DNA of 64,000 nucleotides from Paucibacter sp. DJ2R-2 (GTDB lineage: Bacteria; Pseudomonadota; Gammaproteobacteria; Burkholderiales; Burkholderiaceae_C). Numbering within the stretch: position 1 is the first letter of the stretch; each line of letters opens with the position of its first letter. Shown here one piece after another: positions 1-64,000 of the stretch. The position numbers and the translations under genes are program-made. The DNA lies in contig NZ_JAJIRT010000009.1 of NCBI RefSeq assembly GCF_025717675.1, positions 1-64,000 on the forward strand, read 5' to 3'. Below the pieces are notes generated by a model. The model ran no database searches, had not been told where the DNA came from, and saw only the letters and a list, made by a program, of their open reading frames with translations.

Positions 1-675
1 AACAACGCCGGCAGCTACGAACGCAACGGCCTGGGCACCACCAACGCCTATGGCTTCAACAACAGCGGCACGCTCAACATCAATTCGGGCACTTTTTTGC
101 TGCGAAGCGCTTGGAACAACACCGGCATTACCCACATTGCCGCTGGCGCAAACCTGGCTTCATCGGAGTCCAACTTCAACAACCAAGGACGACTGCAGGG
201 CGACGGCACCATCCGCACCGCAGGCCTGAACTACGCCTTGTTGAACCAGGGTGAACTGGCACCGGGAACCTTGTCCACCGTCGGCCGACTGGCTATCGAC
301 GGCGATCTGACCCTGGGCAGCGGCTCAGTGCTGGACATCGATCTGGCCAGTTTGAGCAGCTTTGATGCGATCAGCATCAGCAGCGATCTGCGGGTAGGTG
401 GTGTGCTGAAGGTGGAAAACCTGGGCGGGTTCACCCCTCAGGTAGGAGACAGCTTCAAAATCGCCAGCTTCAGCCAACTGGTCGGCGGCAGTAGCTTCAG
501 CCAGGTGCAATGGCAGGGCAACCCAGGTATGACGCTGAGCGTCGAGTACAACGCCAGCGACATCACCTTGCGGGTGGCGGCGGTGCCCGAGCCCTCGAGC
601 TGGGTGCTGATGTTCTCTGGCCTTGCCTTGTTCGGCTGGTTGTCGTCGCACCGGCGCCGTCTGGCAGAACAGTAA
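1..675 (+). CDS. PEP-CTERM sorted exoprotein, C-terminal part
   Basis: The reading frame is open from the first base, so this is the 3' part of a longer gene that begins outside the window. The visible 224 residues are rich in Asn, Gly and Ser with repeated NNSGTL/NNQGRL-type units, as in beta-helical or autotransporter-associated repeat proteins. The C-terminus has a canonical sorting signal: VPEPSSW, then a hydrophobic helix, then a basic SHRRR tail. PEP-CTERM proteins are exported and processed by exosortase, usually in biofilm- or exopolysaccharide-producing bacteria. No catalytic domain is visible, so the function stays unknown; the sorting signal itself is clear. A 12-bp hairpin follows the stop codon. 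Confidence 0.85.
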   Translation, partial: NNAGSYERNGLGTTNAYGFNNSGTLNINSGTFLLRSAWNNTGITHIAAGANLASSESNFNNQGRLQGDGTIRTAGLNYALLNQGELAPGTLSTVGRLAIDGDLTLGSGSVLDIDLASLSSFDAISISSDLRVGGVLKVENLGGFTPQVGDSFKIASFSQLVGGSSFSQVQWQGNPGMTLSVEYNASDITLRVAAVPEPSSWVLMFSGLALFGWLSSHRRRLAEQ

Positions 676-685
676 GCAAGGAAGC

Positions 686-718
686 GCGATCGAGCTCGCA
701 ACAAGTGAGCTCGATCGC
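686..718 (+). terminator. Hairpin between convergent genes
   Basis: A perfect 12-bp inverted repeat (GCGATCGAGCTC at 686-697, its complement at 707-718) with a 9-base loop lies just after the PEP-CTERM stop and before the crcB stop on the other strand. There is no clear T-run, so it may be a bidirectional stop structure or only a palindromic spacer. Confidence 0.35.
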
Positions 719-737
719 TATCCCCCTGGTCGCGACT

Positions 738-1145
738 TCAATGGCCCAGCATGAGCCACAAACGCATCAGCTTCATACCCAGCGCCGCGCACGCCAGCGA
801 GCCCACCACATGGGCCGCTGCGTGCAGCAAGGCCATTCCCATCTCACCCCGCTGCAGCAGCCCCAGCGATTCGCCCGAGAAGGCAGAGAAGGTGGTCAGC
901 CCGCCGAGGAAGCCGGTGACCAGCAACAGACGCAAGAACTCGTCCGGCGTTCGGCCGAACCACTCCAGCGCCATGCCGATCAGCAGGCCACCGACCAGGT
1001 TGACCAACAAAGTGCCGAGCGGGAAGCCAGCATAGCTGCTGTTGAAGTACACGCTGGCGATCCAGCGGCACAGGGCACCCAAGGCTGCGCCGCCGGCGAC
1101 GGCCGCGCCCTGCATCAGCCATAGAGGATTGCCGCTGCCGCTCAT
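738..1145 (-). CDS. crcB: Fluoride channel CrcB/Fluc
   Basis: A 135-residue hydrophobic protein with four predicted membrane helices, the usual length for the family. It contains GTLLVNLVGG and GGLTTFSAFSGE, the conserved segments of Fluc channels; the TTFS turn carries pore residues. Fluc proteins work as antiparallel dimers in the inner membrane and export fluoride by electrodiffusion. The ATG at 1145 was chosen because it overlaps the moaE stop in an ATGA arrangement and the protein then starts right before the first helix; an upstream extension would add a basic, non-membrane leader read from inside moaE. Translational coupling to moaE is likely. No fluoride riboswitch was seen upstream. 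Confidence 0.93.
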   Translation of the reverse strand: MSGSGNPLWLMQGAAVAGGAALGALCRWIASVYFNSSYAGFPLGTLLVNLVGGLLIGMALEWFGRTPDEFLRLLLVTGFLGGLTTFSAFSGESLGLLQRGEMGMALLHAAAHVVGSLACAALGMKLMRLWLMLGH

Positions 1146-1642
1146 GCCGACGGCCCGGCATTGCCGGCCACCTTGAGGCCCCAGCGCGCCAGTGCCGCGT
1201 CGTCCGCCTCGCGTGCGTCGACCCACTGGCCGCCCTCGGCGGTGTATTCCTTTTTCCAGAACGGCGCCTGAGTCTTGAGGTAGTCCATCAGGAATTCACA
1301 GGCTTGAAAGGCCTGGCCGCGGTGACGCGATGTCACCAAGACCAGCACGATCTGATCCAGCGCGGCCAGACGGCCGACCCGGTGGATCACACGAGCACCG
1401 TGGATGTCAAAGCGTTGCGTCGCGGCATCGATCATTGCTTCGATGCTGGCCTCAGTCATGCCGGGGTAATGCTCGAGTTCCATCGCCTCGATGGCGGGCG
1501 CGTCGCCAGCGACATCCCGCACCGTGCCCAAAAAGCTGACCACAGCACCTGTGCGCCCATCGCCCGCACGCAGAGCGGCGGCTTCATGGCTCAAGTCAAA
1601 ATCTTCCGTCTGGATGCGGACGCGGGCTGGGCGGGCTGTCAT
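1142..1642 (-). CDS. moaE: Molybdopterin synthase catalytic subunit MoaE
   Basis: The 166-residue protein matches MoaE throughout: VVSFLGTVRD near residue 35, LEHYPGM near 57, a RHRGQAFQAC segment near 106, and KTQAPFWKKE near 123 with the active-site lysines. MoaE with the thiocarboxylated MoaD subunit converts cyclic pyranopterin monophosphate to molybdopterin in the cytoplasm. The ATG at 1642 gives the usual family length. It overlaps crcB by four bases. Its partner genes moaD and moeA lie about 11 kb away on the same strand (12745-14276), although moeA-moaD-moaE is the common order in related bacteria; the intervening block looks inserted. Confidence 0.95.
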   Translation of the reverse strand: MTARPARVRIQTEDFDLSHEAAALRAGDGRTGAVVSFLGTVRDVAGDAPAIEAMELEHYPGMTEASIEAMIDAATQRFDIHGARVIHRVGRLAALDQIVLVLVTSRHRGQAFQACEFLMDYLKTQAPFWKKEYTAEGGQWVDAREADDAALARWGLKVAGNAGPSA

Positions 1643-1859
1643 GGCGCGAATTGTGTCATCGGCGGGCGAGGTATCACATCCAGCTTGGGGAGCGACGGTG
1701 AATTTGACCCGGGCCGGCCAACAGCGGCTTCGGTACTTTGCCGCATACTGCCCGCCAAGCGCTGTCGGTTCGGGTCGAAGTATGGGCTTCGATGCTTGTT
1801 CGTGATCATCAACAAGTACCGGCAGCATGTGAACGGAGTGACAACAAGGAGACACGGCC

Positions 1860-2903
1860 ATGGGCCTGATGGATTTCATCAAGAAGCAGTTCATAGACAT
1901 CCTCCAGTGGACCGAGGACGGTGATGGCACGCTGGCCTGGCGCTTCCCCATGGCCGATATGGAAATCCAGTACGGCGCCTCGCTGACGGTGCGAGAGTCG
2001 CAGCTGGCCGTGTTCGTCAACGAGGGCAAGGTGGCCGATGTCTTCGGGCCCGGCACCCACACCCTGAACACCCAGACCTTGCCGGTACTGACCTACCTGA
2101 AGAACTGGGACAAGCTCTTCGAGTCGCCCTTCAAGAGCGATGTCTATTTCTTCAGCACCCGCCAGCAGGTGGACCAGCGCTGGGGCACGCAGCAGCCGGT
2201 GACCATCCGCGACAAGGACTTTGGTGCCGTGCGCCTGCGCGCCTTCGGCAACTTCGTCTACCGCGTGGCCGATGCGAAACTCTTCCACACCGAGATCTCC
2301 GGCACGCGCGAGCGCTACACCGTGCAAGACCTGGACGGTCAGCTGCGCGGCCTGATGCTGCAACACATCAGCGATGCGGTGGCCCAGAGTGGCATCCCCT
2401 TCCTGGACCTGGCGGCCAACCAGATCGAGTTTGCGCGCCAGCTGCAAGCAGCCACGGCGCCCGAGTTCGAGAAGATCGGTCTCAAGCTCGAAGGCGTGAC
2501 CCTGCAGAACGTCTCCCTGCCGGAAGAGCTGCAAAAAATCCTCGACCAGAAGATCGGCATGGGCATGATCGGCCAGAACATGGGCCAGTTCATGCAGTAC
2601 CAGACCGCGCAAGCCATCCCCAAACTGGCCGAAGGCGTGGGCCAAGGCGGTGGCGGTGGTGTGGCCGGCGACGCCATGGGCCTGGGTGCTGGCCTGGCCA
2701 TGGGCCAGGTGCTGGCCCAGCAGCTGCAAGGCGGCCTGGCCGCTGCCGCTACTCCTGTGGTGGCCGCAGCCGCACCCGCTGTGCAAACGGCCGATGACAT
2801 CGTGCTGCTGCTGGAAAAGCTGGGTGACCTCAAGACCAAGGGCATCCTGACCGACGAGGAATTCGCCGCCAAGAAAGCCGACTTGCTGAAAAAACTGAGC
2901 TGA
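1860..2903 (+). CDS. SPFH-domain protein with C-terminal SHOCT domain (YdjI/virion-core-like)
   Basis: A 347-residue protein. Residues 1-250 look like the SPFH/Band-7 family often annotated as YdjI-like or virion core protein, with an N-terminal MGLMDFIKKQFIDILQW helix and FGPGTHTLNTQTLPVLT. After a Gly/Ala-rich linker (about 255-305), the C-terminal 35 residues form a SHOCT motif (LLEKLGDLKTKGILTDEEF), a short oligomerisation or membrane-protein-associated module. SPFH proteins scaffold membrane microdomains. A strong AAGGAG at 1846-1851 supports the ATG at 1860. It is followed 13 bases later by the DUF4178 gene and then DUF350, so these three probably form a membrane-associated unit. Biochemical function unknown. 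Confidence 0.85.
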   Translation: MGLMDFIKKQFIDILQWTEDGDGTLAWRFPMADMEIQYGASLTVRESQLAVFVNEGKVADVFGPGTHTLNTQTLPVLTYLKNWDKLFESPFKSDVYFFSTRQQVDQRWGTQQPVTIRDKDFGAVRLRAFGNFVYRVADAKLFHTEISGTRERYTVQDLDGQLRGLMLQHISDAVAQSGIPFLDLAANQIEFARQLQAATAPEFEKIGLKLEGVTLQNVSLPEELQKILDQKIGMGMIGQNMGQFMQYQTAQAIPKLAEGVGQGGGGGVAGDAMGLGAGLAMGQVLAQQLQGGLAAAATPVVAAAAPAVQTADDIVLLLEKLGDLKTKGILTDEEFAAKKADLLKKLS

Positions 2904-2916
2904 AGCAGCGCGCGTC

Positions 2917-4566
2917 TTGACATCCGACACGACCCCGTCCGGCGCGCCTCAGCGCCGCTGGCAGGCGGCCTGCCCGAATTGCGGCGCCACGGTGGAGTTC
3001 GCTTCGGCGGCCTCCGCCAGCGCTGTTTGCAGCTATTGCCGCAGCAGTCTCTTGCGCGAGGGCGATGCCCTGCGCAAGATCGGACTCAGCGCCGAACTGA
3101 TCGAAGACTATTCGCCGCTGCAGATCGGCGCCAGCGGGCGCTACGCCGGCGCGCCCTTCACGGTCGTCGGCCGCCAACAGATCGCCTATGCCGAGGGCAG
3201 CTGGAACGAATGGCATGTGCTGTTTGATGGCGGCGCCGCCGGGCCGCGCTCCGGCTGGCTGGCCGAGGACAACGGCAGCTATGTCATGGCCTTCGAGGCG
3301 CCGCTGTCCGAAGCCGCGCCCAAAGCTCAGGAGCTGATCCTCGACCGCATCCTGCAACTGGCCGGCCAGCGCTGGACGGTGGCGGCCGTCACCCTATGTC
3401 ATCTGAGCGCCGCCCAGGGCGAACTGCCACGTCCACCCGTGCTCGGGGCCGAGCGGCAGTATCTGGTGGCCGAGCTGCGCGGGCCCGGCAATGAAGTCGG
3501 CAGCCTGGATTTCAGCCCCAGCCTGCAAGCGAGCAGCGCGGCGCCGATCTGGTCGCTGGGCCGCGCTATCCGCCTGGACGCCATGGCCATGCAAGGCCTG
3601 CGCGAAGAGGCCAGCAGCAACAAAGACCTGAAATCACGCAGCCTGGAATGCCCCAGCTGCGGCGCCGCCCTGACGCCCAGCCTCAGCAGCACCAAATCCA
3701 TCGTCTGCGGCCAGTGCCATGCGGTGGTGGACATCTCTCAAGGCGCGGGGGCCGATCTCGAACACTATGCCCAGAACAACGGCATGGAGCCACAGCTGCG
3801 TCTGGGCAGCACGGGCATGCTGCAGACCGAGACCGGCCAGGCCATCAGCTGGCAGGTGGTGGGCTACCAAGAGCGCTGTGACCTGCCCGAGAGCAGCGAG
3901 GACGAGCAGACCTTCTGGCGCGAGTACCTGCTCTACAACAAGATCGAAGGCTTTGCCTTACTGGTCGACACCGAGGAAGGCTGGAGCCTGGTGCGGCCCC
4001 TGACCGGCGCCCCGGTGAGCAGCCGCGGCGAGCGCATCGACTGGGGCGGCAAGAGCTACAAAAAGCGCTGGACCTACCAGGCCAAGGTCACCTATGTGCT
4101 GGGCGAGTTCTACTGGCAGGTCAGCCGCGAGCAGCGTGCCCTGGTCAGCGACTACGAAGGTCAGGGCGAGGCGCGGCAGATGCTGCTGAGCCGCGAGCAG
4201 ACCGACAACGAGGTGGTCTGGAGCCTCGGGCGCAAGCTCGACGCCGCCGTGGTGGCTCGCGCGTTCAAACTGGCACCCGAGCGCGCTGCGGCCCTGGGCC
4301 GCGATGCCAGCAGCCTCAGTGACGGCGGCGGCCTGCTGCGCAAGATCGTCATTGCTGTCTTCATCCTGCTGGTACTGGTCTTGCTGCTGCGCGCCTGCAG
4401 CCGGGACGACTGTCAGGCCTACAAGGACAGCTACGGCGAAGCCAGCGCCGAGTACCAGCAATGCCGCCGCAGCGGCGCTCGCATCAGTTCGGGCGGAGGT
4501 TCGTACGGAGGCTCATCGGGCGGCTCATACGGTGGCTACAGCAGCGGTGGCGGCGGCCACAAATGA
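2917..4566 (+). CDS. DUF4178 membrane protein with two zinc ribbons
   Basis: A 549-residue protein with an internal duplication. Each half has a zinc ribbon (Cys19/22/38/41 and Cys245/248/264/267) followed by a beta-rich DUF4178 region with conserved Trp and Tyr residues (WHVLFDGG in the first, YLLYNKIEGFALL in the second). A single membrane helix at about 476-494 is followed by a short Cys-containing segment and a Gly/Ser/Tyr-rich tail. No ATG exists near the N-terminus; the TTG at 2917, 13 bases after the SPFH stop, is the best start, with no strong Shine-Dalgarno, which suggests coupling to the upstream gene. DUF4178 has no known biochemical role. Its genes often sit near SPFH, DUF350 and polyamine genes, as here. 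Confidence 0.85.
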   Translation: MTSDTTPSGAPQRRWQAACPNCGATVEFASAASASAVCSYCRSSLLREGDALRKIGLSAELIEDYSPLQIGASGRYAGAPFTVVGRQQIAYAEGSWNEWHVLFDGGAAGPRSGWLAEDNGSYVMAFEAPLSEAAPKAQELILDRILQLAGQRWTVAAVTLCHLSAAQGELPRPPVLGAERQYLVAELRGPGNEVGSLDFSPSLQASSAAPIWSLGRAIRLDAMAMQGLREEASSNKDLKSRSLECPSCGAALTPSLSSTKSIVCGQCHAVVDISQGAGADLEHYAQNNGMEPQLRLGSTGMLQTETGQAISWQVVGYQERCDLPESSEDEQTFWREYLLYNKIEGFALLVDTEEGWSLVRPLTGAPVSSRGERIDWGGKSYKKRWTYQAKVTYVLGEFYWQVSREQRALVSDYEGQGEARQMLLSREQTDNEVVWSLGRKLDAAVVARAFKLAPERAAALGRDASSLSDGGGLLRKIVIAVFILLVLVLLLRACSRDDCQAYKDSYGEASAEYQQCRRSGARISSGGGSYGGSSGGSYGGYSSGGGGHK

Positions 4567-4602
4567 ACCCGCGACAAGGCAAGACTTCAGGAGAACACAC
4601 CC

Positions 4603-4830
4603 ATGGAACATGCATTTGAATGGCTCAAACCCGGCATCGTGCTGGGCTCCATCCTCTACGCCCTGATCGGCGTGCTGGTGTTCTGGATCAGCTTTGTCAT
4701 CATCGACAAGCTGACGCCCTACAAGCTCTGGGAGGAGATCGTCGAACACAGAAACATCGCCCTGGCCATCGTGGTCGGGGCGATGTGCATCTCGATCGGC
4801 CAGATCGTGGCTGCGGCAATTCACGGCTGA
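4603..4830 (+). CDS. DUF350 small membrane protein
   Basis: A 75-residue protein with two membrane helices (about 11-35 and 50-70) separated by a DKLTPYKLWEEI segment typical of DUF350 (YjfL-like). The second helix carries GAMCISIGQIVAAAI. Many DUF350 proteins have two such repeats; this one has a single unit. A CAGGAG at 4588-4593 positions the ATG at 4603 well. It follows the DUF4178 gene by 36 bases in the same direction. E. coli yjfL, also DUF350, lies in a cluster with a PspA homologue and a glutathionylspermidine-synthetase-like gene, so association with membrane and polyamine genes recurs. Role unknown. Confidence 0.85.
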   Translation: MEHAFEWLKPGIVLGSILYALIGVLVFWISFVIIDKLTPYKLWEEIVEHRNIALAIVVGAMCISIGQIVAAAIHG

Positions 4831-4873
4831 TGGGCGCGGCTGGCTCCGGCCAGACCGGCCCATCACTGGAGAT

Positions 4874-5554
4874 TCAGGCGCTGCGGCGGCGACGCACCAA
4901 GCCAACAGCCATCAGGGCGACCAAGGTCAAGGCCAGCGACTGCGGTTCCGGCACATGGGTGGCGGTGGCTTGCACGCCATTGATGAAACTGGTGCGGTCA
5001 TAGTTGCCCAGATTCCGGCTTCGGAATTCCAAAGCACCGGAGCCGCTGGCGGTGAAGTCAAGATTGCGCTGACTCCACTCCTGGCCGACCTCGGTTGAAA
5101 AGCTGCCCAGAATCGTGCCGGCAAACAAAACATCATAGGTTTGCACACCCGAAGACCAATTGCTGCGGCCGGCATCAAACCAGCTCAAAGCCACTTGCGT
5201 GCCCGCATCCAGGGTCAGGTTTTGCGACAGCGTGGCGCCGTCCATCTGTAGGCCCACCACAAAGTTGCCCAAGCCGGACTGACCGTTTGTCAAGCTCGAC
5301 GGGTTCCCCCAGGGGCCGCTGCTGGCCCCGATCACAACGGCATAGCCCGAAGTATTCCAGTCGGCCAAGGTGCAACCCGCGTGCAAGCTTGTGTAGCAAT
5401 AGTCGCCGTTAGGGCCGCCCATGGTCTGAATTTCGAAGCCACCGTTCTTCACGACAGAGGTCACAGGGCCAGCCTGCACCGCAGCAGCCGACATCAGCGT
5501 CGCGGCAAAACACAAAGCGCTGAGGGAAGAGGTCGAAATCATCTGCCTTTTCAT
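4874..5554 (-). CDS. PEP-CTERM sorted exoprotein
   Basis: A 226-residue secreted protein: a Sec signal peptide (residues 1-28, ending VQA) followed by a beta-sandwich-like domain starting VVKNGGFE, the pattern of DUF642/galactose-binding-like extracellular domains, with two cysteines (YCYTSLHAGC) that could form a disulphide. The C-terminus carries VPEPQSL, a hydrophobic helix and RRRRSA, the PEP-CTERM exosortase signal. The ATG at 5554 gives a complete signal peptide; a second Met four codons in is an alternative. It is transcribed against the flanking polyamine-related genes, so it is probably unrelated to them or a later arrival. Function unknown. Confidence 0.87.
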   Translation of the reverse strand: MKRQMISTSSLSALCFAATLMSAAAVQAGPVTSVVKNGGFEIQTMGGPNGDYCYTSLHAGCTLADWNTSGYAVVIGASSGPWGNPSSLTNGQSGLGNFVVGLQMDGATLSQNLTLDAGTQVALSWFDAGRSNWSSGVQTYDVLFAGTILGSFSTEVGQEWSQRNLDFTASGSGALEFRSRNLGNYDRTSFINGVQATATHVPEPQSLALTLVALMAVGLVRRRRSA

Positions 5555-5806
5555 GGGACGTTCCAGGTAGTGAAGAAGTTGTGGCCGCAGTGTCTATGCA
5601 AAGAGCAAGACCTGACCCCTTGGGCCGCCCTGTCACAGTGACGCAAATCACGGCCCGGCTTGTCAGCCGCTGAAAACCCCCTCATCCGAGTGCCATTCAT
5701 AGAGCTCTCATGGCGGCCCCGGTGCAGAGACAGGGCAAGCACAATGCAGCTGCCGATCGGATTCGGACACGCAGGCAAGTCGCCGCCATCGGTTAACCTC
5801 GCGGCC

Positions 5807-7402
5807 ATGCCTTCCCTTGCTGACCCTCCCGCAACGCCCGTCGATTCAGAGCCCGCCGTCGGCCGCATTTCCCTGCACGAGGTCTTGCTTCTGGCCAGCG
5901 TCTTTGTGGTGGCAGCCTGCGGTCTGGTCTACGAACTGGCTGCCGGGGCCTTGGCCAGTTATCTGCTCGGTGACTCGGTGCTGCAGTTCTCCACCATCAT
6001 CGGTACCTATCTGTTTGCCATGGGCCTGGGCTCCTGGCTGAGCCGCTATGTCGAGCGCCAGCTGATCGCGCAGTTCCTGAAGATCGAGCTGCTGGTGGGG
6101 CTGGTCGGCGGCCTGATGCCGGCCGCCCTCTTCCTGGCTCACAGCCTGCTGCCACCGGGCCATCAGGCCGCGTTTCGCGTGCTGCTCTATGGCCTGGTGC
6201 TGCTGGTCGGGGCCCTGGTCGGGCTGGAGATTCCGCTGGTCATGCGCATCCTCAAGAAGCAGTTCCGCCACCGCTATGCCTTGCGCGATCTGGTCTCACA
6301 GGTGCTGACCTTCGACTACCTTGGCGCCCTGGTGGTGGCCCTGGCTTTTCCCTTGCTGCTGGTGCCGCATCTGGGCCTGGTGCGCACCGGGCTGTTCTTC
6401 GGCCTGCTCAATGTGGGCGTGGCGATCTGGGCGCTCTACCTGTTCCGCAGCGAGCTGCGCGCCTGGCGCGGCCATGCCCTGGCCTGCGGCTTCAGCATGC
6501 TCCTGTTGCTGGTCGCCATGCTCCTGGCCGACCGGCTCAACACCTGGGCCGAAGACCGCTTCTACGGCGAACACATCATCGTGCGCGAGAGCAGCGACTA
6601 CCAGCGCGTGGTGGTGACCTCGGGCCAGGCCGGCACACGCCTGTTTCTGAACGGCAATCTGCAGTTCCATTCGCGCGACGAATACCGCTACCACGAAGCC
6701 CTGGTCCACCCCGCCATGGCCGGCCACGGCGCGCCCAAGCGGGTGCTGGTGCTGGGCGGCGGCGACGGCATGGCCGTGCGCGAGGTGCTGCGCTACCCCA
6801 GCGTCGAGCGTGTCACCCTGGTCGAGCTGGACCCGCACATGACCCGGCTCTTCTCCACCCTCCCCTTGCTGCGCCAGCTCAACCGCGACGCCTTGCTCAG
6901 CCCCAAGCTGAAGATAGTCAATGCCGACGCCTTTGGCTGGCTGGAAGAACAGCCGGCCGACGAACACTTCGACGTCATCGTCATCGACTTCCCCGACCCC
7001 AGCAATTTCGCGCTCGGCAAGCTCTACAGCAGCAGCTTCTACCGACTGATCGACCAGCGCCTCAATGCCGGCGGCTACGCCGTGGTGCAGACCACCTCGC
7101 CCCTGATCGCGCGGCGCAGCTTCTGGACCGTGGTGACCACCTTGGAGTCGGCCGGACTCACGACCACGCCTTACCACGCCCATGTACCCAGCTTCGGCGA
7201 ATGGGGCTTTGTGCTGGCCGGGCGCCGGCCCTGGGCGATGCCGCGACAGTTGCCCGATGGCTTGCGTTTCCTGAGCCCAGCCGGGCTACCGGCCTTGCTC
7301 GATTTCCCGCCCGATATGGCGCGGCTGCCGACCGAAGTGAACCGCCTGTCCAACCAGATTCTGGTGCACGAGTTCGAGGCCGAATGGGGTCAAGTGCATT
7401 GA
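5807..7402 (+). CDS. Membrane-embedded spermidine synthase homologue (aminopropyltransferase family)
   Basis: A 531-residue fusion. Residues about 22-250 contain roughly seven membrane helices (the first ends in CGLVYELAAGALASYLLG), and residues about 260-490 form a spermidine-synthase fold: YQRVVV, the nucleotide-binding VLVLGGGDGMAVREVLRY, the acidic VTLVELDP, and DVIVIDFPDPSN with the catalytic-loop Asp. The family transfers aminopropyl from decarboxy-SAM to an amine, but many membrane-fused members have unproven acceptors. The ATG at 5807 puts the first helix near the N-terminus; an upstream ATG at 5744 is possible. The stop overlaps the next gene's ATG by one base, so the oxidase is translationally coupled. 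Decarboxy-SAM could come from speD at 12358. Confidence 0.88.
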   Translation: MPSLADPPATPVDSEPAVGRISLHEVLLLASVFVVAACGLVYELAAGALASYLLGDSVLQFSTIIGTYLFAMGLGSWLSRYVERQLIAQFLKIELLVGLVGGLMPAALFLAHSLLPPGHQAAFRVLLYGLVLLVGALVGLEIPLVMRILKKQFRHRYALRDLVSQVLTFDYLGALVVALAFPLLLVPHLGLVRTGLFFGLLNVGVAIWALYLFRSELRAWRGHALACGFSMLLLLVAMLLADRLNTWAEDRFYGEHIIVRESSDYQRVVVTSGQAGTRLFLNGNLQFHSRDEYRYHEALVHPAMAGHGAPKRVLVLGGGDGMAVREVLRYPSVERVTLVELDPHMTRLFSTLPLLRQLNRDALLSPKLKIVNADAFGWLEEQPADEHFDVIVIDFPDPSNFALGKLYSSSFYRLIDQRLNAGGYAVVQTTSPLIARRSFWTVVTTLESAGLTTTPYHAHVPSFGEWGFVLAGRRPWAMPRQLPDGLRFLSPAGLPALLDFPPDMARLPTEVNRLSNQILVHEFEAEWGQVH

Positions 7403-9012
7403 TGGCGCTGCGTCGTCGCGAACTGATGCTGGCAGCTCTGGCCGGTGGCGGCAGCGCACTCTTGCAAGGCTGCCAGGCACAGGCACCCGATTTGGCCAGC
7501 CTGCCCGGCGGCTGGCTGGGCGCGAGCGCCGAACGCGGTCACCGCCTGCGCCAACCCCTGCCCGCGGGCAGCAGCCACCACAGCTTGCCGACACAGCGAC
7601 GCCAGGTCTTGATCGTCGGCGGCGGCATCGCCGGCCTGGGCTGCGCACGCGGCCTCAGCCAGGCCGGCATTGACGATTTCGCGCTGCTGGAGCTGGAAGA
7701 CGAAGTCGGTGGCAACAGCCGAGGCCACCGTATGGGCGGCATGGCCTGCCCCATGGGCGCCCATTACTTGCCTCTGCCGGGGCCACATGCGCGCGAGGTC
7801 TACCAGTTGCTCGAGGAGCTGGGCCTGGTTCACCAGGAGCTCGGCCGCCCCGTCTGGGATGAACGTCAGCTCTGCCACAGCCCGCAGGAGCGCCTGTACT
7901 TCCAAGGCCAGTGGCTAGAGGGCCTGTTGCCGCCGGCGCGCAGCCCAGCGGCCAAGGCTCAGCTGCAGCAATTCGAACAGGCGGTGGAACGCGCGCAGCG
8001 CGAACTCGGCTTTGCCATGCCCAGCCATCGCCTGCCCTGGACCGCCGGCCATGCTGCACTCGACGCTCAGACTTTTGCCGAATGGTTGAACCAGCATGGG
8101 CTCGATGACCCGCAGCTGCGTTGGTACTTGGATTACTGCTGCCGCGACGATTTCGGCGCCGGGCCTGAAGCCGCCTCGGCCTGGGCTGGCCTGCACTATT
8201 TCGCCAGCCGCCACGGCTTCCATCCGCCGGGCTCGGACACCTCGGAGCGCGAGCCCGTGCTGACCTGGCCGCAGGGCAACGCATTTCTCAGCGAAGCCAT
8301 CGCGGCCCCCTTGCAGCCGCAGATTGAGCGCGGGCGCACGGTGCTGCATGTCGAGACCGGCAAGCATGAGATCACGCTGCGGGTCTGGAACGAGGCCGCA
8401 CAGCGCGAAGAGCGATGGCAATGCCAGCAACTGGTCCTGGCGACACCGCTGTTCGTTGCACAGCGCCTGCTGGGCCAGGCCGTTTCAGCCCTGAACGATG
8501 CCGTCGCATTGCAGCGTCATGCCCCTTGGTTGGTCGCCAATCTGCAGCTCAAAGGCCCCATGCTGCAAGGCCTGGGCGTGGCGCCGTCTTGGGACAATGT
8601 CATCTTCGGCAGTCAGGCGCTCGGCTATGTGGACGCCATGCACCAGAGTCTGAAGCCTGTGAGCGGGCCGACCGTGATCAGCGCCTATTGGGCCTTGCCG
8701 CAAGCTCGCCGCGGCGAGCTTCTGCGCTCGGACTGGCACCACTGGCTGACGCAAGTCTTGGCCGAATTGACCACCGTTCACCCCGATCTTCCCGAACTCT
8801 TGCAGCGGGCCGATTTGGTGCGCTGGGGCCATGCGATGAGCATTCCAAGCCCGGGCCTGCGCGGCTCGCGCGCCCTACAGGCCCTGCGACGACCGCAGGG
8901 GCGGATTCACTTCGCACACAGCGATTTGGCGGGCTACTCGGTGTTTGAAGAGGCCTACACCCGCGGCTGCGAAACTGCGGTGACGGTTGCGAAATTTGCA
9001 TCCATCAAGTAA
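7402..9012 (+). CDS. FAD-dependent amine-oxidase-like protein, lipoprotein or Tat-type leader
   Basis: A 536-residue flavoprotein. The N-terminus (RRRELMLAALAGGG, then LLQGC) resembles a signal with arginines followed by a lipobox-like Cys, suggesting export and lipid anchoring, possibly by Tat. The FAD-binding motif VLIVGGGIAGLGCARGL lies near residue 70 and is followed by an acidic ELEDEVGGNSRG typical of amine oxidases and phytoene-desaturase-like enzymes. The C-terminal FAD motif is in IHFAHSDLAGYSVFEEAYTR. The ATG at 7402 shares one base with the stop of the spermidine-synthase homologue. Its position suggests it oxidises the aminopropylated product or another polyamine outside the cytoplasm; that substrate is inferred, not shown. 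Confidence 0.82.
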   Translation: MALRRRELMLAALAGGGSALLQGCQAQAPDLASLPGGWLGASAERGHRLRQPLPAGSSHHSLPTQRRQVLIVGGGIAGLGCARGLSQAGIDDFALLELEDEVGGNSRGHRMGGMACPMGAHYLPLPGPHAREVYQLLEELGLVHQELGRPVWDERQLCHSPQERLYFQGQWLEGLLPPARSPAAKAQLQQFEQAVERAQRELGFAMPSHRLPWTAGHAALDAQTFAEWLNQHGLDDPQLRWYLDYCCRDDFGAGPEAASAWAGLHYFASRHGFHPPGSDTSEREPVLTWPQGNAFLSEAIAAPLQPQIERGRTVLHVETGKHEITLRVWNEAAQREERWQCQQLVLATPLFVAQRLLGQAVSALNDAVALQRHAPWLVANLQLKGPMLQGLGVAPSWDNVIFGSQALGYVDAMHQSLKPVSGPTVISAYWALPQARRGELLRSDWHHWLTQVLAELTTVHPDLPELLQRADLVRWGHAMSIPSPGLRGSRALQALRRPQGRIHFAHSDLAGYSVFEEAYTRGCETAVTVAKFASIK

Positions 9013-9172
9013 CAAAACAAGAAAAGGTAGCAATATTCAAGACTCAACGACTGCATGCTGGCACCTGCACCGCAGGCCACGACACCGCAGCGAAGCCTGG
9101 TTAGAGTGCGAAGCATCTCCCGAGGGGGAGCTTGATTTCAACCGCAACTTTTCCCTGAAAGCAGTCCACACC

Positions 9173-9691
9173 ATGAACAAATTCATCGCCGCCGCCGCCC
9201 TGGCCCTGATCGCCACCACCGCCTCTGCCGCCGACAGCAATTTCTACGTCGGTGGAGACATCGGCTCGAGCAAGTTCAAAGCCGATGGCGATTCCCGCTC
9301 TAAGACGGGCTTCGGCGCCACCCTGGGTTACACCCTGAACCCCAATGTGGCCTTCGAACTGACGGCACGCCGCCTGGGCAGCTTCAAGGAAGACGGCAGC
9401 AAGCTCAGCGTCAATGCACTGCAAGCCTCGGTGCTGGGCATCGCTCCGATCACCAACGAGTTCTCGATCTACGGCCGCCTGGGCATGGGCCGCAACTCCC
9501 TGGACTTGAGCGAAGGCGCTGTCAGCGCTTCCGTGCACAAGAACAAGGCCCTGGTGGGCATCGGCGCCAGCTACCAAGTGGCCAAGAACGTCGCACTGCG
9601 CGGCGAGTACACCAATCTGGGCAACAACAAGGTGGGCGACACCAGCGTCAAGATGCACCAGTTCAACGTCGGCATGACTTACGCCTTCTGA
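9173..9691 (+). CDS. Small outer-membrane beta-barrel protein (OmpA/OmpW-like), copy 1
   Basis: A 172-residue protein with a clear signal peptide (MNKFIAAAALALIATTASAA) and a mature part of alternating aromatic/polar strands ending in GMTYAF; the terminal Phe is the usual outer-membrane insertion signal. The opening NFYVGGDIGSSKFK and the GFGATLGYTLNPNVAFEL strand match the eight-stranded OMP_b-brl family. The second copy at 11596 keeps the same signal layout and strand order. Genes for an oxidase-like protein and SoxR lie between them. A hairpin (9111-9133) lies in the leader, and a strong terminator follows at 9740. Ligand or role unknown. Confidence 0.85.
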   Translation: MNKFIAAAALALIATTASAADSNFYVGGDIGSSKFKADGDSRSKTGFGATLGYTLNPNVAFELTARRLGSFKEDGSKLSVNALQASVLGIAPITNEFSIYGRLGMGRNSLDLSEGAVSASVHKNKALVGIGASYQVAKNVALRGEYTNLGNNKVGDTSVKMHQFNVGMTYAF

Positions 9692-9739
9692 GCCCGCCGG
9701 CCTTGAGGCCGGTTCGCCGGCTCCTCTGAATGACAAGCA

Positions 9740-9768
9740 AGCCCCGCCACAGCGGGGCTTTTCCTTTT
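9740..9768 (+). terminator. Rho-independent terminator after barrel copy 1
   Basis: AAGCCCCGC, CACA loop, GCGGGGCTT, followed by TTCCTTTTT. It sits between the convergent stops of the barrel gene and the questin-oxidase-like gene and closes the rightward transcript. Confidence 0.85.
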
Positions 9769-9775
9769 TCAGGAA

Positions 9776-10804
9776 TCAGCGCAAGACCAGCGCCGCAGCC
9801 TGGAGATAACGGGCATCGCCATAGACTGCCATTTCCTCGCGGCAGGCGTGGACGAGCTTGATCGTGTGGTCGTCGCGGGCTTGCGTGGCAGCCTCAGCCA
9901 ACTCGCTCCAGCTCAGGTCCTCTGTTCGGGCCAGCGCCGTCGCAGTCGATCGAGGCTGGACACGCCCCGCCATATAGGCCGCGACAAAAGCCTCGCCCAG
10001 CAGATTCTGAACGGCCGGGTCAGAGCGCAAGGCCTCCGGCAACCAAGGCAAGAGCAGGCGCAGGGCGCGCAGACCGGTGATCATGTGCAAGACGGTGAAG
10101 TTGGCGCTGTCCAGGTAGTAGCCCAATGCCAAATGCGCCAATTCAGCGAGGCGCTGCTCCAGCGAAGCAGCGGGTGCCAGACCATGGGCCAATTCGGCAT
10201 ACAAGGGCATCTGTGTCGCCGCTTCCATGCGCAAGAAGATCAAGGGCGCCTCACTGCGCCAGGACTTGGCACCGTCGACCAGCGCTTGTGACCAGCCCTC
10301 CTGCTGACGCAGCGAAGCGGGTCCGGCAGCCGGTGCCGGCAAGACTTGCCATCGGCAGGCCCAGTAGGCCAAGGCCGAGGCCAGTTCCGCAGCGTGGCCG
10401 GACTCGAGTGCATGAGCGGTACGGATGGCACCGTGAAAAGCCACGGCCGAGACACCGGGCAGCAGCACCGGCAAAACCTGGCGCAGCAGCACGTCGCGCC
10501 CCTGCTCGGCGAGAGCAGCCGCGAAACTGTGCCGCAGATCTGCAAAGGCCTCGTAGCGACCCAGTGCCGCTTGCCAGTCAGGCAAGACTCGGCCCTCGCC
10601 CGGGCTGCGGCGGCCCTCGAAGCGCTCGGTGTAGCTTGCGAAGAAGTTTTCGATGCGAACCTCATCGGCGCCCAGGCTGTGCAGGGCCTGCAGAGCCATG
10701 GGCAGGTGGCTGCTCAACTGCTGTCCATACTCGGGCGGGAAAGCAAGGCTGCGGTCCAGCCAGGCATGGAGCTGTTTGCTGCTGGAAACGGTGGAACTGG
10801 ACAT
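9776..10804 (-). CDS. Questin-oxidase-like protein (DUF4243 family)
   Basis: A 342-residue, mostly helical protein with the family pattern: EYGQQLSSHLPMALQAL with LGADE near residues 25-50, HGAIRTAHAL in the middle, and a late segment NFTVLHMITGLRALRLLLPW. Fungal questin oxidase acts on an anthraquinone by ring cleavage; bacterial members are uncharacterised. The ATG at 10804 was chosen because it follows a likely promoter at 10838-10868 with a SoxR-type operator inside the spacer. The divergent neighbour encodes SoxR. The setting suggests a response to redox-active quinone-like compounds, possibly their detoxification; this is inference. Confidence 0.75.
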   Translation of the reverse strand: MSSSTVSSSKQLHAWLDRSLAFPPEYGQQLSSHLPMALQALHSLGADEVRIENFFASYTERFEGRRSPGEGRVLPDWQAALGRYEAFADLRHSFAAALAEQGRDVLLRQVLPVLLPGVSAVAFHGAIRTAHALESGHAAELASALAYWACRWQVLPAPAAGPASLRQQEGWSQALVDGAKSWRSEAPLIFLRMEAATQMPLYAELAHGLAPAASLEQRLAELAHLALGYYLDSANFTVLHMITGLRALRLLLPWLPEALRSDPAVQNLLGEAFVAAYMAGRVQPRSTATALARTEDLSWSELAEAATQARDDHTIKLVHACREEMAVYGDARYLQAAALVLR

Positions 10805-10837
10805 GGTGGAAACGCTCGGAAGTGATGCAAGGCTCCT

Positions 10838-10868
10838 ATACTGAAAGTTCAAGTGAACTTGAAGTCAA
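10838..10868 (-). promoter_or_regulatory. SoxR-type promoter/operator for the questin-oxidase-like gene
   Basis: Reading leftward, a -35 TTGACT (10863-10868) and a weak -10 CAGTAT (10838-10843) are separated by 19 bases, the long spacer typical of MerR-family-activated promoters. The spacer holds the dyad TTCAAGTGAACTTGAA (10848-10863), close to the enterobacterial sox box core CAAGTTAACTTG. The soxR gene begins 33 bases to the right. The -10 is only a 3-of-6 match, as expected for an activator-dependent promoter. Confidence 0.72.
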
Positions 10869-10900
10869 GCGCTTTTTCGATCAAGTCGATCAGGATTCAT

Positions 10901-11470
10901 ATGCCAAGTAAATCCGCCACCAAGCTGCCCATCGACACCGCTCAGGCACGACCGGATCCGCGCGCCAAGGCCCCTGCCGCGGCGAGCGATCGGCTACCCA
11001 TCGGGGAACTGGTGCGGCGCAGCGGCGTGGCGGCCAGTGCCCTGCGCTTCTATGAAGACGCCGGGCTGATGCAAAGCACACGCAGCGGCAGCGGTCGGCG
11101 CCAGTACGCGCGCGCCGATCTGCGTCGTCTGGCCTTTGTCCGTGCGGCCCAGGCGGTCGGTTTGAGCCTGGAGCAGATCCGCGCAGCTCTCGCCCAGCTG
11201 CCCGATGGCCGCACACCGACCGTGGCCGACTGGGAACACCTGTCTGCCTCCTGGCGGCCCATGCTGGACCAACGCATCGCCGAGCTCACGCGCTTGCGCG
11301 ACACGCTGAGCTCATGCATAGGCTGCGGCTGCCTGTCCTTGAGCAAATGCGGTCTCTACAACCCCGATGACCAGGCCGCTCGGCATGGCGCGGGCGCCCG
11401 CTACTTGCTCGGCGACAGTGCCCCGGCGGCCATCCAACAAAAGCCGATGCGCCGCAGGCGCGCTGGGTAA
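10901..11470 (+). CDS. soxR: Redox-sensing MerR-family activator SoxR
   Basis: A 189-residue MerR-type regulator: a winged-helix DNA-binding domain (IGELVRRSGVAASALRFYED, residues about 34-53), a dimerisation helix, and the iron-sulfur motif CIGCGC-LSLSK-C with Cys139, 142, 144 and 150, the same spacing as E. coli SoxR. It binds a [2Fe-2S] cluster that is oxidised by redox-cycling compounds, switching on genes whose promoters have an over-long spacer. The ATG at 10901 leaves an unusual 30-residue basic/Ala-Pro-rich N-terminal extension. It is divergent from the questin-oxidase-like gene, and a matching operator lies between them. No soxS is visible, consistent with direct regulation of effectors outside enterobacteria. 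Confidence 0.93.
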   Translation: MPSKSATKLPIDTAQARPDPRAKAPAAASDRLPIGELVRRSGVAASALRFYEDAGLMQSTRSGSGRRQYARADLRRLAFVRAAQAVGLSLEQIRAALAQLPDGRTPTVADWEHLSASWRPMLDQRIAELTRLRDTLSSCIGCGCLSLSKCGLYNPDDQAARHGAGARYLLGDSAPAAIQQKPMRRRRAG

Positions 11471-11545
11471 TCTTTCCATCAAACCTTGATGGCTCGATAC
11501 AACAGCCGAGAAAGGACAAGGGGAAACCCTTGATAGGATGCGCGC

Positions 11546-11568
11546 CTCTCTCCGGAGGGAGAGTTTTT
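11546..11568 (+). terminator. Hairpin plus U-run between soxR and barrel copy 2
   Basis: CTCTCTC, loop CGGA, GGGAGAG, then TTTTT ends only 27 bases before the ATG at 11596. It can be the soxR terminator, but the space left for a promoter of the next gene is very small, so it could also act as a leader attenuator. Confidence 0.5.
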
Positions 11569-11595
11569 GTGATCCTAGAAAAGAGTTCCATTTCC

Positions 11596-12126
11596 ATGAA
11601 GAAGATTTTTGCCCTGGCCGCTCTGGCCTTCGCCGCTTCCACCGCTTGCGCCGCTGACAACAGCTGGTATGTGGGTGGCGACATTGGTTCGAGCCGCTTC
11701 AAGATCGAAGGCGATTCGGGCTCCAAAACCGGTTTCGGCGCCAGCGTTGGCTATCAGCTGAACACCAATGTGGCTTTCGAGGCTTCTGTGCGTCGTCTGG
11801 GTTCGGACACCGAAGACGGCCTCAAGCTGTCGGTCAACGCGCTGCAAATTTCGGCACTGGGTATCGCCCCGCTGAACAAGGAGTTCTCGCTGTTCGCACG
11901 CCTGGGCGTGAGCCGCAATTCGCTGGACTTCACGGTCAGCAATATTGACTTGTCTTTGCACAAGACCAAGGCCTTCTTCGGCCTGGGCGGCGCGTACCAG
12001 TTCGACAAGGCTCTGAGCCTGCGCGCTGAGTATGTGAACCTGGGCAACAACAAGATCAGCGCTGGCGGCGAAAGCGCCGAGTTCAAGATTCACCAGTTCA
12101 ACCTGGGCCTGAACTACGCCTTCTGA
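11596..12126 (+). CDS. Small outer-membrane beta-barrel protein, copy 2
   Basis: A 176-residue paralogue of the protein at 9173: signal peptide MKKIFALAALAFAASTACAA, opening NSWYVGGDIGSSRFK, central ALQISALGIAPLNKEFSLFARLG, and a C-terminal LNYAF with the outer-membrane Phe. The two copies share strand order and most turn residues but differ throughout, so the duplication is not recent. It lies downstream of soxR, behind the hairpin at 11546, and is closed by the terminator at 12155. Having both copies next to a redox regulator and a questin-oxidase-like gene suggests a shared envelope role, which is only inference. Confidence 0.85.
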   Translation: MKKIFALAALAFAASTACAADNSWYVGGDIGSSRFKIEGDSGSKTGFGASVGYQLNTNVAFEASVRRLGSDTEDGLKLSVNALQISALGIAPLNKEFSLFARLGVSRNSLDFTVSNIDLSLHKTKAFFGLGGAYQFDKALSLRAEYVNLGNNKISAGGESAEFKIHQFNLGLNYAF

Positions 12127-12154
12127 TCTTCACCGGTCCGAACGCACCCATAAG

Positions 12155-12180
12155 AAGCCCCGCAGCCGCGGGGCTTTTTT
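12155..12180 (+). terminator. Rho-independent terminator after barrel copy 2
   Basis: AAGCCCCGC, short AGCC loop, GCGGGGCTT followed by a run of T. A classic intrinsic terminator 29 bases after the stop codon. Confidence 0.9.
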
Positions 12181-12234
12181 GTTTGTGAGCCGCACCTTGA
12201 GAGACTGCGAGCGGCACAAAGCGGAACCCTAAAT

Positions 12235-12315
12235 GCAACCACAGAGGCACGGAGGCACAGAGCTAAAACCAATTCAGCTTTGTATTTCTCTGTGCCTCCG
12301 TGCCTCTGTGGTTGC
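12235..12315. repeat. Perfect 28-bp inverted repeat
   Basis: Arms at 12235-12262 and 12288-12315 are exact reverse complements (28 of 28) around a 25-base loop. The arm contains an internal near-repeat, AGAGGCACGGAGGCACAGAG. It lies between the convergent stops of the barrel gene and speD, downstream of an intrinsic terminator. It resembles dispersed palindromic elements rather than a simple terminator, since no T-run follows. Confidence 0.85.
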
Positions 12316-12357
12316 CTTTTGTATTCGGCTGCTTTGCGCCGATTCCAGCCGACCTCG

Positions 12358-12729
12358 TCAGCCGCGCACCAAACGCTGTTCGCGCCGTTCGCCTGGGTCA
12401 AAGGCATCACAAAGCATCTGCATCAGCCGTTCGGCCGCGGCGCTGTTGTCTCCCGCCAGGTTGCAGACATACACGTCGAGCGTGACGCCGCCCAGCTCGG
12501 GCCAGGTGTGAATGGCCAGATGCGATTCGGCCAGCAGAACCACGCCCGTGATGCCGCTCTGCTCACAGCCAGGCGCGACCTCAAAACGATGAAACAGCTC
12601 GACCACAGCGCCCAAACCAGCCGCCTGTACGGCATCGCGGCACAGGCGACCGAGAGACTCTGGGTCCAGCATCAACGGGGACTGCGGGTCGCAGCCACGC
12701 AAATCGGCAGTCAGATGCAAGCCCTGCAC
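12358..12729 (-). CDS. speD: S-adenosylmethionine decarboxylase proenzyme SpeD
   Basis: A 123-residue class 1B AdoMet decarboxylase. The self-processing site is present in AESHLAIHTWPE: cleavage before Ser69 would form the pyruvoyl cofactor, with His74 and Cys89 at the spacing of the Thermotoga enzyme (63/68/83). It makes decarboxy-SAM, the aminopropyl donor for spermidine synthases. No in-frame ATG exists at the start; GTG at 12729 has a GAGG six bases ahead. The stop of moaD is 15 bases upstream, so speD is the last gene of the alaA-hom-thrC-moeA-moaD run. The only aminopropyltransferase homologue in the window is the membrane-fused one at 5807. Confidence 0.93.
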   Translation of the reverse strand: MQGLHLTADLRGCDPQSPLMLDPESLGRLCRDAVQAAGLGAVVELFHRFEVAPGCEQSGITGVVLLAESHLAIHTWPELGGVTLDVYVCNLAGDNSAAAERLMQMLCDAFDPGERREQRLVRG

Positions 12730-12744
12730 AGCAGCCTCATAGAC

Positions 12745-13020
12745 TCAACCGCCGGTGACCGGCGGGAAAAAGGCCAGCTCGGCATCGGCCGAAATGCGGG
12801 TCTGGTCGCTTGCCACCATCTGCTGGTTGAGCGCACAACGAACGGCTCTCCCAGGCCCCAAGGCGTCCGCATGCGCCGCCGAGCGCCCACAGAGCTGCTC
12901 GCGCAAAGCGGCCACGCTGGTGCCGGCGGGAATCTCGAGTCGCTCGCCCGCCCCCAACTGCTCCCGCAGCGAAGCAAAAAAACGCAGTTGCACCTGGATC
13001 ATGACCACGGCATCACTCAT
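12745..13020 (-). CDS. moaD: Molybdopterin synthase sulfur carrier subunit MoaD
   Basis: A 91-residue ubiquitin-like protein ending in PPVTGG; the C-terminal Gly-Gly is adenylated and thiocarboxylated before sulfur transfer in the MoaD-MoaE complex. The FFASLREQLG start of the fold is typical. The ATG at 13020 overlaps the moeA stop in an ATGA arrangement; an internal Met (MIQVQLRFF, 13002) is an alternative start giving the more usual length of 85. The usual next gene, moaE, is replaced here by speD. Confidence 0.93.
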   Translation of the reverse strand: MSDAVVMIQVQLRFFASLREQLGAGERLEIPAGTSVAALREQLCGRSAAHADALGPGRAVRCALNQQMVASDQTRISADAELAFFPPVTGG

Positions 13021-14276
13021 GACAGCAACTCACTGAAGGGCAGAAAGCGCACCGTGTCGCCGGGCGCGATGCTGCGGCCCGAGGGGTTGTCCACCAGGCC
13101 ATCGCCCCAGACCGCCGAGCTGAGCACGCCCGAGCTTTGGTTGGCGAACAGATCCAAGCCGCCGGCCTCGTTGAGCCGGGCACGCAGAAACTCCTGGCGC
13201 CGATCGGCACGCGGCCAGGCGAAATCCGCACGCAGTGCATAGGCGCGCGGCTGCAGGCGGGTGGCGCCCTGCAGGCGCAAGATCACCGGCCGAACCAGCA
13301 GGCAGAAGGTCACCAAACTGGCCACCGGATTGCCTGGCAGACCGACGAACCACGCTGAACCGCCATCACCATCGCGCCGCACCGAACCGAAGGCCAAGGG
13401 CTTGCCCGGTTTGATGGCGATCTGCCAGAGCTCCAGCTGCCCTTCGGCCTGCACGGCCGGCCGCAGATGGTCTTCCTCGCCGACGGATACGCCGCCCGAG
13501 GTGATGATGAGGTCCGCCCGCGCCGCCGCTTCACGCAGCGTCGCGCGCGTAGCGTCGAGCCGGTCCGGCACGATGCCCAGATCCAGCACCTCGCAGCCCA
13601 GGCCTTGCAGCAGGCCGCGCAGGGTGAAGCGGTTGGAGTTGTAAATGGCGCCGGGACGCAGCGGCTCGCCGGGCATGACCAACTCATCGCCGGTGGAAAA
13701 CAGCGCCACGCGCGGGCGCTGCGCCACATGCAGCTGTGCCGCACCGACCGAAGCGGCCAGGCCCAAGCCCGCCGGATCCAGGCGGCTGCCCACCGACAGC
13801 ACGGTGGCGTCGCGCTCCACATCTTCGCCACGGCGCCGGATTGCATTGCCCAGCTCAGGCACGCTCAAGAATCGTACGGCGCCCAGGCCCTCGCCCGGTA
13901 CGGCCTCGCATTGTTCCTGCATCAGCACGGTGTCGGCGCCCACTGGCACTTGCGCACCGGTGAAGATGCGCGCCGCCGTGCCCGGCTGGTGGGCCGCGCC
14001 GACCACGCCGGCCGGCACGCGCTGCGCCACCGGCAGAACCGTGCCCGGCTCGCGCACATCGGCGGCGCAAAAGGCATAGCCGTCCATGGCCGAGTTGTCG
14101 GCCGGCGGCACGTCGAGCAAGGACATCACGTCCTGGCTCAGCACCCGGCCCAGGGCCTCGGCCGTGGGCAGCACTTCGCTCAAGCCCAGGGGCTGAACAG
14201 CAGCCAGCAAGCGGGCCAATGCCTCGTCCAGCGGCAGCATGGCCGGCTTGGCCTGGGCGGCAGAGGACTCAGACAT
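13017..14276 (-). CDS. moeA: Molybdopterin molybdotransferase MoeA
   Basis: A 419-residue MoeA. Visible landmarks are DVPPADNSAMDGYAF near residue 60, VPAGVVGAAHQPGTAARIFTG near 90-110, FSTGDELVMPGEPL near 195, and the ITSGGVSVGEEDHL motif near 255, where MPT-adenylate binds. MoeA inserts molybdate into molybdopterin. The ATG at 14276 overlaps thrC by eight bases; a start three codons earlier (14285) is possible. It sits between thrC and moaD in a tight operon. Confidence 0.95.
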   Translation of the reverse strand: MSESSAAQAKPAMLPLDEALARLLAAVQPLGLSEVLPTAEALGRVLSQDVMSLLDVPPADNSAMDGYAFCAADVREPGTVLPVAQRVPAGVVGAAHQPGTAARIFTGAQVPVGADTVLMQEQCEAVPGEGLGAVRFLSVPELGNAIRRRGEDVERDATVLSVGSRLDPAGLGLAASVGAAQLHVAQRPRVALFSTGDELVMPGEPLRPGAIYNSNRFTLRGLLQGLGCEVLDLGIVPDRLDATRATLREAAARADLIITSGGVSVGEEDHLRPAVQAEGQLELWQIAIKPGKPLAFGSVRRDGDGGSAWFVGLPGNPVASLVTFCLLVRPVILRLQGATRLQPRAYALRADFAWPRADRRQEFLRARLNEAGGLDLFANQSSGVLSSAVWGDGLVDNPSGRSIAPGDTVRFLPFSELLS

Positions 14277-15675
14277 GGGTTTCAATGAAACGCTGGACTG
14301 CGGCCAGATCGACCGGCATCACCACCACGCGCTTGGGCAAAGATTCGATGTGCTCCAGACCAGCGGGCCGAGGTGGCGGTGTGCCCAGCGCTTCCTCGAT
14401 GGTGGCCGCGAACTTGACCGGCAAAGCTGTCTCCAGCACCAGCATGGTCACACCGGGCTCGCGGCGCTCTTGTGCCACCTTGAGGCCATCGGCGGTGTGG
14501 GTGTCCACCACCACGCCGTAGCGTGCGTGGGTGGCGCGAATGGTGGCCAGGCGGTCGGCATGGCTGCTGCGGCCGGACTGGAAGCCATAACGCGCAATCT
14601 CGGCATGTTCGCTGGCGCTGATCTGGAAACGCCCTTCGCGGGCAATGGCCTCGCCAAACAAGCCCTTGACCCGCTGGCCGTCACGCCCCAGCAGATCGAA
14701 CACAAAACGCTCGAAATTGCTGGCCTTGGAAATATCCATGGACGGGCTCGAGGTCTCGTGCGTCTCGGCGCTGCCGCGCACGCGGTAGACGCCGGTGCGG
14801 AAGAACTCGTCCAGCACATCGTTTTCGTTGGTGGCCACCACCAAATGCGCAATCGGCAAGCCCATCATGCGCGCCACATGGCCCGCGCAGACATTGCCGA
14901 AATTGCCCGAGGGCACGGTGAAGCTGACCCGCTCAGCATTGCTCGTCGTCGCCTGGAAGTAGCCGGCAAAGTAGTACACCACCTGGGCCAGCAGACGTGC
15001 CCAGTTGATTGAGTTGACCGTACCGATCTGGTACTTGCGCTTGAACTCGAGGTCATTGCTGACCGCCTTGACGATGTCCTGGCAGTCGTCGAACACGCCC
15101 TCGACGGCGATGTTGTGGATGTTGGCGTCCTGCAGGCTGAACATCTGGGCCTGCTGGAAGGGGCTCATGCGGCCATGAGGGCTGAGCATGAAGACATTGA
15201 CGCCAGCCTTGCCGCGCATGGCGTATTCGGCCGCGCTGCCGGTGTCGCCCGAGGTGGCGCCCAGAATGTTGAGCGTCTGGCCGCGCCGGCCCAGCTCGTA
15301 CTCGAACAACTGGCCCAACAGCTGCATGGCCATGTCTTTGAAGGCCAGGGTCGGGCCGTTGGACAGGGCTTGCAGGGCCAGGCCCGGCTCCAGGGTCTTG
15401 AGAGGAGTGATCTCGGGCGTGCCAAACACGGCCTCGGTGTAAGTGCGGCGGGTGATGGCGAGCAGGTCTTCGGCCGGGATGTCGTCGATATAGAGCGACA
15501 AAATCTCAAACGCCAGATCGGCATAGGCCAGGCCGCGCCAGCGTGTCAGGGTTGCATCGTCCACCTGCGGGTAGCGGACTGGCAGGTAGAGGCCGCCATC
15601 GGGCGCCAAGCCCTCCAGCAGGATGTCGCAGAAGCGGCGCTCGGTTTGGTCGCCGCGGGTGCTGATGTATCGCAT
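14269..15675 (-). CDS. thrC: Threonine synthase
   Basis: A 468-residue PLP enzyme converting O-phosphohomoserine to threonine. It has the family N-terminus MRYISTRG, the PLP-lysine region GPTLAFKDMAMQLLG near residue 110, and the Gly-rich phosphate loop LGATSGDTGSAAEYAM near 140. The length fits the long bacterial thrC class. The ATG at 15675 lies five bases after the hom stop; a TTG at 15684 is less likely. It is directly downstream of hom, giving the last two committed steps toward threonine in one transcript. Confidence 0.96.
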   Translation of the reverse strand: MRYISTRGDQTERRFCDILLEGLAPDGGLYLPVRYPQVDDATLTRWRGLAYADLAFEILSLYIDDIPAEDLLAITRRTYTEAVFGTPEITPLKTLEPGLALQALSNGPTLAFKDMAMQLLGQLFEYELGRRGQTLNILGATSGDTGSAAEYAMRGKAGVNVFMLSPHGRMSPFQQAQMFSLQDANIHNIAVEGVFDDCQDIVKAVSNDLEFKRKYQIGTVNSINWARLLAQVVYYFAGYFQATTSNAERVSFTVPSGNFGNVCAGHVARMMGLPIAHLVVATNENDVLDEFFRTGVYRVRGSAETHETSSPSMDISKASNFERFVFDLLGRDGQRVKGLFGEAIAREGRFQISASEHAEIARYGFQSGRSSHADRLATIRATHARYGVVVDTHTADGLKVAQERREPGVTMLVLETALPVKFAATIEEALGTPPPRPAGLEHIESLPKRVVVMPVDLAAVQRFIETHV

Positions 15676-15680
15676 GCTCG

Positions 15681-16994
15681 TCAAGCCAATTCTTCCTTGC
15701 GCAGGCGCACGATGGGCGCCAGCACGGTGTTCAGACCTTGCATCTGAGCCAGGGCCAGGTTCATGCGGCCTTCCTGGGTCTCGTGGGTCAGGATGATCAG
15801 GTCGGTCTGGCGCTCGCCCTCGTTGGATTCGCGCTGCAGCACCGCGTCGATCGAGATGTCGTGCTCGGCCAGGATGGTGGTGATGCGCGAGAGCACACCG
15901 GCCTCGTCGGCCACGCGCAGACGCAGGTAATAGCTGGTCAACACCTCGGCCATGGGCAAGATGGCGGTGTCGCTCATCGCGTCGGGCTGGAAGGCCAGAT
16001 GTGGCACCCGGTGGTCGGGGTCGGCGGTGTGCAGGCGAGTGATGTCCACCAGATCGGCAATCACGGCCGAGGCGGTCGGCTCGGCTCCGGCGCCCTTGCC
16101 GTAGTAGAGCGTGGTGCCAACGGCATCGCCCTGCACCACCACGGCGTTCATCGCGCCTTCGACATTGGCAATCAGGCGGCTCATGGGCACCAGGGTCGGG
16201 TGCACGCGCAGCTCGATGCCCGTGTCCCGGCGGCGGGTCAGGCCCAAAAGCTTGATGCGGTAGCCCAGTTGCTCGGCGTACTTGATGTCGGCCGCTTGAA
16301 GCTGGCTGATGCCTTCCACATGGGCTTTGTCGAACTGCACCGGCACGCCAAAAGCGATGGCGCTCATCAGCGTCAGCTTGTGGGCGGCGTCCACGCCTTC
16401 GACGTCAAAGGTCGGGTCGGCCTCGGCATAGCCCAGGCGCTGCGCTTCCTTCAGCACGGTGGCGAAGTCCAGCCCCTTGCTGCGCATCTCGGACAGGATG
16501 AAATTGGTGGTGCCGTTGATGATGCCGGCGATCCACTCGATGCGATTGGCGGTCAGGCCTTCGCGCAAGGCCTTGATGATGGGGATGCCACCGGCCACAG
16601 CCGCTTCAAACGCCACCATCACGCCTTTGGCGCGCGCGGCCGCAAAAATCTCGGTGCCATGCACGGCCAGCAGCGCCTTGTTGGCGGTGACCACATGTTT
16701 GCCCTGAGCGATGGCTTCCAGCACCAGGGTGCGGGCCAGATCGCAGCCGCCTATGGTCTCGACAACGATGTCGATCTCGGGGTTGCGGATGATCTCGAAG
16801 GGGTCGGCAGTGACCACCACATCGGCATCGCCCACGATCTGACGCGCCTGGGCCAGATCACGGCGGCACACCATGCTCACTTCGATGCCGCGGCCGGCGC
16901 GGCCCTTGATCTCCGCCTGGTTGCGACGCAGCACATGGAAGGTGCCACTGCCCACGGTGCCAATGCCGAGGAGGCCGACTTTGATCGCTTTCAT
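15681..16994 (-). CDS. hom: Homoserine dehydrogenase
   Basis: A 437-residue enzyme: NAD(P)-binding VGLLGIGTVGSGTFHVLRRN at the start, catalytic-domain landmarks VTANKALLAVHG and GIINGTTNFILSEM in the middle, and a C-terminal ACT domain (about 350-430, RLRVADEAGVLSRIT) that usually gives threonine feedback control. It reduces aspartate semialdehyde to homoserine. The ATG at 16994 matches the MKxIKVGLLG start seen across the family; a GTG at 17018 is an alternative. It follows alaA by 55 bases with no terminator visible. Confidence 0.96.
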   Translation of the reverse strand: MKAIKVGLLGIGTVGSGTFHVLRRNQAEIKGRAGRGIEVSMVCRRDLAQARQIVGDADVVVTADPFEIIRNPEIDIVVETIGGCDLARTLVLEAIAQGKHVVTANKALLAVHGTEIFAAARAKGVMVAFEAAVAGGIPIIKALREGLTANRIEWIAGIINGTTNFILSEMRSKGLDFATVLKEAQRLGYAEADPTFDVEGVDAAHKLTLMSAIAFGVPVQFDKAHVEGISQLQAADIKYAEQLGYRIKLLGLTRRRDTGIELRVHPTLVPMSRLIANVEGAMNAVVVQGDAVGTTLYYGKGAGAEPTASAVIADLVDITRLHTADPDHRVPHLAFQPDAMSDTAILPMAEVLTSYYLRLRVADEAGVLSRITTILAEHDISIDAVLQRESNEGERQTDLIILTHETQEGRMNLALAQMQGLNTVLAPIVRLRKEELA

Positions 16995-17049
16995 GCTGTC
17001 TGTCACTTTGCTGTTCACGTTTCGAAGAAAACAAACCCGGGAGGGCGGC

Positions 17050-18276
17050 TCAGGTGCCGTGGCGCTTGCGGTAATGGGCCAGGAAGCGTTCGATGCGGCC
17101 GATCGCTTCCTTCAGGTCGTCGGAATTGGGCAGGAAGACCAGGCGGAAGTGATCGGGCGCCACCCAGTTGAAACCCGTGCCCTGGACGATCAGCACCTTC
17201 TCCTCGGCCAGGAGCTCGTAGGCAAACTGCTGGTCGTCGGTGATCGGGTAGACCTTGGGGTCCAAGCGCGGGAACATGTAGAGCGCTGCCTTGGGCTTGA
17301 CCACGCTGACGCCCGGGATCTGGCTCAGCAGCTCGTAGGCCAGATCACGCTGGCGGCACAGGCGGCCGGTCGGGGCCACCAGGTCCTTGATGCTTTGATA
17401 GCCGCCGAGGGCGGTCTGGATGGCCAGCTGGCCCGGCGTGTTGGAGCACAGGCGCAGCGAGGCCAGCATGTTCAGGCCCTCGATGTAGTCGCGAGCATGG
17501 CGCTTTTCGCCGCTGACCACCATCCAGCCGGCACGGTAGCCGCAGGAGCGATAGTTCTTGGACAGGCCGTTGAAGGTCACGAACAGCACATCGTCGGCCA
17601 GGCTGGCCATGCTGGTGTGGGTGTTGCCGTCGTACAAGGTCTTGTCGTAGATCTCGTCCGCGAAGATCAAGAGCTGGTGGCGGCGGGCGATCTCGATGAT
17701 GCCCAGCAAGAGGTCGTCCGGGTACAGCGCACCGGTCGGGTTGTTGGGGTTGCAGACCATGATGGCGCGGGTGCGCGGCGTGATCTTGGACTCGATGTCG
17801 TTCAGGTCGGGCAGCCAGCCCGCGCCCTCGTCGCAGAGGTAGTGCACCGGTTTGCCGCCGGACAGCCCCACCACGGCGGTGTAGAGCGGAAAGTCGGGCG
17901 CCGGAATCAGCACTTCGTCGCCGTCGTTGACCAGGGCATTCATCGCAATCTGGATCAGTTCCGACGCGCCGTTGCCCAGGTAGACATCATCCACCGTCAC
18001 GCCCTTGACGCCTTTTTCCTGCGTGTAGTGCACCACGGCCTTGCGCGGGGCGAACAGGCCCTTGCTGTCGGTGTAGCCGGCGGCATCAGGCAGGTTGCGG
18101 ATCATGTCCTGCACGATCTCGTCCGGCGGCATCAGCCCAAAGGCGGCCACATTGCCGATGTTCAGCTTGATGATCTTCTGACCCTCGTCCTCCATCTGGC
18201 GCGCCTTGTCCAGCACGGGGCCACGGATGTCATAGCTGACGCTGGCGAGCTTGCTGGACTTGGCAATGGGCTTCAA
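17050..18276 (-). CDS. alaA: Alanine transaminase-like PLP aminotransferase AlaA
   Basis: A 408-residue class I/II aminotransferase, collinear with E. coli AlaA (YfbQ): KPIAKSSKLASVSYDIRGP at the N-terminus, NPNNPTGALYP in the middle, and FNGLSKNYRSCGYRAGWM containing the PLP lysine. AlaA makes alanine from pyruvate and glutamate. The TTG at 18276 is preferred: an AGGAG lies eight bases ahead and the protein then begins MKPI as relatives do. An ATG at 18330 would add 18 residues without a Shine-Dalgarno. The next gene on the same strand is hom; alaA-hom-thrC is a common betaproteobacterial order. Confidence 0.93.
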   Translation of the reverse strand: MKPIAKSSKLASVSYDIRGPVLDKARQMEDEGQKIIKLNIGNVAAFGLMPPDEIVQDMIRNLPDAAGYTDSKGLFAPRKAVVHYTQEKGVKGVTVDDVYLGNGASELIQIAMNALVNDGDEVLIPAPDFPLYTAVVGLSGGKPVHYLCDEGAGWLPDLNDIESKITPRTRAIMVCNPNNPTGALYPDDLLLGIIEIARRHQLLIFADEIYDKTLYDGNTHTSMASLADDVLFVTFNGLSKNYRSCGYRAGWMVVSGEKRHARDYIEGLNMLASLRLCSNTPGQLAIQTALGGYQSIKDLVAPTGRLCRQRDLAYELLSQIPGVSVVKPKAALYMFPRLDPKVYPITDDQQFAYELLAEEKVLIVQGTGFNWVAPDHFRLVFLPNSDDLKEAIGRIERFLAHYRKRHGT

Positions 18277-18472
18277 GACGGGGACTCCTGGTGCTGTCGG
18301 GTAAAGGATCAGTGTCTGCGCTGCGGCCATGGGCCTTCGATACTCATGTTGCAGTGCAAAACCATACAATTTAATCACAGGGCTGCGGCTGCCAAGACGC
18401 CTGCCGCCTGAGAGTACAAGCAAGTGAGCCTTCGCAGGTCCCGGCGCTGTCGCCACCCCCTCCCCCGCCACG

Positions 18473-18847
18473 ATGAAATTCCAACTCGACGAGCCGCAAG
18501 GCGGCAACATCATTTCGCGCCATGACGGGCAAAGCGTCCGGGTCAATGCCGACGAACACCGCAGCAGTGTGCTGGTGCCCTGGCGCGGCGATGTGCAAAC
18601 CTGGGCGCTGACACGCTTCGAAGACTTGAACGAAAGCCACTTTGAGCAAATTCTGGCGCTCAAGCCCGAATTGGTGATCTTCGGCAGTGGCAGCCGCATC
18701 CGCTTCGCCAATCCACGCCTCTACCGTTGCCTGATCGAAGCCCGCATTGGCATCGAGACCATGGATCTGGCGGCCGCATGCCGCACTTACAACGTGCTGA
18801 GCAGCGAGAGCCGTGCGGTGCTGGCGGCCTTGCTGATCGAAGGCTGA
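18473..18847 (+). CDS. Mth938-like (DUF498/NDUFAF3-type) protein
   Basis: A 124-residue single-domain protein. The motif LVIFGSGSRIRF followed by ETMDLAAACRTYNVLSSE is the signature of the Mth938/DUF498 fold; mitochondrial relatives are complex I assembly factors (NDUFAF3). The bacterial function is unknown. It is divergent from alaA; bcp follows after a 164-base gap that holds a TATAAT. Confidence 0.85.
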   Translation: MKFQLDEPQGGNIISRHDGQSVRVNADEHRSSVLVPWRGDVQTWALTRFEDLNESHFEQILALKPELVIFGSGSRIRFANPRLYRCLIEARIGIETMDLAAACRTYNVLSSESRAVLAALLIEG

Positions 18848-18962
18848 GCTTCCGCGCCAAGCGCAGTCAAAGAGCCCCGCCAGAAGGCCACAGGAGCGGG
18901 GACGAGGGCAATCCCCCTAAATGACGAGCGGCCGCCTCCCGGAGGGGACTCGTCAAAGGCCG

Positions 18963-18968
18963 TATAAT
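18963..18968 (+). promoter_or_regulatory. Possible -10 element for bcp
   Basis: A perfect TATAAT lies 44 bases before the bcp ATG. No good -35 is seen 16-18 bases upstream, so the promoter is only tentative. Confidence 0.35.
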
Positions 18969-19011
18969 CAACGGCTATGCCCAGCCGGGCACATCATACA
19001 TAGAACGCCAC

Positions 19012-19491
19012 ATGACGCCAGCGCTCAACAAACCTCTCCCGGAAATTGAAGCCCTTGCCACCGGAGGCGTGAAGTTCACACCACATACCTATCAAGGTCA
19101 AGCCGTGGTGCTGTACTTCTACCCGAAGGACAACACCCCCGGTTGTACTACGGAAGCGATGCAATTTCGCGACCGGCACAAGGACTTCGTGAAAGCTGGC
19201 GCAGTTGTGCTCGGTGTTTCACGCGACAACATGGCCTCGCACGACAAGTTCAAGCAAACGCTGGAACTCCCCTTCGAGCTGATCGCTGACACCGAAGAGA
19301 AGCTCTGCCATATGTTTGGCGTCGTCAAGAACAAGATCATGTACGGCAAGAAGGTCAAGGGCATCGAGCGCTCGACCTTCCTGATCGACGCTTCGGGCGT
19401 GTTGCGTGCCGAATGGCGCGGCATCAAGGTGGCCGGCCATGTGGACGAAGTGCTGAAGGAAGTGGGCGCGCTGAAAAAGACCGCCGCCTGA
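19012..19491 (+). CDS. bcp: Thiol peroxidase of the PrxQ/Bcp family
   Basis: A 159-residue peroxiredoxin. YFYPKDNTPGCTTEA holds the peroxidatic Cys45. The Cys normally found five residues later in E. coli Bcp is Met50 here; the only other Cys is Cys99 (EEKLCHMFG), so it may be the resolving Cys in an alternative intramolecular disulphide, or the enzyme may be 1-Cys type. It reduces H2O2 and organic peroxides using thioredoxin-like donors. A terminator follows at 19526. Confidence 0.94.
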   Translation: MTPALNKPLPEIEALATGGVKFTPHTYQGQAVVLYFYPKDNTPGCTTEAMQFRDRHKDFVKAGAVVLGVSRDNMASHDKFKQTLELPFELIADTEEKLCHMFGVVKNKIMYGKKVKGIERSTFLIDASGVLRAEWRGIKVAGHVDEVLKEVGALKKTAA

Positions 19492-19525
19492 TCCACAGGC
19501 CGGCAGCTCCGCTGCCGCCGATACG

Positions 19526-19560
19526 AAGCCGGACCGGGCCTTGCCCGCGCCGGCTTTTTT
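19526..19560 (+). terminator. Rho-independent terminator after bcp
   Basis: AAGCCGG at 19526-19532 pairs with CCGGCTT at 19550-19556; the inner CGGGC/GCCCG also pairs, and TTTTTT follows. Confidence 0.85.
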
Positions 19561-19611
19561 CATGGGCCAGGCGAGTCGCTTGGATTGCCACGAGTCGTCG
19601 TCGGCATTGTG

Positions 19612-19690
19612 CATAATGGTTTCATGCCCGAGAGCCACGCAGCCCAAGAACAAAGCCCATCAAGCCGCACAGCAGCCTGTGCGGCTTTTT
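19612..19690 (+). ncRNA. Possible short leader or small RNA ahead of PIN-PhoH gene
   Basis: Between two strong terminators (19526-19560 and 19662-19690) lies an apparent promoter element CATAAT (19612-19617, 5 of 6 to the -10 consensus). Transcription from it would give an RNA of roughly 65-70 bases ending at the second terminator, 83 bases before the PIN-PhoH start. It could be an independent small RNA or an attenuated leader. No known RNA family was recognised and the -35 is poor. Confidence 0.3.
19662..19690 (+). terminator. Strong intrinsic terminator upstream of PIN-PhoH gene
   Basis: A perfect 11-bp stem (AAGCCGCACAG / CTGTGCGGCTT) with a CAGC tetraloop, followed by TTT and, after GC, six more T. 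It is well separated from the bcp terminator, so it must end a different transcript. Confidence 0.85.
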
Positions 19691-19772
19691 GCTTTTTTCG
19701 CCGCTGCTGGCTTTTGCCGTCTCCCGATTCCGACAGCATGGCGGGCTCGCGCCCGTCAGAACACTGAGCACC

Positions 19773-21518
19773 ATGCCACTGCCCAAGCCCCCGACCAAAC
19801 GCGCCGCCCGCCTCGAGCCCACCGCCTTTGCAAACACCTTGGCGGTGAGCCCCAGCAAGGCCGAAGCCCCTACCCCCAAACCCAGTCGTAGCAGCAGCGC
19901 CAGCAAGGCGGTCGCCGCCGCGCCGCTGCCCGTCACCCTCAGCGCCCCCGCGGCCAAAGCACGCCCCGCCGCCCCCAAGGCAGCGCCTGGTCAGGCCCTG
20001 GACGCAATGACGCCGACGGTCTATCCAGCCGACAAGCCCAAAGCCAGTCGGGCGGCCCCCGCCGCCGCGCCGGCGGCCAAGCCGAGCAAGGCCGGCCGCT
20101 CCAGCAAGGCCGGCGCCGCCGCGCCCAAGCTCTTTGTGCTCGACACCAATGTGCTGATGCACGACCCGATGAGCTTGTTCCGCTTTGAGGAACACGACAT
20201 CTACCTGCCCATGATCACGCTCGAAGAGCTGGACGGGCACAAAAAGGGCATGACCGAAGTGGCGCGCAATGTGCGCCAGGTCAGCCGCGAACTGGACAAC
20301 CTGGCCGGCGGCCTGAAGAGCAGTGGCATCGAGGAAATGGCCAAGGGCCTGCCTCTGGACCACACCGGCCACCGCGAGGCCGGCGGCAAGCTGTTCTTCC
20401 AGACCCAGCTGATCGACACCCCCCTGCCGGCCGGCCTGCCCCAGGGCAAGGCCGACAACCAGATCCTGGCCGTGGTGCAGGCGCTGAAGATCCAGCAGCC
20501 CGAGCGCGAAGTCGTCCTGGTGTCCAAGGACATCAATATGCGCATCAAAGCGCGTGCCCTGGGCCTGCCGGCCGAGGACTACCGCAATGACAAGACGCTG
20601 GAAGACTCCGACCTACTCTACACCGGCGTACAAGCCCTGCCGGCCGACTTCTGGGAGCGCCATGGCAAGACCATGGAAAGCTGGCAGCAAGGCGGCCTGA
20701 CTTTCTACCGCATCAGCGGCCCGCTGGTGCCCTCGCTGCTGGTCAATGAATTGGTCTACCTGGAAGCACCCGGCGCCGTGCCGCTCTACGCCAAGGTGCT
20801 GGAGATCACCGGCAAGACCGCCGTGCTGCGCACGCTCAAGGACTACGGCAACCAGAAGCATTCGGTCTGGGGCGTGACCGCCCGCAACCGCGAGCAGAAC
20901 TTCGCGCTCAACCTGCTGCTCGACCCCGACTGCGACTTCGTCACCTTGACCGGTACGGCCGGCACCGGCAAGACGCTGATGACCCTGGCCGCCGGCCTTT
21001 CGCAAGTGCTGGACGAGCGCCGCTACAGCGAGATCATCGTGACCCGGGTGACCGTGCCCGTGGGCGAGGACATCGGCTTCCTGCCAGGCACGGAAGAGGA
21101 AAAGATGAGCCCCTGGATGGGCGCCCTGGACGACAACCTGGAAGTGCTGGCTCGTGGCGACAGCGCCGCCGGCGAATGGGGCCGTGCCGCCACCAACGAC
21201 CTGGTGCGCAGCAAGATCAAGATCAAAAGCTTGAACTTCATGCGCGGCCGCACCTTTTTGAACAAGTTCGTCATCATCGACGAGGCGCAAAACCTGACGC
21301 CCAAGCAGATGAAGACCTTGATCACCCGCGCCGGCCCCGGCACCAAGATTGTCTGCCTGGGCAACCTCGCGCAGATCGACACGCCTTACCTGACCGAAGG
21401 CAGCTCGGGTCTCACCTACGCCGTGGACCGTTTCAAGGGCTGGGCCCACAGCGGCCATGTCACGCTGGCCCGCGGCGAACGCTCGCGGCTGGCAGACTTC
21501 GCTTCCGAAGTGCTCTGA
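19773..21518 (+). CDS. PIN-domain/PhoH-type ATPase fusion
   Basis: A 581-residue protein. Residues 1-115 are a low-complexity Ala/Pro/Lys-rich extension; a PIN nuclease domain follows (LFVLDTNVLMHDP near 120, with further acidic residues in ITLEELDGHKKG and VVLVSKDINMRIKA). The C-terminal half is a PhoH ATPase with Walker A TGTAGTGKT and Walker B FVIIDEAQNL, then GNLAQIDTPYL. PIN-PhoH (PhoH2-type) proteins act as RNA helicase/RNase or toxin-like RNases in characterised cases. The ATG at 19773 follows the terminator at 19662 and needs its own promoter or readthrough. Confidence 0.9.
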   Translation: MPLPKPPTKRAARLEPTAFANTLAVSPSKAEAPTPKPSRSSSASKAVAAAPLPVTLSAPAAKARPAAPKAAPGQALDAMTPTVYPADKPKASRAAPAAAPAAKPSKAGRSSKAGAAAPKLFVLDTNVLMHDPMSLFRFEEHDIYLPMITLEELDGHKKGMTEVARNVRQVSRELDNLAGGLKSSGIEEMAKGLPLDHTGHREAGGKLFFQTQLIDTPLPAGLPQGKADNQILAVVQALKIQQPEREVVLVSKDINMRIKARALGLPAEDYRNDKTLEDSDLLYTGVQALPADFWERHGKTMESWQQGGLTFYRISGPLVPSLLVNELVYLEAPGAVPLYAKVLEITGKTAVLRTLKDYGNQKHSVWGVTARNREQNFALNLLLDPDCDFVTLTGTAGTGKTLMTLAAGLSQVLDERRYSEIIVTRVTVPVGEDIGFLPGTEEEKMSPWMGALDDNLEVLARGDSAAGEWGRAATNDLVRSKIKIKSLNFMRGRTFLNKFVIIDEAQNLTPKQMKTLITRAGPGTKIVCLGNLAQIDTPYLTEGSSGLTYAVDRFKGWAHSGHVTLARGERSRLADFASEVL

Positions 21519-21540
21519 CCCAGTAATCCACGTGACTCAC

Positions 21541-21564
21541 GGGCGGCCCAGGCCGCCCTTTTTC
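21541..21564 (+). terminator. Terminator after PIN-PhoH gene
   Basis: GGGCGG paired with CCGCCC around a short CCCAGG loop, followed by TTTTTC, 22 bases after the stop codon. Confidence 0.75.
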
Positions 21565-21576
21565 TTTCCCGCCGCC

Positions 21577-21606
21577 GATTCACGATTCACCTGTTCACCC
21601 GATCAT
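21577..21606. repeat. Short TTCAC-type tandem repeat
   Basis: GATTCAC GATTCAC CTGTTCAC CCGATCA lies directly upstream of the HAD gene. The same units recur at 32439 and in a long array at 43903. Confidence 0.7.
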
Positions 21607-21619
21607 CCGCCCGCGCCCC

Positions 21620-22456
21620 ATGACCCTCTACGTCTCCGACCTCGACGGCACCCTGCTCGACCCGCAAGGCCGCCTCGCCGACAGCACCCGCGCCGGCCTG
21701 ACCCGCCTGCTGGACCAAGGCCTGCTCTTCACCGTGGCCAGCGCCCGCCATGTCACGTCGATCCGCCACATCCTCGGCGATCTGCCCCTGCGCCTGCCCG
21801 TGATCGGCAGCAATGGCGCTTACCTCAGCGATATGGCCAGCGCCGAGCATGAAGTGGTCAACGCCATGGAGCCGGCCCTGGCTCAGGCCGTGTTCGCCCT
21901 GATCCGCCAGCATGGGCTGATGCCCTTCGTCTCCACCCACGGCCCGCTGGGCGACCAGCTGTTTTACCAATCGGTGCACAACGAGGCGCAGCAGGCCTTT
22001 GTCACCGAGCGTCAGCGCAATGCCGACCCACGCCTACGCCACAGCCCGCGCCTGCAAGACGAGCTGCGCGACCCGGCCGTGACCTTTGTGGTGGTGGAAC
22101 GCGAGGCGCCGCTGGCGGCGCTGCAGGCGGACATCGACGCGCTCTGCGGCGATGCGGTGGAAACCCATCTGGCCGAGGACCTGTACAAGCCCGGCTGGCC
22201 CTGGCTGACCGTGCACGACCGCCGTGCCACCAAGGACCAGGGCATTCAGCTGCTGGCCCAGCGCTACGGCCTGCAGGAACGCGAGGTGGTGGTCTTTGGC
22301 GACCATGTCAACGACATCAAGATGCTGCGCGCCGCCCACCGCGGCATCGCTGTGGCCAACGCCATCGAGGCGGTCAAGCAGGAAGCCCACCAGGTGATTG
22401 GGCCGCACCATGAGGATGCGGTGCTGCGCTTCATTGAGAGCGACTGGCGGCGCTGA
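21620..22456 (+). CDS. HAD-superfamily phosphatase, Cof-type
   Basis: A 278-residue HAD hydrolase: motif I VSDLDGTLLD with the nucleophile Asp, motif II GSNG, the Lys of motif III in RATKDQGI, and motif IV VVFGDHVNDIKML. The long insert between motifs II and III is the C2B cap of the Cof subfamily, which dephosphorylates sugar phosphates or flavin/PLP-type phosphates; the substrate cannot be told from sequence. GDHVND replaces the usual GDxxND only in variable positions. It converges on the ketopantoate-reductase-like gene. Confidence 0.9.
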   Translation: MTLYVSDLDGTLLDPQGRLADSTRAGLTRLLDQGLLFTVASARHVTSIRHILGDLPLRLPVIGSNGAYLSDMASAEHEVVNAMEPALAQAVFALIRQHGLMPFVSTHGPLGDQLFYQSVHNEAQQAFVTERQRNADPRLRHSPRLQDELRDPAVTFVVVEREAPLAALQADIDALCGDAVETHLAEDLYKPGWPWLTVHDRRATKDQGIQLLAQRYGLQEREVVVFGDHVNDIKMLRAAHRGIAVANAIEAVKQEAHQVIGPHHEDAVLRFIESDWRR

Positions 22457-22477
22457 AAGCTGCCTCCTTGACAGGCG

Positions 22478-23494
22478 TCAGGCTGGGCTGATCTGCAAGC
22501 GGCCACCCTGCCGGCCCAGGCTCAGGGCCAGCAGGCGCGTGACGGCATAGATGGCGTCGAGATTGGGCGTCACGGTCTCGGTGATGCGGGCCAGCTCGAC
22601 GACGGCGCCGAGCAAGGCCTCCAGCTCCAGCGCGCGGCCGGCTTCGACATCCTGAAGCATCGAAGTCTTGTGGGCGCCCACGGCCTCGGCGCCGGCGATG
22701 CGTTTGTCCAGCGAGATCTTGAACTGCACGCCCAGCTTTTCGCCCACCTGCTGGGCCTCGCCCATCATGCGCGCGGCCAGCTCGCGGCTGAGCGGGAAGC
22801 GGCAGATGTCTTCCAGCGTGGCGTGGCTCAGGGCCGAGATCGGGTTGAAGCTCAGATTGCCCCAAAGCTTGACCCAGAGCTCGGAGCGGATGTCCTTGGC
22901 CACCGGCGCCTTGAAGCCGGCGCGCATCAGCGCTTGTGACAAGGCCTCGATGCGTTCGCTGCGCTGGCCGTCGAGCTCGCCCAGGCTGAAGCGATTGCCC
23001 TCGATCAGGCGCACGCGCCCGGGAGCTTCCAGCTGCGCCGCCGGGTAGACGATGCTGCCGATCACCTGGGCCGCGGGCAGCGTGGCGGCGATGGCGCCGC
23101 CCGGGTCCACCGACTCCAACACGCGGCCCTCATGCGGGCCGGCCAGGCCCTGGAAATACCACCAGGGCAGGCCGTTGATCATGCTGACGATCAAGGTCTG
23201 CGGGCCGATCAGGGCCGGCAGCTCGGGCAGCAGATCGACCAGCTGATGCGCCTTGACGGTCAGCAGCACGACATCCTGCACACCGGCTTCGGCCATGCGC
23301 TGAACCGCATGCAAGTTCGGGCCGGCCGGCTGCGTCAGCTCGCGACCGTCTTCCTCGATCAGGGTGAAGCCCTGGGCCTGGATGGCGGCCAGGTTCTTGT
23401 TGCGGGCGATGAAGCAGACCTGCTCACCGGCCACGGCCAGGCGCACCCCGAGCAGGCCGCCGATGGCGCCTGCACCCACGATGGCGAACTTCAT
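22478..23494 (-). CDS. 2-dehydropantoate 2-reductase family protein
   Basis: A 338-residue NADP-dependent reductase with FAIVGAGAIGGLLGVRLA at the N-terminus, a catalytic-Lys region AKDIRSELWVKLWGNLSFNP near residue 185, and the C-terminal domain pattern HKTSMLQDVEAGRALELEALLGAVV. The family reduces ketopantoate to pantoate in CoA synthesis (PanE), but paralogues with other 2-oxo acids are frequent. It lies 19 bases after tctA in a run with a carboxylate transporter and a CoA ligase, so it could act on the imported compound rather than in pantothenate synthesis. Confidence 0.88.
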   Translation of the reverse strand: MKFAIVGAGAIGGLLGVRLAVAGEQVCFIARNKNLAAIQAQGFTLIEEDGRELTQPAGPNLHAVQRMAEAGVQDVVLLTVKAHQLVDLLPELPALIGPQTLIVSMINGLPWWYFQGLAGPHEGRVLESVDPGGAIAATLPAAQVIGSIVYPAAQLEAPGRVRLIEGNRFSLGELDGQRSERIEALSQALMRAGFKAPVAKDIRSELWVKLWGNLSFNPISALSHATLEDICRFPLSRELAARMMGEAQQVGEKLGVQFKISLDKRIAGAEAVGAHKTSMLQDVEAGRALELEALLGAVVELARITETVTPNLDAIYAVTRLLALSLGRQGGRLQISPA

Positions 23495-23513
23495 GCGCGC
23501 GTCCTCATTCCGC

Positions 23514-25040
23514 TCATATGGCCTTCACCTCTTGTTGTGCATCTGCCGCCGAACCGCGGGCCCAGCGCTTGGCCACATCGAACAGTGGCCAGAGCAGCAT
23601 CAGCAAGGCCAGACCCGTGATGCCACCGACCAGGCCATTGGACCAAAAAATGCTGAGCTCGCCCTGCGAGAGCAGCATGGACTGGCGGAAGTTGGCCTCG
23701 GCCTTGTCGCCCAGCACCAGGGCCAGCACCAGCGGCGCCATCGGGTACTTGAGCTTCTTGAACAAGTAGCCCAGCACGCCGAAGCCCAGCATCAGGTAGA
23801 CATCGAACATGGAGCCATGCACGGTGTAAGCGCCAATAGCGCAGGTGACGATGATGATGGGCGCGATGATGGCAAAGGGGACCCGCAGGATGGCCGCCCA
23901 GAAAGGCACAGTCGTCAACACCACGATCAGGCCGACGATATTGGCCAGGTACATGCTGGCGATCAGGCCCCAGACGAAATCCTTGTGCTCGGCAAACAGC
24001 ATGGGCCCGGGCTGCAGCCCCCAGATCACCAGGCCACCCAGCAGCACGGCAGCCGTGGGCGAGCCTGGAATGCCAAGCGTCAACATGGGCAACAAGGCCG
24101 AGGTGCCGGCCGCATGGGCGGCCGTCTCCGGCGCCACCACACCGGCCAACTCGCCTTTGCCAAAGCCCTCGGGGTTCTTGGCCATGCGCCGCGCCACGCC
24201 ATAACTCATGAATGACGCGGGTGTGGCACCACCGGGCGTGATGCCCATCCAGCAGCCGATGGCCATGGAACGCAGAAAGGTCTTCCAGTGGCGCAGCAGT
24301 TGCACCCAGGTCTGCCAGACCACGCGCGGGCTGATGCGGGCGCTCTGGCCCTTGAAGGCAAGCCCCTCTTCCATGGTCAGCAGGATCTCGCCGATGCCGA
24401 AGAGGCCGATCACCGCAATCAGGAAATCGAAGCCCTTGAGCATATCGGTGAAGCCATAGGTCATGCGCAGCTGGCCGGTCATGTCATCCATACCCACGGC
24501 GGCCAGGGCGAAGCCCAGCAGCATGGCGATCAGGGTCTTGACCGGCGCCTCCTGGCTCATGCCCACAAAGCTGCAGAAGGTCAGCAACTGCACCGCAAAC
24601 AACTCGGCCGGACCGAAGCGCAGGGCAAAGCGGGCCAGCAAGGGCGCGAGAAAGGTGATCAGCAGCGTGGCGAACATGGCGCCCACGAAGGACGAGGTGA
24701 AGGCCGCCGTCAGCGCCTGCGCCGCCTGGCCGCGCTGGGCCAAAGGGTAGCCGTCAAAGGTGGTGGCCACCGACCAGGGCTCACCGGGGATGTTGAACAA
24801 GATGGACGTGATGGCCCCACCGAACAAAGCGCCCCAGTAGATGCAGGACAGCATGATGATGCCGGTGGTGGGGTCCATGGTGAAGGTCAGCGGCAGCAGG
24901 ATGGCCACGCCATTGGCGCCGCCCAGACCCGGCAGCACGCCGATCAAAACCCCCAGCAGAATACCCACCAACATATAGCCCAGATTGGGCACGGTGGCAG
25001 CGACCGAAAAGCCGTGCAGCAGATTGGAAAAATCATCCAT
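23514..25040 (-). CDS. tctA: Tripartite tricarboxylate transporter large permease TctA
   Basis: A 508-residue membrane protein with about twelve helices and the two TctA signatures: GVLPGLGGANGVAILLPLTF near residue 35 and GITPGGATPASFMSYG near 270. It is the large channel subunit that imports carboxylates driven by an ion gradient, fed by a periplasmic binding protein. The ATG at 25040 starts one base after the tctB stop. With TctB and TctC it forms a complete system. Confidence 0.94.
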   Translation of the reverse strand: MDDFSNLLHGFSVAATVPNLGYMLVGILLGVLIGVLPGLGGANGVAILLPLTFTMDPTTGIIMLSCIYWGALFGGAITSILFNIPGEPWSVATTFDGYPLAQRGQAAQALTAAFTSSFVGAMFATLLITFLAPLLARFALRFGPAELFAVQLLTFCSFVGMSQEAPVKTLIAMLLGFALAAVGMDDMTGQLRMTYGFTDMLKGFDFLIAVIGLFGIGEILLTMEEGLAFKGQSARISPRVVWQTWVQLLRHWKTFLRSMAIGCWMGITPGGATPASFMSYGVARRMAKNPEGFGKGELAGVVAPETAAHAAGTSALLPMLTLGIPGSPTAAVLLGGLVIWGLQPGPMLFAEHKDFVWGLIASMYLANIVGLIVVLTTVPFWAAILRVPFAIIAPIIIVTCAIGAYTVHGSMFDVYLMLGFGVLGYLFKKLKYPMAPLVLALVLGDKAEANFRQSMLLSQGELSIFWSNGLVGGITGLALLMLLWPLFDVAKRWARGSAADAQQEVKAI

Positions 25041-25041
25041 C

Positions 25042-25563
25042 TCAGAAGCCCAGCCAATGTTCGATCGGCCCCTTGGGCAGGGGCTGGGTGAAGGCACGCT
25101 CGAACAGCAGGAACAAGCTGACACTCACCGCCAACGGCAGACCGACAAGCCAAGGCCAGCGGTAGCCGCCGTTGCGCCACATGAACCAGGCGATCAGCAG
25201 GCTGGCCGCCAGATACATACCCAGCCAGGGGATGGCTGCGACAAACACCGCGGTGGGCAGCAGCACGGCCGCCACATCGCGCAGCTGCCCGCGCTCGGCA
25301 AACACCAAGCTGCGCAAGCGGGGCCAGCGCAAGAGCTGCTGGATCAGCAGCCAGGCCGAACAGCCCGCCAGAGCGACGCCGATGCGAAAAGGGAAGTAGC
25401 CGGAGCGCGGTCCGTCATCGGCCCAACCGATGCCCAGCCTCAGGCTGTCCTTGACCACCAGCCCCGCCACAATGAGCAGAAACAGGGCCACGCCCAGCTC
25501 CACCCAACGCAGCTGCCAGGCACCCGGCGCCGCCTCGCTCTGCAATTCTTGTTCTTCCTGCAT
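25042..25563 (-). CDS. tctB: Tripartite tricarboxylate transporter small subunit TctB
   Basis: A 173-residue protein with four predicted membrane helices, SGYFPFRIGVALAG near residue 55 and a GMYLAASLLIAW helix; this is the poorly conserved small permease subunit. The ATG at 25563 is preferred to the GTG one codon earlier. It lies between tctC and tctA with nearly no spacing to tctA. Confidence 0.9.
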   Translation of the reverse strand: MQEEQELQSEAAPGAWQLRWVELGVALFLLIVAGLVVKDSLRLGIGWADDGPRSGYFPFRIGVALAGCSAWLLIQQLLRWPRLRSLVFAERGQLRDVAAVLLPTAVFVAAIPWLGMYLAASLLIAWFMWRNGGYRWPWLVGLPLAVSVSLFLLFERAFTQPLPKGPIEHWLGF

Positions 25564-25596
25564 CACCTCGCCTCCCAGTCGAGATGGACTCCCGGC

Positions 25597-26607
25597 TCAC
25601 TGCGCCATGAAGCCCGCTTCCTTCATCAGCACCCGGTGCAACTGCTCGTTCTTGCCCAGCCAATCGACAAGCTCCGGGCCCTGCAAAGCGCTCTGCTTGA
25701 AGGCGCCTTTGGCCATGAAGTCCTTCCACTCGGGCAGAGCGCGCACCTTGGCCAGCAGCTCCTGGTAAAAGGCGGTCTGCTCGGCGCTGACGCCCGGAGG
25801 CATGAAAATGCCGCGCAACATCAGATAGCTGACCGGAATGCCTTGAGAGGTGCAGGTCGGCAGATCGGCCCAGCTTTGCGTCGCGGTGACCTTTTCCGGG
25901 TAGGGCATGCGCTGCTCGTCGAACACACACAGCGGCCGTAGCTTGCCGGCCCGCCAGTGCGACTCAGCCTCGATGGGATTGTTGACCGTCGAATCGACAT
26001 GCTTGCCCACCAACTGAACCGCCACATCGCCACCGCCCTTGTAGGGGATGTAGATCATCTTCTTGCTGGTGGACTTCTCCAGCATCACCGTGATGATCTG
26101 GTCCTCCTGCTTGGAGCCCGTACCGCCCATCTTGAAGCTGTTGACGTTCTGAGTCTTGACCGCATTGAAATAGTCCTTGGCGGTCTTGTAAGGCGCTTCT
26201 TCATTGACCCAGAGCACGAACTGATCCAAAGCCATCATGCTGACCGGGGTCAGGTCACGCCAATTGAAAGGCACACCTGTGGCCATGGGCGTGGTGAACA
26301 AATTGGACAAAGTAATGACAAGCTTGTGCGGATTGGCCTTGTCGCCCTTGACGTCAAGAAAGCCTTCTGCACCGGCACCGCCGGCCTTGTTGACCACCAC
26401 CACCGGTTGCGGACTCAGCTGATGCTTGCCGACCATGCCCTGGATGAAGCGTGCCATCTGGTCGGCGCCGCCGCCGGTGCCGGCCGGCACGATGAATTCG
26501 ATCGGCTTGGTCGGAACCCAGCCCGCCGCCTGCGCCTGCCAGGCCGCCAGGCCCAACAAAGCGGCAAGCCAGAAGGGTTTGTTGTTCTTGTTCACACGCA
26601 CTCCCAT
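25597..26607 (-). CDS. tctC: Bug-family periplasmic substrate-binding protein (TctC)
   Basis: A 336-residue protein with a signal peptide (AALLGLAAWQAQA) and the Bug/TctC pattern: PTKPIEFIVPAGTGGGADQMARFI near residue 35 and VNKAGGAGAEGFLDVKG near 75. It captures a carboxylate in the periplasm for TctAB. The substrate cannot be read from the sequence; the Bug family is greatly expanded in Burkholderiales. The ATG at 26607 gives a proper signal peptide. The CoA ligase gene is 53 bases upstream. Confidence 0.92.
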   Translation of the reverse strand: MGVRVNKNNKPFWLAALLGLAAWQAQAAGWVPTKPIEFIVPAGTGGGADQMARFIQGMVGKHQLSPQPVVVVNKAGGAGAEGFLDVKGDKANPHKLVITLSNLFTTPMATGVPFNWRDLTPVSMMALDQFVLWVNEEAPYKTAKDYFNAVKTQNVNSFKMGGTGSKQEDQIITVMLEKSTSKKMIYIPYKGGGDVAVQLVGKHVDSTVNNPIEAESHWRAGKLRPLCVFDEQRMPYPEKVTATQSWADLPTCTSQGIPVSYLMLRGIFMPPGVSAEQTAFYQELLAKVRALPEWKDFMAKGAFKQSALQGPELVDWLGKNEQLHRVLMKEAGFMAQ

Positions 26608-26660
26608 GACCCGCTCTCCCTCTTTCGCTGATTGCAATGAATATGTGCCGAGCTGCAAGC

Positions 26661-28199
26661 TCACCCCAGACCGAGCTTCTGCGCCAGCCCAATGCGCTGC
26701 AGCTTGCCCGTCGCCCCCTTGGGAATCTCATCCATGAACAGGATCTTGCGCGGCACCTTGAAGTCAGCCAGACGCTGGCTCACAAAGTCCTGCAGCTCGC
26801 GCTCGCTGGCCGCAGCGCCTTCGCGCAAGACCACCACAGCGGCGACGTCCTCGCCCAGCTTGGCATGCGGCATGCCAAAGCACACCACCTGCGCCACGGC
26901 GGCATGGTCCATCAAGGCCTCGTCCACTTCGCGCGGGCTGATCTTCTCGCCGCCCCGGTTGATGATCTCCTTGAGCCGGCCGGTGATGGAGACATAACCC
27001 TCGGCATCCATGACACCTTGGTCACCGGTGCGGAACCAGCCGTGACTGAACGCCTCGGCATTGGCGCTGGGATTGCTCTGATAGCCTGCCGTCACATTGG
27101 CGCCGCGAATGACGATCTCGCCGGTTTCACCGTTCGGCAGAAGCTGGCCGCCCGCATTCATGATGGCCACCTCGGGGCCGGCGGCCACGCCCACCGTGCC
27201 CGGTTTGCGGATGGCCGGGGGCAAGGGGTTGCAGCACATCTGATGGGTCGCCTCGGTCATGCCATAGGCCTCGATCAAGGGCGCGCCGAAGACCTGCTCC
27301 AGTTCGGCGATCACTTGCGGCGGCATCGATGAGGACGAGGAGCGCATGAAACGCAGCGGGTGGCGGGCGATCACCTCGGCGTTCTTGCCGGCCCGGCTCA
27401 GAATCGCCTGATGCATGGTCGGCACGGCCGTGTACCAGCTCGGCGCCGCCTCATCCATCCAGGCAAAGAATTTCAGCGCGTTGAAGCCCGGCGTGCAGAA
27501 GACCTGAGAGCCGGCCGACAGCGGCGCCAGCACCCCGGCGATCAGACCGTGGATGTGGAACAACGGCATGATGTTCAAGCCGCAGTCGCTGGGCTGGAAC
27601 TGTAGGCTCTGGCGGATATTGCGTGCCGAGGCGCAGAGATTGCGCTGCGACAGGGGCACGATCTTGGGCCGCGAGGTCGTGCCCGAGGTGTGCAGCACCA
27701 TGGAGATGTCGTCAGCCTGGGCATAGCCGCCCTGGAGCGTGGATGCCACAGTTGCGGGCGAGGCAGCAGAGCCAGCCTCCTGCAGGCTGAACTGCCCCGC
27801 CGGAGCACCCGCCTCCACCACCAACTCCAAAATGCGAACGCCGAGCTTGAGCGCCACCGCGACCGCAGGCGACTCACTGCCGCGCTCGACGATCAAGGCC
27901 CGCGCTTGCAGGTCGCCGAGATAGAACTCGAATTCGTCGGCACGATAGGCCGGATTCAGCGGCGCGCTGGCCACACCGCAGGCGCAGGCGAGGAAACAGG
28001 CGGCCATCTCCGGGCCATTGTTCAGCACCAGAGCGACCCGGTCATTGCGCCCCAAGCCCAGGCCATTGAGGCAAGCGACCGTGTCGGCCACGAGCTGGGT
28101 CAGCTGACCATGGCTCAGGGCCGGCCGGCTCGGCGCGCGCAAGGCGGCGGCCTCGGGCGAACTCTGACGCAGCATTTCAAACAGGGAATCTTGGCTCAT
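26661..28199 (-). CDS. AMP-forming acyl-CoA synthetase (oxalyl-CoA synthetase-like subfamily)
   Basis: A 512-residue ANL-family ligase: the P-loop LHTSGTTSRPKIVPLSQRN near residue 165, then MPLFHIHGLIAGVLAPL and WYTAVPTMHQAIL, the YGMTEA motif, and the C-terminal catalytic Lys in KGATGKLQRIGLA. The MPLFHIHG and YTAVPTMHQ segments are typical of the subfamily with plant AAE3 and yeast Pcs60, which activate oxalate; bacterial substrates are largely unknown. The genes on both sides encode binding proteins, and a Tct system follows, so it probably activates the imported carboxylate. Confidence 0.88.
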   Translation of the reverse strand: MSQDSLFEMLRQSSPEAAALRAPSRPALSHGQLTQLVADTVACLNGLGLGRNDRVALVLNNGPEMAACFLACACGVASAPLNPAYRADEFEFYLGDLQARALIVERGSESPAVAVALKLGVRILELVVEAGAPAGQFSLQEAGSAASPATVASTLQGGYAQADDISMVLHTSGTTSRPKIVPLSQRNLCASARNIRQSLQFQPSDCGLNIMPLFHIHGLIAGVLAPLSAGSQVFCTPGFNALKFFAWMDEAAPSWYTAVPTMHQAILSRAGKNAEVIARHPLRFMRSSSSSMPPQVIAELEQVFGAPLIEAYGMTEATHQMCCNPLPPAIRKPGTVGVAAGPEVAIMNAGGQLLPNGETGEIVIRGANVTAGYQSNPSANAEAFSHGWFRTGDQGVMDAEGYVSITGRLKEIINRGGEKISPREVDEALMDHAAVAQVVCFGMPHAKLGEDVAAVVVLREGAAASERELQDFVSQRLADFKVPRKILFMDEIPKGATGKLQRIGLAQKLGLG

Positions 28200-28262
28200 C
28201 GTTGCATCTCGTTCAGATCCATGACCAGACAGCTTCAAGCCGCAGTGTCGCAGCGCAAGATG

Positions 28263-29084
28263 TCATTTCACATCCAGCCAAACACCGAGTTTCAGCAGTG
28301 CCGCCTGGTCGTAGGCTTCGAAGCCCTTCCATTTGGTGGGCTCCAGCTTCTTGCGGCCATCCTCGCTGCTGTCCAGGGCCAGGAAATAGCTGCGCACCTT
28401 CTCAAGCTGCTCCGCGCTGAGCTGGGGGCTGGCAATGATGTGCTTGATGGGCACAGGCTTGGAGGCCATCAGCACCTTGCCGCCCTTCTCCTGCCATTCC
28501 TTGACCAGTGCATTCGACGCCGTGGCACCGGCATGGGTCAGGCGGTTCTCGACAAAGAAGGGCACGGCGTCTTGGTAGCGCGTGTAGGTAATCTCCAACT
28601 GCTTGGGTGTCATGCCGTTGTCACGCAAGGTGGCTCGCACCATCATGGAGGTGATGGAATCCTCGTCAGGAGCGCCGAGGCGCAGACCCTTGAGCTCAGC
28701 CAGCGACTTCAGCGTGCTGTCCGCGCGCACCAGAAAGCTGGCTTTGTAGCCGGTGAAGCCCTTGGTGACGGCCACCAGGCTGTAGCCCTGGTCGCGGATG
28801 GCAGCGATCGAGATATGAGCCGGATGGACCAAGGCCAGCTCCCAGCGCTTTTCGGCCAGGCCTTGGCGCAGCGAGGGGTAGTCGCCGACCGGCTCGATGG
28901 TGACAGGCTGACGCAGGAGCTTGCTGAGGTCTCCTGCGATGCCCTCGTAGCGGGCGCGAATCTCGCTTAGGGGCACCCGATAGCTGACGCCTTCGTTGAC
29001 AGCAAAGCTGAGAGCCTGGGCTGCCAGCGCGGGCAGCAGCAGGAGGCCAGACACAAAGATGGCACGCGCCGTGTGGTAACTCAA
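28263..29084 (-). CDS. PhnD-like periplasmic phosphate/phosphonate-binding family protein
   Basis: A 273-residue secreted protein with a signal peptide (IFVSGLLLLPALAAQA) and the PhnD-like fold: VNEGVSYRVPLSEIRARYEGIAG, then WELALVHPAHISIAAIRD and LAELKGLRLGAPDEDSITSMM. Such proteins bind phosphonates/phosphite with ABC partners, or act alone as sensor inputs. No ABC permease or ATPase is nearby. The TTG at 29084 is preferred because GGAG lies nine bases ahead and the signal peptide then starts correctly; GTG at 29105 is an alternative. It is the first gene of the leftward run ending at 22478. Confidence 0.8.
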   Translation of the reverse strand: MSYHTARAIFVSGLLLLPALAAQALSFAVNEGVSYRVPLSEIRARYEGIAGDLSKLLRQPVTIEPVGDYPSLRQGLAEKRWELALVHPAHISIAAIRDQGYSLVAVTKGFTGYKASFLVRADSTLKSLAELKGLRLGAPDEDSITSMMVRATLRDNGMTPKQLEITYTRYQDAVPFFVENRLTHAGATASNALVKEWQEKGGKVLMASKPVPIKHIIASPQLSAEQLEKVRSYFLALDSSEDGRKKLEPTKWKGFEAYDQAALLKLGVWLDVK

Positions 29085-29239
29085 GACGGGAACTCCGGTT
29101 GTCACAAATTTTTCAAAAACACCGCAGAACCTGTCATCTGAGCGGTGCAATGTCCCCGGGCAGAAGGCCCCGATGGGCGGCATTGTGCGGGTTTCATATG
29201 ACTCTCGACGTAACAATTACCCTGAGCTGCAAGCAAATG

Positions 29240-29274
29240 AAAAAACCCGTAACTCCATGAAAGAGTTACGGGTT
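29240..29274 (-). terminator. Terminator after the M3 peptidase gene
   Basis: Perfect 12-bp stem (29244-29255 with 29263-29274) and a 7-base loop; on the minus strand the stem is followed by TTTT. It separates the peptidase from the PhnD-like gene. Confidence 0.9.
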
Positions 29275-29309
29275 GGCGGGGACCGTGGTGGCCGCAATTG
29301 CGGCGATGA

Positions 29310-31295
29310 TCAGCGGCTCAGATAGTCGGCGAAGGCCTTGGCATTGCTGTCGCGCCGCAGAAAGTCGCGCACCAGTTCGGGCGCCGGCTTCTGCCCCCCC
29401 TGCCCGAGCACGCTGTTGCGGTAGCGCAGGCCGGTCTCCGGGCTCAGCTTGTCGGCCGCGAAGGCGGTGCGCAAATCCATGGCCACCACCAGGCTCCACA
29501 GATAGCCGTAGTAGCCGGCCCCATAACCGCCTGCCACATGGGCAAAGCCGGCCGGGAACTTGCTACCTTCCACATAGCCCTGGGGTGTCGCGCTCTGCAT
29601 CTTGGCCCACAGGGCCAGAGGCTGCTGGTGCTCGGGCCCGTGCAGTGCCAGGTCATAGCTGGCGAACAGGTGTTGGCGGCCGTACTGCGAGCCCTTGCCG
29701 AACTCCTTGGCAGCCACAGCCTTGTCCACCAGCGCATCGGGCACAGGCTTGCAGCTGGGGCAAACCTCAGCCATCAGCTGGAGCACTTTTTTGTCGTAGA
29801 CCCAGTCTTCCAGCATCTGCGACGGGGCTTCGACAAAGTCCATCATCACGCTGGTGCCACCTTGCAGGGCGTAGTGGGTGTTGGACAGGTTGTTGTGCAC
29901 GGCGTGGCCGAGCTCATGCAGCAGCGTCTCCATTTCGCCCAGGGTCAGGCCCTTGCGGTTGAAGTTGACCACCAAGGCGGCCGTGGGCGTGCGGCCGATG
30001 CGGGTGGCGCTGGAGCGCAGCGACCAGACCGCCGCGTGGTTGTACTTGGCCTCGCGCGGGAACAGGTCCACATAAAGCGTCGCCAAGGCCTTGCCGCTGG
30101 CAGCGTCGCTGACGGCATAGGCTTGAGCCTCCGGATGCCAGAGCTCGGCCGGCACGCGGGTGTACTTGACTCCCATCAAGCGCTCGATCACGCGCATGGC
30201 GAACTGCAGGCTTTCCTGGGCCGGGAAGTACTCGCGAAAGGCCTCCTGGTCGACCGAGAACTGGCTCTGACGCAAGCGCTCGCTGTAGAAGGCACTGTCC
30301 CAGGCCTGTAACTGGGTGGCTTCCAGAGGCGTGCCCAGGTGCTCGGCCTTGGCGGCGCGAAGCTGCGCAATATCGGCCACTTCTCGCTCGCTGACCTGGC
30401 GCTTCACCTCATTGAGGAACTTCCAGGCCGTGGCCGAATCCTTGGCCATGCGGCGGCGGAGATTGAAATCCACGAAATTGTTGTAGCCGAAGAGCTTGGC
30501 GAAGTCCTGGCGCGCTTGCGTGATCTCGTCCAGCAGCTTCAGATTGGCATCCCCACCTTCGCTGTTCTTGGCTCGCCACATGCGCTCGCGCGCGGCCGGG
30601 TCCTCGGCCATCTGGATCACCGGGCCCGAGCTCGGGTAATCGACGCCCAACACGATGCGCCCTTGCTCGTCGCGCGGCGCCTTGGACCAGACGCCCTCGG
30701 GCACGCCCTTCATCTCTGCTTCGCTGAAACTCACCTTGACGCCGGCATCACGCAGGTTCTGACTGAATTTCTGATCCAACTCGGCCAGGCGCATCAGCAA
30801 GGTCCTGGCCTGTTTGCGCTTGGCGGGCGGCAGGGCCACACCGGCATCTTCAAAGCTGCCCAGACTGACGCGTTGCAATTCGCGGTCCAGGGCCGTGGGC
30901 GTGGGTACGCTCTTCAGGGCGCGGTAGATCTTCTCGTTCTGACCGAAAGCAGTGTTGTACTCGGACCAGGCCATGGCGCAGGCCTGGGCCGCTTCACGCA
31001 CCGCCTTGTCCGGGTGCACATTGAGCACGAACTCGATTGGGTACTGCACATCCTCCTGCAGCGCGTAGTAGTCGTCGAACGCAGCCAGCCAGCCTGTGTC
31101 GAGCTTGCGGCGCTCCAGCGCCGCCAAGCGCTTCTTGGCGGCGGCCAGGCCGCTGGCACAGGCCGTCTTGACTTGAGCGGCCGATTGGAATTGCGGAAAA
31201 GCCGGGCCCGGCAGGCTGGCGGCGTGGGTGCCGCTCCAGGGGGAGGTGGTCAGCAGCAGCGCAACAGCGCCGGCGAACCAGGGGGCTTGCTTCAT
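29310..31295 (-). CDS. M3-family zinc oligopeptidase, exported
   Basis: A 661-residue protein with a signal peptide (APWFAGAVALLLTT ... THAAS). The zinc site is HELGH at 460-464 within ETLLHELGHAVHNNLSNTHY, followed by the third-ligand Glu in DFVEAPSQMLEDWVY, the M3 (thimet oligopeptidase/Dcp-like) arrangement. The family cleaves short peptides in a closed channel. Cytoplasmic members lack a leader, so this copy probably works in the periplasm. The ATG at 31295 was chosen because it opens the signal peptide. A strong terminator follows at 29240. Confidence 0.93.
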   Translation of the reverse strand: MKQAPWFAGAVALLLTTSPWSGTHAASLPGPAFPQFQSAAQVKTACASGLAAAKKRLAALERRKLDTGWLAAFDDYYALQEDVQYPIEFVLNVHPDKAVREAAQACAMAWSEYNTAFGQNEKIYRALKSVPTPTALDRELQRVSLGSFEDAGVALPPAKRKQARTLLMRLAELDQKFSQNLRDAGVKVSFSEAEMKGVPEGVWSKAPRDEQGRIVLGVDYPSSGPVIQMAEDPAARERMWRAKNSEGGDANLKLLDEITQARQDFAKLFGYNNFVDFNLRRRMAKDSATAWKFLNEVKRQVSEREVADIAQLRAAKAEHLGTPLEATQLQAWDSAFYSERLRQSQFSVDQEAFREYFPAQESLQFAMRVIERLMGVKYTRVPAELWHPEAQAYAVSDAASGKALATLYVDLFPREAKYNHAAVWSLRSSATRIGRTPTAALVVNFNRKGLTLGEMETLLHELGHAVHNNLSNTHYALQGGTSVMMDFVEAPSQMLEDWVYDKKVLQLMAEVCPSCKPVPDALVDKAVAAKEFGKGSQYGRQHLFASYDLALHGPEHQQPLALWAKMQSATPQGYVEGSKFPAGFAHVAGGYGAGYYGYLWSLVVAMDLRTAFAADKLSPETGLRYRNSVLGQGGQKPAPELVRDFLRRDSNAKAFADYLSR

Positions 31296-31657
31296 AAAGG
31301 GAGCTCCGAACGTGTGCAGATGGCCGCCGCAGCCCGGATCAGACCCGGCGGGAACGCGCGGATTGTGCCCCTTGAAAATCGACCATGCCTGCGGGTTTGC
31401 GACAGGCCAAAGCGCCTCCAGCGGCGCATGCAGCGCTGCACACGGGCGCAGGCCGTGAAACCTTGCCGCAAAGCAAGAGCAGGCGCCTCGGGCTGTGCGA
31501 GGATCTGTGTTCAAATTAAGGGTTAGCCCTAGGCTTTCGAGCCGTTTGGGGTCTGCTCTTCCGCCATCACTGCTATCTGCGCCGGGATTTCCCTCGGTCG
31601 CCTGCCACTTTGCTTGACACCCGCAACAGCCCCCCCATAAGCTCCGCGCCGAACACC
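31296..31657. other. Divergent intergenic region, M3 peptidase / NlpC-P60
   Basis: A 362-base spacer between divergent starts. The right end holds a promoter candidate for the NlpC gene (31614-31641). Nothing else beyond short palindromes was recognised. Confidence 0.6.
31614..31641 (+). promoter_or_regulatory. Sigma-70-type promoter for the NlpC/P60 gene
   Basis: A perfect TTGACA (31614-31619), 16-base spacer, CATAAG (31636-31641). Transcription would start about 10 bases before the ATG, so the leader would be very short. Confidence 0.5.
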
Positions 31658-32422
31658 ATGCTCGACGCACGCCGCCACATCCCTGCCGCCACTGTCGCTC
31701 CGACCGGACGCGCCGTCTGTGCGCTGGCCGTTTGTGCGCTGGCTGTTTGTGCGACTGTGGGTCTGACTGTTGAAGCGCGGGCTCAGGCTCTGCCGCCGCC
31801 CGGCATGGTCACCGGAGCGTGGGGTCAGAGCCAGTTGTTGACGCCACCGGGGGCGCCAGCCGCGGGCGGCGCCGTGGCAGCCACCGCGGCCCTGGCCGCG
31901 GCCTCCGCCAGTACCCTGCCCGCGGCCACAGCCAACGATCCCGTCAGCCGCTTCCTGCAGGAACGCGGCCTGTTGGCCCAAGCAGAATCGAACAGCTTGT
32001 TGAATCAAGTGCGCGACACGGCTTCCGGCCTGGTGCTCTCGGCCATGAACTTCCTGGGCGTGCGCTACACACGCGGCGGCAAGTCGGTCGAAAGTGGCTT
32101 TGACTGCAGCGGCTTTACCCGCCACATTTTTGAACTCAGCGTGGGCATGGTGCTGCCGCACCGCGCCGACGAACAGGCGCGGCTCTCGAGCCTGCTGCCC
32201 ATCAACAAGACCGAGCTCAAGCCCGGCGATCTGGTGTTTTTCAACACCATGAAACGCACCTTCTCCCACGTCGGCATCTATGTGGGCGAAGGCAAGTTCA
32301 TCCATTCACCGCGCGTCGGTGGCGCCGTGCGGGTGGAAGATATGCGTGAAGCCTACTGGGCCAAGCGCTTCACCGGCGCACGCCGCGCCGACCTGAACGC
32401 AGCCGCGACCAAGGAAAAGTGA
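31658..32422 (+). CDS. NlpC/P60 cell-wall hydrolase
   Basis: A 254-residue secreted protein. The signal region contains a tandem repeat, CALAVCALAVC, from a 15-bp duplication. After an Ala/Pro-rich linker the NlpC/P60 domain covers about 120-245: catalytic Cys150 in GFDCSGFTRHIF, His204 in FSHVGIYVGEG, and a polar HSPR as third residue. NlpC/P60 enzymes are usually gamma-D-Glu-diamino acid endopeptidases acting on peptidoglycan. The ATG at 31658 follows the promoter candidate closely; an upstream GTG/ATG extension is unlikely. Confidence 0.9.
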   Translation: MLDARRHIPAATVAPTGRAVCALAVCALAVCATVGLTVEARAQALPPPGMVTGAWGQSQLLTPPGAPAAGGAVAATAALAAASASTLPAATANDPVSRFLQERGLLAQAESNSLLNQVRDTASGLVLSAMNFLGVRYTRGGKSVESGFDCSGFTRHIFELSVGMVLPHRADEQARLSSLLPINKTELKPGDLVFFNTMKRTFSHVGIYVGEGKFIHSPRVGGAVRVEDMREAYWAKRFTGARRADLNAAATKEK

Positions 32423-32438
32423 CGGGGCAGCCATCGCT

Positions 32439-32461
32439 GTTCACCCGTTCACCTGATCACC
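32439..32461. repeat. Short TTCAC-type repeat
   Basis: GTTCACCCGTTCACCTGATCAC, just after the NlpC stop; same family as 21577 and 43903. Confidence 0.65.
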
Positions 32462-32475
32462 AAATCAGCTGGCCC

Positions 32476-32982
32476 TCAGGGCCGCAAAAAGTCCTTGGCC
32501 ACCCAGGCCAGCGCTGAGCTTTCCGTCAAGCGAAAGCCGGCATCGACTTTGAGCTGGGCCAGGGTGTCGCCATCGGCATTGCGCGCGGTCAGCGTGGCAT
32601 AAGGGTTGTCTTCATCGGGCACGATGTCCAGCAGCACCTGGATGCGCCCCTGCTCGGTATCCACCTTCAAGCTCTTGTGCAACTGGGCATGGAGCTGCTG
32701 CTCATGGCGACGCAGCACTTCGGAAGCCGTCTTCACCAAGGTGTGAAAGGCCGGCGCCGACAAAGGCTTGGGGTTCTTCTTGTCCCGACCCATGGTCCAA
32801 GGCCCGACCAGGGCCGGCTCGGCCTCACCGGCCAAGGTCATGGCCACGGCCCAGCCTTCGTCGTCTTCGTTCTTGACCACCTGGGCGGTCCAGCGCTCAT
32901 CGCGCCACAGCAGATCACTCTGCACCCAGGTGTCTTCTTCGTTCAGCACCGCGCTCTGAGCGGCTTGCAAATGCGTGTTCAT
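32476..32982 (-). CDS. Uncharacterised conserved-looking protein
   Basis: A 168-residue acidic soluble protein with no signal peptide, membrane helix or recognised motif. It has a well-folded look: alternating charged and hydrophobic segments (WVQSDLLWRDERWTAQVVKNEDDEGWAVAM, split here only for mention as DLLWRDERW and EGWAVAM), then a Lys-rich loop and a helix (LVKTASEVLRRHEQQLHAQL). The ATG at 32982 is preferred to a GTG three codons earlier. It has the codon use of its neighbours and is likely real. It lies between the NlpC gene and the paa cluster, on the paa strand, 49 bases after the paaZ stop. Function unknown. Confidence 0.75.
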   Translation of the reverse strand: MNTHLQAAQSAVLNEEDTWVQSDLLWRDERWTAQVVKNEDDEGWAVAMTLAGEAEPALVGPWTMGRDKKNPKPLSAPAFHTLVKTASEVLRRHEQQLHAQLHKSLKVDTEQGRIQVLLDIVPDEDNPYATLTARNADGDTLAQLKVDAGFRLTESSALAWVAKDFLRP

Positions 32983-33031
32983 GGCCGGCACGGTATCACG
33001 GCGCCGGCCCGGGCTTGTCAGCAGAGGACGC

Positions 33032-35086
33032 TCAAGCCGCCTTCTTGGCCACCAGGGTCAGGATGTCATAACTGGCCACCAGCTCGCCACGCTGGTTCAT
33101 CACCTGCACATCCCAGGCCACCACGCCCTGCGGCGGCTGGTCCGGGCGATTGCCGCGGTCGATGCGGCGTTTGCAAGTGAGGCGAGCCTGGATGGTGTCA
33201 CCGATCGCCACCGGGTTCACAAAGCGCAAGGTGTCGAGGCCATAGTTGGCCAGCACCGGGCCTGGAGCCGGCGACACAAAGAGGCCAGCCGCCGCCGAGA
33301 GTACGAAGTAGCCATGGGCGATGCGCTGGCCGAACTGCGTGTCCTTGGCCGCGACCTCGTCGAAGTGCATGTAGAAGTAATCGCCCGACACGCCACCGAA
33401 ATTGACGATATCGGCCTCGCTGACGGTGCGGCGGTGGGTCAGCAGGGAATCGCCAACCTGGATCTCTTCGAAATACTTGCGGAAGGGATGGACGGCATCC
33501 TCCTGCACGCGACCACCGCGCTGGTATTCGCCGGTGATGGCGCTCAGCATGGTCGGGCTGCCCTGCACCGCGCAGCGCTGCAAATAGTGCTTGACCGAGC
33601 GGATGCCGCCCAATTCCTCGCCACCGCCGGCGCGGCCGGGGCCGCCATGCTTGAGCTGAGGCAAGGGTGAGCCGTGGCCCGTGGATTCCTTGGCGGCGTC
33701 GCGGTCCAGCACCAGCAGGCGGCCGTGGAAGGCCGCGGCGTGATAGACCGCCTGCGCAGCAATCGCCGGGGTCTTGGTGACCACCGAGCCGACCAGGCTG
33801 CCGCGGCCCTTGGCGGCCAGGCTCAGGGCCTCGTCCAGCTCCTGGTAAGGCATCAAGGTGGACACCGGGCCGAAAGCCTCCAGGTTGTGCACCTGCTCAT
33901 TGGCAAAAGCATCGCGGCAGAGCAGCAAGGTGGGCGCGAAGAAGGCGCCCTCGCCCACGCCCTCGCCCACCGGCGCAAAGCCGTCCTTGGCGCCGAACAC
34001 CACTTCATTGCCGGCACTCAACAAAGCCACGCGCTCGGCCACATCGGCCTGCTGGGCCTTGGAGGCCAGGGCGCCCATGCGGACGCCGTCCACGACCGGG
34101 TCACCGACCTTGATCTTGGCCAGGCGCGCACGCAAGGCCTCGGCCACCGCATCGATGTGTCGGGCAGGCACGATGGCGCGGCGGATGGCCGTGCACTTCT
34201 GCCCGGTCTTGGCCGTCATCTCGCGCGCCACCTCTTTCACGAAGAGTTCGAACTCAGGGTCGCCCACCTCCACATCGGGCGCCAGGATGGCGCAGTTCAG
34301 GCTGTCCGCCTCGCCGTTGAAGGGGATCGAGCGCGCAATCAGGTTCTTGTTGACGCGCAGCATGGCGGCGGTGTCGGCCGAGCCGGTGAAGGTGACCACA
34401 TCGGTCTCTTCCAGGCGGTCCAGCAAATCGCCCGAGCCGCCCACGATCAGTTGCAAGCTGCCGGCCGGCAATAGACCGCTCTCATGGATCAAACGCACAC
34501 AGGCCTCGGCCACGAAGGAGGTGGCGGTGGCCGGCTTGACGATGCAAGGCATGCCGGCCAGGAAGCTGGGGGCGAACTTCTCCAACATGCCCCACATGGG
34601 GAAGTTGAAGGCATTGATGTGCACCGCCACGCCACGTTTTGGCACCAGGATGTGGGAGCCGATGAACTGTCCTTCCTTGCTCAGCGGGATGGCCGGGCCC
34701 TCATGGAAGACATTGCTGGACGGCAGCTCGCGCCGGCCGATGCTGGCGTAGGCGAACAAGGTGCCGATGCCGCCTTCGATATCGATCCAGTTGTCGCTGC
34801 GCGTGCCGCCGGTGTGGGCGGAAATGGCGTACAGCCCCTCCTTGCGCTCCATCAGGTAATTGGCCAAGGCCTTGAGGCGGGCGGCGCGCTGCTGGAAGTC
34901 CAGGGCCAGCAGCGCGGGCAAGGCCTGACCCCGCGCATAGCTCAGGCTCTCGGCAAAGTCGATTTCATCCGCATGGGTCAGCGCCACCGGCCGGCCGTTG
35001 ACCGCGCTGTGCAGGGCACGGGCCGCCTGGCTGCCGATCCAGCGGTTGGCAATCAGGCTTTGAAGAATGGGAGGGGTGGCGCTCAT
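33032..35086 (-). CDS. paaZ: Oxepin-CoA hydrolase / 3-oxo-5,6-didehydrosuberyl-CoA semialdehyde dehydrogenase PaaZ
   Basis: A 684-residue bifunctional enzyme. Residues 1-525 are an aldehyde dehydrogenase ([14 protein letters not shown], catalytic Cys in [15 protein letters not shown], and [12 protein letters not shown]). Residues about 540-684 are an MaoC-type hydratase ([42 protein letters not shown]). PaaZ opens the oxepin ring and oxidises the aldehyde formed. Length and domain order match E. coli PaaZ. The ATG at 35086 starts the domain properly. It is the last recognised catabolic gene of the leftward run and lies behind a terminator-like palindrome at 35119, so it may have its own promoter. 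Confidence 0.96.
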
Positions 35087-35118
35087 GGCGTTTGTGTTTC
35101 TTTGGATGGACTTCAAAA

Positions 35119-35136
35119 GGGGCCCGATCGGGCCCC
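35119..35136 (-). terminator. 18-bp perfect palindrome, terminator-like
   Basis: GGGGCCCGATCGGGCCCC followed on the minus strand by TTTT, located 33 bases before paaZ. It could end the transcript coming from the binding-protein gene. Confidence 0.6.
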
Positions 35137-35167
35137 TGACTTAAAAAATACTGTATCTAGCGGAAAG

Positions 35168-35305
35168 CTTGAAGGGGTTTTTCGTCGCGAGCGGCTGTCA
35201 GGCAAGGCGACCGAAGCGAAAGGACCGGAACGTACATCCTGTACGTGAGGATCCTGCAGCGCCGGTCAACGCAGCATGGCAGCCGCGCAGTAGAAAAACC
35301 TCAAG
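35168..35305. repeat. 138-bp imperfect palindromic (REP-like) element
   Basis: Ends CTTGA...GGTTTTTC and GAAAAACC-TCAAG are inverted; GCGGCTG/CAGCCGC and the centre CGTACA-TCC-TGTACG at 35231-35245 pair in register. The whole element folds into one long hairpin directly after the binding-protein stop codon. It does not encode a protein and resembles dispersed intergenic palindromes. Confidence 0.7.
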
Positions 35306-35306
35306 C

Positions 35307-36485
35307 TCAGGGCTGGTAGAGCCAAGTCCCTTTATCGATCTTCACCATCACCCGCGCCCGCTGATCCAGGCCCAGGTGATCGGTTGGCGACATATTGAAG
35401 ACGCCGTGTGCGCCGGGCAGCTCTTTCACGCCCTCCAGCGCATCGCGCAGCGCGGCGCGGAAAGCCGGCGTGCCCGGCTGCGCCTTCTTCAGCGCCACCG
35501 GCAAGGCCGCCTGCAGCAGCAGACCGGCGTCCCAGGCATGGCCGCCGAAGGTCGAGACCGTGCCCTTACCAAAGGCTGCTTCGTACTTGGCGACGTAGTC
35601 GAGTGCGCTCTTCTTGACCGGATGATCGGCCGGCAGCTGGTTGGCCACCAGCACGCCGCCGCTGGGCAGGAAGGTGCCTTCCACATCCTTGCCGCCGACG
35701 CGCAAAAAGTCGTTGTTGGCCACGCCATGAGTTTGGTAGTACTTGCCGGCATAGCCGCGCTCACGCAGCGACTTTTGCGGTAGCACGGCCGGCGTGCCGG
35801 AGCCCGCGATCAGCACCGCATCGGGCTTGGCCGCCACCAGCTTGAGCACCTGGCCAGTGACCGATGTGTCCGTGCGGTTGTAGCGTTCGGATGCGACCAA
35901 CTTCAGGCCCTTGAGTTCGGCAATCTTGCTGAACTCCTGAAACCAACCCTCACCATAAGCATCGGCAAAGCCGATGAATCCCACCGTCTTCACGCCCGCC
36001 GAAGCCATGTGCTGGGCGATGGCCAGGGCCATCATGATGTCGTTCTGCGGGGTCTTGAAGACCCAGCGCTTCTTGGCGTCGACCGGGTCGACGATGCGGT
36101 TGGAGGCCGCCATGGAAATCATGGGCGTGGCGCCCTCGACCACGGCGTCGATCATGGCCAGGGAATTGGGGCTGGTGGTCGAGCCGATCACGACATCGAC
36201 CTTGTGTTCGGTGATCAGCTTGCGCGTATTGGCCACAGCCGAAGTGGTGTCGGAGGCATCGTCGAGCACGATGTAATTGACCTTCTGGCCGGCGATGCTG
36301 GTCGGCATCAGGCTCAAGGTGTTCTTCTCCGGGATGCCCAGGGAAGCGGCCGGCCCGGTGGCCGAGACGGTGACGCCGACATTGATGTCGGCCAGGGCAT
36401 GGGCGCACAGCAAGAGTCCAGCGGCCAGGCTCAGCCAGGTCTTGCGGTGTGACGACGATGGGTGCTTCAACGAAGTGGCGTTCAT
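35307..36485 (-). CDS. ABC-type amino-acid/aromatic-acid binding protein (LivK-like)
   Basis: A 392-residue type 1 periplasmic binding protein: signal peptide (WLSLAAGLLLCAHALA), then INVGVTVSATGPAASLGIPEKN and VVIGSTTSPNSLAMIDAV, which form the ligand cleft. The family serves branched-chain amino acid, aromatic acid or amide ABC transporters. No permease or ATPase gene is in the window, so it must use components encoded elsewhere. Its place between the TetR gene and paaZ suggests a phenylacetate- or aromatic-acid-related ligand (inference). The ATG at 36485 gives a full signal peptide. Confidence 0.88.
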   Translation of the reverse strand: MNATSLKHPSSSHRKTWLSLAAGLLLCAHALADINVGVTVSATGPAASLGIPEKNTLSLMPTSIAGQKVNYIVLDDASDTTSAVANTRKLITEHKVDVVIGSTTSPNSLAMIDAVVEGATPMISMAASNRIVDPVDAKKRWVFKTPQNDIMMALAIAQHMASAGVKTVGFIGFADAYGEGWFQEFSKIAELKGLKLVASERYNRTDTSVTGQVLKLVAAKPDAVLIAGSGTPAVLPQKSLRERGYAGKYYQTHGVANNDFLRVGGKDVEGTFLPSGGVLVANQLPADHPVKKSALDYVAKYEAAFGKGTVSTFGGHAWDAGLLLQAALPVALKKAQPGTPAFRAALRDALEGVKELPGAHGVFNMSPTDHLGLDQRARVMVKIDKGTWLYQP

Positions 36486-36565
36486 GCTCGTTCTGTCTCC
36501 TGTGTGTTGTCCGTGAAAAGAGGCGTGCATAGGCAAGCCAGCCATGGTCCGCCGCCAAGCCTTCA

Positions 36566-37189
36566 TCAAGCTTGCAAGGCCTGCGCCCCAGGCTCGGCTT
36601 GCACCGCGCCCAGTCCGCCAAAGAACAGATCGGCCACCATGGGGGCGACCGCCTCATAGGTCAGCTCACCATCGGGCTTGAGCCAGGTGAAGGTCCAGTT
36701 GATCATGCCGAATAGCAGCATGGTCAAGGGTTTATGCAACTTGACAGCCTGCAACTCGGGGCGCACGGCCGCCACGCTGTCGGCAAAGGCCGCAACCACA
36801 CGGCGCTCAATCGCCGTCAGGCGCAAACGGTCGGCTTCGTCCAGGAACTTCACATCTTCCGTCAGCACCCGGTGCTCGTTCTGCGCCTCGCCATAGGCCT
36901 GCACGAAGCGGGCGATCAGGGCGCGCAGGCGAGCCTCGGGGGCCAGGTCTTGCGCCAGAACCTCCTGCACCAAGGCCTCCAGGTCCTGCACATGACTCTC
37001 GCAGATCTGCACCAAGAGCTCGTGCTTGTCGCGCACATAGTGGTAGAGCGTGGGCTTGCTCACTGCGCAGGCCTCAGCCACGGCATTCATCGAGGTGCCC
37101 GGATAGCCTTGATGCGCGAACAGTCGCGCGGCCTCGCGCAAGATCTGCTCGCGCTGGTTCTCGAAACCGGGGGCGCGTCCGCGTGCCAT
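36566..37189 (-). CDS. TetR-family regulator of the phenylacetate cluster (PaaR-like)
   Basis: A 207-residue TetR protein. The N-terminal helix-turn-helix (REQILREAARLFAHQGYPG ... VSKPTLYHYVRDK) is clear; the C-terminal ligand domain is helical. In Burkholderia and Thermus a TetR protein, PaaR, represses paa genes and is released by phenylacetyl-CoA. Its place 39 bases after paaE and the presence of a 14-bp palindrome at the paaG promoter (43825) point to the same job. The symbol is withheld because other TetR members could occupy this place. Confidence 0.85.
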   Translation of the reverse strand: MARGRAPGFENQREQILREAARLFAHQGYPGTSMNAVAEACAVSKPTLYHYVRDKHELLVQICESHVQDLEALVQEVLAQDLAPEARLRALIARFVQAYGEAQNEHRVLTEDVKFLDEADRLRLTAIERRVVAAFADSVAAVRPELQAVKLHKPLTMLLFGMINWTFTWLKPDGELTYEAVAPMVADLFFGGLGAVQAEPGAQALQA

Positions 37190-37228
37190 CAGCGCGCATC
37201 CATCGTTGAACGGAAGCGCAACATCAAT

Positions 37229-38308
37229 TCAACGTTCATCGAAAGAAATCACCACACGTGGCGTCAGCGCATGGGCCTGGCAGCTGAGGATGAAGCCAGC
37301 AGCGACTTCATGCTTGTCGAGCGCGAAGTTCTTGTCCATGCGCACCTCGCCTTCGAGCAGCTTGCAGCGGCAGGTCGAGCAGACCCCGCTCTTGCAGGAG
37401 AAGGGCACATCCATGCCGGCACGCGCGGCGGCGTCGAGCAGGCTGGCATCGCTCTTGGCGAATTCGATCTCGCGGCTGATGCCGTCGCGAATCACCGTCA
37501 CACGGGCACTGTCGGCGTCGCCGGCCAGGCTTTGGTGGGGCGCGGGCTGGCCCGCCTGCATCTCGGGCGTGCCGAAGCGCTCGACATGGATGCGAGCCTC
37601 ATCCACCCCTGAAGCGCGCAGCGTGGCCTCGGCCGCCTCGTTCATCTCGAAAGGCCCGCAGACATAGGCATGGTCAATGCTGGACGGCGGCAAGACCGTG
37701 GCCAGAAAGACCGCCAGCTTGCCCGCATCGATGCGCCCCGCTTGCAGCGGCGCATCGACCTGCTCGCGCGAGAACACGGGGTGCAAGGAGAGCCGCGTCA
37801 TATAGCGGTTCTTCAGGTCCTCGATCTCCTCCTTGAACATCGTGGAGGCCTGGGCCCGGTTGCCGTAGATCAGCGTGAAGCGGGCCTCGGGGTCGCGCGC
37901 CAGCACCGTCTTCATGATGGACAGGATGGGCGTGATGCCTGAACCGGCAGCGATGCCAACATGATGCTCGCCGCGCCCGGCCAGAGCCTGGGCGCCGAAA
38001 CGGCCCTGGGGCGGATAGCTCTCGATCACCGCGCCGGCCTTGAGCTCGCCATGCACCCAGGTCGAAAAGGCACCGCCCTCCACCCGGCGCACGCCCACGC
38101 GCAGCTCGCCATCATCGGCGCCAGCGCAGATGGAATAGGAGCGGCGCAGGTCCTGGCCCTTCACCTCATGGCGGAGGGTCAGGTATTGCCCAGGCACAAA
38201 CTGGAAATCGGCTTGCAGGCTGGCAGGCACCTCGAAGCTGAGGATCACGGCGTCGTCAGTGTCCGGGGTCACCGCACGAACTTTGAGGGGATGGAAATGC
38301 AGACTCAT
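37229..38308 (-). CDS. paaE: Phenylacetyl-CoA epoxidase reductase subunit PaaE
   Basis: A 359-residue reductase: FAD domain (about 1-105, QYLTLRHEVKGQDLRRSYSI), NAD-binding domain (GIAAGSGITPILSIMKTVL near 120), and a C-terminal plant-type [2Fe-2S] domain (CKSGVCSTCRCKLLEG near 310). It passes electrons from NADPH to the diiron centre of PaaA. The ATG at 38308 gives the standard start MSLHFHPL. It follows paaD by 22 bases. Confidence 0.96.
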   Translation of the reverse strand: MSLHFHPLKVRAVTPDTDDAVILSFEVPASLQADFQFVPGQYLTLRHEVKGQDLRRSYSICAGADDGELRVGVRRVEGGAFSTWVHGELKAGAVIESYPPQGRFGAQALAGRGEHHVGIAAGSGITPILSIMKTVLARDPEARFTLIYGNRAQASTMFKEEIEDLKNRYMTRLSLHPVFSREQVDAPLQAGRIDAGKLAVFLATVLPPSSIDHAYVCGPFEMNEAAEATLRASGVDEARIHVERFGTPEMQAGQPAPHQSLAGDADSARVTVIRDGISREIEFAKSDASLLDAAARAGMDVPFSCKSGVCSTCRCKLLEGEVRMDKNFALDKHEVAAGFILSCQAHALTPRVVISFDER

Positions 38309-38330
38309 CGCAGGGATCCGTCTTTTGTAT

Positions 38331-38858
38331 TCAGATGGGTTTGAAATGCTCAAACGGCTCGCGGCAGCTCAAGCATCGGTACAGGGCCTTGCAGGCGGTA
38401 GAGCCAAAAGCAGACAGCTTTTCGGTCTGCAGGCTGCCGCAGCGCGGGCAGGCCAGCTGGCTCAGCGAGGCGCGGTGCACCAAGCGGATCGGCTGCTCGG
38501 CACCCGCCGCCGCTGGCCCTGGTGGCGCAATGCCATAGGCGCGCAGCTTCTCTCGGCCCTCGGCCGTGATCCAGTCGGTGGTCCAGGCCGGCGCGCGCTG
38601 CAGGGTCACATGCACCGCGCCGAAAGCGGACAAGGCCGCACGCACATCGTCTTGGATCAGCTCGGTCGCCGGGCAGCCGCTGTAAGTGGGCGTCAGCACC
38701 ACCTCCAGGCCCTCGACCCCGTCCTCGCGCAGGCGCAGATCGCGCACGATGCCGAGCTCGCAGAGCGAGATCACCGGCACCTCGGGGTCGGGAATCTGGC
38801 GCAGCACCTCCCAGGCGGCTTCGAGCCGACCGCAGGCGCTGCTTGATGGCAGACTCAT
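38331..38858 (-). CDS. paaD: Phenylacetate catabolism iron-sulfur assembly protein PaaD
   Basis: A 175-residue protein: MIP18/DUF59-type domain (IPDPEVPVISLCELGIVRD, then TPTYSGCPATELI) and a C-terminal zinc-ribbon-like part (CPRCGS ... CLSC). PaaD is required for an active epoxidase, probably for maturation of an iron-sulfur centre. The ATG at 38858 overlaps the paaC stop by one base (TAATG); an ATG two codons earlier is possible. Confidence 0.95.
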   Translation of the reverse strand: MSLPSSSACGRLEAAWEVLRQIPDPEVPVISLCELGIVRDLRLREDGVEGLEVVLTPTYSGCPATELIQDDVRAALSAFGAVHVTLQRAPAWTTDWITAEGREKLRAYGIAPPGPAAAGAEQPIRLVHRASLSQLACPRCGSLQTEKLSAFGSTACKALYRCLSCREPFEHFKPI

Positions 38859-39634
38859 TACCACTTGCCCCCGGGGTAGGCGCGCTGCAGGTACTGCATC
38901 TCGGCCAGCAGATGGCCCATATGCTCGCTGTGCACGCCACGGCGGCCGGCGGACACGTAGGCGCTGGGCTTGGGATGGGCCAGGGTGGCGTCGGCCAGCA
39001 CCTCGTCCATCTGCGCCTGCCAGTCGGCGCGCAGCTCAGACCAAGCCGGGCCCAGGCCTTGGGCCACGGCGGAGGCGTCCACCGCGTCGGCGTCAAAGAG
39101 CTCATTGAACAAGGGCCAGAGCTGGGCCAGGGCTTCGCGCATGCGGGCAGCGGATTCATCCGTGCCATCACCGAGTCGCACCACCCAATCGGCGGCATGC
39201 TGCTGGTGGTAACGCGATTCCTTGACGGCCTTGGCGGCGATCGCAGCAACCTCCGCATCGCTGCTGGAAGCCAAACGACCCCAGAGCAGCTGCAGCCAGG
39301 TGGCGACAGCGAAGTTGCGCACCTGGGTAAAGGCGAAATCGCCGCGCGGCAGCTCCATCAGCACCGGGTTCAGGTACTGGCGCTCCTCGCGCAAGAAGGC
39401 GAGTTGGTCTTCGTCATGGCCCTGCCCGTCCAGATGGGCGGCATGGGTCAGCAGTGCGCGCGCCTGGCCGATCAGGTCCAGGGCCATATTGGCCAGGGCC
39501 AGGTCTTCCTCGAGGATGGGGCCATGGCCGCACCACTCGCCCAGACGCTGGCCCAGGATCAGGCAGCTGTCGGCGATGCGCAGCAGGTACTGCACTTGCG
39601 GGCTCGCGCCCACTTGAATCGATGCTTGGCTCAT
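38858..39634 (-). CDS. paaC: Phenylacetyl-CoA epoxidase structural subunit PaaC
   Basis: A 258-residue ferritin-like helical protein (DSCLILGQRLGEWCGHGPI, LDLIGQARALLTHAA, KESRYHQQHAADWVVRLGDG). PaaC is the non-catalytic partner that scaffolds PaaA. A GGAG nine bases before the ATG at 39634 supports the start. The gap to paaB, 162 bases, holds a REP-like element, unusual inside this otherwise overlapping operon. Confidence 0.96.
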   Translation of the reverse strand: MSQASIQVGASPQVQYLLRIADSCLILGQRLGEWCGHGPILEEDLALANMALDLIGQARALLTHAAHLDGQGHDEDQLAFLREERQYLNPVLMELPRGDFAFTQVRNFAVATWLQLLWGRLASSSDAEVAAIAAKAVKESRYHQQHAADWVVRLGDGTDESAARMREALAQLWPLFNELFDADAVDASAVAQGLGPAWSELRADWQAQMDEVLADATLAHPKPSAYVSAGRRGVHSEHMGHLLAEMQYLQRAYPGGKW

Positions 39635-39649
39635 ACCTCAGGACTCCCG

Positions 39650-39765
39650 CCGGGCCGCCCCAAGGGAGGCCTGCGCCCCCTCGGGGGGCTGTGCCCGCAC
39701 CGAACGAGCGCCTGCGCGCTCGTTCGAGGCTGGCGAAGGCCAAAAGGCATGCAGGCCTTTTGGCA
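39650..39765. repeat. REP-like intergenic element inside the paa operon
   Basis: Three consecutive hairpins: GCCCCC/GGGGGC at 39675-39689, CGAACGAGCGC-CTGC-GCGCTCGTTCG at 39701-39726 (perfect 11-bp stem), and GCCAAAAGGC/GCCTTTTGGC at 39739-39764. This composition matches palindromic repeats common between genes in Burkholderiales. It separates paaB from paaC. Confidence 0.75.
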
Positions 39766-39796
39766 GTGAATGCAATGAACGTGGGAGCTTCATGTC

Positions 39797-40090
39797 TTAC
39801 ATGTGGTTGATGGCGTCGGGCAGCTGGTAGAAGGTCGGGTGGCGGTACACCTTGTCTTCGGCCGGATCGAAGTACATGCCCTTCTCGCCCGGGTCCGAGG
39901 CGACGATCTGGCTGGACAGCACCACCCAGATACTGCAACCTTCCTGGCGCCGGGTGTAGACCTCGCGGGCCATCTGCACCGCCATCTTGGCATCGGGGGC
40001 GTGCAAGCTGCCGCAGTGCTTGTGGTCCAGGCCAGCCTTGCTGCGCACGAAGACCTCCCACAGAGGCCATTCTTTGTCAGTCGAACTCAT
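39797..40090 (-). CDS. paaB: Phenylacetyl-CoA epoxidase subunit PaaB
   Basis: A 97-residue protein with the family sequence [20 protein letters not shown] near the start and RREQ-like and [19 protein letters not shown] segments. PaaB bridges subunits of the PaaABCE complex. The ATG at 40090 overlaps the paaA stop (ATGA). Confidence 0.96.
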
Positions 40091-41088
40091 GCTGCTTGCT
40101 CCTTGTTCATTTGTTTGCGGGCGTGGGCCAGTGCCGCCTCGCGCACCCAGGCACCCTCGTCCCAGGCCTTGACGCGGGTGGCCAGGCGTTCGCGGTTGCA
40201 GGGGCCGTCGCCGCCGACCACGCGCCAGAACTCGGCCCAGTCGATGGCGCCGAAGTCATGCTCGCCGCGTTCTTCATTCCACTTGAGGTCGGGGTCGGGC
40301 AGCGTGATGCCCAGAATCTGCGCCTGGGGCACGGTGGCATCGACAAACTTCTGGCGCAGCTGGTCGTTGCTGATGCGTTTGATGCCCCAGCGCATCGATT
40401 GCTCGGAGTTGGGCGAATCCTTGTCGGCCGGGCCGAACATCATCAGAGACGGCCACCACCAGCGATTGACCGCGTCCTGCACCATGGCTTTTTGCTCGGC
40501 CGTGCCTTCTTGCATCATCACCAGCAGGGACTCATAACCCTGACGTTGGTGGAAACTTTCCTCGCGGCAGACGCGAATCATGGCTCGGGCATAGGGCGCG
40601 AAAGAGCAACGGCACAAGGGCACCTGGTTCATGATGGCCGCACCATCGACCAGCCAGCCGACCACGCCGATATCGGCCCAGGTCAGCGTCGGGTAGTTGA
40701 AGATGGAGCTGTACTTGGCCTTGCCGCTGTGCAGCGCATCAAGCATCTGATCACGGCTGGTGCCCAGGGTCTCGGCGGCCGAGTAGAGGTAGAGGCCATG
40801 GCCGCCCTCGTCCTGCACCTTGGCCAGCAGAATCGCCTTGCGCTTGAGTGTGGGCGCGCGGCTGATCCAGTTGCCTTCGGGCAGCATGCCGACGATCTCG
40901 GAATGCGCATGCTGGCTGATCTGGCGCACCAAGGTCTTGCGGTAATGCTCGGGCATCCAGTCCTTGGCTTCGATGAAGTCGCCCGCGTCGATGCGGGCTT
41001 CGAAGGCGGCCTCGCGGGCCGCGTCCTCGGCGCTCTTGGCCTTGGCGGCCACATCTTGTGGGCCGACGCTCATGGCTTGGGTGTACAT
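40087..41088 (-). CDS. paaA: Phenylacetyl-CoA epoxidase catalytic subunit PaaA
   Basis: A 333-residue diiron oxygenase: [35 protein letters not shown] and [16 protein letters not shown] carry the Glu/His iron ligands. It epoxidises the ring of phenylacetyl-CoA. The ATG at 41088 has a GGAG seven or eight bases ahead. Sequence and length match E. coli PaaA closely; the gene overlaps paaB. Confidence 0.97.
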
Positions 41089-41121
41089 CTGATTTGCTCC
41101 TGAAAGAGGTCGCCGCGGGGC

Positions 41122-42447
41122 TCAGCGCGGGCGCTTGTCGATCACCCGGCGGGCCTTGCCCACCAAGGTGCGCTCAATGGAATCGGGGGCACCGACATGG
41201 ACCTTGGTGGACACGCCCACCAGGGTCTTGATGCGGTGCTGCAAGGACTTGGCCACCTGGGCGACCTGGCTGCCATCGGCGGCCGCGGCGGCCGGCTGCA
41301 GTTCGCAGCGCACCTCCACCTCGTCGAGCGTGCCCTCGCGCGAGACCACGATCTGGTACTGGCCCGAGAGCTGCGGCTCCTGCAGCACGAGCTCCTCGAT
41401 CTGGGTCGGGAACATATTGACGCCGCGGATGATCAGCATGTCGTCGCTGCGGCCGACGATCTTGCCCATGCGCCGCATGCTGCGCGAGGTGGGCGGCAGC
41501 AGCCGGGTCAGATCGCGGGTGCGGTAGCGAATGATGGGCAGGGCCTGCTTGCTCAGCGAGGTGAAGACCAGCTCGCCCTCGGCACCATCGGGCAGCACGG
41601 CACCGGTCTCGGGGTCGATGATCTCGGGGTAGAAATGGTCTTCCCAGATCACCGGGCCGTCCTTGCTTTCGACGCACTCGCTGGCCACGCCCGGGCCCAT
41701 GACCTCGGACAGGCCGTAGATGTCCACTGCGTCGATGCCGGCCTTGCCCTCGATCTCGCGGCGCATGGCCTCGGTCCAGGGCTCAGCGCCGAAGATGCCG
41801 ATGCGCAGCGACATCTCGCGCGCATCCAGGCCCTGGCGTGCGAACTCCTCGATGATCACCTGCATATAGCTGGGCGTGACCATGATGATGTCGGGCCGGA
41901 AATCCTGGATCAGCTGCACCTGCTTCTCGGTCTGGCCGCCGGACATGGGGATGACCGTGCAGCCCAGTTTTTCGGCGCCGTAGTGCGCACCCAGCCCGCC
42001 GGTGAAGAGCCCATAACCATAAGCCACATGGACCAGATCGCCCGCTCGGCCACCGGCGGCGTAGATGGAGCGCGCCACCAGACCGGCCCAGGTGTCGATG
42101 TCTTGCTGGGTGTAGCCCACCACCGTCGGCTTACCCGTGGTGCCCGAGGAGGCATGGACCCGTGCCACCTGCTGGCGTGGCACGGCGAACATGCCGAAGG
42201 GGTAGTTGTCGCGCAGGTCTTTCTTGGTGGTGAAGGGAAACTTGGCCAGATCGGCCAGGCTTTTCAAATCGGACGGGTGCACGCCGGCCGCATCGAACGC
42301 GGCCTTGTAATGCGGCACCTGGTCGTAGGCATGTTGCAGGCTCCAGCGCAGGCGCGTCAGCTGCAAGGCTTGCAGCTCGTCCTGGCTGGCATTTTCGATC
42401 GCGTCCAGACCCAAACGCGATGCGGGGCCACTCTTGCTCTCACTCAT
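41122..42447 (-). CDS. paaK: Phenylacetate-CoA ligase PaaK
   Basis: A 441-residue ANL ligase: P-loop ASSGTTGKPTVVGYTQQD near residue 100, FGAEPWTEAMRR near 240, DIYGLSEVMGPGVA near 265, and GKIVGRSDDMLIIRGVNMFP near 340. It activates phenylacetate with ATP and CoA, the entry step of the pathway. The ATG at 42447 overlaps the paaI stop (ATGA). Confidence 0.96.
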   Translation of the reverse strand: MSESKSGPASRLGLDAIENASQDELQALQLTRLRWSLQHAYDQVPHYKAAFDAAGVHPSDLKSLADLAKFPFTTKKDLRDNYPFGMFAVPRQQVARVHASSGTTGKPTVVGYTQQDIDTWAGLVARSIYAAGGRAGDLVHVAYGYGLFTGGLGAHYGAEKLGCTVIPMSGGQTEKQVQLIQDFRPDIIMVTPSYMQVIIEEFARQGLDAREMSLRIGIFGAEPWTEAMRREIEGKAGIDAVDIYGLSEVMGPGVASECVESKDGPVIWEDHFYPEIIDPETGAVLPDGAEGELVFTSLSKQALPIIRYRTRDLTRLLPPTSRSMRRMGKIVGRSDDMLIIRGVNMFPTQIEELVLQEPQLSGQYQIVVSREGTLDEVEVRCELQPAAAAADGSQVAQVAKSLQHRIKTLVGVSTKVHVGAPDSIERTLVGKARRVIDKRPR

Positions 42448-42917
42448 GCCTCGCCCTCCGACGAATCCAGATTCGGGGCCAGCGGCAAGAGCACCACCGG
42501 CTTGCCCTTGATGCGGTAGCTCTTGCCGCGAAACACGGCCACCAGTTGGTCGGCCTGGTTTTTGACCGTGATGTCGTAGACGCCGGTGCGGCCGGCCAGC
42601 GAAACCTCGCGCGCCACCGCGGTCAGCCGGTCACCCAGGCGAGCCGGGGCGACGATGTCGATGCTGAAACCCGAGGCCACGGTCAACTCGTTGTAAGAGT
42701 TGCAGGCGAAGGCGAAGGTCGAATCGGCCAGGGTGGTGATCAGGCCGCCGTGGCAGATTTCAAAGCCATTGAGCATGTCCTCCCGCACCGTCATGGCCAG
42801 GGTGGCACTGCCGGGGGCAATCGCCAGCACGGCCATGCCCAAGCTTTGGCTGGCCCGGTCCTGGGCCCACATGCCGTGCCGCACGGCCTCGGCAATCTCT
42901 TGTGCATCCATGCTCAT
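42444..42917 (-). CDS. paaI: Hotdog-fold acyl-CoA thioesterase PaaI
   Basis: A 157-residue hotdog protein. The HGGLITTLADSTFAFACNS helix holds the catalytic Asp, and NGFEICHGG precedes it, as in PaaI. It hydrolyses ring-hydroxylated phenylacetyl-CoA, preventing CoA trapping when the pathway stalls. It overlaps paaK downstream and lies 35 bases after paaG. Confidence 0.94.
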   Translation of the reverse strand: MSMDAQEIAEAVRHGMWAQDRASQSLGMAVLAIAPGSATLAMTVREDMLNGFEICHGGLITTLADSTFAFACNSYNELTVASGFSIDIVAPARLGDRLTAVAREVSLAGRTGVYDITVKNQADQLVAVFRGKSYRIKGKPVVLLPLAPNLDSSEGEA

Positions 42918-42952
42918 AGGCGGGCTCCGTCTTGATGCTGGCGCTTGATTGT

Positions 42953-43756
42953 TCAGCGGTCGCTGAACTTGGGCGCGCGCTTTTGCAAAAAGGCCGCGGC
43001 GCCTTCCAGATAGTCGGCCGAGAAGCCCAGCTGGCTTTGCGTCACCGCCTCCAGGCGCAGGGCGTCGTCAAAGTCCAGCAGGCCGGCTTCGTCAAACGCC
43101 ATGCGGGTCTGCGCCATGGCGCGCACCGGCATCTGGCTGATCTTCTGCGCCAGGGCCTGGGCGCTGGCGGCCAGTTCTTCATCGGGCACGGCCTTGTAGA
43201 TCAAGCCGATGGCCTGCGCCTCGGCGGCCGGCAGCTTCTCGCCCAACAAGGCGAGCTGCAAGGCCTTGGCGCGACCCACCAGGCGCGGCAGCAACCAGCT
43301 GCCGCCGCAATCGGGCACGAGGCCGATCTTGGCAAAGGCCTGGATGAAGCTGGCGGAGTTGCCAGCCAGCACCAGATCGCAGCCCAGGGCGAGGTTGGCG
43401 CCTGCACCGGCCGCCACGCCGTTGACGGCGGCGATCACGGGCACCGGCATGCTGCGCACGCGCTGGGCCAGGGGGATGTAGAAGCCGTCGAGCAAGGCAC
43501 CGACGTCCTTGGGCGACTCGCCGGGCTTGAGATCGGGGTTGACCATGGGGTCGCTGAGATCCTGGCCGGCACAGAAAGCACGACCGGCGCCCGTGATCAC
43601 CACGCAGCGCACGCTGGCATCGCTTGCGGCCGCATCCAACGCCTCGCGCAGCTCGGCCAGCAGGCCGGACGTGAAGGCATTGAGCGCCGCGGGGCGGTTC
43701 AGAGTCAGGGTGCGGACGGCACCGTCCTGCTGGCTCAGGAGTTGCGGTTCTTGCAT
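42953..43756 (-). CDS. paaG: 1,2-epoxyphenylacetyl-CoA isomerase PaaG
   Basis: A 267-residue crotonase-fold protein: LTLNRPAALNAFTSGLL at the start, GRAFCAGQDLSD near residue 60 forming the oxyanion hole, and ALGCDLVLAGNSASFIQAFAKIGLVPDCGGSW near 130 with the catalytic acid (quoted as LALGCDLVLAG and IGLVPDCGGSW). It converts the epoxide to oxepin-CoA. It is the first gene of the leftward paa transcript. Confidence 0.93.
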   Translation of the reverse strand: MQEPQLLSQQDGAVRTLTLNRPAALNAFTSGLLAELREALDAAASDASVRCVVITGAGRAFCAGQDLSDPMVNPDLKPGESPKDVGALLDGFYIPLAQRVRSMPVPVIAAVNGVAAGAGANLALGCDLVLAGNSASFIQAFAKIGLVPDCGGSWLLPRLVGRAKALQLALLGEKLPAAEAQAIGLIYKAVPDEELAASAQALAQKISQMPVRAMAQTRMAFDEAGLLDFDDALRLEAVTQSQLGFSADYLEGAAAFLQKRAPKFSDR

Positions 43757-43824
43757 GCGGCAGGCCTCGGGGCGGTTCGTTCGACGAAGGAAGGCAGCGA
43801 ATCGATCAGCTCAAACACTCTTGA

Positions 43825-43868
43825 CCGACCGGTCGGTAGATCGTAAGGTTGGTCTTGATTTGGCGCAA
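43825..43868 (-). promoter_or_regulatory. paa operon promoter with palindromic operator candidate
   Basis: Reading leftward: -35 TTGCGC (43863-43868), 16-base spacer, -10 TACGAT (43841-43846), then the perfect 14-bp palindrome ACCGACCGGTCGGT (43825-43838) at the expected transcription start. A TetR-type repressor binding there would block initiation; the TetR gene at 36566 is the obvious candidate. Confidence 0.65.
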
Positions 43869-43902
43869 GACGGCGCTACTCAGCGTAAACCCTTGGAATG
43901 CA

Positions 43903-44033
43903 GTGAACAAGTGAATGGGTGAACAGGTGAATCAGCCACACCCGTTCACCCGTTCACCCGTTCACCCGTTCACGATTCACGATTCACGATTCACGATTCA
44001 CGATTCACGATTCACGATTCACGATTCACGATT
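43903..44033. repeat. Composite TTCAC tandem array with inverted flank
   Basis: Four units of GTGAANNN (43903-43934, each 8 bases) point one way; then four CACCCGTT units of 8 bases (43939-43970) and nine CACGATT units of 7 bases (43971-44033) point the other way. The GTGAA and TTCAC parts are complementary, so the array can fold on itself. It ends 17 bases before the paaY ATG. Confidence 0.9.
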
Positions 44034-44050
44034 CACCCATCCCCCCATCC

Positions 44051-44662
44051 ATGCCCACCTACTCCATCGACGGCGTCATCCCGGTCGTCCACCCCAGCGC
44101 CCATGTCCACCCCACAGCCGTGCTGATCGGTGATGTCCACATCGGCCCGGGCTGCTACATCGGCCCCTTGGCCAGCTTGCGTGGCGATTTCGGCCGCATC
44201 GAAATCCACGAAGGCGCCAATGTCCAGGACAACTGCGTGGTGCACGGTTTCCCGGATTCCCTGACCGTGGTCGAACGCAATGGGCATATCGGCCACGGCG
44301 CCGTGCTCCATGGCTGCATCGTGCGCCACGACGCCCTGGTCGGCATGAATGCGGTGGTCATGGACGCGGCCGAGGTCGGCGCCTACAGCATCGTTGCGGC
44401 CTGCGCCTTTGTCCGCGCCGGGCTCAAGCTGCCCGAGCGCTCGCTGATCGCCGGCCTGCCGGCCAAGGTCATGCGCGAACTCAGCGATGACGAAATCAGC
44501 TGGAAACGCGCCGGCACCGAAACCTATCAAGACCTGACCCTGCGCTGCCGGGCCAGCTTGAAAGAAGTGGCGCCGTTGCCCCAGGAAGAGGTTGAGCGGC
44601 CACGCCTGCAGGTCCGCGAGCACCGCCCCAAGAAAGAAGGCAAGACCGATCAACAGCGCTGA
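44051..44662 (+). CDS. paaY: Hexapeptide-repeat protein PaaY (gamma-carbonic-anhydrase-like)
   Basis: A 203-residue left-handed beta-helix protein: many hexapeptide units (HVHPTAVLIGDVHIGPGC), IEIHEGANVQDNCVVHG, and the metal-ligand histidines in VVHGFPD and IGHGAVLHGCIV. PaaY is a thioesterase-like/gamma-CA-like protein associated with phenylacetate clusters. The C-terminal 35 residues (rich in Lys/Glu/Arg) are longer than in most relatives. The ATG at 44051 lies directly after the repeat array, and no Shine-Dalgarno is apparent. Confidence 0.88.
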   Translation: MPTYSIDGVIPVVHPSAHVHPTAVLIGDVHIGPGCYIGPLASLRGDFGRIEIHEGANVQDNCVVHGFPDSLTVVERNGHIGHGAVLHGCIVRHDALVGMNAVVMDAAEVGAYSIVAACAFVRAGLKLPERSLIAGLPAKVMRELSDDEISWKRAGTETYQDLTLRCRASLKEVAPLPQEEVERPRLQVREHRPKKEGKTDQQR

Positions 44663-44877
44663 AGCTGCCGCTGGTCGCTGACCCAAGAAACAAGCAAGCT
44701 GGACGGCTGTTGCCGGGTAGACTCGGAATTGACAAACATCAAGATAGATGGGGTCTGCACCGATGTCGTTGAATCCACGATGTTTCTCAGGGAGAGAACC
44801 AGCATGCAGTTCCCGATGCAATCGGCCCGCGGGCGCCACGCCGCCCGCCCCAGGCGCGCCGAAACGGAAGTCGGTCT

Positions 44878-46710
44878 GTGGGCGCATCAAACATGAAGGC
44901 GGAGCCGGCTGACCACGCGGTACTCGACAGCCTGTTCGCCAGCGATCTGCCAGTCGGCTTGGCCGTGCTGGACCGGCAACTTCGCTACACACGGGTGAAC
45001 CGGGCCTTGGCCGAGTTCAATGGCGTGCCGGTCGAGAAGCTTTTGGGGCGCAGCGTCGCCGAAGTGCTGCCGCTGGCCTTCGACAAACTCGAACCCCTGC
45101 TGCGCGCGGTGCTGGACCATGGTCATGCGCTGGAAAAGTTCCGTGTTCAGGTCCTGGTGCCCAGTCATCCAGACACGCCGTCCGACTGGGAAGCCAGCTA
45201 CCTGCCCATACGCGATGCTGAGCAAGTGGTGGTGGGCATACTGGTTCAGGCTGTCAACATCACCAGCCATCGCAAGGCCGAGGCCATCCTGAGGGAGAGC
45301 GAGGAGCGCCTACGCCGGGTACTCAACGGTTTGTTCGCCTTTGTCGGCGTACTCAGCACCGAGGGCATCTTGTTGGAAGCCAACCGGGCGCCGCTTGAAG
45401 CCGCTGGCATCGGCATCGACGAGGTCCGCGGCAAGGCGTTCTGGGATACCTATTGGTGGTCGCACGACCTGGATCTGCAAACTTGGCTGCGTGGCGCCAT
45501 GATCGAGGCCGCCGAAGGCAAGGTGATACGAAGTGACGTCATCGTGCGCATGCGTAACGACAGCCGCATGACCATCGACTTCATGCTGGCTCCGTTGCGC
45601 GACGATGGAGAGCAAGTCACCCACGTGATCGCCTCCGGCATCGACATTTCCGACCGCGTGCACGGCGAGCGGGCTCTGCGGGCCAGCGAGGCCCGCTTTC
45701 GCAGTGCTTTCAACGCCGCCCCTGATGGCATGGCCCTGGTCAATGGCGAGGGCCGTATCCTGCTCGCCAACACCGCCATGGACCGGCTGTTTGCCTGCCT
45801 GCCCGGGACGCTGGAAAACAGCGACATCAACGAGCTTGTGCCCGTGGCTTCACGCCCCGGTCATCCGGCACTGATCAGCCACTTCTTTGCCCATCTCCAG
45901 ACCCGGCCCATGGCCAAGCGCAGGCGGCTGCAGGCCTTGCGGCATGACGGCAGCAGCTTCAATGTCGAGGTAGGGCTGAACCCGATTCCAGGCAGCGATC
46001 CTCCCGAGGTGTTGGCCACCGTCATCGATATCGACGAACGCCTGGCTGCCCAGGCCCAGATTGAACGCGCCCTGCAGGAGAAGACAGCGCTGCTCAGCGA
46101 AGTGCACCACCGGGTCAAAAACAATCTGCAAATCGTCTCCAGTCTCTTGCGCCTGCAGTCGCGCTACGTCGATGACTCGGTCAGGGCCGTGCTGCGTGAC
46201 AGCAAGAGCCGGATCCGCGCCATGGCACTGACCCACCAGCTGCTCTACGAACGCAATGACTTCTCTGCACTTGAACTGGGCCCCTACCTCAAGCGACTGG
46301 CCACCTTGCTGCACGACAGCTACGCCAACCCCGAGAAAGCCCTGGAACTGAAGGTGCAGGCCGACGATGAAGGCATGGCGATCGATTTGCAGGCGGCCAT
46401 CCCCTGCGGGCTGATCGTCAACGAGCTGGTCACCAATGCCTTCAAGCACGCCTTCCCCAATCGGAGCAACGGGCGCATCGTGATCAGCGCAAAGCGCGCC
46501 GACGACCACAGCCTGCAGATAGAGGTCAGCGATGACGGCATCGGCCTGCCCAGCGATCCTGACTGGGAAAACAGCAAGACATTGGGCTTTCAACTGGTCC
46601 CCATGCTGACCGAACAACTCGACGGCACGCTCCGTCTGATGGCCGGGCAAGGGACCCGTGTGAGAGTCAACTTCATGAACTCAAGGGATGCAAAGGAAAC
46701 CACGACATGA
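44878..46710 (+). CDS. PAS-domain sensor histidine kinase, HisKA_2 type
   Basis: A 610-residue soluble sensor. Three PAS domains cover about 20-140, 145-265 and 280-400 (LDRQLRYTRVNRALAEFNG; GLFAFVGVLSTEGILLEANR; LVNGEGRILLANTAMDRLF). The kinase part starts EVHHRVKNNLQIVSSLLRLQ with phospho-acceptor His at 410/411 and the HATPase part has NELVTNAFKHAF and DDGIGLPSD. No membrane helix, so it senses a cytoplasmic or diffusible cue. GTG at 44878 has a GGAAG seven bases ahead; ATG at 44893 is the alternative. It overlaps the regulator gene by four bases, so the two form a pair. Confidence 0.9.
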   Translation: MGASNMKAEPADHAVLDSLFASDLPVGLAVLDRQLRYTRVNRALAEFNGVPVEKLLGRSVAEVLPLAFDKLEPLLRAVLDHGHALEKFRVQVLVPSHPDTPSDWEASYLPIRDAEQVVVGILVQAVNITSHRKAEAILRESEERLRRVLNGLFAFVGVLSTEGILLEANRAPLEAAGIGIDEVRGKAFWDTYWWSHDLDLQTWLRGAMIEAAEGKVIRSDVIVRMRNDSRMTIDFMLAPLRDDGEQVTHVIASGIDISDRVHGERALRASEARFRSAFNAAPDGMALVNGEGRILLANTAMDRLFACLPGTLENSDINELVPVASRPGHPALISHFFAHLQTRPMAKRRRLQALRHDGSSFNVEVGLNPIPGSDPPEVLATVIDIDERLAAQAQIERALQEKTALLSEVHHRVKNNLQIVSSLLRLQSRYVDDSVRAVLRDSKSRIRAMALTHQLLYERNDFSALELGPYLKRLATLLHDSYANPEKALELKVQADDEGMAIDLQAAIPCGLIVNELVTNAFKHAFPNRSNGRIVISAKRADDHSLQIEVSDDGIGLPSDPDWENSKTLGFQLVPMLTEQLDGTLRLMAGQGTRVRVNFMNSRDAKETTT

Positions 46711-49205
46711 CGGACTCCATGGTTGTGCCGGCGGCGCCACGGCTGGCGCGCATTCAGATCGTCGAGGACGAGCGCATCGTCGCCTTGGACCTCAAGCAGG
46801 ACCTTGAATCCCTGGGCTATGAGGTCAGTGGCATGGCCGCGTCGGAAAGCCGCGCCGTCGAATTGGCCCGCGGCGACCGCCCGGATCTGGTGCTGATGGA
46901 CATCAACCTCGGCCACGGCGGTGACGGCACGCGCGCTGCCCACACCGTCATCAGCCAGCTGAAGATCCCCGTCATCTATCTGACCGCCTATGCCGAACCG
47001 GCCACCTTGGAACGAGCCGGTTTGACCGCACCTTACGGCTACTTGCTCAAGCCCTTCGAGCTGCGCGAACTGAACGCCACCATACGCATGGCCCTGGCAC
47101 GGCGTACAGCCGAACAGCAGGCCGAACGGGCCGAGCAGCGCTACCGCCTGGCGCTGGATGCCGCGCAGCTGGGCGTGGTGGAGTTCCGGCCGGACTCCGA
47201 TGACATCGAGCTGCACGGCCATATCAAACCCCTGTTCGCCAGCGAGCCGCGTGGCTTTGCGATTTCGCGCCAGGAATTTCTGGCTTGTATCGATGAGCGG
47301 GCGCGCCAGCAGATGTCATGCTTGCTGGCCCCCGGCGGATCCGTCCACTGCGTGACCCGCTGGCGCCCAGAGGAAGAGCCCCCCGTCTGGCTGGAGATCA
47401 AGGCCTGCCATTTTCCCGAGGAGGGCAAGATCATCGGCGTGTTCCGAGACATCAGCTTGCAGCGGGAAAGCGAGGCGCAGTTGCGCCGAGCTGCGGTCGT
47501 GTTCGAATCCGCCGCGGATGCCATTCTCATCCTCGACGAACAGTTGCGCGTGCGGGCCGTCAATCCGTCGTTCAGCCAGATGACGGGCTGGCTCTTGCAT
47601 GAGATCGTCGGGCGCGATGTGCGCGGCTTTCTGCACGCGCAAAGAGTCGGCGATGCCGCCGGCTTTCACGCCCTGGGCAATCCGGCAGCGCCAATCAGCA
47701 GCAGCGCCGCCATCTGGCATGGCGAGACCATCTGCCGGCATCGCGATGGTCGCGTCTTTCCGGCCTGGCAGCATCTTGCGCCCGTGCTGGACACGCAAGG
47801 CCAGCTCAGCCACCAGGTGCTGACCTTCACCGACATCTCGGCCCTGCGCCGCGCCGAGACCCAGATCCAGCACCTGGCCTACCATGATGCCTTGACGGGA
47901 CTGGGCAATCGCCATCATCTGGAGATTTGCCTGCGCCACTTCATCGCCGGCGATGCGCGCCTGGACTCCCCTGGTGAAGGCCGCGATGGCGCCCGCTTTG
48001 CACTGCTCTTTCTCGACCTCGATGGCTTCAAGACCATCAATGACACTTTGGGTCACAGCGTCGGTGACGAGCTCCTGATCAAAATCGCGCGCCGCCTTGA
48101 GCTCTGCCTGCGCCGTTCCGATGTCTCGGTGCGCCTGGGCGGTGATGAATTCATCATCCTGCTCAGCGATATCACTCGCACCGAGGACGCCACTACTCTG
48201 GCCGAGAAGCTGCTGGCCGAGATCCGTTTGCCGGTTGAGCTGGAAGGCCGTGAGCCCGTCTCCGTGTCGGCCAGCATCGGCATCGCCCAATTTCCTGACC
48301 ATGCCAACACGTCCGACGCGCTGATCCAGGCAGCCGACACCGCCATGTACGAAGCCAAGGCCGGCGGTCGCAACCGCTACGAGGTCTTCAGCGCCACGCT
48401 CTCGGACAAGGCGATCGCCCGCATGCAGATCGAACAAGGCCTGCGCCGCGCGCGCCTGGGCCACGAGCTGGTGCTTCATTGGCAACCCATCATCGACATG
48501 GCCCGCCACCGCGTCATCGGTGCCGAAGCCTTGATGCGCTGGAACCACCCGGAATTGGGGCCCATCAGCCCCGACCGTTTCATTCCAGTGGCTGAGGAGA
48601 TCGGACTGATCGAGGACTTCGGCCGCTGGGCTCTGGACCAGGCCTGCCGTCTGGGCGTGCGCTGGCTGGCGAGCGGCCGCCCGCTGGACCGGCTGGCCGT
48701 CAATATTTCGGCACGCCAGCTGCAGCGCCCCGGCTTTGTCGATGTGGTCGCGCAAGCCCTGGCCCGCCACGGCCTGCCGCCGGCCTGCCTGGAGCTGGAG
48801 ATCACCGAATCGACCCTGCAGTCGATCGACAGCGGCCGATTGATCCTGGGCGAGTTGCGACGCCTCGGAGTCAAGCTGGCCATCGACGACTTCGGCACCG
48901 GCTTTTCATCCCTGTCCCTGCTCAAGTATTTCCCGCTCGACCGGCTCAAAATCGACAAGAGCTTTGTGCGCGACATCGAGCGCGCCGGCAACGACCTGGC
49001 CATCGTGCGAGCCATCGTCGCTCTCGCAGACACTCTGGGCCTGGCCATCACGGCCGAAGGCGTGGAGACCGAGCACCAGCGCCAGGCTCTGCTGAACCTG
49101 GGCGTCAGCGATGCCCAGGGCTGGCTCTACAGCCCCGCCCTGCCCGAGGCGGGTCTGCTGGCCCTGCGCGGCACGCTCAAGCCGGCAGGCGGCGGCGACG
49201 CTTGA
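46707..49205 (+). CDS. REC-PAS-PAS-GGDEF-EAL response regulator (c-di-GMP turnover)
   Basis: An 832-residue regulator. The receiver domain (12-125) has the phospho-acceptor Asp65 in LVLMDINLG and a conserved Lys in YLLKPFELRE; two PAS domains follow (about 140-260 and 265-390). The GGDEF domain has an intact RLGGDEF (478-482) and an upstream RRSD inhibitory-site motif five residues before it. The EAL domain has E607-A-L in GAEALMRWNHPE and IDDFGTGFSSLSLLKYF. Both catalytic signatures look intact, so it could make or degrade c-di-GMP depending on phosphorylation. It overlaps the kinase gene. Confidence 0.94.
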   Translation: MTDSMVVPAAPRLARIQIVEDERIVALDLKQDLESLGYEVSGMAASESRAVELARGDRPDLVLMDINLGHGGDGTRAAHTVISQLKIPVIYLTAYAEPATLERAGLTAPYGYLLKPFELRELNATIRMALARRTAEQQAERAEQRYRLALDAAQLGVVEFRPDSDDIELHGHIKPLFASEPRGFAISRQEFLACIDERARQQMSCLLAPGGSVHCVTRWRPEEEPPVWLEIKACHFPEEGKIIGVFRDISLQRESEAQLRRAAVVFESAADAILILDEQLRVRAVNPSFSQMTGWLLHEIVGRDVRGFLHAQRVGDAAGFHALGNPAAPISSSAAIWHGETICRHRDGRVFPAWQHLAPVLDTQGQLSHQVLTFTDISALRRAETQIQHLAYHDALTGLGNRHHLEICLRHFIAGDARLDSPGEGRDGARFALLFLDLDGFKTINDTLGHSVGDELLIKIARRLELCLRRSDVSVRLGGDEFIILLSDITRTEDATTLAEKLLAEIRLPVELEGREPVSVSASIGIAQFPDHANTSDALIQAADTAMYEAKAGGRNRYEVFSATLSDKAIARMQIEQGLRRARLGHELVLHWQPIIDMARHRVIGAEALMRWNHPELGPISPDRFIPVAEEIGLIEDFGRWALDQACRLGVRWLASGRPLDRLAVNISARQLQRPGFVDVVAQALARHGLPPACLELEITESTLQSIDSGRLILGELRRLGVKLAIDDFGTGFSSLSLLKYFPLDRLKIDKSFVRDIERAGNDLAIVRAIVALADTLGLAITAEGVETEHQRQALLNLGVSDAQGWLYSPALPEAGLLALRGTLKPAGGGDA

Positions 49206-49281
49206 TCTTGCTCAAGGGCGCGCGAGCCCGGCCTCGCTAGAGTGGCGCCATTCCACTGCCGGATTCGTCCGTCCACGCGCC

Positions 49282-50064
49282 ATGTCCATCGAACTGTTCC
49301 GTCAGGGCTCACACCAATGCCTGATGTTCTCCAAGCTCAGCCTGGAGGACGGCGAGGCTGTGCAATCCAACCAGTTCTTGCTGGTCCATGGCAACACCGG
49401 CGCGATCCTGGACCCGGGTGGCAATATCGCCTACAACGAGCTCTACCTGGGCCTGACCCAGACCATGGCGCCGCACAAACTGGCCGCCATCCTGGCCTCG
49501 CACGCCGACCCCGACATCATTGCTTCACTGGACCGCTGGATGACGGCCACCACGGCGCCGGTCTATATCTCGCGCATCTGGGAGCGCTTCGCACCGCACT
49601 TTTGCAAGCCCGGCAAGACCGCCGGCCGCATCATCGGCCTGCCCGACGCCGGTCAGCGCCTGCGCCTGGGCCAGGGCAGCGACGACAGCTTCGAGCTCTG
49701 GGCCCTGCCCGCCCACTTCCTGCATGCCGAGGGGAACTTCCAGTTCTACGACCCGATCAGCCGCATCCTCTTCTCAGGCGACCTCGGCGCCTCGCTGGGC
49801 GCCAACCTGGACCCGGCCAAGCAGGTGACCGAGCTGGACGGCCACATCCGCCACATGGAAGGCTTCCACCGCCGCTATATGGTCAGCAACAAGGTCATGC
49901 GCCTGTGGGCGGCCATGGTGCGCGAGTTGCCCATCGACATGATCGTGCCGCAACACGGCAGCCCCATGAGCGGCCCGGCCGTGCAGCAATTCATCGCCTG
50001 GGCCGAGAGCCTGGCCTGTGGCATCGACTTGATGGGACCGGCCGACTACCGCATTCCCGACTGA
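49282..50064 (+). CDS. Metallo-beta-lactamase-fold protein, oxygen-binding diiron (ODP) type
   Basis: A 260-residue protein resembling the diiron domain of flavodiiron proteins without the flavodoxin part: NTGAILDPGG, ASHADPDIIASLDRW (in place of the usual HxExDH), LPAHFLHAEGNFQFYDP and ILFSGDLGASLG, ending IVPQHGSPM. Stand-alone ODP proteins act as oxygen sensors in some bacteria. The ATG at 49282 precedes the fold. It follows the c-di-GMP regulator by 76 bases in the same direction; an oxygen input to that system is an inference. Confidence 0.83.
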   Translation: MSIELFRQGSHQCLMFSKLSLEDGEAVQSNQFLLVHGNTGAILDPGGNIAYNELYLGLTQTMAPHKLAAILASHADPDIIASLDRWMTATTAPVYISRIWERFAPHFCKPGKTAGRIIGLPDAGQRLRLGQGSDDSFELWALPAHFLHAEGNFQFYDPISRILFSGDLGASLGANLDPAKQVTELDGHIRHMEGFHRRYMVSNKVMRLWAAMVRELPIDMIVPQHGSPMSGPAVQQFIAWAESLACGIDLMGPADYRIPD

Positions 50065-50111
50065 GCGGGCTTCCGGCTCACCCAAAGTGCATTGCAGACG
50101 ATGGACCCGCG

Positions 50112-51206
50112 TCAGCGCGGGGCGGCCGGCAGCGCTTGCAGTGGGGCCTCCTCTTCGGCAGCCCAGGCCTGAGCCCGGCGCAAACGTTCCTCGGTGCTCG
50201 GGTGGCTGGCGAATCCGTCGAGCAAGGAGGCACGCGACCCTTGCGCGAGTTCCTGCTTTTTGAATTGCTGCCAGGTCGAAACCAGGGTGGCAGCCGGCAG
50301 GCCGGCCTGGCGCAGGAATTCGCGCGCGTCGGCATCGGCCTCGCGCTCGTCATCGCGCGAATGAGCGCTGGAACGCAGCAGAAACACCAAGTTGGCTGCC
50401 ACCGAAGAGAAGTCCCCCAGCACCGCCCCGGCCACACTGCCCAGGCCGATGGAGCGCAGGGTGCCGCGAAGGGCGTGACGATGCCGCAAATGTCCGAGCT
50501 CATGGCCCAGCACGGCCATCAGTTCCTCGTCGCTGAACTGGGCCACCAAGCCATCGAGCAGGACCACCGTGCCATTGGGCAGGGTCAGGGCATTGAAGCC
50601 GCCCTCCGCACTGTCGAACTGGGCCTCGCGCGCAAACCGCAATTTGGGTGCGGGATCCATGGGCGGCAAGCGCTTCATCACCGATTCGAAACGCGCCACA
50701 AGGCGCTGCTGCCGGTCCGACGGCACCTGGCTGGGCCGCCACTCCGCCTCCAGGGAGTCCTCGACCATCCGCCCAAGCCCGCGATCAACGCTGGGCGGCA
50801 GGAGCGGCATGGCCGCACTGGCCAGCTTGGGCGCCCCCCACTGATCAAAACTGACCAGCACGGCCACCAGCAAGAGCAGGCAGAGGCCCATGGCAGGCAC
50901 GTTCGCGAGCAAGCGCTCCTCCCAGGCCGGCCGCAGCCCAAGTGCAGCCTGCAGGCGCGCGGCGTCTAGGCTCACGCAGAGGGTGCTGCCATCCGGCAGG
51001 TCAAGAGGCTGCCGCGCCAGACCCAAGCTGGGACGCAAACGCAAGCGCCGGGCCTCGAAAGGACCGGCCAACGGCGCCAACTCGGGCCGCGGCTTTTCGC
51101 CCCAGGCACAGAGCCACAGGCCCTGTCCATCCACACGCCAACGGACCGTCTGCCCTTGAGCCCGCCGACCGTCGAACCACTGCCCCCTCCCCTCACTGGA
51201 GCTCAT
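50112..51206 (-). CDS. M48-family zinc metallopeptidase, membrane-anchored
   Basis: A 364-residue protein. One helix (about 104-122, AMGLCLLLLVAVLVSF) anchors it; the catalytic part has HELGH at 235-239 in VLGHELGHLRHRHAL and the third ligand Glu in DDEREADADAREFL. The N-terminal 95 residues form a separate domain of unknown type. M48 enzymes (HtpX, BepA-like) act in membrane-protein quality control. The ATG at 51206 is chosen; GTG at 51215 would overlap the DUF898 stop (GTGA) and is equally possible. It is the last gene of the pfkB-like/DUF898/M48 run. Confidence 0.9.
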   Translation of the reverse strand: MSSSEGRGQWFDGRRAQGQTVRWRVDGQGLWLCAWGEKPRPELAPLAGPFEARRLRLRPSLGLARQPLDLPDGSTLCVSLDAARLQAALGLRPAWEERLLANVPAMGLCLLLLVAVLVSFDQWGAPKLASAAMPLLPPSVDRGLGRMVEDSLEAEWRPSQVPSDRQQRLVARFESVMKRLPPMDPAPKLRFAREAQFDSAEGGFNALTLPNGTVVLLDGLVAQFSDEELMAVLGHELGHLRHRHALRGTLRSIGLGSVAGAVLGDFSSVAANLVFLLRSSAHSRDDEREADADAREFLRQAGLPAATLVSTWQQFKKQELAQGSRASLLDGFASHPSTEERLRRAQAWAAEEEAPLQALPAAPR

Positions 51207-51211
51207 GGTGC

Positions 51212-52435
51212 TCACCACCCCAGGTCCAGGCCGAACAGATCGGCCGAACCTTCAGCCACCGTCGAGCCGGCGGCGGTTCGTGGTGATCGCAAATCCAGCT
51301 CTGCCCATGGACGCATGGAACGAAGCTTGAGCGACTCGATGCGATAGCGCGCCAGCGTTACGGCGGCAAAGGGCCAGTAGAGGCCCAGGCTCAACACCAC
51401 CAACAGCATCTGCGACAAGGTCATGCGCCACAAAGGCCAGGCCTTCATCTCCCCCACGAAGCTCACCGGCCCCAGCCGCGTGCGATCCCAGACCACCCGC
51501 TGCAGGCGGGCCGCGAAGAACGGCCAGACCAACAGCCAGACCACGGCGCCGACCAAGATGCCGACCCACACATTGGCATAGCGCATCCAAGGCGCTAGCC
51601 AGGCTGAAAATTCCGGCCACCGACTCATGCCCTGCAGGACGATGCTCGCCAGCAGGAACTGCAGCAACAGAGCCAGACAAAGCAAGCAGGTCAACAGGGC
51701 ATAGAGCTTGTAAAACTCCCACATGCTGGAACGGTAGGCGAAGCGCCGCCCGCCAAAGCGGGCGCAGCTGTGCTGGCCCGCCTTGAGCCGGGCATGCGCC
51801 CAGGGGCCGACGATCGCGAAGATCAAGGCCAGCAGCAGCACGTTGCCGTGGTTGAAGCGAAGCTCGAGACCGAATTCTTCTGGCACGGTATTGAGCTGCC
51901 AAAGCAGCAGCACCGGCAGGCAGATCCAGTAGGCCCGGTGCCGCGGCATCTGAAAGCCGAAACGCAGGCCGCGCCAGCTGCTGTTGACCAGGCGGAAGCG
52001 CTGGGCACTGGCGAACAGCAACGGGCCCAGCAGAAGCAAGACGGCCACCATCAGCCAGCCGGCCGTCTTCGACCACATAAAGGCATAGCCATTGCCGACC
52101 AGCAAGAGCAAGGCCACCAGCCGGCCCAGCAGCAGACGACGCGGGTCGGCGTGGTAGTCGAAGTTGTCGTCGAGCAGCCAAGTGTGCTGGGCAAACCAGC
52201 GCGCCTTGCGCACCTTGGCCCAGGGCGAATACAAGCCCAGACTGAGCAGATTGAGCAAGGTGTTGAGCACCCAGATTCGAAAGTAGTCAGCACCACGGCC
52301 ACTGAAGCGCAGATGGGTTTCATGCCAGCCAGAAGCGCGCAAATGTGGCGAAGCTGTCACGCTGGCTGCGGTGGAGCCTTCAAGAGCCGGCTGATGCGAA
52401 GAGACGCTCGGCAAGGCGAGCTCAGACCCGCTCAC
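51212..52435 (-). CDS. DUF898 (YjgN-type) integral membrane protein
   Basis: A 407-residue protein with about six to eight membrane helices. The family motif appears twice: NLLSLGLYSPWAKVRKARWF near residue 55 and LLVVLSLGLYWPFAAVTLARY near 360. DUF898 function is unknown. GTG at 52435 overlaps the upstream stop (GTGA), which decides the start because no in-frame ATG exists before the first helix. DUF898 genes are often next to M48 peptidase genes, as here. Confidence 0.9.
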   Translation of the reverse strand: MSGSELALPSVSSHQPALEGSTAASVTASPHLRASGWHETHLRFSGRGADYFRIWVLNTLLNLLSLGLYSPWAKVRKARWFAQHTWLLDDNFDYHADPRRLLLGRLVALLLLVGNGYAFMWSKTAGWLMVAVLLLLGPLLFASAQRFRLVNSSWRGLRFGFQMPRHRAYWICLPVLLLWQLNTVPEEFGLELRFNHGNVLLLALIFAIVGPWAHARLKAGQHSCARFGGRRFAYRSSMWEFYKLYALLTCLLCLALLLQFLLASIVLQGMSRWPEFSAWLAPWMRYANVWVGILVGAVVWLLVWPFFAARLQRVVWDRTRLGPVSFVGEMKAWPLWRMTLSQMLLVVLSLGLYWPFAAVTLARYRIESLKLRSMRPWAELDLRSPRTAAGSTVAEGSADLFGLDLGW

Positions 52436-53373
52436 AGCCCCGATTTCAGCAAAACCCGCTCCGCCAGCGTGGCCACCAAGGCTTCCGAGGGCGGGCAAAA
52501 GCCCGCCGCGCCGCAGGCCGCGGCTTCGGCGGCCACGGCCCAGCGCAAATGCTGCTGCGTCGGTGCCGCCCGGTGGTGCAGGCAGCTGAAGATCAGACCA
52601 GCAAGACCGGATTCCCGCGCACCGACCGGGTCGACCGCCTCGTGGTCGGCAATCTGCGCATGCCATTCCTCGCGCCCGCGGTAGAGCGTGGCGTGGCCGG
52701 CCACGCCGTGCTGAAGCAGCAGCACAGCATCTGGGTTCCAGGCGCTGATCTGGGCCAGACCCAAGCGATAGTCCTGCGCGCGAAACAGGCCGCGCAGTTC
52801 GGCTTCGGAGACCTGGATCACATCAGCCAGGCGGCACATGCGTTCCAGAGTTTCGTCGTAGCGCGAGTCCATCTGCAGGCTGAACTCGGGCGCGTAGCTG
52901 AGTGTCTTGCCCTCGGCTTTCAAACCTTCGGCCAGGGCCAGCAAACGCATGGCCAGGGGTTGGCGCACCAGGCTCATGCCGCCGAAATGAGCCCAGCGCA
53001 AGGCCTTGAGCCAAGCATTGGGCAGGCCCTCGGGGCGGAAATGCAGGTCGGCACTGTCCTGACCGACAAAGAACTGTGGCGCTTCATCATCGCGGCTCAG
53101 GGCCAGCAAGGGCGGCTTGGGCAGTTGCTGGATGAAGCGCAGATCCAGGTTGGCGTCGCTGCTGTCGATCCAGATTTCCTGGCCGAACTGGTCCTGACTG
53201 ATGGCGCCGGCAAAGGCGCTGAGTTCGCCCAAAGTGGACAGAGCCACGGCCACCTGCCAGGGCGCGCCACGGTTGCGGCTGCGCCAGAGATCGGGGCCGC
53301 TGCGGCTGAGCTCGGTATAGACGGCGCCAAAAGCGATGAAGTGAGGCAGGTCAGGATGGAGTACGCCGGTCAT
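52432..53373 (-). CDS. PfkB-family carbohydrate-kinase-like protein, altered active site
   Basis: A 313-residue protein with the PfkB/ribokinase layout: [39 protein letters not shown] at the start, and a C-terminal [18 protein letters not shown]. The family catalytic motif is DTxGAGD; here it is DPVGARE (248-254), so the base Asp is Glu254 and Gly is Arg. It may be a kinase with changed chemistry or a non-catalytic homologue. ATG at 53373 chosen; 53382 is an alternative. The stop overlaps the DUF898 start by four bases. Confidence 0.82.
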
Positions 53374-53515
53374 GCCTCGCATTCCAACTGTTGCGCGCGC
53401 TGAGGGCAAGCCCCCTCTTGGGGTGATAGTCACAGCTGTGCGCCAGGCGGCCCCGGCCGAGGCCAAGCCGGCCTTCGCCAGGCCTGGCTTCTGCGCAGCG
53501 GGCACAATGGCGCGC

Positions 53516-54667
53516 ATGGTCAACAAGCCTGTGATTCCCATCGTCGATCTGCGCCAAACCGAGAGTTCGCCTCGGGTCGCCTCCTTAGGCGCGTTTTCCG
53601 AGCTTGCCGCCCCCAGCTCGGGCGAAGCCAGCCCGCCACACGATCTGCTGGGCCGCCCCCTGCGCGATCTGCGCATTTCGGTCACCGACCGTTGCAATTT
53701 CCGCTGCAGCTACTGCATGCCCAAACAGGTCTTCGACAAGCATTACGAATTCCTGCCTCATAGCGAGCTGCTCAGCTTCGAGGAAATCACCCGTCTGGCG
53801 CGCAGCTTCGTGGCGCTCGGGGTCGAAAAGATCCGCCTGACCGGCGGCGAGCCGCTCTTGCGAAAGCATGTTGACCGCCTGATCGCCATGTTGGCCGAGC
53901 TGCGCACACCGGCCGGCCGGCCCCTTGATCTGACCTTGACCACCAACGGATCCCTGCTGGAACGCATGGCCGAGCGGCTCAAGCAGGCCGGCCTGCGGCG
54001 CGTAACCGTCAGCCTGGACGGTCTCGATGACGCCATCTTCCAGCGCATGAACGATGTCGGCTTCCCGGTCGCCTCGGTGCTGGCCGGCATCGCTGCCGCG
54101 CAAGCAGCCGGGCTGGGACCCATCAAGGTCAATATGGTGGTCAAGAAGGGTGTCAACGACAGCCAGATCCTGCCCATGGCCCAGCATTTCCTGGGCTCCG
54201 GCGTACAGCTGCGTTTCATCGAGTACATGGACGTCGGCGCCAGCAATGGCTGGCGCATGGATGAGGTACTGCCCTCGGCACAGCTGCTGGAGCGCCTGGG
54301 CGAGCAGTTCGATCTGCAGCCGCTGTCGGCCAGCGCGCCCGGCGAAACCGCGCAGCGCTGGCGCATCAGCCGCCAGGGCTTGAGCAGCGAGATCGGCCTG
54401 ATCTCCAGTGTCAGCCGCGCCTTCTGTGGCGACTGCAACCGGGCCCGCCTGTCCACCGAAGGCAAGCTCTACACCTGCTTGTTCGCCCACCGCGGCCAGG
54501 ACTTGCGCAGCCTGCTGCGCAGCCCGGCCACGGATGCACAAATCGAGGCCACGGTGGCTGGCCTGTGGTCGCAGCGCAGTGACCGCTACTCGCAGCTGCG
54601 CAGCCAAGGCCTGGGCGAGCCGCCGGTTGGCGAGCGCCGCATCGAAATGCACTACATCGGCGGTTGA
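53516..54667 (+). CDS. moaA: GTP 3',8-cyclase MoaA
   Basis: A 383-residue radical SAM enzyme: CNFRCSYC near residue 66 (the SAM [4Fe-4S] site), the SAM-binding [11 protein letters not shown], and a C-terminal second cluster ([19 protein letters not shown]). It ends YIGG, the Gly-Gly tail essential in MoaA. It makes the first intermediate of molybdenum cofactor. An ATG at 53507 would add three residues. It precedes mobA by three bases. Confidence 0.96.
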
Positions 54668-54670
54668 GCC

Positions 54671-55285
54671 ATGGTGGGCAGCGGCCGTCCGGACGCCATC
54701 GAGAACATCACCGGCCTGGTGCTGGCCGGAGGTCTGGGTCGCCGCATGGGCGGCGTGTCCAAGGGCTTGCAAATGTTCAAGGGGCGGCCGCTGCTGGCCT
54801 GCGTGCTGGAGCGGCTGCAGCCGCAGGTCGGAACCCTGCTCATCAACGCCAACCAAGAGCTGCAGCAGCACGGCCGCTTCGGCTGCCCCGTCGTCAGCGA
54901 TGCCGACTCCGACTTCGCCGGACCCTTGGCCGGCATGCTGGCCGGTCTGCGGGCCTGCGGCAGCGACTGGCTGCTCAGCGTGCCCTGTGACAGCCCCTTC
55001 CTGCCCCTGGACCTGGGCGAGCGCCTGGCCGCAGCCCTGGTCAGCAGCGGCGCCGAGCTGGCCTTTCCCAGCTGCGCCGGGCAGGCGGAGCCAGTCTTCT
55101 GCCTGATGCACCGCCGCCTGGCCGACAGCGCCGCCGAGTTTCTGGCCCGAGGTGGCCGACGCCTGCAACAGTGGCAAGCCGCACAGAACCATGTCGTGGT
55201 CGCCTTTGATCAGCCTGGCGACCCGCAGGCCTTTCTCAATATCAACAGCCTGCGCGAATTGCAGGAGTGGCAAGACCATGCTTGA
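54671..55285 (+). CDS. mobA: Molybdenum cofactor guanylyltransferase MobA
   Basis: A 204-residue nucleotidyltransferase: GLVLAGGLGRRMGGVSKGL near residue 15 (GTP-binding loop, with Ser in place of the usual Asp before the Lys), then DSDFAGPLAGMLAGL, VPCDSPFLPLDL and FLNINSLREL. It attaches GMP to Mo-molybdopterin. It starts three bases after moaA and overlaps the GNAT gene by eight bases. Confidence 0.94.
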   Translation: MVGSGRPDAIENITGLVLAGGLGRRMGGVSKGLQMFKGRPLLACVLERLQPQVGTLLINANQELQQHGRFGCPVVSDADSDFAGPLAGMLAGLRACGSDWLLSVPCDSPFLPLDLGERLAAALVSSGAELAFPSCAGQAEPVFCLMHRRLADSAAEFLARGGRRLQQWQAAQNHVVVAFDQPGDPQAFLNINSLRELQEWQDHA

Positions 55286-55838
55286 GAACTCCACACCCTC
55301 GCCCCAGCGAAGCCAGCTGGACTGTCAGATCCGCTTGATGCGCGAGGCAGACCTGCCGGCCTACAAGCAGCTACGTGATGGCATGCTGGCCGGACACCCC
55401 GAGGCCTTCACCTCCGACGCCCGCACCGAGCTGCTACGCGATGCCGAGAGCTACCGCGGCCGCCTCAGCGGCGGCGACGGCGGCGCCAACCTGTTCACCC
55501 TGACGGCTTGGCTGGACGGACAACTGGTCGGCGCCATCAGCTGCGAGCATGAGGCGCGCGTCAAGGTGCGCCACGTCGCCCATATCGTCGGCATGATGGT
55601 CAGCGACGGCCTGCATGGCCGCGGCGTCGGCCGGCAGCTCCTGCAACGCGCCCTCATGCTGCTGGAAGGCGAGCCGGTGCTGGAGCTGGTCACGCTCAGC
55701 GTCACCTCCAGCAACCTGGCCGCCGTGCGCCTTTATGAGAGTTGCGGCTTCATCCGCTACGGCCGCCTGATGGGAGCCATCAAATTGCCGGACGGCCGCT
55801 TGGTGGACAAGGATTTGATGAGCCGAAGGTTGCGCTGA
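55278..55838 (+). CDS. GNAT-family N-acetyltransferase
   Basis: A 186-residue acetyltransferase: IRLMREADLPAYKQLRDGML at the start and the acetyl-CoA loop VGMMVSDGLHGRGVGRQLLQ (motif A, Q/RxxGxG/A) near residue 110, then SNLAAVRLYESCGF (motif B). Substrate unknown. It overlaps mobA by eight bases and may be in the moaA-mobA transcript. Confidence 0.87.
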   Translation: MLENSTPSPQRSQLDCQIRLMREADLPAYKQLRDGMLAGHPEAFTSDARTELLRDAESYRGRLSGGDGGANLFTLTAWLDGQLVGAISCEHEARVKVRHVAHIVGMMVSDGLHGRGVGRQLLQRALMLLEGEPVLELVTLSVTSSNLAAVRLYESCGFIRYGRLMGAIKLPDGRLVDKDLMSRRLR

Positions 55839-55850
55839 GACCTGCCCCGC

Positions 55851-56630
55851 TCAGAGCCCCTGTAGCGCAAATTCGACCAGCAGCTCGTCCTGCACCGCCA
55901 GCAGCCCTCCTGCCACCGAGAACGGTGTCAAGCCGAAATCACTCTGGCGCAGCACCCAGGCGCCGCTCAGACGCACCGACTGCGCGTTCATTTCCACTTG
56001 CAGCGGCACTTCGTACTGGCGCGTGCGGCCATGCAAACTCAGTGCCCAGCGTGCCACCAGCTTGGGCGCCTCGCCGATCAGCTGCAGGCCCTGGATGCGC
56101 AGCTCGGGAAAGCGCTCGGCCTGCAGGCCGGCCTCGCCTAACATATTGCGCCGGGTGGCGGCAACGGCCTCGGGGCTCAGCGGCGAGGCCCAGCCGGGGC
56201 CCAATGCGGCGCGCAGCTCGGGAGGATCGAGCTGCAGCTCATCGAGGCGCAGCAGCAGCTCAAAACGAGCCGCCCCGGCGCCACGCAGAGCCGGAGCTTG
56301 CGATTCGGCATCCAAAGGCCACCACAGCAAACCCCGGACCTGCGGCGCAGCCAGCACATGGTTGTGCCCGAGTCCAGCCGCACGGCCGGCCCGGAATACA
56401 TGGATATGGACCCGGCTGGCGGCAGGGTCCAGTCGGTACAAGCGCCCGCCGGCCAAGCCCTCCAGCTGCGCTTGCGCCAGGGCGAACTCCGGCAGGCTCG
56501 CCGCCTCCGCCATGGGGCTCGGCGGCGCTACGGTCGCGCAGGCACTGCACAAGGCCGCAGCCGCCAAGCTCAGGAGCAGGGTGTTGCACCGACGGCGTTT
56601 CTCGGGATTCTTCAAGGGCTGAGGCCTCAC
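55851..56630 (-). CDS. YceI-like protein, exported
   Basis: A 259-residue protein. An N-terminal hydrophobic segment ends at ALCSAC, a possible lipobox, followed by a Pro-rich stretch and a beta-rich domain with VHIHVFRAG, GLGHNHVL, RFPELRIQG and DFGLTPFSVAGG, the pattern of YceI lipid-binding proteins. YceI proteins bind isoprenoid-like or quinone-type lipids. No in-frame ATG is near; GTG at 56630 is used, with TTG at 56615 as an alternative. It converges on the GNAT gene. Confidence 0.78.
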   Translation of the reverse strand: MRPQPLKNPEKRRRCNTLLLSLAAAALCSACATVAPPSPMAEAASLPEFALAQAQLEGLAGGRLYRLDPAASRVHIHVFRAGRAAGLGHNHVLAAPQVRGLLWWPLDAESQAPALRGAGAARFELLLRLDELQLDPPELRAALGPGWASPLSPEAVAATRRNMLGEAGLQAERFPELRIQGLQLIGEAPKLVARWALSLHGRTRQYEVPLQVEMNAQSVRLSGAWVLRQSDFGLTPFSVAGGLLAVQDELLVEFALQGL

Positions 56631-56719
56631 AGCAGGGAACTTACAAGCTCATTCTGACAGTGCGATGGGCAGCGCTTGCGCTAGCATCGCCTTCAAGACG
56701 CATCTCAAAGGAGCCAGCC

Positions 56720-57265
56720 ATGGCCGCCAGCCCATTCCGCCCCGCCATCGATCTGATGGCCCAATACGCCAGCTACCACCGCGACCGGCGCAATATCGCC
56801 ACCCACTTCGTCGGCATTCCCCTGATCGTGTTTGCCGCCGGTGTGCTGCTGGCCAGGATTCAACTCGAAGCCTTTGGCCTGCAGACCAATGGAGCCTGGG
56901 CGGTCTGGGCCCTGAGCACGGCCTGGTACCTGACGCGCGGCAATCTGGTGCTGGGCTTGGCCGTCAGTGCCGTCAACGGCGTGTTGATGGCCCTGGCCGA
57001 GCCGCTGGCCGCCGGCAGCGGCTCGCAGTGGCTGGCCTGGGGGCTGGGCAGCTTTGTGCTGGGCTGGATCATCCAGTTCGTCGGCCACTACTACGAGGGC
57101 AAGAAGCCCGCCTTTGTCGACGATCTGGTCGGCCTGCTGGTCGGGCCCATGTTTGTTGTCGGCGAGGCCTTGTTCGCCCTGGGCTGGGGCCGCGCCATGC
57201 TGGCCGAAATCGAGGCTCGCGTGGGCCCCACCCATCTGCGCGACCTGGCCCACCCGGCCACCTGA
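56720..57265 (+). CDS. Mpo1/DUF962-family membrane protein
   Basis: A 181-residue protein with four membrane helices; YASYHRDRRNIATHFVGIPL near the start and FVGHYYEGKKPAF near 125 are the DUF962 signatures (quoted histidines are probably iron ligands). The yeast relative Mpo1 degrades 2-hydroxy fatty acids. An AAAGGAG before the ATG at 56720 sets the start. It is divergent from the YceI-like gene and converges on the chemoreceptor. Confidence 0.88.
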   Translation: MAASPFRPAIDLMAQYASYHRDRRNIATHFVGIPLIVFAAGVLLARIQLEAFGLQTNGAWAVWALSTAWYLTRGNLVLGLAVSAVNGVLMALAEPLAAGSGSQWLAWGLGSFVLGWIIQFVGHYYEGKKPAFVDDLVGLLVGPMFVVGEALFALGWGRAMLAEIEARVGPTHLRDLAHPAT

Positions 57266-57285
57266 ACACGGCTGGGGCGCGCGGC

Positions 57286-58956
57286 TCAACGCAAGGTGAA
57301 GACCGCCACCGCCTGCTGCAAGGTATTGGCCTGCTGACGAAGGCTCTCGGCCGCGGCCGCGCTTTGCTCCACCAGAGCCGCATTTTGCTGTGTGCTCTGG
57401 TCCATCAAGGTGACGGCTTGGCCAATCTCCGCCACCCCGGCGCTCTGCTCGCCACTGGCGGTGCTGATTTCGCCCATGATGTCGGTGACCCGCTTGATCG
57501 AGGCGACGATCTCCTCCATGGTGGAGCCGGCCTGATCGACCAGTTGGGTGCCACGCTCGACCCGCTCCACGCTGTCATTGATCAACTGCTTGATCTCCTT
57601 GGCCGCTTCGGCGCTGCGCTGAGCCAGGCTGCGCACTTCACTGGCAACGACTGCGAAACCCCGCCCCTGCTCGCCGGCGCGCGCCGCCTCCACCGCCGCA
57701 TTGAGCGCCAAGATGTTGGTCTGGAAGGCGATGCCGTCGATCACGCTGATGATGTCGGCAATGCGGCGCGAGCTGTCATTGATGCCTTTCATGGTGTCGA
57801 CCACCTGGCTCACCACATCGCCACCCCGGATGGCGACCGAACTGGCGCTGACCGCCAGCTGGTTGGCACTGCGCGCGTTGTCAGCGTTCTGCCGCACGGT
57901 GCTGCCCAGCACGTCCATGGATGAAGCCGTGCGCTGCAAATTGCTGGCCTGCTGCTCGGTGCGCGCACTCAGGTCGTTGTTGCCCTGGGCGATCTCGGCG
58001 CTGGCGGTGGCCACACCGTCGGTGCCATTGCGCACCTGGCTGACCGCATCGGCAAATTTATCCACCATCTGGGCCAGCACACCCATCACGCTCTGTGCAT
58101 CGCTGCTCTGGTTGCGCAGACGCTGGGCCAGATTGCCGTCGGCGATCACCTGCACGGCCGCGACGACCTCGAAGGGCTCAGCGCCCAGACGCTGATTGAC
58201 CCAATGCTTGGCATACCAAAGCAGGCCCAAGGTCGCCCCCGCCAGCGCCAGCATCAGACCCAACACGACCTTGAACCAGCGCGACTCGGCTTGTAGCGCC
58301 TCGCTGACCGCGGCCTCGGTGCGGCCATCCAGCAAGCGCAAGAATTCGTCCACCGGCGCCATGATCTTGGCCTTGTACTGGTGGTAGTTCTTGTCATGCA
58401 TCATGGCCTGTGCCTTGGCCAGATCGGGCTCCCCCTTCTTGGTGTAGCCGCCATTGCCGTCTTCATAGAGGCCCTTGACCAAATTCATGGCGATGGTCTC
58501 GGTCTTGACCAAGTCGTCCGAGTTGCCAGCCGCCTCCTTGAGCTTGGCAAACTCGGCCTCGGTGAAGCCGGCCTTCTTCATGGTCTGCAGCAAGGGTTCC
58601 ATCGTGCCGCCCTTGGCGCCCGAGGCGGGATCGCGGCCAGCGGCACGGAAGTCCCAGTAGATCTTCTCGTAGCCGGCCGGGCGCGCCTTCTTGCCATTGC
58701 GAATGTCCAGCACCTCAAAGTACTGCTGCTCCCAGACCGGGTCACCGCTCATCACATAGGTGCGCGCCAGCCGGGTCAGATCGTCGGAACTCTGGCGCAG
58801 CTCATCAGCCAGCATTGATGACACATAGCGCGCCTCCTGAGCCTTCGACAGTGCAACGCCGGCAGCATTGAGCTCATAGACCGACGCCAGCAAGAGCAGT
58901 ACCAGGGCCGCCAGCACCAGTGTGGCGGCAGAGAACATCTGCTTGATCGTTTTCAT
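57286..58956 (-). CDS. Methyl-accepting chemotaxis protein
   Basis: A 556-residue receptor: cytoplasmic start, helix 1 (about 8-28), a periplasmic four-helix-type domain (about 30-205), helix 2 (about 210-232), a HAMP-like linker, and a signalling domain with the hairpin tip [20 protein letters not shown] near 400. No C-terminal pentapeptide for CheR tethering. The ligand is unknown. The ATG at 58956 starts just before helix 1. The 312-base spacer upstream contains no recognised promoter. Confidence 0.93.
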
Positions 58957-59268
58957 GCAAAACCCCTTGGACCGAGACCGAAACTCAGAGCGGATCGCGG
59001 CACCGGGCGGGGGGAGCGGCACGAGGCAGGTACGGCGTTGCCGGCGCGGCACCCTGAATCGGCCGCCGGCTGCATCGCCCACTGTCGTCCTTCCCTGTTC
59101 GCGCACCTGGCAAGCCGCGACAACGACGACCGCAGCGGCGACCCGCATCGTGGCGGGGCATCTCGGCTTGCGGTACTTACAGGCTTTCGGTCAGCCCGGC
59201 CCAGACCTGAGGGCATTCACGGCATGCGGGAAAATTCACCACCAAGCCAAGGGCCTGGCCGGCCGAAC
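58957..59268. other. Intergenic spacer, 312 bases, no gene seen
   Basis: Between the apbC stop and the chemoreceptor start, same strand. It presumably holds the chemoreceptor promoter, but no convincing sigma-70 or sigma-28 site was found, and no repeat or hairpin with a T-run. Confidence 0.5.
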
Positions 59269-60366
59269 TCAGCTGTCCTTGGAGATCGAGATGGTCGGGA
59301 ACTTGGCCGAGTAATCCTTGGCCTGAGCGGCAATCTTGACCGCCACCTTGCGCGCCAGGGCCTTGTAGAGCACAGCAATCTCGCCCTCGGGCTCGGCCAC
59401 CACCGAGGGCCGGCCGGCGTCGGCCTGCTCGCGGATGGACAAGGCCAGGGGCAGGCCGCCGAGATAGTCCAGGCCGTACTGCGCGGCCATCTTCTTGCCA
59501 CCGTCGGCACCGAAGATGTGCTCGGCATGGCCACAGTTCGTGCAGATGTGAACGGCCATGTTCTCGACCAGGCCGATGATGGGCACGCCGACCTTCTCGA
59601 ACATCTTCCAACCCTTCTTGGCATCGATCAGGGCGATGTCCTGGGGCGTGGTGACGATGATGGCGCCGGTCACCGGCACGCGCTGGCTCAGGGTCAGCTG
59701 GATGTCGCCGGTGCCGGGCGGCATGTCCACCACCAGGTAGTCCAAGTCCTGCCAGCGGGTCTGGCGCAGCAGCTGCTCCAGGGCTTGCGTGGCCATGGGG
59801 CCGCGCCAGATCATGGCCTGGTCGTCCTCGACCAGGAAGCCAATCGACATCAGCTGCAGGCCATGGGCCAGCTTGGGCTCCATCAGCTTGCCGTCCAGGC
59901 TGTCGGGTCGGCCCGAAGCACCCAGCATCAGGGGCTGGCTGGGGCCGTAGATGTCGGCGTCCAGCACGCCGACGCGCGCGCCCTCGGCGGCCAGCGCCAG
60001 CGCCAGATTGGCGGCGGTCGTGCTCTTGCCCACCCCGCCCTTGCCCGAGGCCACGGCGATGATGTTCTTCACGCCCGGCAGCAGCTGCACACCGCGCTGC
60101 ACCGCATGGGCGACGATCTTGCTGCCGATGGTGATGTTCACCTGGCCGACACCGGGCAAGGTGCGCACAGCGTCCTCAAGACTGGCACGCAGGGCGGCAT
60201 GCTGGCTGGCGGCTGGGTAGCCCAGCTCCACCTCAAAGGCCACATTGCCGGCGCTCAGGCGCAGGTTCTTGATCTGCTTGCCCGACACCAGATCGCTGCC
60301 CGTGTTGGGGTCGATCACAGTCTGCAGAGCTTGCAACACGGTGGCTTCTTGAACGGGGCTGGACAT
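59269..60366 (-). CDS. apbC: Mrp/ApbC-type iron-sulfur cluster carrier ATPase
   Basis: A 365-residue protein: N-terminal DUF59/MIP18-like part (VIDPNTGSDLVSG, 1-85) and a deviant Walker A in VASGKGGVGKSTTAAN near residue 107, VVDMPPGTGDI (switch II) and the cluster-binding CTNCG near 280. It carries [4Fe-4S] clusters to apo-proteins. The ATG at 60366 matches the family. It precedes the chemoreceptor gene with a wide gap. Confidence 0.95.
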   Translation of the reverse strand: MSSPVQEATVLQALQTVIDPNTGSDLVSGKQIKNLRLSAGNVAFEVELGYPAASQHAALRASLEDAVRTLPGVGQVNITIGSKIVAHAVQRGVQLLPGVKNIIAVASGKGGVGKSTTAANLALALAAEGARVGVLDADIYGPSQPLMLGASGRPDSLDGKLMEPKLAHGLQLMSIGFLVEDDQAMIWRGPMATQALEQLLRQTRWQDLDYLVVDMPPGTGDIQLTLSQRVPVTGAIIVTTPQDIALIDAKKGWKMFEKVGVPIIGLVENMAVHICTNCGHAEHIFGADGGKKMAAQYGLDYLGGLPLALSIREQADAGRPSVVAEPEGEIAVLYKALARKVAVKIAAQAKDYSAKFPTISISKDS

Positions 60367-60450
60367 GGCGGCTGGACGAGCTTCTGGAAAGGGGCCCGCA
60401 GTCTAGCCGAGCCAGGAAAACCCTCACCCCGCAAGGCCAGCAGGGGGGGC

Positions 60451-62973
60451 TCAGCTCACCTGCTTGAAGGCCATCACTGCCTGGTTGCGCAAGGTGCGCA
60501 GCAAGGCCAGCTCTTTCTCGCCAAGGTCGATGGCGCCGGCCCTGGCCTTGTCGGCGTAAATCATGGCGAAAGGCTGGCCCTTGAGCAGCATGGGCAGCAG
60601 CAGAAAGCTTGGCGCGGCCACCGGCCCCTGGTACCAGGTTGGCAAGCGCTCGGCGATATTGGCAGCCGAGGCGTCGGCAATCAAGGTGTCGGCGCCCTTG
60701 TGGCAGACCGCCGTGAACAGGTCCACCGCGCCGCCGCTGGGCAGGCGCAGCGGCACACGGAAGGCCGGCACCACGGCCTCCACTCCCTCGCCCAGGCCGA
60801 AGCGACCGGTCAGTTGTTCACTCTTGGGATCGCGCAGGCAGAACACCACGCGCCGGAAGCCGATGGCACGGTAGATGGTTTCCAGAATCATGCGCAGCAC
60901 TTCATTGAGCTTGAAGCTGTCCACCATGGCATTGGTGATGTCCTGGATGCCTGAAGCCATCATCTCCACCGCCTGCTCGCGCGTCAGCTGTTGGCCGCTG
61001 AGGCTGAGCGTGGGCTCCAGCACCTGGGTGGCTTGCAGCTGGTGTGGGCTCAAGGAATCGTCGGGCGCCGGCTGCAACGGCGCCAGCAAGCGGCGCGCCG
61101 GCGAGCCCTTGGGCAGGGCGATGCCCATGGCCTCGGCCATCTCGCTCAGGCGGGCACGGGCGCGGTCGGCCGCCTGGTCGAAATCGGCGGCGCTGACACC
61201 CAGGGCCCGGGCGTGCCGCTGGGCCATGGCGTGGACCCTGGCATGGGCTTGCTCCGGCTCGGTGTGCAGGATCACGTCGGCCACCGCATTGGCCGCATGG
61301 GCGAGCCAGCGCTGGCGTTCGGACGGTTTTTCGACCCAGCGCTGCGGCGGCTCCCCGCCGGGCCGGCGCATGCTTTCCTGCAAGCCATCGGGCAGGCCCC
61401 ATTGGCGGGCCACGCCCAGACCGAGCTGCTCATAGCTCATGCCCAGGACCTGGATGGAGGCGCTGGCCTCGCTCAGGGCCGGCAGCGGGCGTTCGCCGGC
61501 TTCGCTGGCTTCCGGCCTGAGCATGCGCCGGACCTGGCGTGCTTCTTCCGGGAAATAGAACTCGGTCAGCGAACGGCCCAGGTGATAGAACATGCCGGCC
61601 AGAAAGGCCTCTTCGCTTTCCGGGCTGTTGACACAGAGCTCGCGCGCCAGCGACGCGGCCATCAAGGAGCGCAGAAATTCCTCGCGCAAGGCCTGGGCAT
61701 GGGCCTTGTTTTCCATGCGCTCGAGCAGGATCAGGGACAGGGCCAGATTGCGGATGCCACCAAAGCCGATCAGGGCCACGGCGCGCGAGACCGTGCTGAT
61801 GCCGCCGCCTTGGGCGCCACCGCTGGTGTGGCGGAACTGCACGGTGTTGACCAGGCGCAGCAGCTTTTGCGTCAGCGCAACGTCTTTGAGAATCTCGTTG
61901 GACAGGCTGGTCAGGCTCTCATGCTCGGACTGCGTCAGGCGCTGGATGCGGCTGATGGCCTGGCTCATGGCCGGGAAGTCGCTTTTGATGCGCATGCGGC
62001 GCAGCAGGAATTCCAGGGCCGCGCCCTCGCCCTGGGCGGCGGCCGCTTCTGGCGCAGCCTCGGGGTGCAGCCAGTGCGCCAGGGCATCGTGCATGGCCTG
62101 GGCACTGGGCCAGCGCTGGGCCGGCTCGCGAGCCAGGCCACGCTGGACGATGGCGCGCAAGGCGTCGTCCACCTCGGGGCCCAGGCCCGGCGGCAAATGC
62201 AGCTCTTGCTCGCGCAGCCGGCGCACCGAGGCCCAGGGATCGGCATCGTGATTGAGGCGCTGGCCACTGAGCATCTCGGCCAGAAGGATGGCGGCGGCGA
62301 ACACATCCATGGCGGGAGACGGCGCTTCGCCACGCGCCGCCTCGGGGGACAGATAGGCGGGCGTGCCGACGATGCGCTGCGGCGCCTGGGCCTGCGCGCC
62401 CTTCTCCGGCGCGCTCAGGCGCCCGGCGATGCCGAAGTCCATCACGCGCGGCCGGCCCTTGGCGTCGATCAAGATGTTGCTCGGTTTGAGGTCCCGGTGC
62501 ACCACGCCGGCCTGGTGGGCCGCCTGCAGACCGTCGAGCAGGCCCAGGCTCAGCTCGACCGCCACACGGGCCGGCAAGGCGCCGCCACTGTCCACCTGAC
62601 GGCGCAAGCGGTCCGCCAAGGAGCCGCCGGCAACATATTCGAACACCAGATAGGCCTGGCCGTCCTGGATGTCGGCCTCAAACACCGGCACGATATTCGG
62701 GTGGTGGAGGCGGCTGACGGCGCGCGCCTCGTGCAGCCATTCGTCGACACTGCGGCCGTCGCTGGGCGGGTGCAAGACCTTCAGCGCCACCTCGCGGTCC
62801 AGGCGTGGATCATGGGCCAGCCAGACCGTGGCCTGCGCCCCCTCACCCAGGCGCTTGAGCAAATGGAAGCGGCCCAGCTGCGGCACATGCAGATCGCTCA
62901 GAGACGCGGGCATGGTGTAGGCACCCGAGTCGCCAGCGTCGGCGGCATCTTCAGCAGGGAGATCGGGCAGCAT
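60451..62973 (-). CDS. Ser/Thr protein kinase-HDOD-GAF fusion
   Basis: An 840-residue multidomain regulator. The kinase domain (about 30-300) has the Gly-rich loop LGEGAQATVWLA, the Lys in REVALKVLH, VVHRDLKPSNILI and MDFGIAG, so the kinase looks active. An HDOD domain follows (about 325-530, LTSLSNEILKDVALTQKLLR and FLAGMFYHLGRSL) and a GAF-like domain ends the protein (about 660-835, RMILETIYRAIGF). HDOD proteins often regulate c-di-GMP or motility pathways. ATG at 62973 is preferred to a TTG three codons earlier. Confidence 0.9.
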   Translation of the reverse strand: MLPDLPAEDAADAGDSGAYTMPASLSDLHVPQLGRFHLLKRLGEGAQATVWLAHDPRLDREVALKVLHPPSDGRSVDEWLHEARAVSRLHHPNIVPVFEADIQDGQAYLVFEYVAGGSLADRLRRQVDSGGALPARVAVELSLGLLDGLQAAHQAGVVHRDLKPSNILIDAKGRPRVMDFGIAGRLSAPEKGAQAQAPQRIVGTPAYLSPEAARGEAPSPAMDVFAAAILLAEMLSGQRLNHDADPWASVRRLREQELHLPPGLGPEVDDALRAIVQRGLAREPAQRWPSAQAMHDALAHWLHPEAAPEAAAAQGEGAALEFLLRRMRIKSDFPAMSQAISRIQRLTQSEHESLTSLSNEILKDVALTQKLLRLVNTVQFRHTSGGAQGGGISTVSRAVALIGFGGIRNLALSLILLERMENKAHAQALREEFLRSLMAASLARELCVNSPESEEAFLAGMFYHLGRSLTEFYFPEEARQVRRMLRPEASEAGERPLPALSEASASIQVLGMSYEQLGLGVARQWGLPDGLQESMRRPGGEPPQRWVEKPSERQRWLAHAANAVADVILHTEPEQAHARVHAMAQRHARALGVSAADFDQAADRARARLSEMAEAMGIALPKGSPARRLLAPLQPAPDDSLSPHQLQATQVLEPTLSLSGQQLTREQAVEMMASGIQDITNAMVDSFKLNEVLRMILETIYRAIGFRRVVFCLRDPKSEQLTGRFGLGEGVEAVVPAFRVPLRLPSGGAVDLFTAVCHKGADTLIADASAANIAERLPTWYQGPVAAPSFLLLPMLLKGQPFAMIYADKARAGAIDLGEKELALLRTLRNQAVMAFKQVS

Positions 62974-63057
62974 GGCGGGCAATTCGGGGTCCTCAGGCGA
63001 GCAGCGCAGAGACGCGGGTGGGCTATGGAGCGGACTTCATTTGCTGCACCACGGCGT

Positions 63058-64000
63058 TCAAGCACCACCGCCGGCTGCAGGCGGCGCATTGCCACCGGTC
63101 AAGCGCTTGCGCAAGGCTGACGCCCGGGGCCCCTCGCTCAAGGGCGGAGGCTGTTGGGCATCAAAGGTGGCCGGGGGCGGTGTCTCGGGGTTGAGGGCCA
63201 GCTTGATGTCCTGCAGCCCCAAGCCCAGGGCGCGGGCATAACGACGGGTGGCCGCCTCCACGCTGGGCTGGCGGCGCGCCTCGACCTGGGTCAGGGCATC
63301 GACCAGCTCATTGGCCAGGCTGCAGGTCAGACGCAGCAGGTCGGCGTCATTGTTGGGGTGGCGCACGGCCGCTTCAGGCGCCTGGCGACGGATCATGTGG
63401 ACCAGTTCCTCGCCCAGGCTCCAATGCTTGGCCACGGCCGCGCCCAGCGCCTCCAGATCGCAGCCCAGCACGGCATAGGCAGCGGCCTGCTCGCTCATGC
63501 CCTGGGGATGGGGCTGGTCCTCGGTGGGCTCAGGCGGCTGCATCAGCTGGCGGATCTGCTGGGCATCGTCCGGGAAGTGGTATTGCAGCAGCAGGCGGCC
63601 GAGGTTCTGCATCACCGTGATCAGGTAGACCACCTCGCCGTCATAGCCGGCCGGGCGCAGCACCTGGGCGATCTGGCCGGCGCGGTGCACGCGCTTCATC
63701 AGGCTGCGCAGCATGGTGGCCTGCAACTCGCTCAGCGGACCGGGCCAGGGCTTGAGTGCACGCGCCGCCTGCTGCACGCCGTCCAGACCCAGCATGGCGA
63801 TGGCGCGCTGCATATTGAGCACCGTGCCATCGACGGCCGCACCGCTTTGCTTCAAGGAATTGTTGACCCGGCGCAGCAGCTCCAGACTGAGCGCCATGTC
63901 CTGCAGCACCAAGGCCGACAAGGCGCTGGTGTGCTGGCGCTCCATGCTGGAGGACTGGGCGATGCGACTCAGCCCGGGGCTGCTGCTGGGCAGATGGCCG
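63058..64000 (-). CDS. HDOD-domain protein, paralogue of the neighbouring fusion, 5' end outside
   Basis: The frame is open to the window edge, so this is the C-terminal 313 residues of a larger protein. The visible part is an HDOD domain: QSSSMERQHTSALSALVLQD, ALSLELLRRVNN, AIAMLGLDGVQQAAR, and YLITVMQNLGRLLLQYHFPDD, aligning with the HDOD part of the gene at 60451 (for example VLQDMALSLELLRRVN with ILKDVALTQKLLRLVN). The tail after about residue 275 is Pro/Ala-rich. By homology the missing part may include another kinase domain. The Met at 63945 is internal, not a start. Confidence 0.82.
   Translation of the reverse strand, partial: GHLPSSSPGLSRIAQSSSMERQHTSALSALVLQDMALSLELLRRVNNSLKQSGAAVDGTVLNMQRAIAMLGLDGVQQAARALKPWPGPLSELQATMLRSLMKRVHRAGQIAQVLRPAGYDGEVVYLITVMQNLGRLLLQYHFPDDAQQIRQLMQPPEPTEDQPHPQGMSEQAAAYAVLGCDLEALGAAVAKHWSLGEELVHMIRRQAPEAAVRHPNNDADLLRLTCSLANELVDALTQVEARRQPSVEAATRRYARALGLGLQDIKLALNPETPPPATFDAQQPPPLSEGPRASALRKRLTGGNAPPAAGGGA

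Follow-up and report, generated by a model that had tools for sequence, protein, structure and literature searches.

The closest described systems are the operons of Ravi et al. 2024 (PMC11237479), which fall into groups combining a 7TM-spermidine-synthase-like protein, DUF350 and DUF4178, and for which that paper suggests polyamine sensing or an aminopropylation tied to membrane structure; a lipoprotein, Ctha_1186, also occurs in them. The second of these groups joins the membrane-fused aminopropyltransferase (mAPT) to DUF350 and DUF4178, as does the Paucibacter locus analysed here. A band-7/SHOCT variant, in which two TM segments separate band-7 from SHOCT, is also described together with an AdoMet decarboxylase and a polyamine oxidase, and the Paucibacter locus likewise has a band-7/SHOCT gene, an AdoMet decarboxylase gene and an oxidase gene; the variant stands under the third (ATP-grasp) group, where its identity with our exact six-gene set is not clear. 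The DUF350 protein of Paucibacter has half length, as against 8TM in the published operons, and whereas a CesT/Tir-PspA dyad is the main form in the published group, Paucibacter has a band-7/SHOCT protein instead of PspA-DUF2170 (neither PspA nor DUF2170 was found among the ten cluster genes that we scanned with Pfam). The operon section of the paper is silent on which face of the membrane the catalytic domain occupies and on a Tat leader. The aminopropylation idea and most of the gene association are already in print (PMC11237479); what this analysis adds is the co-inheritance even where speD is unlinked, the intact donor residues together with a likely changed acceptor side, the twin-arginine leader of the oxidase, and the charge and cysteine evidence.

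Four gamma-type loci (L129-L132) all contain mAPT, as Paucibacter does. DUF350 exceeds its cut-off in L129 and L130, and a DUF4178-like gene of L130 scores 17.3 bits, below the cut-off of 25; in these two loci, both scanned with Pfam, PspA and DUF2170 adjoin mAPT, unlike in Paucibacter. No SPFH, oxidase or SpeD gene was found within the 12-18 kb analysed of the four loci.

The window, by which we mean the whole 64,000-nt stretch of DNA that was analysed, comes from Paucibacter sp. DJ2R-2 (GCF_025717675.1, NZ_JAJIRT010000009.1), and the cluster occupies positions 1860..12729. Pfam agrees with the gene set named in an earlier, sequence-only reading of this DNA: SPFH-SHOCT, DUF4178, DUF350, mAPT, FAD oxidase and speD. 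On the forward strand, an SPFH (Band_7_1) protein of 347 aa with SHOCT at its C-terminus (1860..2903; Band_7_1 257.6 bits, SHOCT 32 bits) is followed by a 549-aa protein with a TTG start and two DUF4178 stretches (2917..4566; 82.7 bits), a DUF350 membrane protein (4603..4830; 53.1 bits), mAPT (5660..7402; Spermine_synth 114.3 bits) and an FAD oxidase of 536 aa (7402..9012). The mAPT stop (TGA, 7400-7402) and the oxidase start (ATG, 7402-7404) have one base in common, and speD, encoding a class 1b-size AdoMet decarboxylase of 123 aa, lies on the reverse strand at 12358..12729 (AdoMet_dc 87.6 bits), both as that reading had it. The families do not stand in an unbroken row: a PEP-CTERM gene on the reverse strand (4874-5554; 17.7 bits, below the cut-off of 20.7) separates DUF350 from mAPT, and speD is 3.3 kb beyond the oxidase, across OMP, questin-oxidase-like, MerR and OMP genes. 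We rejected these intervening genes as parts of the module because iterated HMMER searches of 80 related loci found no homologue of the PEP-CTERM gene, and homologues of the others in one locus, L035.

In the DUF4178 protein, four CxxC pairs are invariant in 38 aligned sequences and are read as two putative zinc ribbons, for which the Pfam matches are below cut-off; a hydrophobic helix lies at its C-terminus. The DUF350 assignment stands, with a correction of size: the 75-aa protein, in which two hydrophobic segments can be seen by eye, scores over cut-off but covers positions 8-66 of the 133-position profile. An apparent link of DUF350 to Pseudomonas PA4774 (speE2) was discarded, since the text match was to DUF3509 and PA4774 is published as a 349-aa thermospermine synthase.

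We measured co-occurrence in a family sample of 120 genomes from 119 genera, including the window's own genome. mAPT is present in 66. The oxidase, for which the 12 best candidates were scored per genome, is found in all 66 of these and in one of the other 54 (a fragment); the corresponding counts are 65 and none above cut-off for DUF350, 65 and five for SPFH (PF13421 at E 1e-20 or better), 64 and none for DUF4178, and 65 and eight for SpeD. The two mAPT genomes without DUF4178, G194 and G204, are fragmented into about 430 and 420 contigs. Fisher tests on such counts ignore shared ancestry. The check did not refute the statement, in the sequence-only reading, that the families recur together, and it ties SpeD to mAPT as that reading proposed. 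The distance from speD to mAPT is below 20 kb in 32 of 65 genomes, and in 18 the two are on separate contigs, so their co-presence is not just linkage. We conclude that the gene set is a co-inherited module, even where speD is unlinked.

Gene order was compared in the best 80 of 552 related loci, with length and coverage filters on the oxidase search to guard against shadow frames. Of the 56 loci whose flanks are long enough, 34 have all four partners next to mAPT. In loci such as L095-L100 and L102, speD separates SPFH from DUF4178; in L092, L093 and L105 it follows the oxidase directly. A seeming oxidase-SpeD fusion in L113 was rejected: its frame crosses a stretch of N, and therefore indicates adjacency only. 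When neighbours in the 80 loci were clustered (frames of at least 70 aa, E 1e-12) and the best 60 clusters inspected, no additional family turned up at a constant position. The largest cluster, with members in 22 loci, is of PAS-GGDEF-EAL type as far as one member shows, and its genes are found at distances of 0 to 9 kb on either strand; two more that were scanned are a malic enzyme and an aminopeptidase, and the remaining clusters were assessed by their spread across loci and by eye. Outside the family the oxidase is often absent: among seven wider, class-level loci it occurs in one and SpeD in none, so mAPT elsewhere works without this oxidase nearby.

The mAPT protein, whose start is ambiguous (TTG 5660, ATG 5744 or ATG 5807), passes NF002956 (PRK03612) at 678.5 bits against a cut-off of 472, over profile positions 17-520 of 522; the name of that family, polyamine aminopropyltransferase, is an annotation. 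Its aminopropyltransferase domain (6554..7399) shares fold and donor motifs with the soluble enzymes 6bq2, 7xif and 1uir, the match being limited to this catalytic part. In A2 numbering (residue 1 = base 5867), GGGDG, D322, D354, D374, D377 and Y275-H276 are invariant in 64 of 64 mAPT sequences, and the donor or catalytic residues Q246, Y275, H276, GGGD300, D322, D354, D374 and D377 are each common to 32 to 34 of 34 soluble aminopropyltransferases. Positions 376, 380, 381, 385, 410, 415 and 443-445, which we take to be the acceptor side, differ from those 34, as do the loop and the C-terminal tail. mAPT thus keeps the motifs binding decarboxylated AdoMet (dcAdoMet) and the catalytic Asp motifs, with an acceptor side that is likely altered.

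The genome has a single AdoMet_dc match, speD, which just passes TIGR03330 (77.8 bits, cut-off 75.65). The processing site E68, S69, H70 (ESH) and H74 are invariant in 22 aligned SpeD sequences. The sequence-only reading had named an ordinary speE elsewhere as evidence that would count against it, and the Pfam Spermine_synth search of this genome yielded no such gene: mAPT is the one full match, beside two homologues at 28 bits that lack the Asp of GGGDG. Across the family, mAPT and SpeD occur without a soluble speE in 58 of 120 genomes, so that mAPT is their only evident dcAdoMet user; SpeD occurs without any aminopropyltransferase in three of 73 genomes. Soluble speE was called by our own rule (at least 150 bits, or a frame of at most 300 aa), which excludes Spermine_synth homologues scoring 36 to 66 bits. 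A study by Li et al. in 2019 reportedly described a class 1b SpeD, an MFS-SpdSyn membrane fusion and DUF350 close by, and is said to have proposed a polyamine-independent role for SpeD.

The sequence-only reading had estimated the membrane helices of mAPT at about seven, and this holds: seven hydrophobic segments recur across the 64 sequences (5882..6529), and in this part Y22, E23, E121, D150, Y151 and N182 are invariant in 64 of 64. Loops 2, 4 and 6 carry 0.175, 0.187 and 0.275 K+R per residue, as against 0.006, 0.006 and 0.047 in loops 1, 3 and 5, and are together the K+R-richer set in 64 of 64 sequences, which are related, so that these counts are not independent. TM7 is hydrophobic (best window, mean 1.90), and the net charge directly past it is -2.4. 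A TopPred-like script placed the C-terminus of the full sequences outside in 50 of 64 at default and in 37, 54, 44 and 60 at four further pairs of cut-offs; of the 14 sequences called C-in at default, 12 had a segment of the C-terminal tail counted. Restricted to the membrane part, the script predicted 7 TM and C-out in 51, 62, 51, 29 and 24 of 64. On nine E. coli proteins whose topologies we took as given, the script misplaced the C-terminus once at default and at most twice elsewhere in the settings tried, and its default helix count was correct for just four. Cysteine is scarce in the transferase domain (0.14 per 100 aa, none in 43 of 64 sequences) relative to soluble homologues (1.84 in 22 class-level sequences; 0.92 in 12 of the same family, two of which lack Cys). 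This is not decisive, because SPFH, presumably cytosolic, lacks Cys and the oxidase contains 1.05 per 100 aa. Charge and cysteine together point, in a manner dependent on the cut-offs, to a possibly periplasmic transferase domain.

The leader of the oxidase (7402..7473) contains a twin-arginine motif, RRR, a hydrophobic stretch and a lipobox-like LQGC ending at Cys24; the earlier description as lipobox-like therefore holds for the cysteine and leaves out the twin arginine. With the window included, the twin arginine and hydrophobic stretch occur in 59 of 64 leaders, and with a lipobox-like Cys in 50 (three of 67 rows had no anchor; the anchor of L050 was false and was scored as a miss). This supports probable export of the oxidase. 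The earlier placing of the oxidase outside, acting on the product of a transferase at the membrane, gains from the leader; it needs revision in that the charge bias would put the catalytic domain of mAPT outside as well, depending on the cut-offs.

Our preferred reading, which we hold tentatively and at a little under an even chance, is a dedicated envelope aminopropylation module in which SpeD would make dcAdoMet in the cytosol for mAPT rather than for spermidine synthesis. It draws on what was computed, namely the gene content and its co-inheritance, the intact donor motifs, the conserved leader and the charge bias; from these we infer mAPT activity, membrane side, dcAdoMet passage, acceptor, oxidase substrate and scaffold role. 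mAPT would aminopropylate an amine that is not putrescine, in or beside the inner membrane, because its donor and catalytic residues are kept and its acceptor side is changed. Its catalytic domain probably lies on the periplasmic face, the 7-TM domain with its three invariant acidic residues would let dcAdoMet in, and the Tat-exported, membrane-anchored oxidase would act next on the product at the same face. SPFH, DUF4178 and DUF350 would act as scaffold or regulator in the cytosol and membrane, with SPFH in the place of PspA plus DUF2170 of the gamma-type operons. Counting against this reading are the cytosolic location of dcAdoMet, for which we know of no export, the dependence of the topology calls on cut-offs, the genomes with SpeD but no aminopropyltransferase, and the scarcity of oxidase and SpeD in the class-level loci. 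The full extracytoplasmic version, in which the 7-TM domain carries dcAdoMet across, a periplasmic transferase modifies an outer-leaflet or periplasmic amine and the Tat oxidase edits it, we consider rather unlikely taken as a whole.

The same module could instead operate with a cytosolic transferase domain that uses dcAdoMet at its site of synthesis, the 7-TM domain or DUF350 then passing the product (a lipid or amine) outward to the oxidase, and this we regard as a real possibility, though well short of even. The dcAdoMet comes from a SpeD whose alignment shows no leader, the solved relatives of mAPT have the transferase fold without this membrane domain, and under strict cut-offs 32 and 25 of 64 sequences are assigned 6 TM helices and a C-terminus inside; against it, the positive loops 2, 4 and 6, the hydrophobic TM7 and the depletion of Cys relative to homologues point outside. 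It is improbable, in our judgement, that mAPT is an ordinary, membrane-tethered spermidine or related polyamine synthase, coupled to uptake or to export, and that the oxidase serves polyamine catabolism. Its NCBIfam name and its nearest solved relatives (27 sequences, thermospermine synthase and polyamine aminopropyltransferases at the top) would fit this; its likely acceptor-side positions are unlike those of the soluble enzymes, and it falls below the speE cut-off (TIGR00417, 137.6 vs 249.55 bits). An E. coli speE mutant was reportedly not complemented in the work of Li et al. 2019. A soluble speE accompanies mAPT in seven of 66 genomes, which also argues against it. Spermidine has been reported in Lampropedia cohaerens (in a Comamonadaceae-linked genome paper), which speaks for this reading, and we therefore do not claim that spermidine is absent from the group.

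With the transferase on either side, the oxidase might, rather than being an amine oxidase, resemble FAD-dependent desaturases or dehydroxylases and have a lipid as substrate, in which case a modified lipid would arise in two steps; we think this unlikely, if by no means far-fetched. The name amine oxidase reaches superfamily level only (PF01593, 71.9 bits against a cut-off of 19.8). Its top NCBIfam match is HpnE, a hydroxysqualene dehydroxylase, at 45.2 bits, far below the cut-off of 283, and solved amine oxidases match at about 50 bits, mostly in the FAD part. The stretch WLVAN380L has no conserved Lys at what we take, matching by eye where the HMM alignments have already ended, to be the place of the active-site Lys of MAO/PAO-type amine oxidases. 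On the other hand, PF01593 fits over profile positions 1-442 of 443, though that family includes non-amine enzymes too, and aminopropylation itself would yield a natural amine substrate.

The envelope aminopropylation reading touches on the role of AdoMet decarboxylase in bacteria without a spermidine synthase. We know of no exporter for dcAdoMet and of no transfer of an AdoMet-derived group outside the cytosol; if the extracytoplasmic reading were true, both would be new as far as known. The gene set is widespread in bacteria and uncharacterised, and the acceptor, once found, would define a new covalent modification of the envelope and give DUF4178 and DUF350 a function.

Pfam confirms in outline the gene row proposed for the window by the sequence-only reading. 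On the forward strand lie an SPFH/Band_7_1 gene with a SHOCT domain (1860-2903), a DUF4178 gene (2917-4566), a half-length DUF350 gene (4603-4830), a gene for a membrane-fused aminopropyltransferase (mAPT, seven membrane helices joined to a spermidine-synthase-like domain; 5660-7402) and an FAD oxidase gene (7402-9012); speD is on the reverse strand (12358-12729). The reported one-base overlap is visible in the sequence, where the mAPT stop and the oxidase start have one base in common. The set stands as described, except that DUF350 is not full length and the run is not uninterrupted: a PEP-CTERM-like gene (4874-5554, reverse strand; 17.7 bits, cut-off 20.7) is inserted between DUF350 and mAPT, and speD lies 3.3 kb past the oxidase, beyond an OmpA-like beta-barrel gene (9167-9691, forward), a questin-oxidase-like gene (9776-10852, reverse), a MerR regulator (10853-11470, forward) and a second beta-barrel gene similar to the first (11530-12126, forward). 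Iterated HMMER searches of the best 80 of 552 related loci found no homologue of the PEP-CTERM-like gene, and found genes similar to the beta-barrel, questin-oxidase-like and MerR genes in a single locus (L035).

These 80 loci, the best of 552 confirmed in a scan with an alignment of 8 mAPT sequences (A1), span, according to their records, Burkholderiales to Acidobacteria, Gemmatimonadetes, Nitrospinota, Solitalea, Elusimicrobia, Fibrobacteres, Leptospiraceae and Oligoflexia. Where at least 6 kb was available upstream, mAPT had SPFH nearby in 43 of 59 loci, DUF4178 in 50 and DUF350 in 46; of the 70 loci with 1.9 kb or more after mAPT, 56 had the oxidase within the next 2.5 kb. All four partners were present in 34 of the 56 loci with both flanks, so that the proposed neighbours do form a unit. 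SpeD was found in the available flanks of 36 of the 80 loci, between SPFH and DUF4178 in some (such as L095-L100 and L102) and directly after the oxidase in others (L092, L093 and L105). As in the window, several loci have the SPFH-DUF4178-DUF350 block some kilobases from the mAPT-oxidase block.

When the other neighbours in the same 80 loci were clustered, no additional family turned up in a constant position. Genes of PAS-GGDEF-EAL type, as judged by one member (L088), occur at varying places in 22 of the 80; they abut mAPT convergently in four Rhodocyclales-like loci (L083, L086, L088 and L090) and lie at varying distance in 18 more. In a Solitalea locus (L109, 6128-13202) the DUF4178-DUF350 pair is tandemly duplicated, and SPFH was not found in that locus. 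By eye, the DUF4178 proteins of L085, L093, L103, L105 and L108 have an extra C-terminal stretch between two hydrophobic segments; it is possibly a periplasmic domain, and no Pfam family was found for that of L105.

Whole genomes provide a measure of association beyond the immediate neighbourhood. In a sample of 120 genomes of the family, the window's own among them, 66 carry mAPT. The oxidase is present in all 66, against 1 of the 54 others, and that one is a fragment (G127). DUF350 over its cut-off is found in 65 against 0, SPFH/Band_7_1 in 65 against 5, DUF4178 in 64 against 0, and SpeD in 65 against 8. The co-occurrence suggested in the sequence-only reading is thus strong in this sample (64 to 66 of 66 against 0 to 8 of 54). 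Linkage alone does not explain the presence of SpeD, because in the 65 genomes with both genes SpeD is within 20 kb of mAPT in 32 and on a separate contig in 18. By our own rule for soluble speE, 12 of the 120 genomes carry one, 7 of them alongside mAPT, and 58 have mAPT and SpeD without it. Three have SpeD with neither kind of aminopropyltransferase; of these, G216 (a partial match) and G222 also have SPFH. The oxidase fragment of G127 shares its contig (C79) with a partial Spermine_synth match, which would fit joint decay of the module. In G135, G136, G227 and G228 the speD and soluble speE matches are close together and have equal open-frame lengths, which suggests SpeD-SpeE fusions like those reported, in the text available, for Pelagibacter.

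An ordinary speE elsewhere in the genome could have accounted for the use of SpeD. None was found: AdoMet_dc gives one match in the window's genome, and mAPT is the only full Spermine_synth match there. Two weak Spermine_synth homologues (28 bits) are unlikely to use decarboxylated AdoMet because GLGGGS and GLGAGA replace GGGDG, the motif associated with such use in this family. The mAPT itself scores over the cut-off of NF002956 (678.5 bits against 472) and under that of the speE family TIGR00417 (137.6 against 249.55), and among solved structures it is closest to thermospermine synthase and polyamine aminopropyltransferases. Numbering from base 5867, positions Q246, D271, Y275, H276, GGGD300, D322, D354, D374 and D377, the donor and catalytic residues of aminopropyltransferases, are each the same in 31-34 of 34 soluble homologues. 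The loop around 376-385, T410, A415 and F443-G444-E445 differ from those homologues, and mAPT adds a conserved C-terminal tail; the differing loop and residues are taken to lie on the acceptor side. Because the former residues agree while the loop, these positions and the tail differ, we infer that mAPT is probably an active aminopropyltransferase with a different acceptor.

On which side of the membrane would it act? Over 64 sequences mAPT has seven hydrophobic segments, in line with the approximate count in the sequence-only reading. With segments set by hand, lysine plus arginine per residue is 0.175, 0.187 and 0.275 in loops 2, 4 and 6, against 0.006, 0.006 and 0.047 in loops 1, 3 and 5, and the 20 residues after TM7 have a net charge of -2.4. 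Given these segments, the loop charges would therefore put the N terminus inside and the catalytic domain outside. A TopPred-like script agrees on the catalytic domain for 50 of the 64 full sequences by default (37, 54, 44 and 60 at other cut-offs), and in 12 of the 14 default dissenters it counted a segment within the C-terminal tail. For the membrane part alone, it returned seven helices with the C terminus out in 51 of 64 (62, 51, 29 and 24 at other cut-offs). On nine E. coli controls, whose topologies were taken as known, the default got the C-terminal side right in 8 (basS was wrong) and the helix number in 4; other settings got the side wrong in one or two. Cysteine is scarce in the catalytic domain (0.14 per 100 aa); soluble relatives have 1.84 (22 sequences, class level) and 0.92 (12 sequences, same family). 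We treat this as supporting evidence only, since SPFH lacks cysteine altogether while the oxidase contains 1.05 per 100 aa. A periplasmic catalytic domain thus appears somewhat more likely than a cytosolic one. Six helix residues (Y22, E23, E121, D150, Y151 and N182) are invariant in 64 of 64 and could plausibly form a cation path.

For the oxidase, leaders were counted in 67 rows, of which 3 without an anchor were dropped and one with a false anchor (L050) was scored as a miss. In 59 of 64, a twin-arginine precedes a hydrophobic stretch, and 50 of 64 have a lipobox-like cysteine as well. Export by Tat, mostly with membrane anchoring, is therefore well supported by the leaders, as is the earlier proposal of an exported, lipobox-bearing enzyme. 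An amine-oxidase substrate class is not well supported, because a single-sequence search found no solved chain at 1e-8, the profile matches amine oxidases at about 50 bits, and the best NCBIfam match, HpnE, is far under its cut-off.

At the level of the class, DUF4178 exceeded its cut-off in 3 of 114 genomes, every time close to mAPT on the same contig. Eight genomes of this sample have mAPT at E <1e-50; among them, G001 and the four with gamma-type mAPT gave no DUF4178 match. When seven class-level mAPT genes were taken with wider flanks, the oxidase was seen once (L134), SPFH once (L135) and SpeD in none, and so the full gene set belongs to part of the mAPT family, with partners varying outside it. 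At L135 (4229-7418, genome G039), TelA (toxic anion resistance) and PF10112 genes lie between SPFH and mAPT, a further envelope-stress association. In the gamma-type loci L129 and L130, PspA, DUF2170 and DUF350 all exceed their cut-offs; L130 also has a DUF4178-like gene (17.3 bits, under the cut-off of 25), for whose L129 counterpart no family was found. Both loci fit the PspA form of the operons of Ravi et al. 2024 (PMC11237479), as far as its available text describes them.

In that text, which cites Li et al. 2019, Ravi et al. describe DUF350 and DUF4178 together with the fused synthase. A neighbouring group of theirs, the ATP-grasp one, includes a form with band-7/SHOCT, AdoMet decarboxylase and polyamine oxidase, and they propose polyamine sensing or membrane-tied aminopropylation. 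The accessible text of the literature searched, including PMC11107197, PMC12730115, PMC7857480 and PMC5015223, yielded no acceptor or topology for mAPT; it covers subscription journals thinly and is no proof of absence. The module is thus a real, conserved and uncharacterised system, already noticed in print. To this we add how strongly it is co-inherited, an argument for SpeD based on copies not linked to mAPT, a Tat leader on the oxidase and a prediction that can be tested: aminopropylation by mAPT and oxidation would both take place on the periplasmic face.
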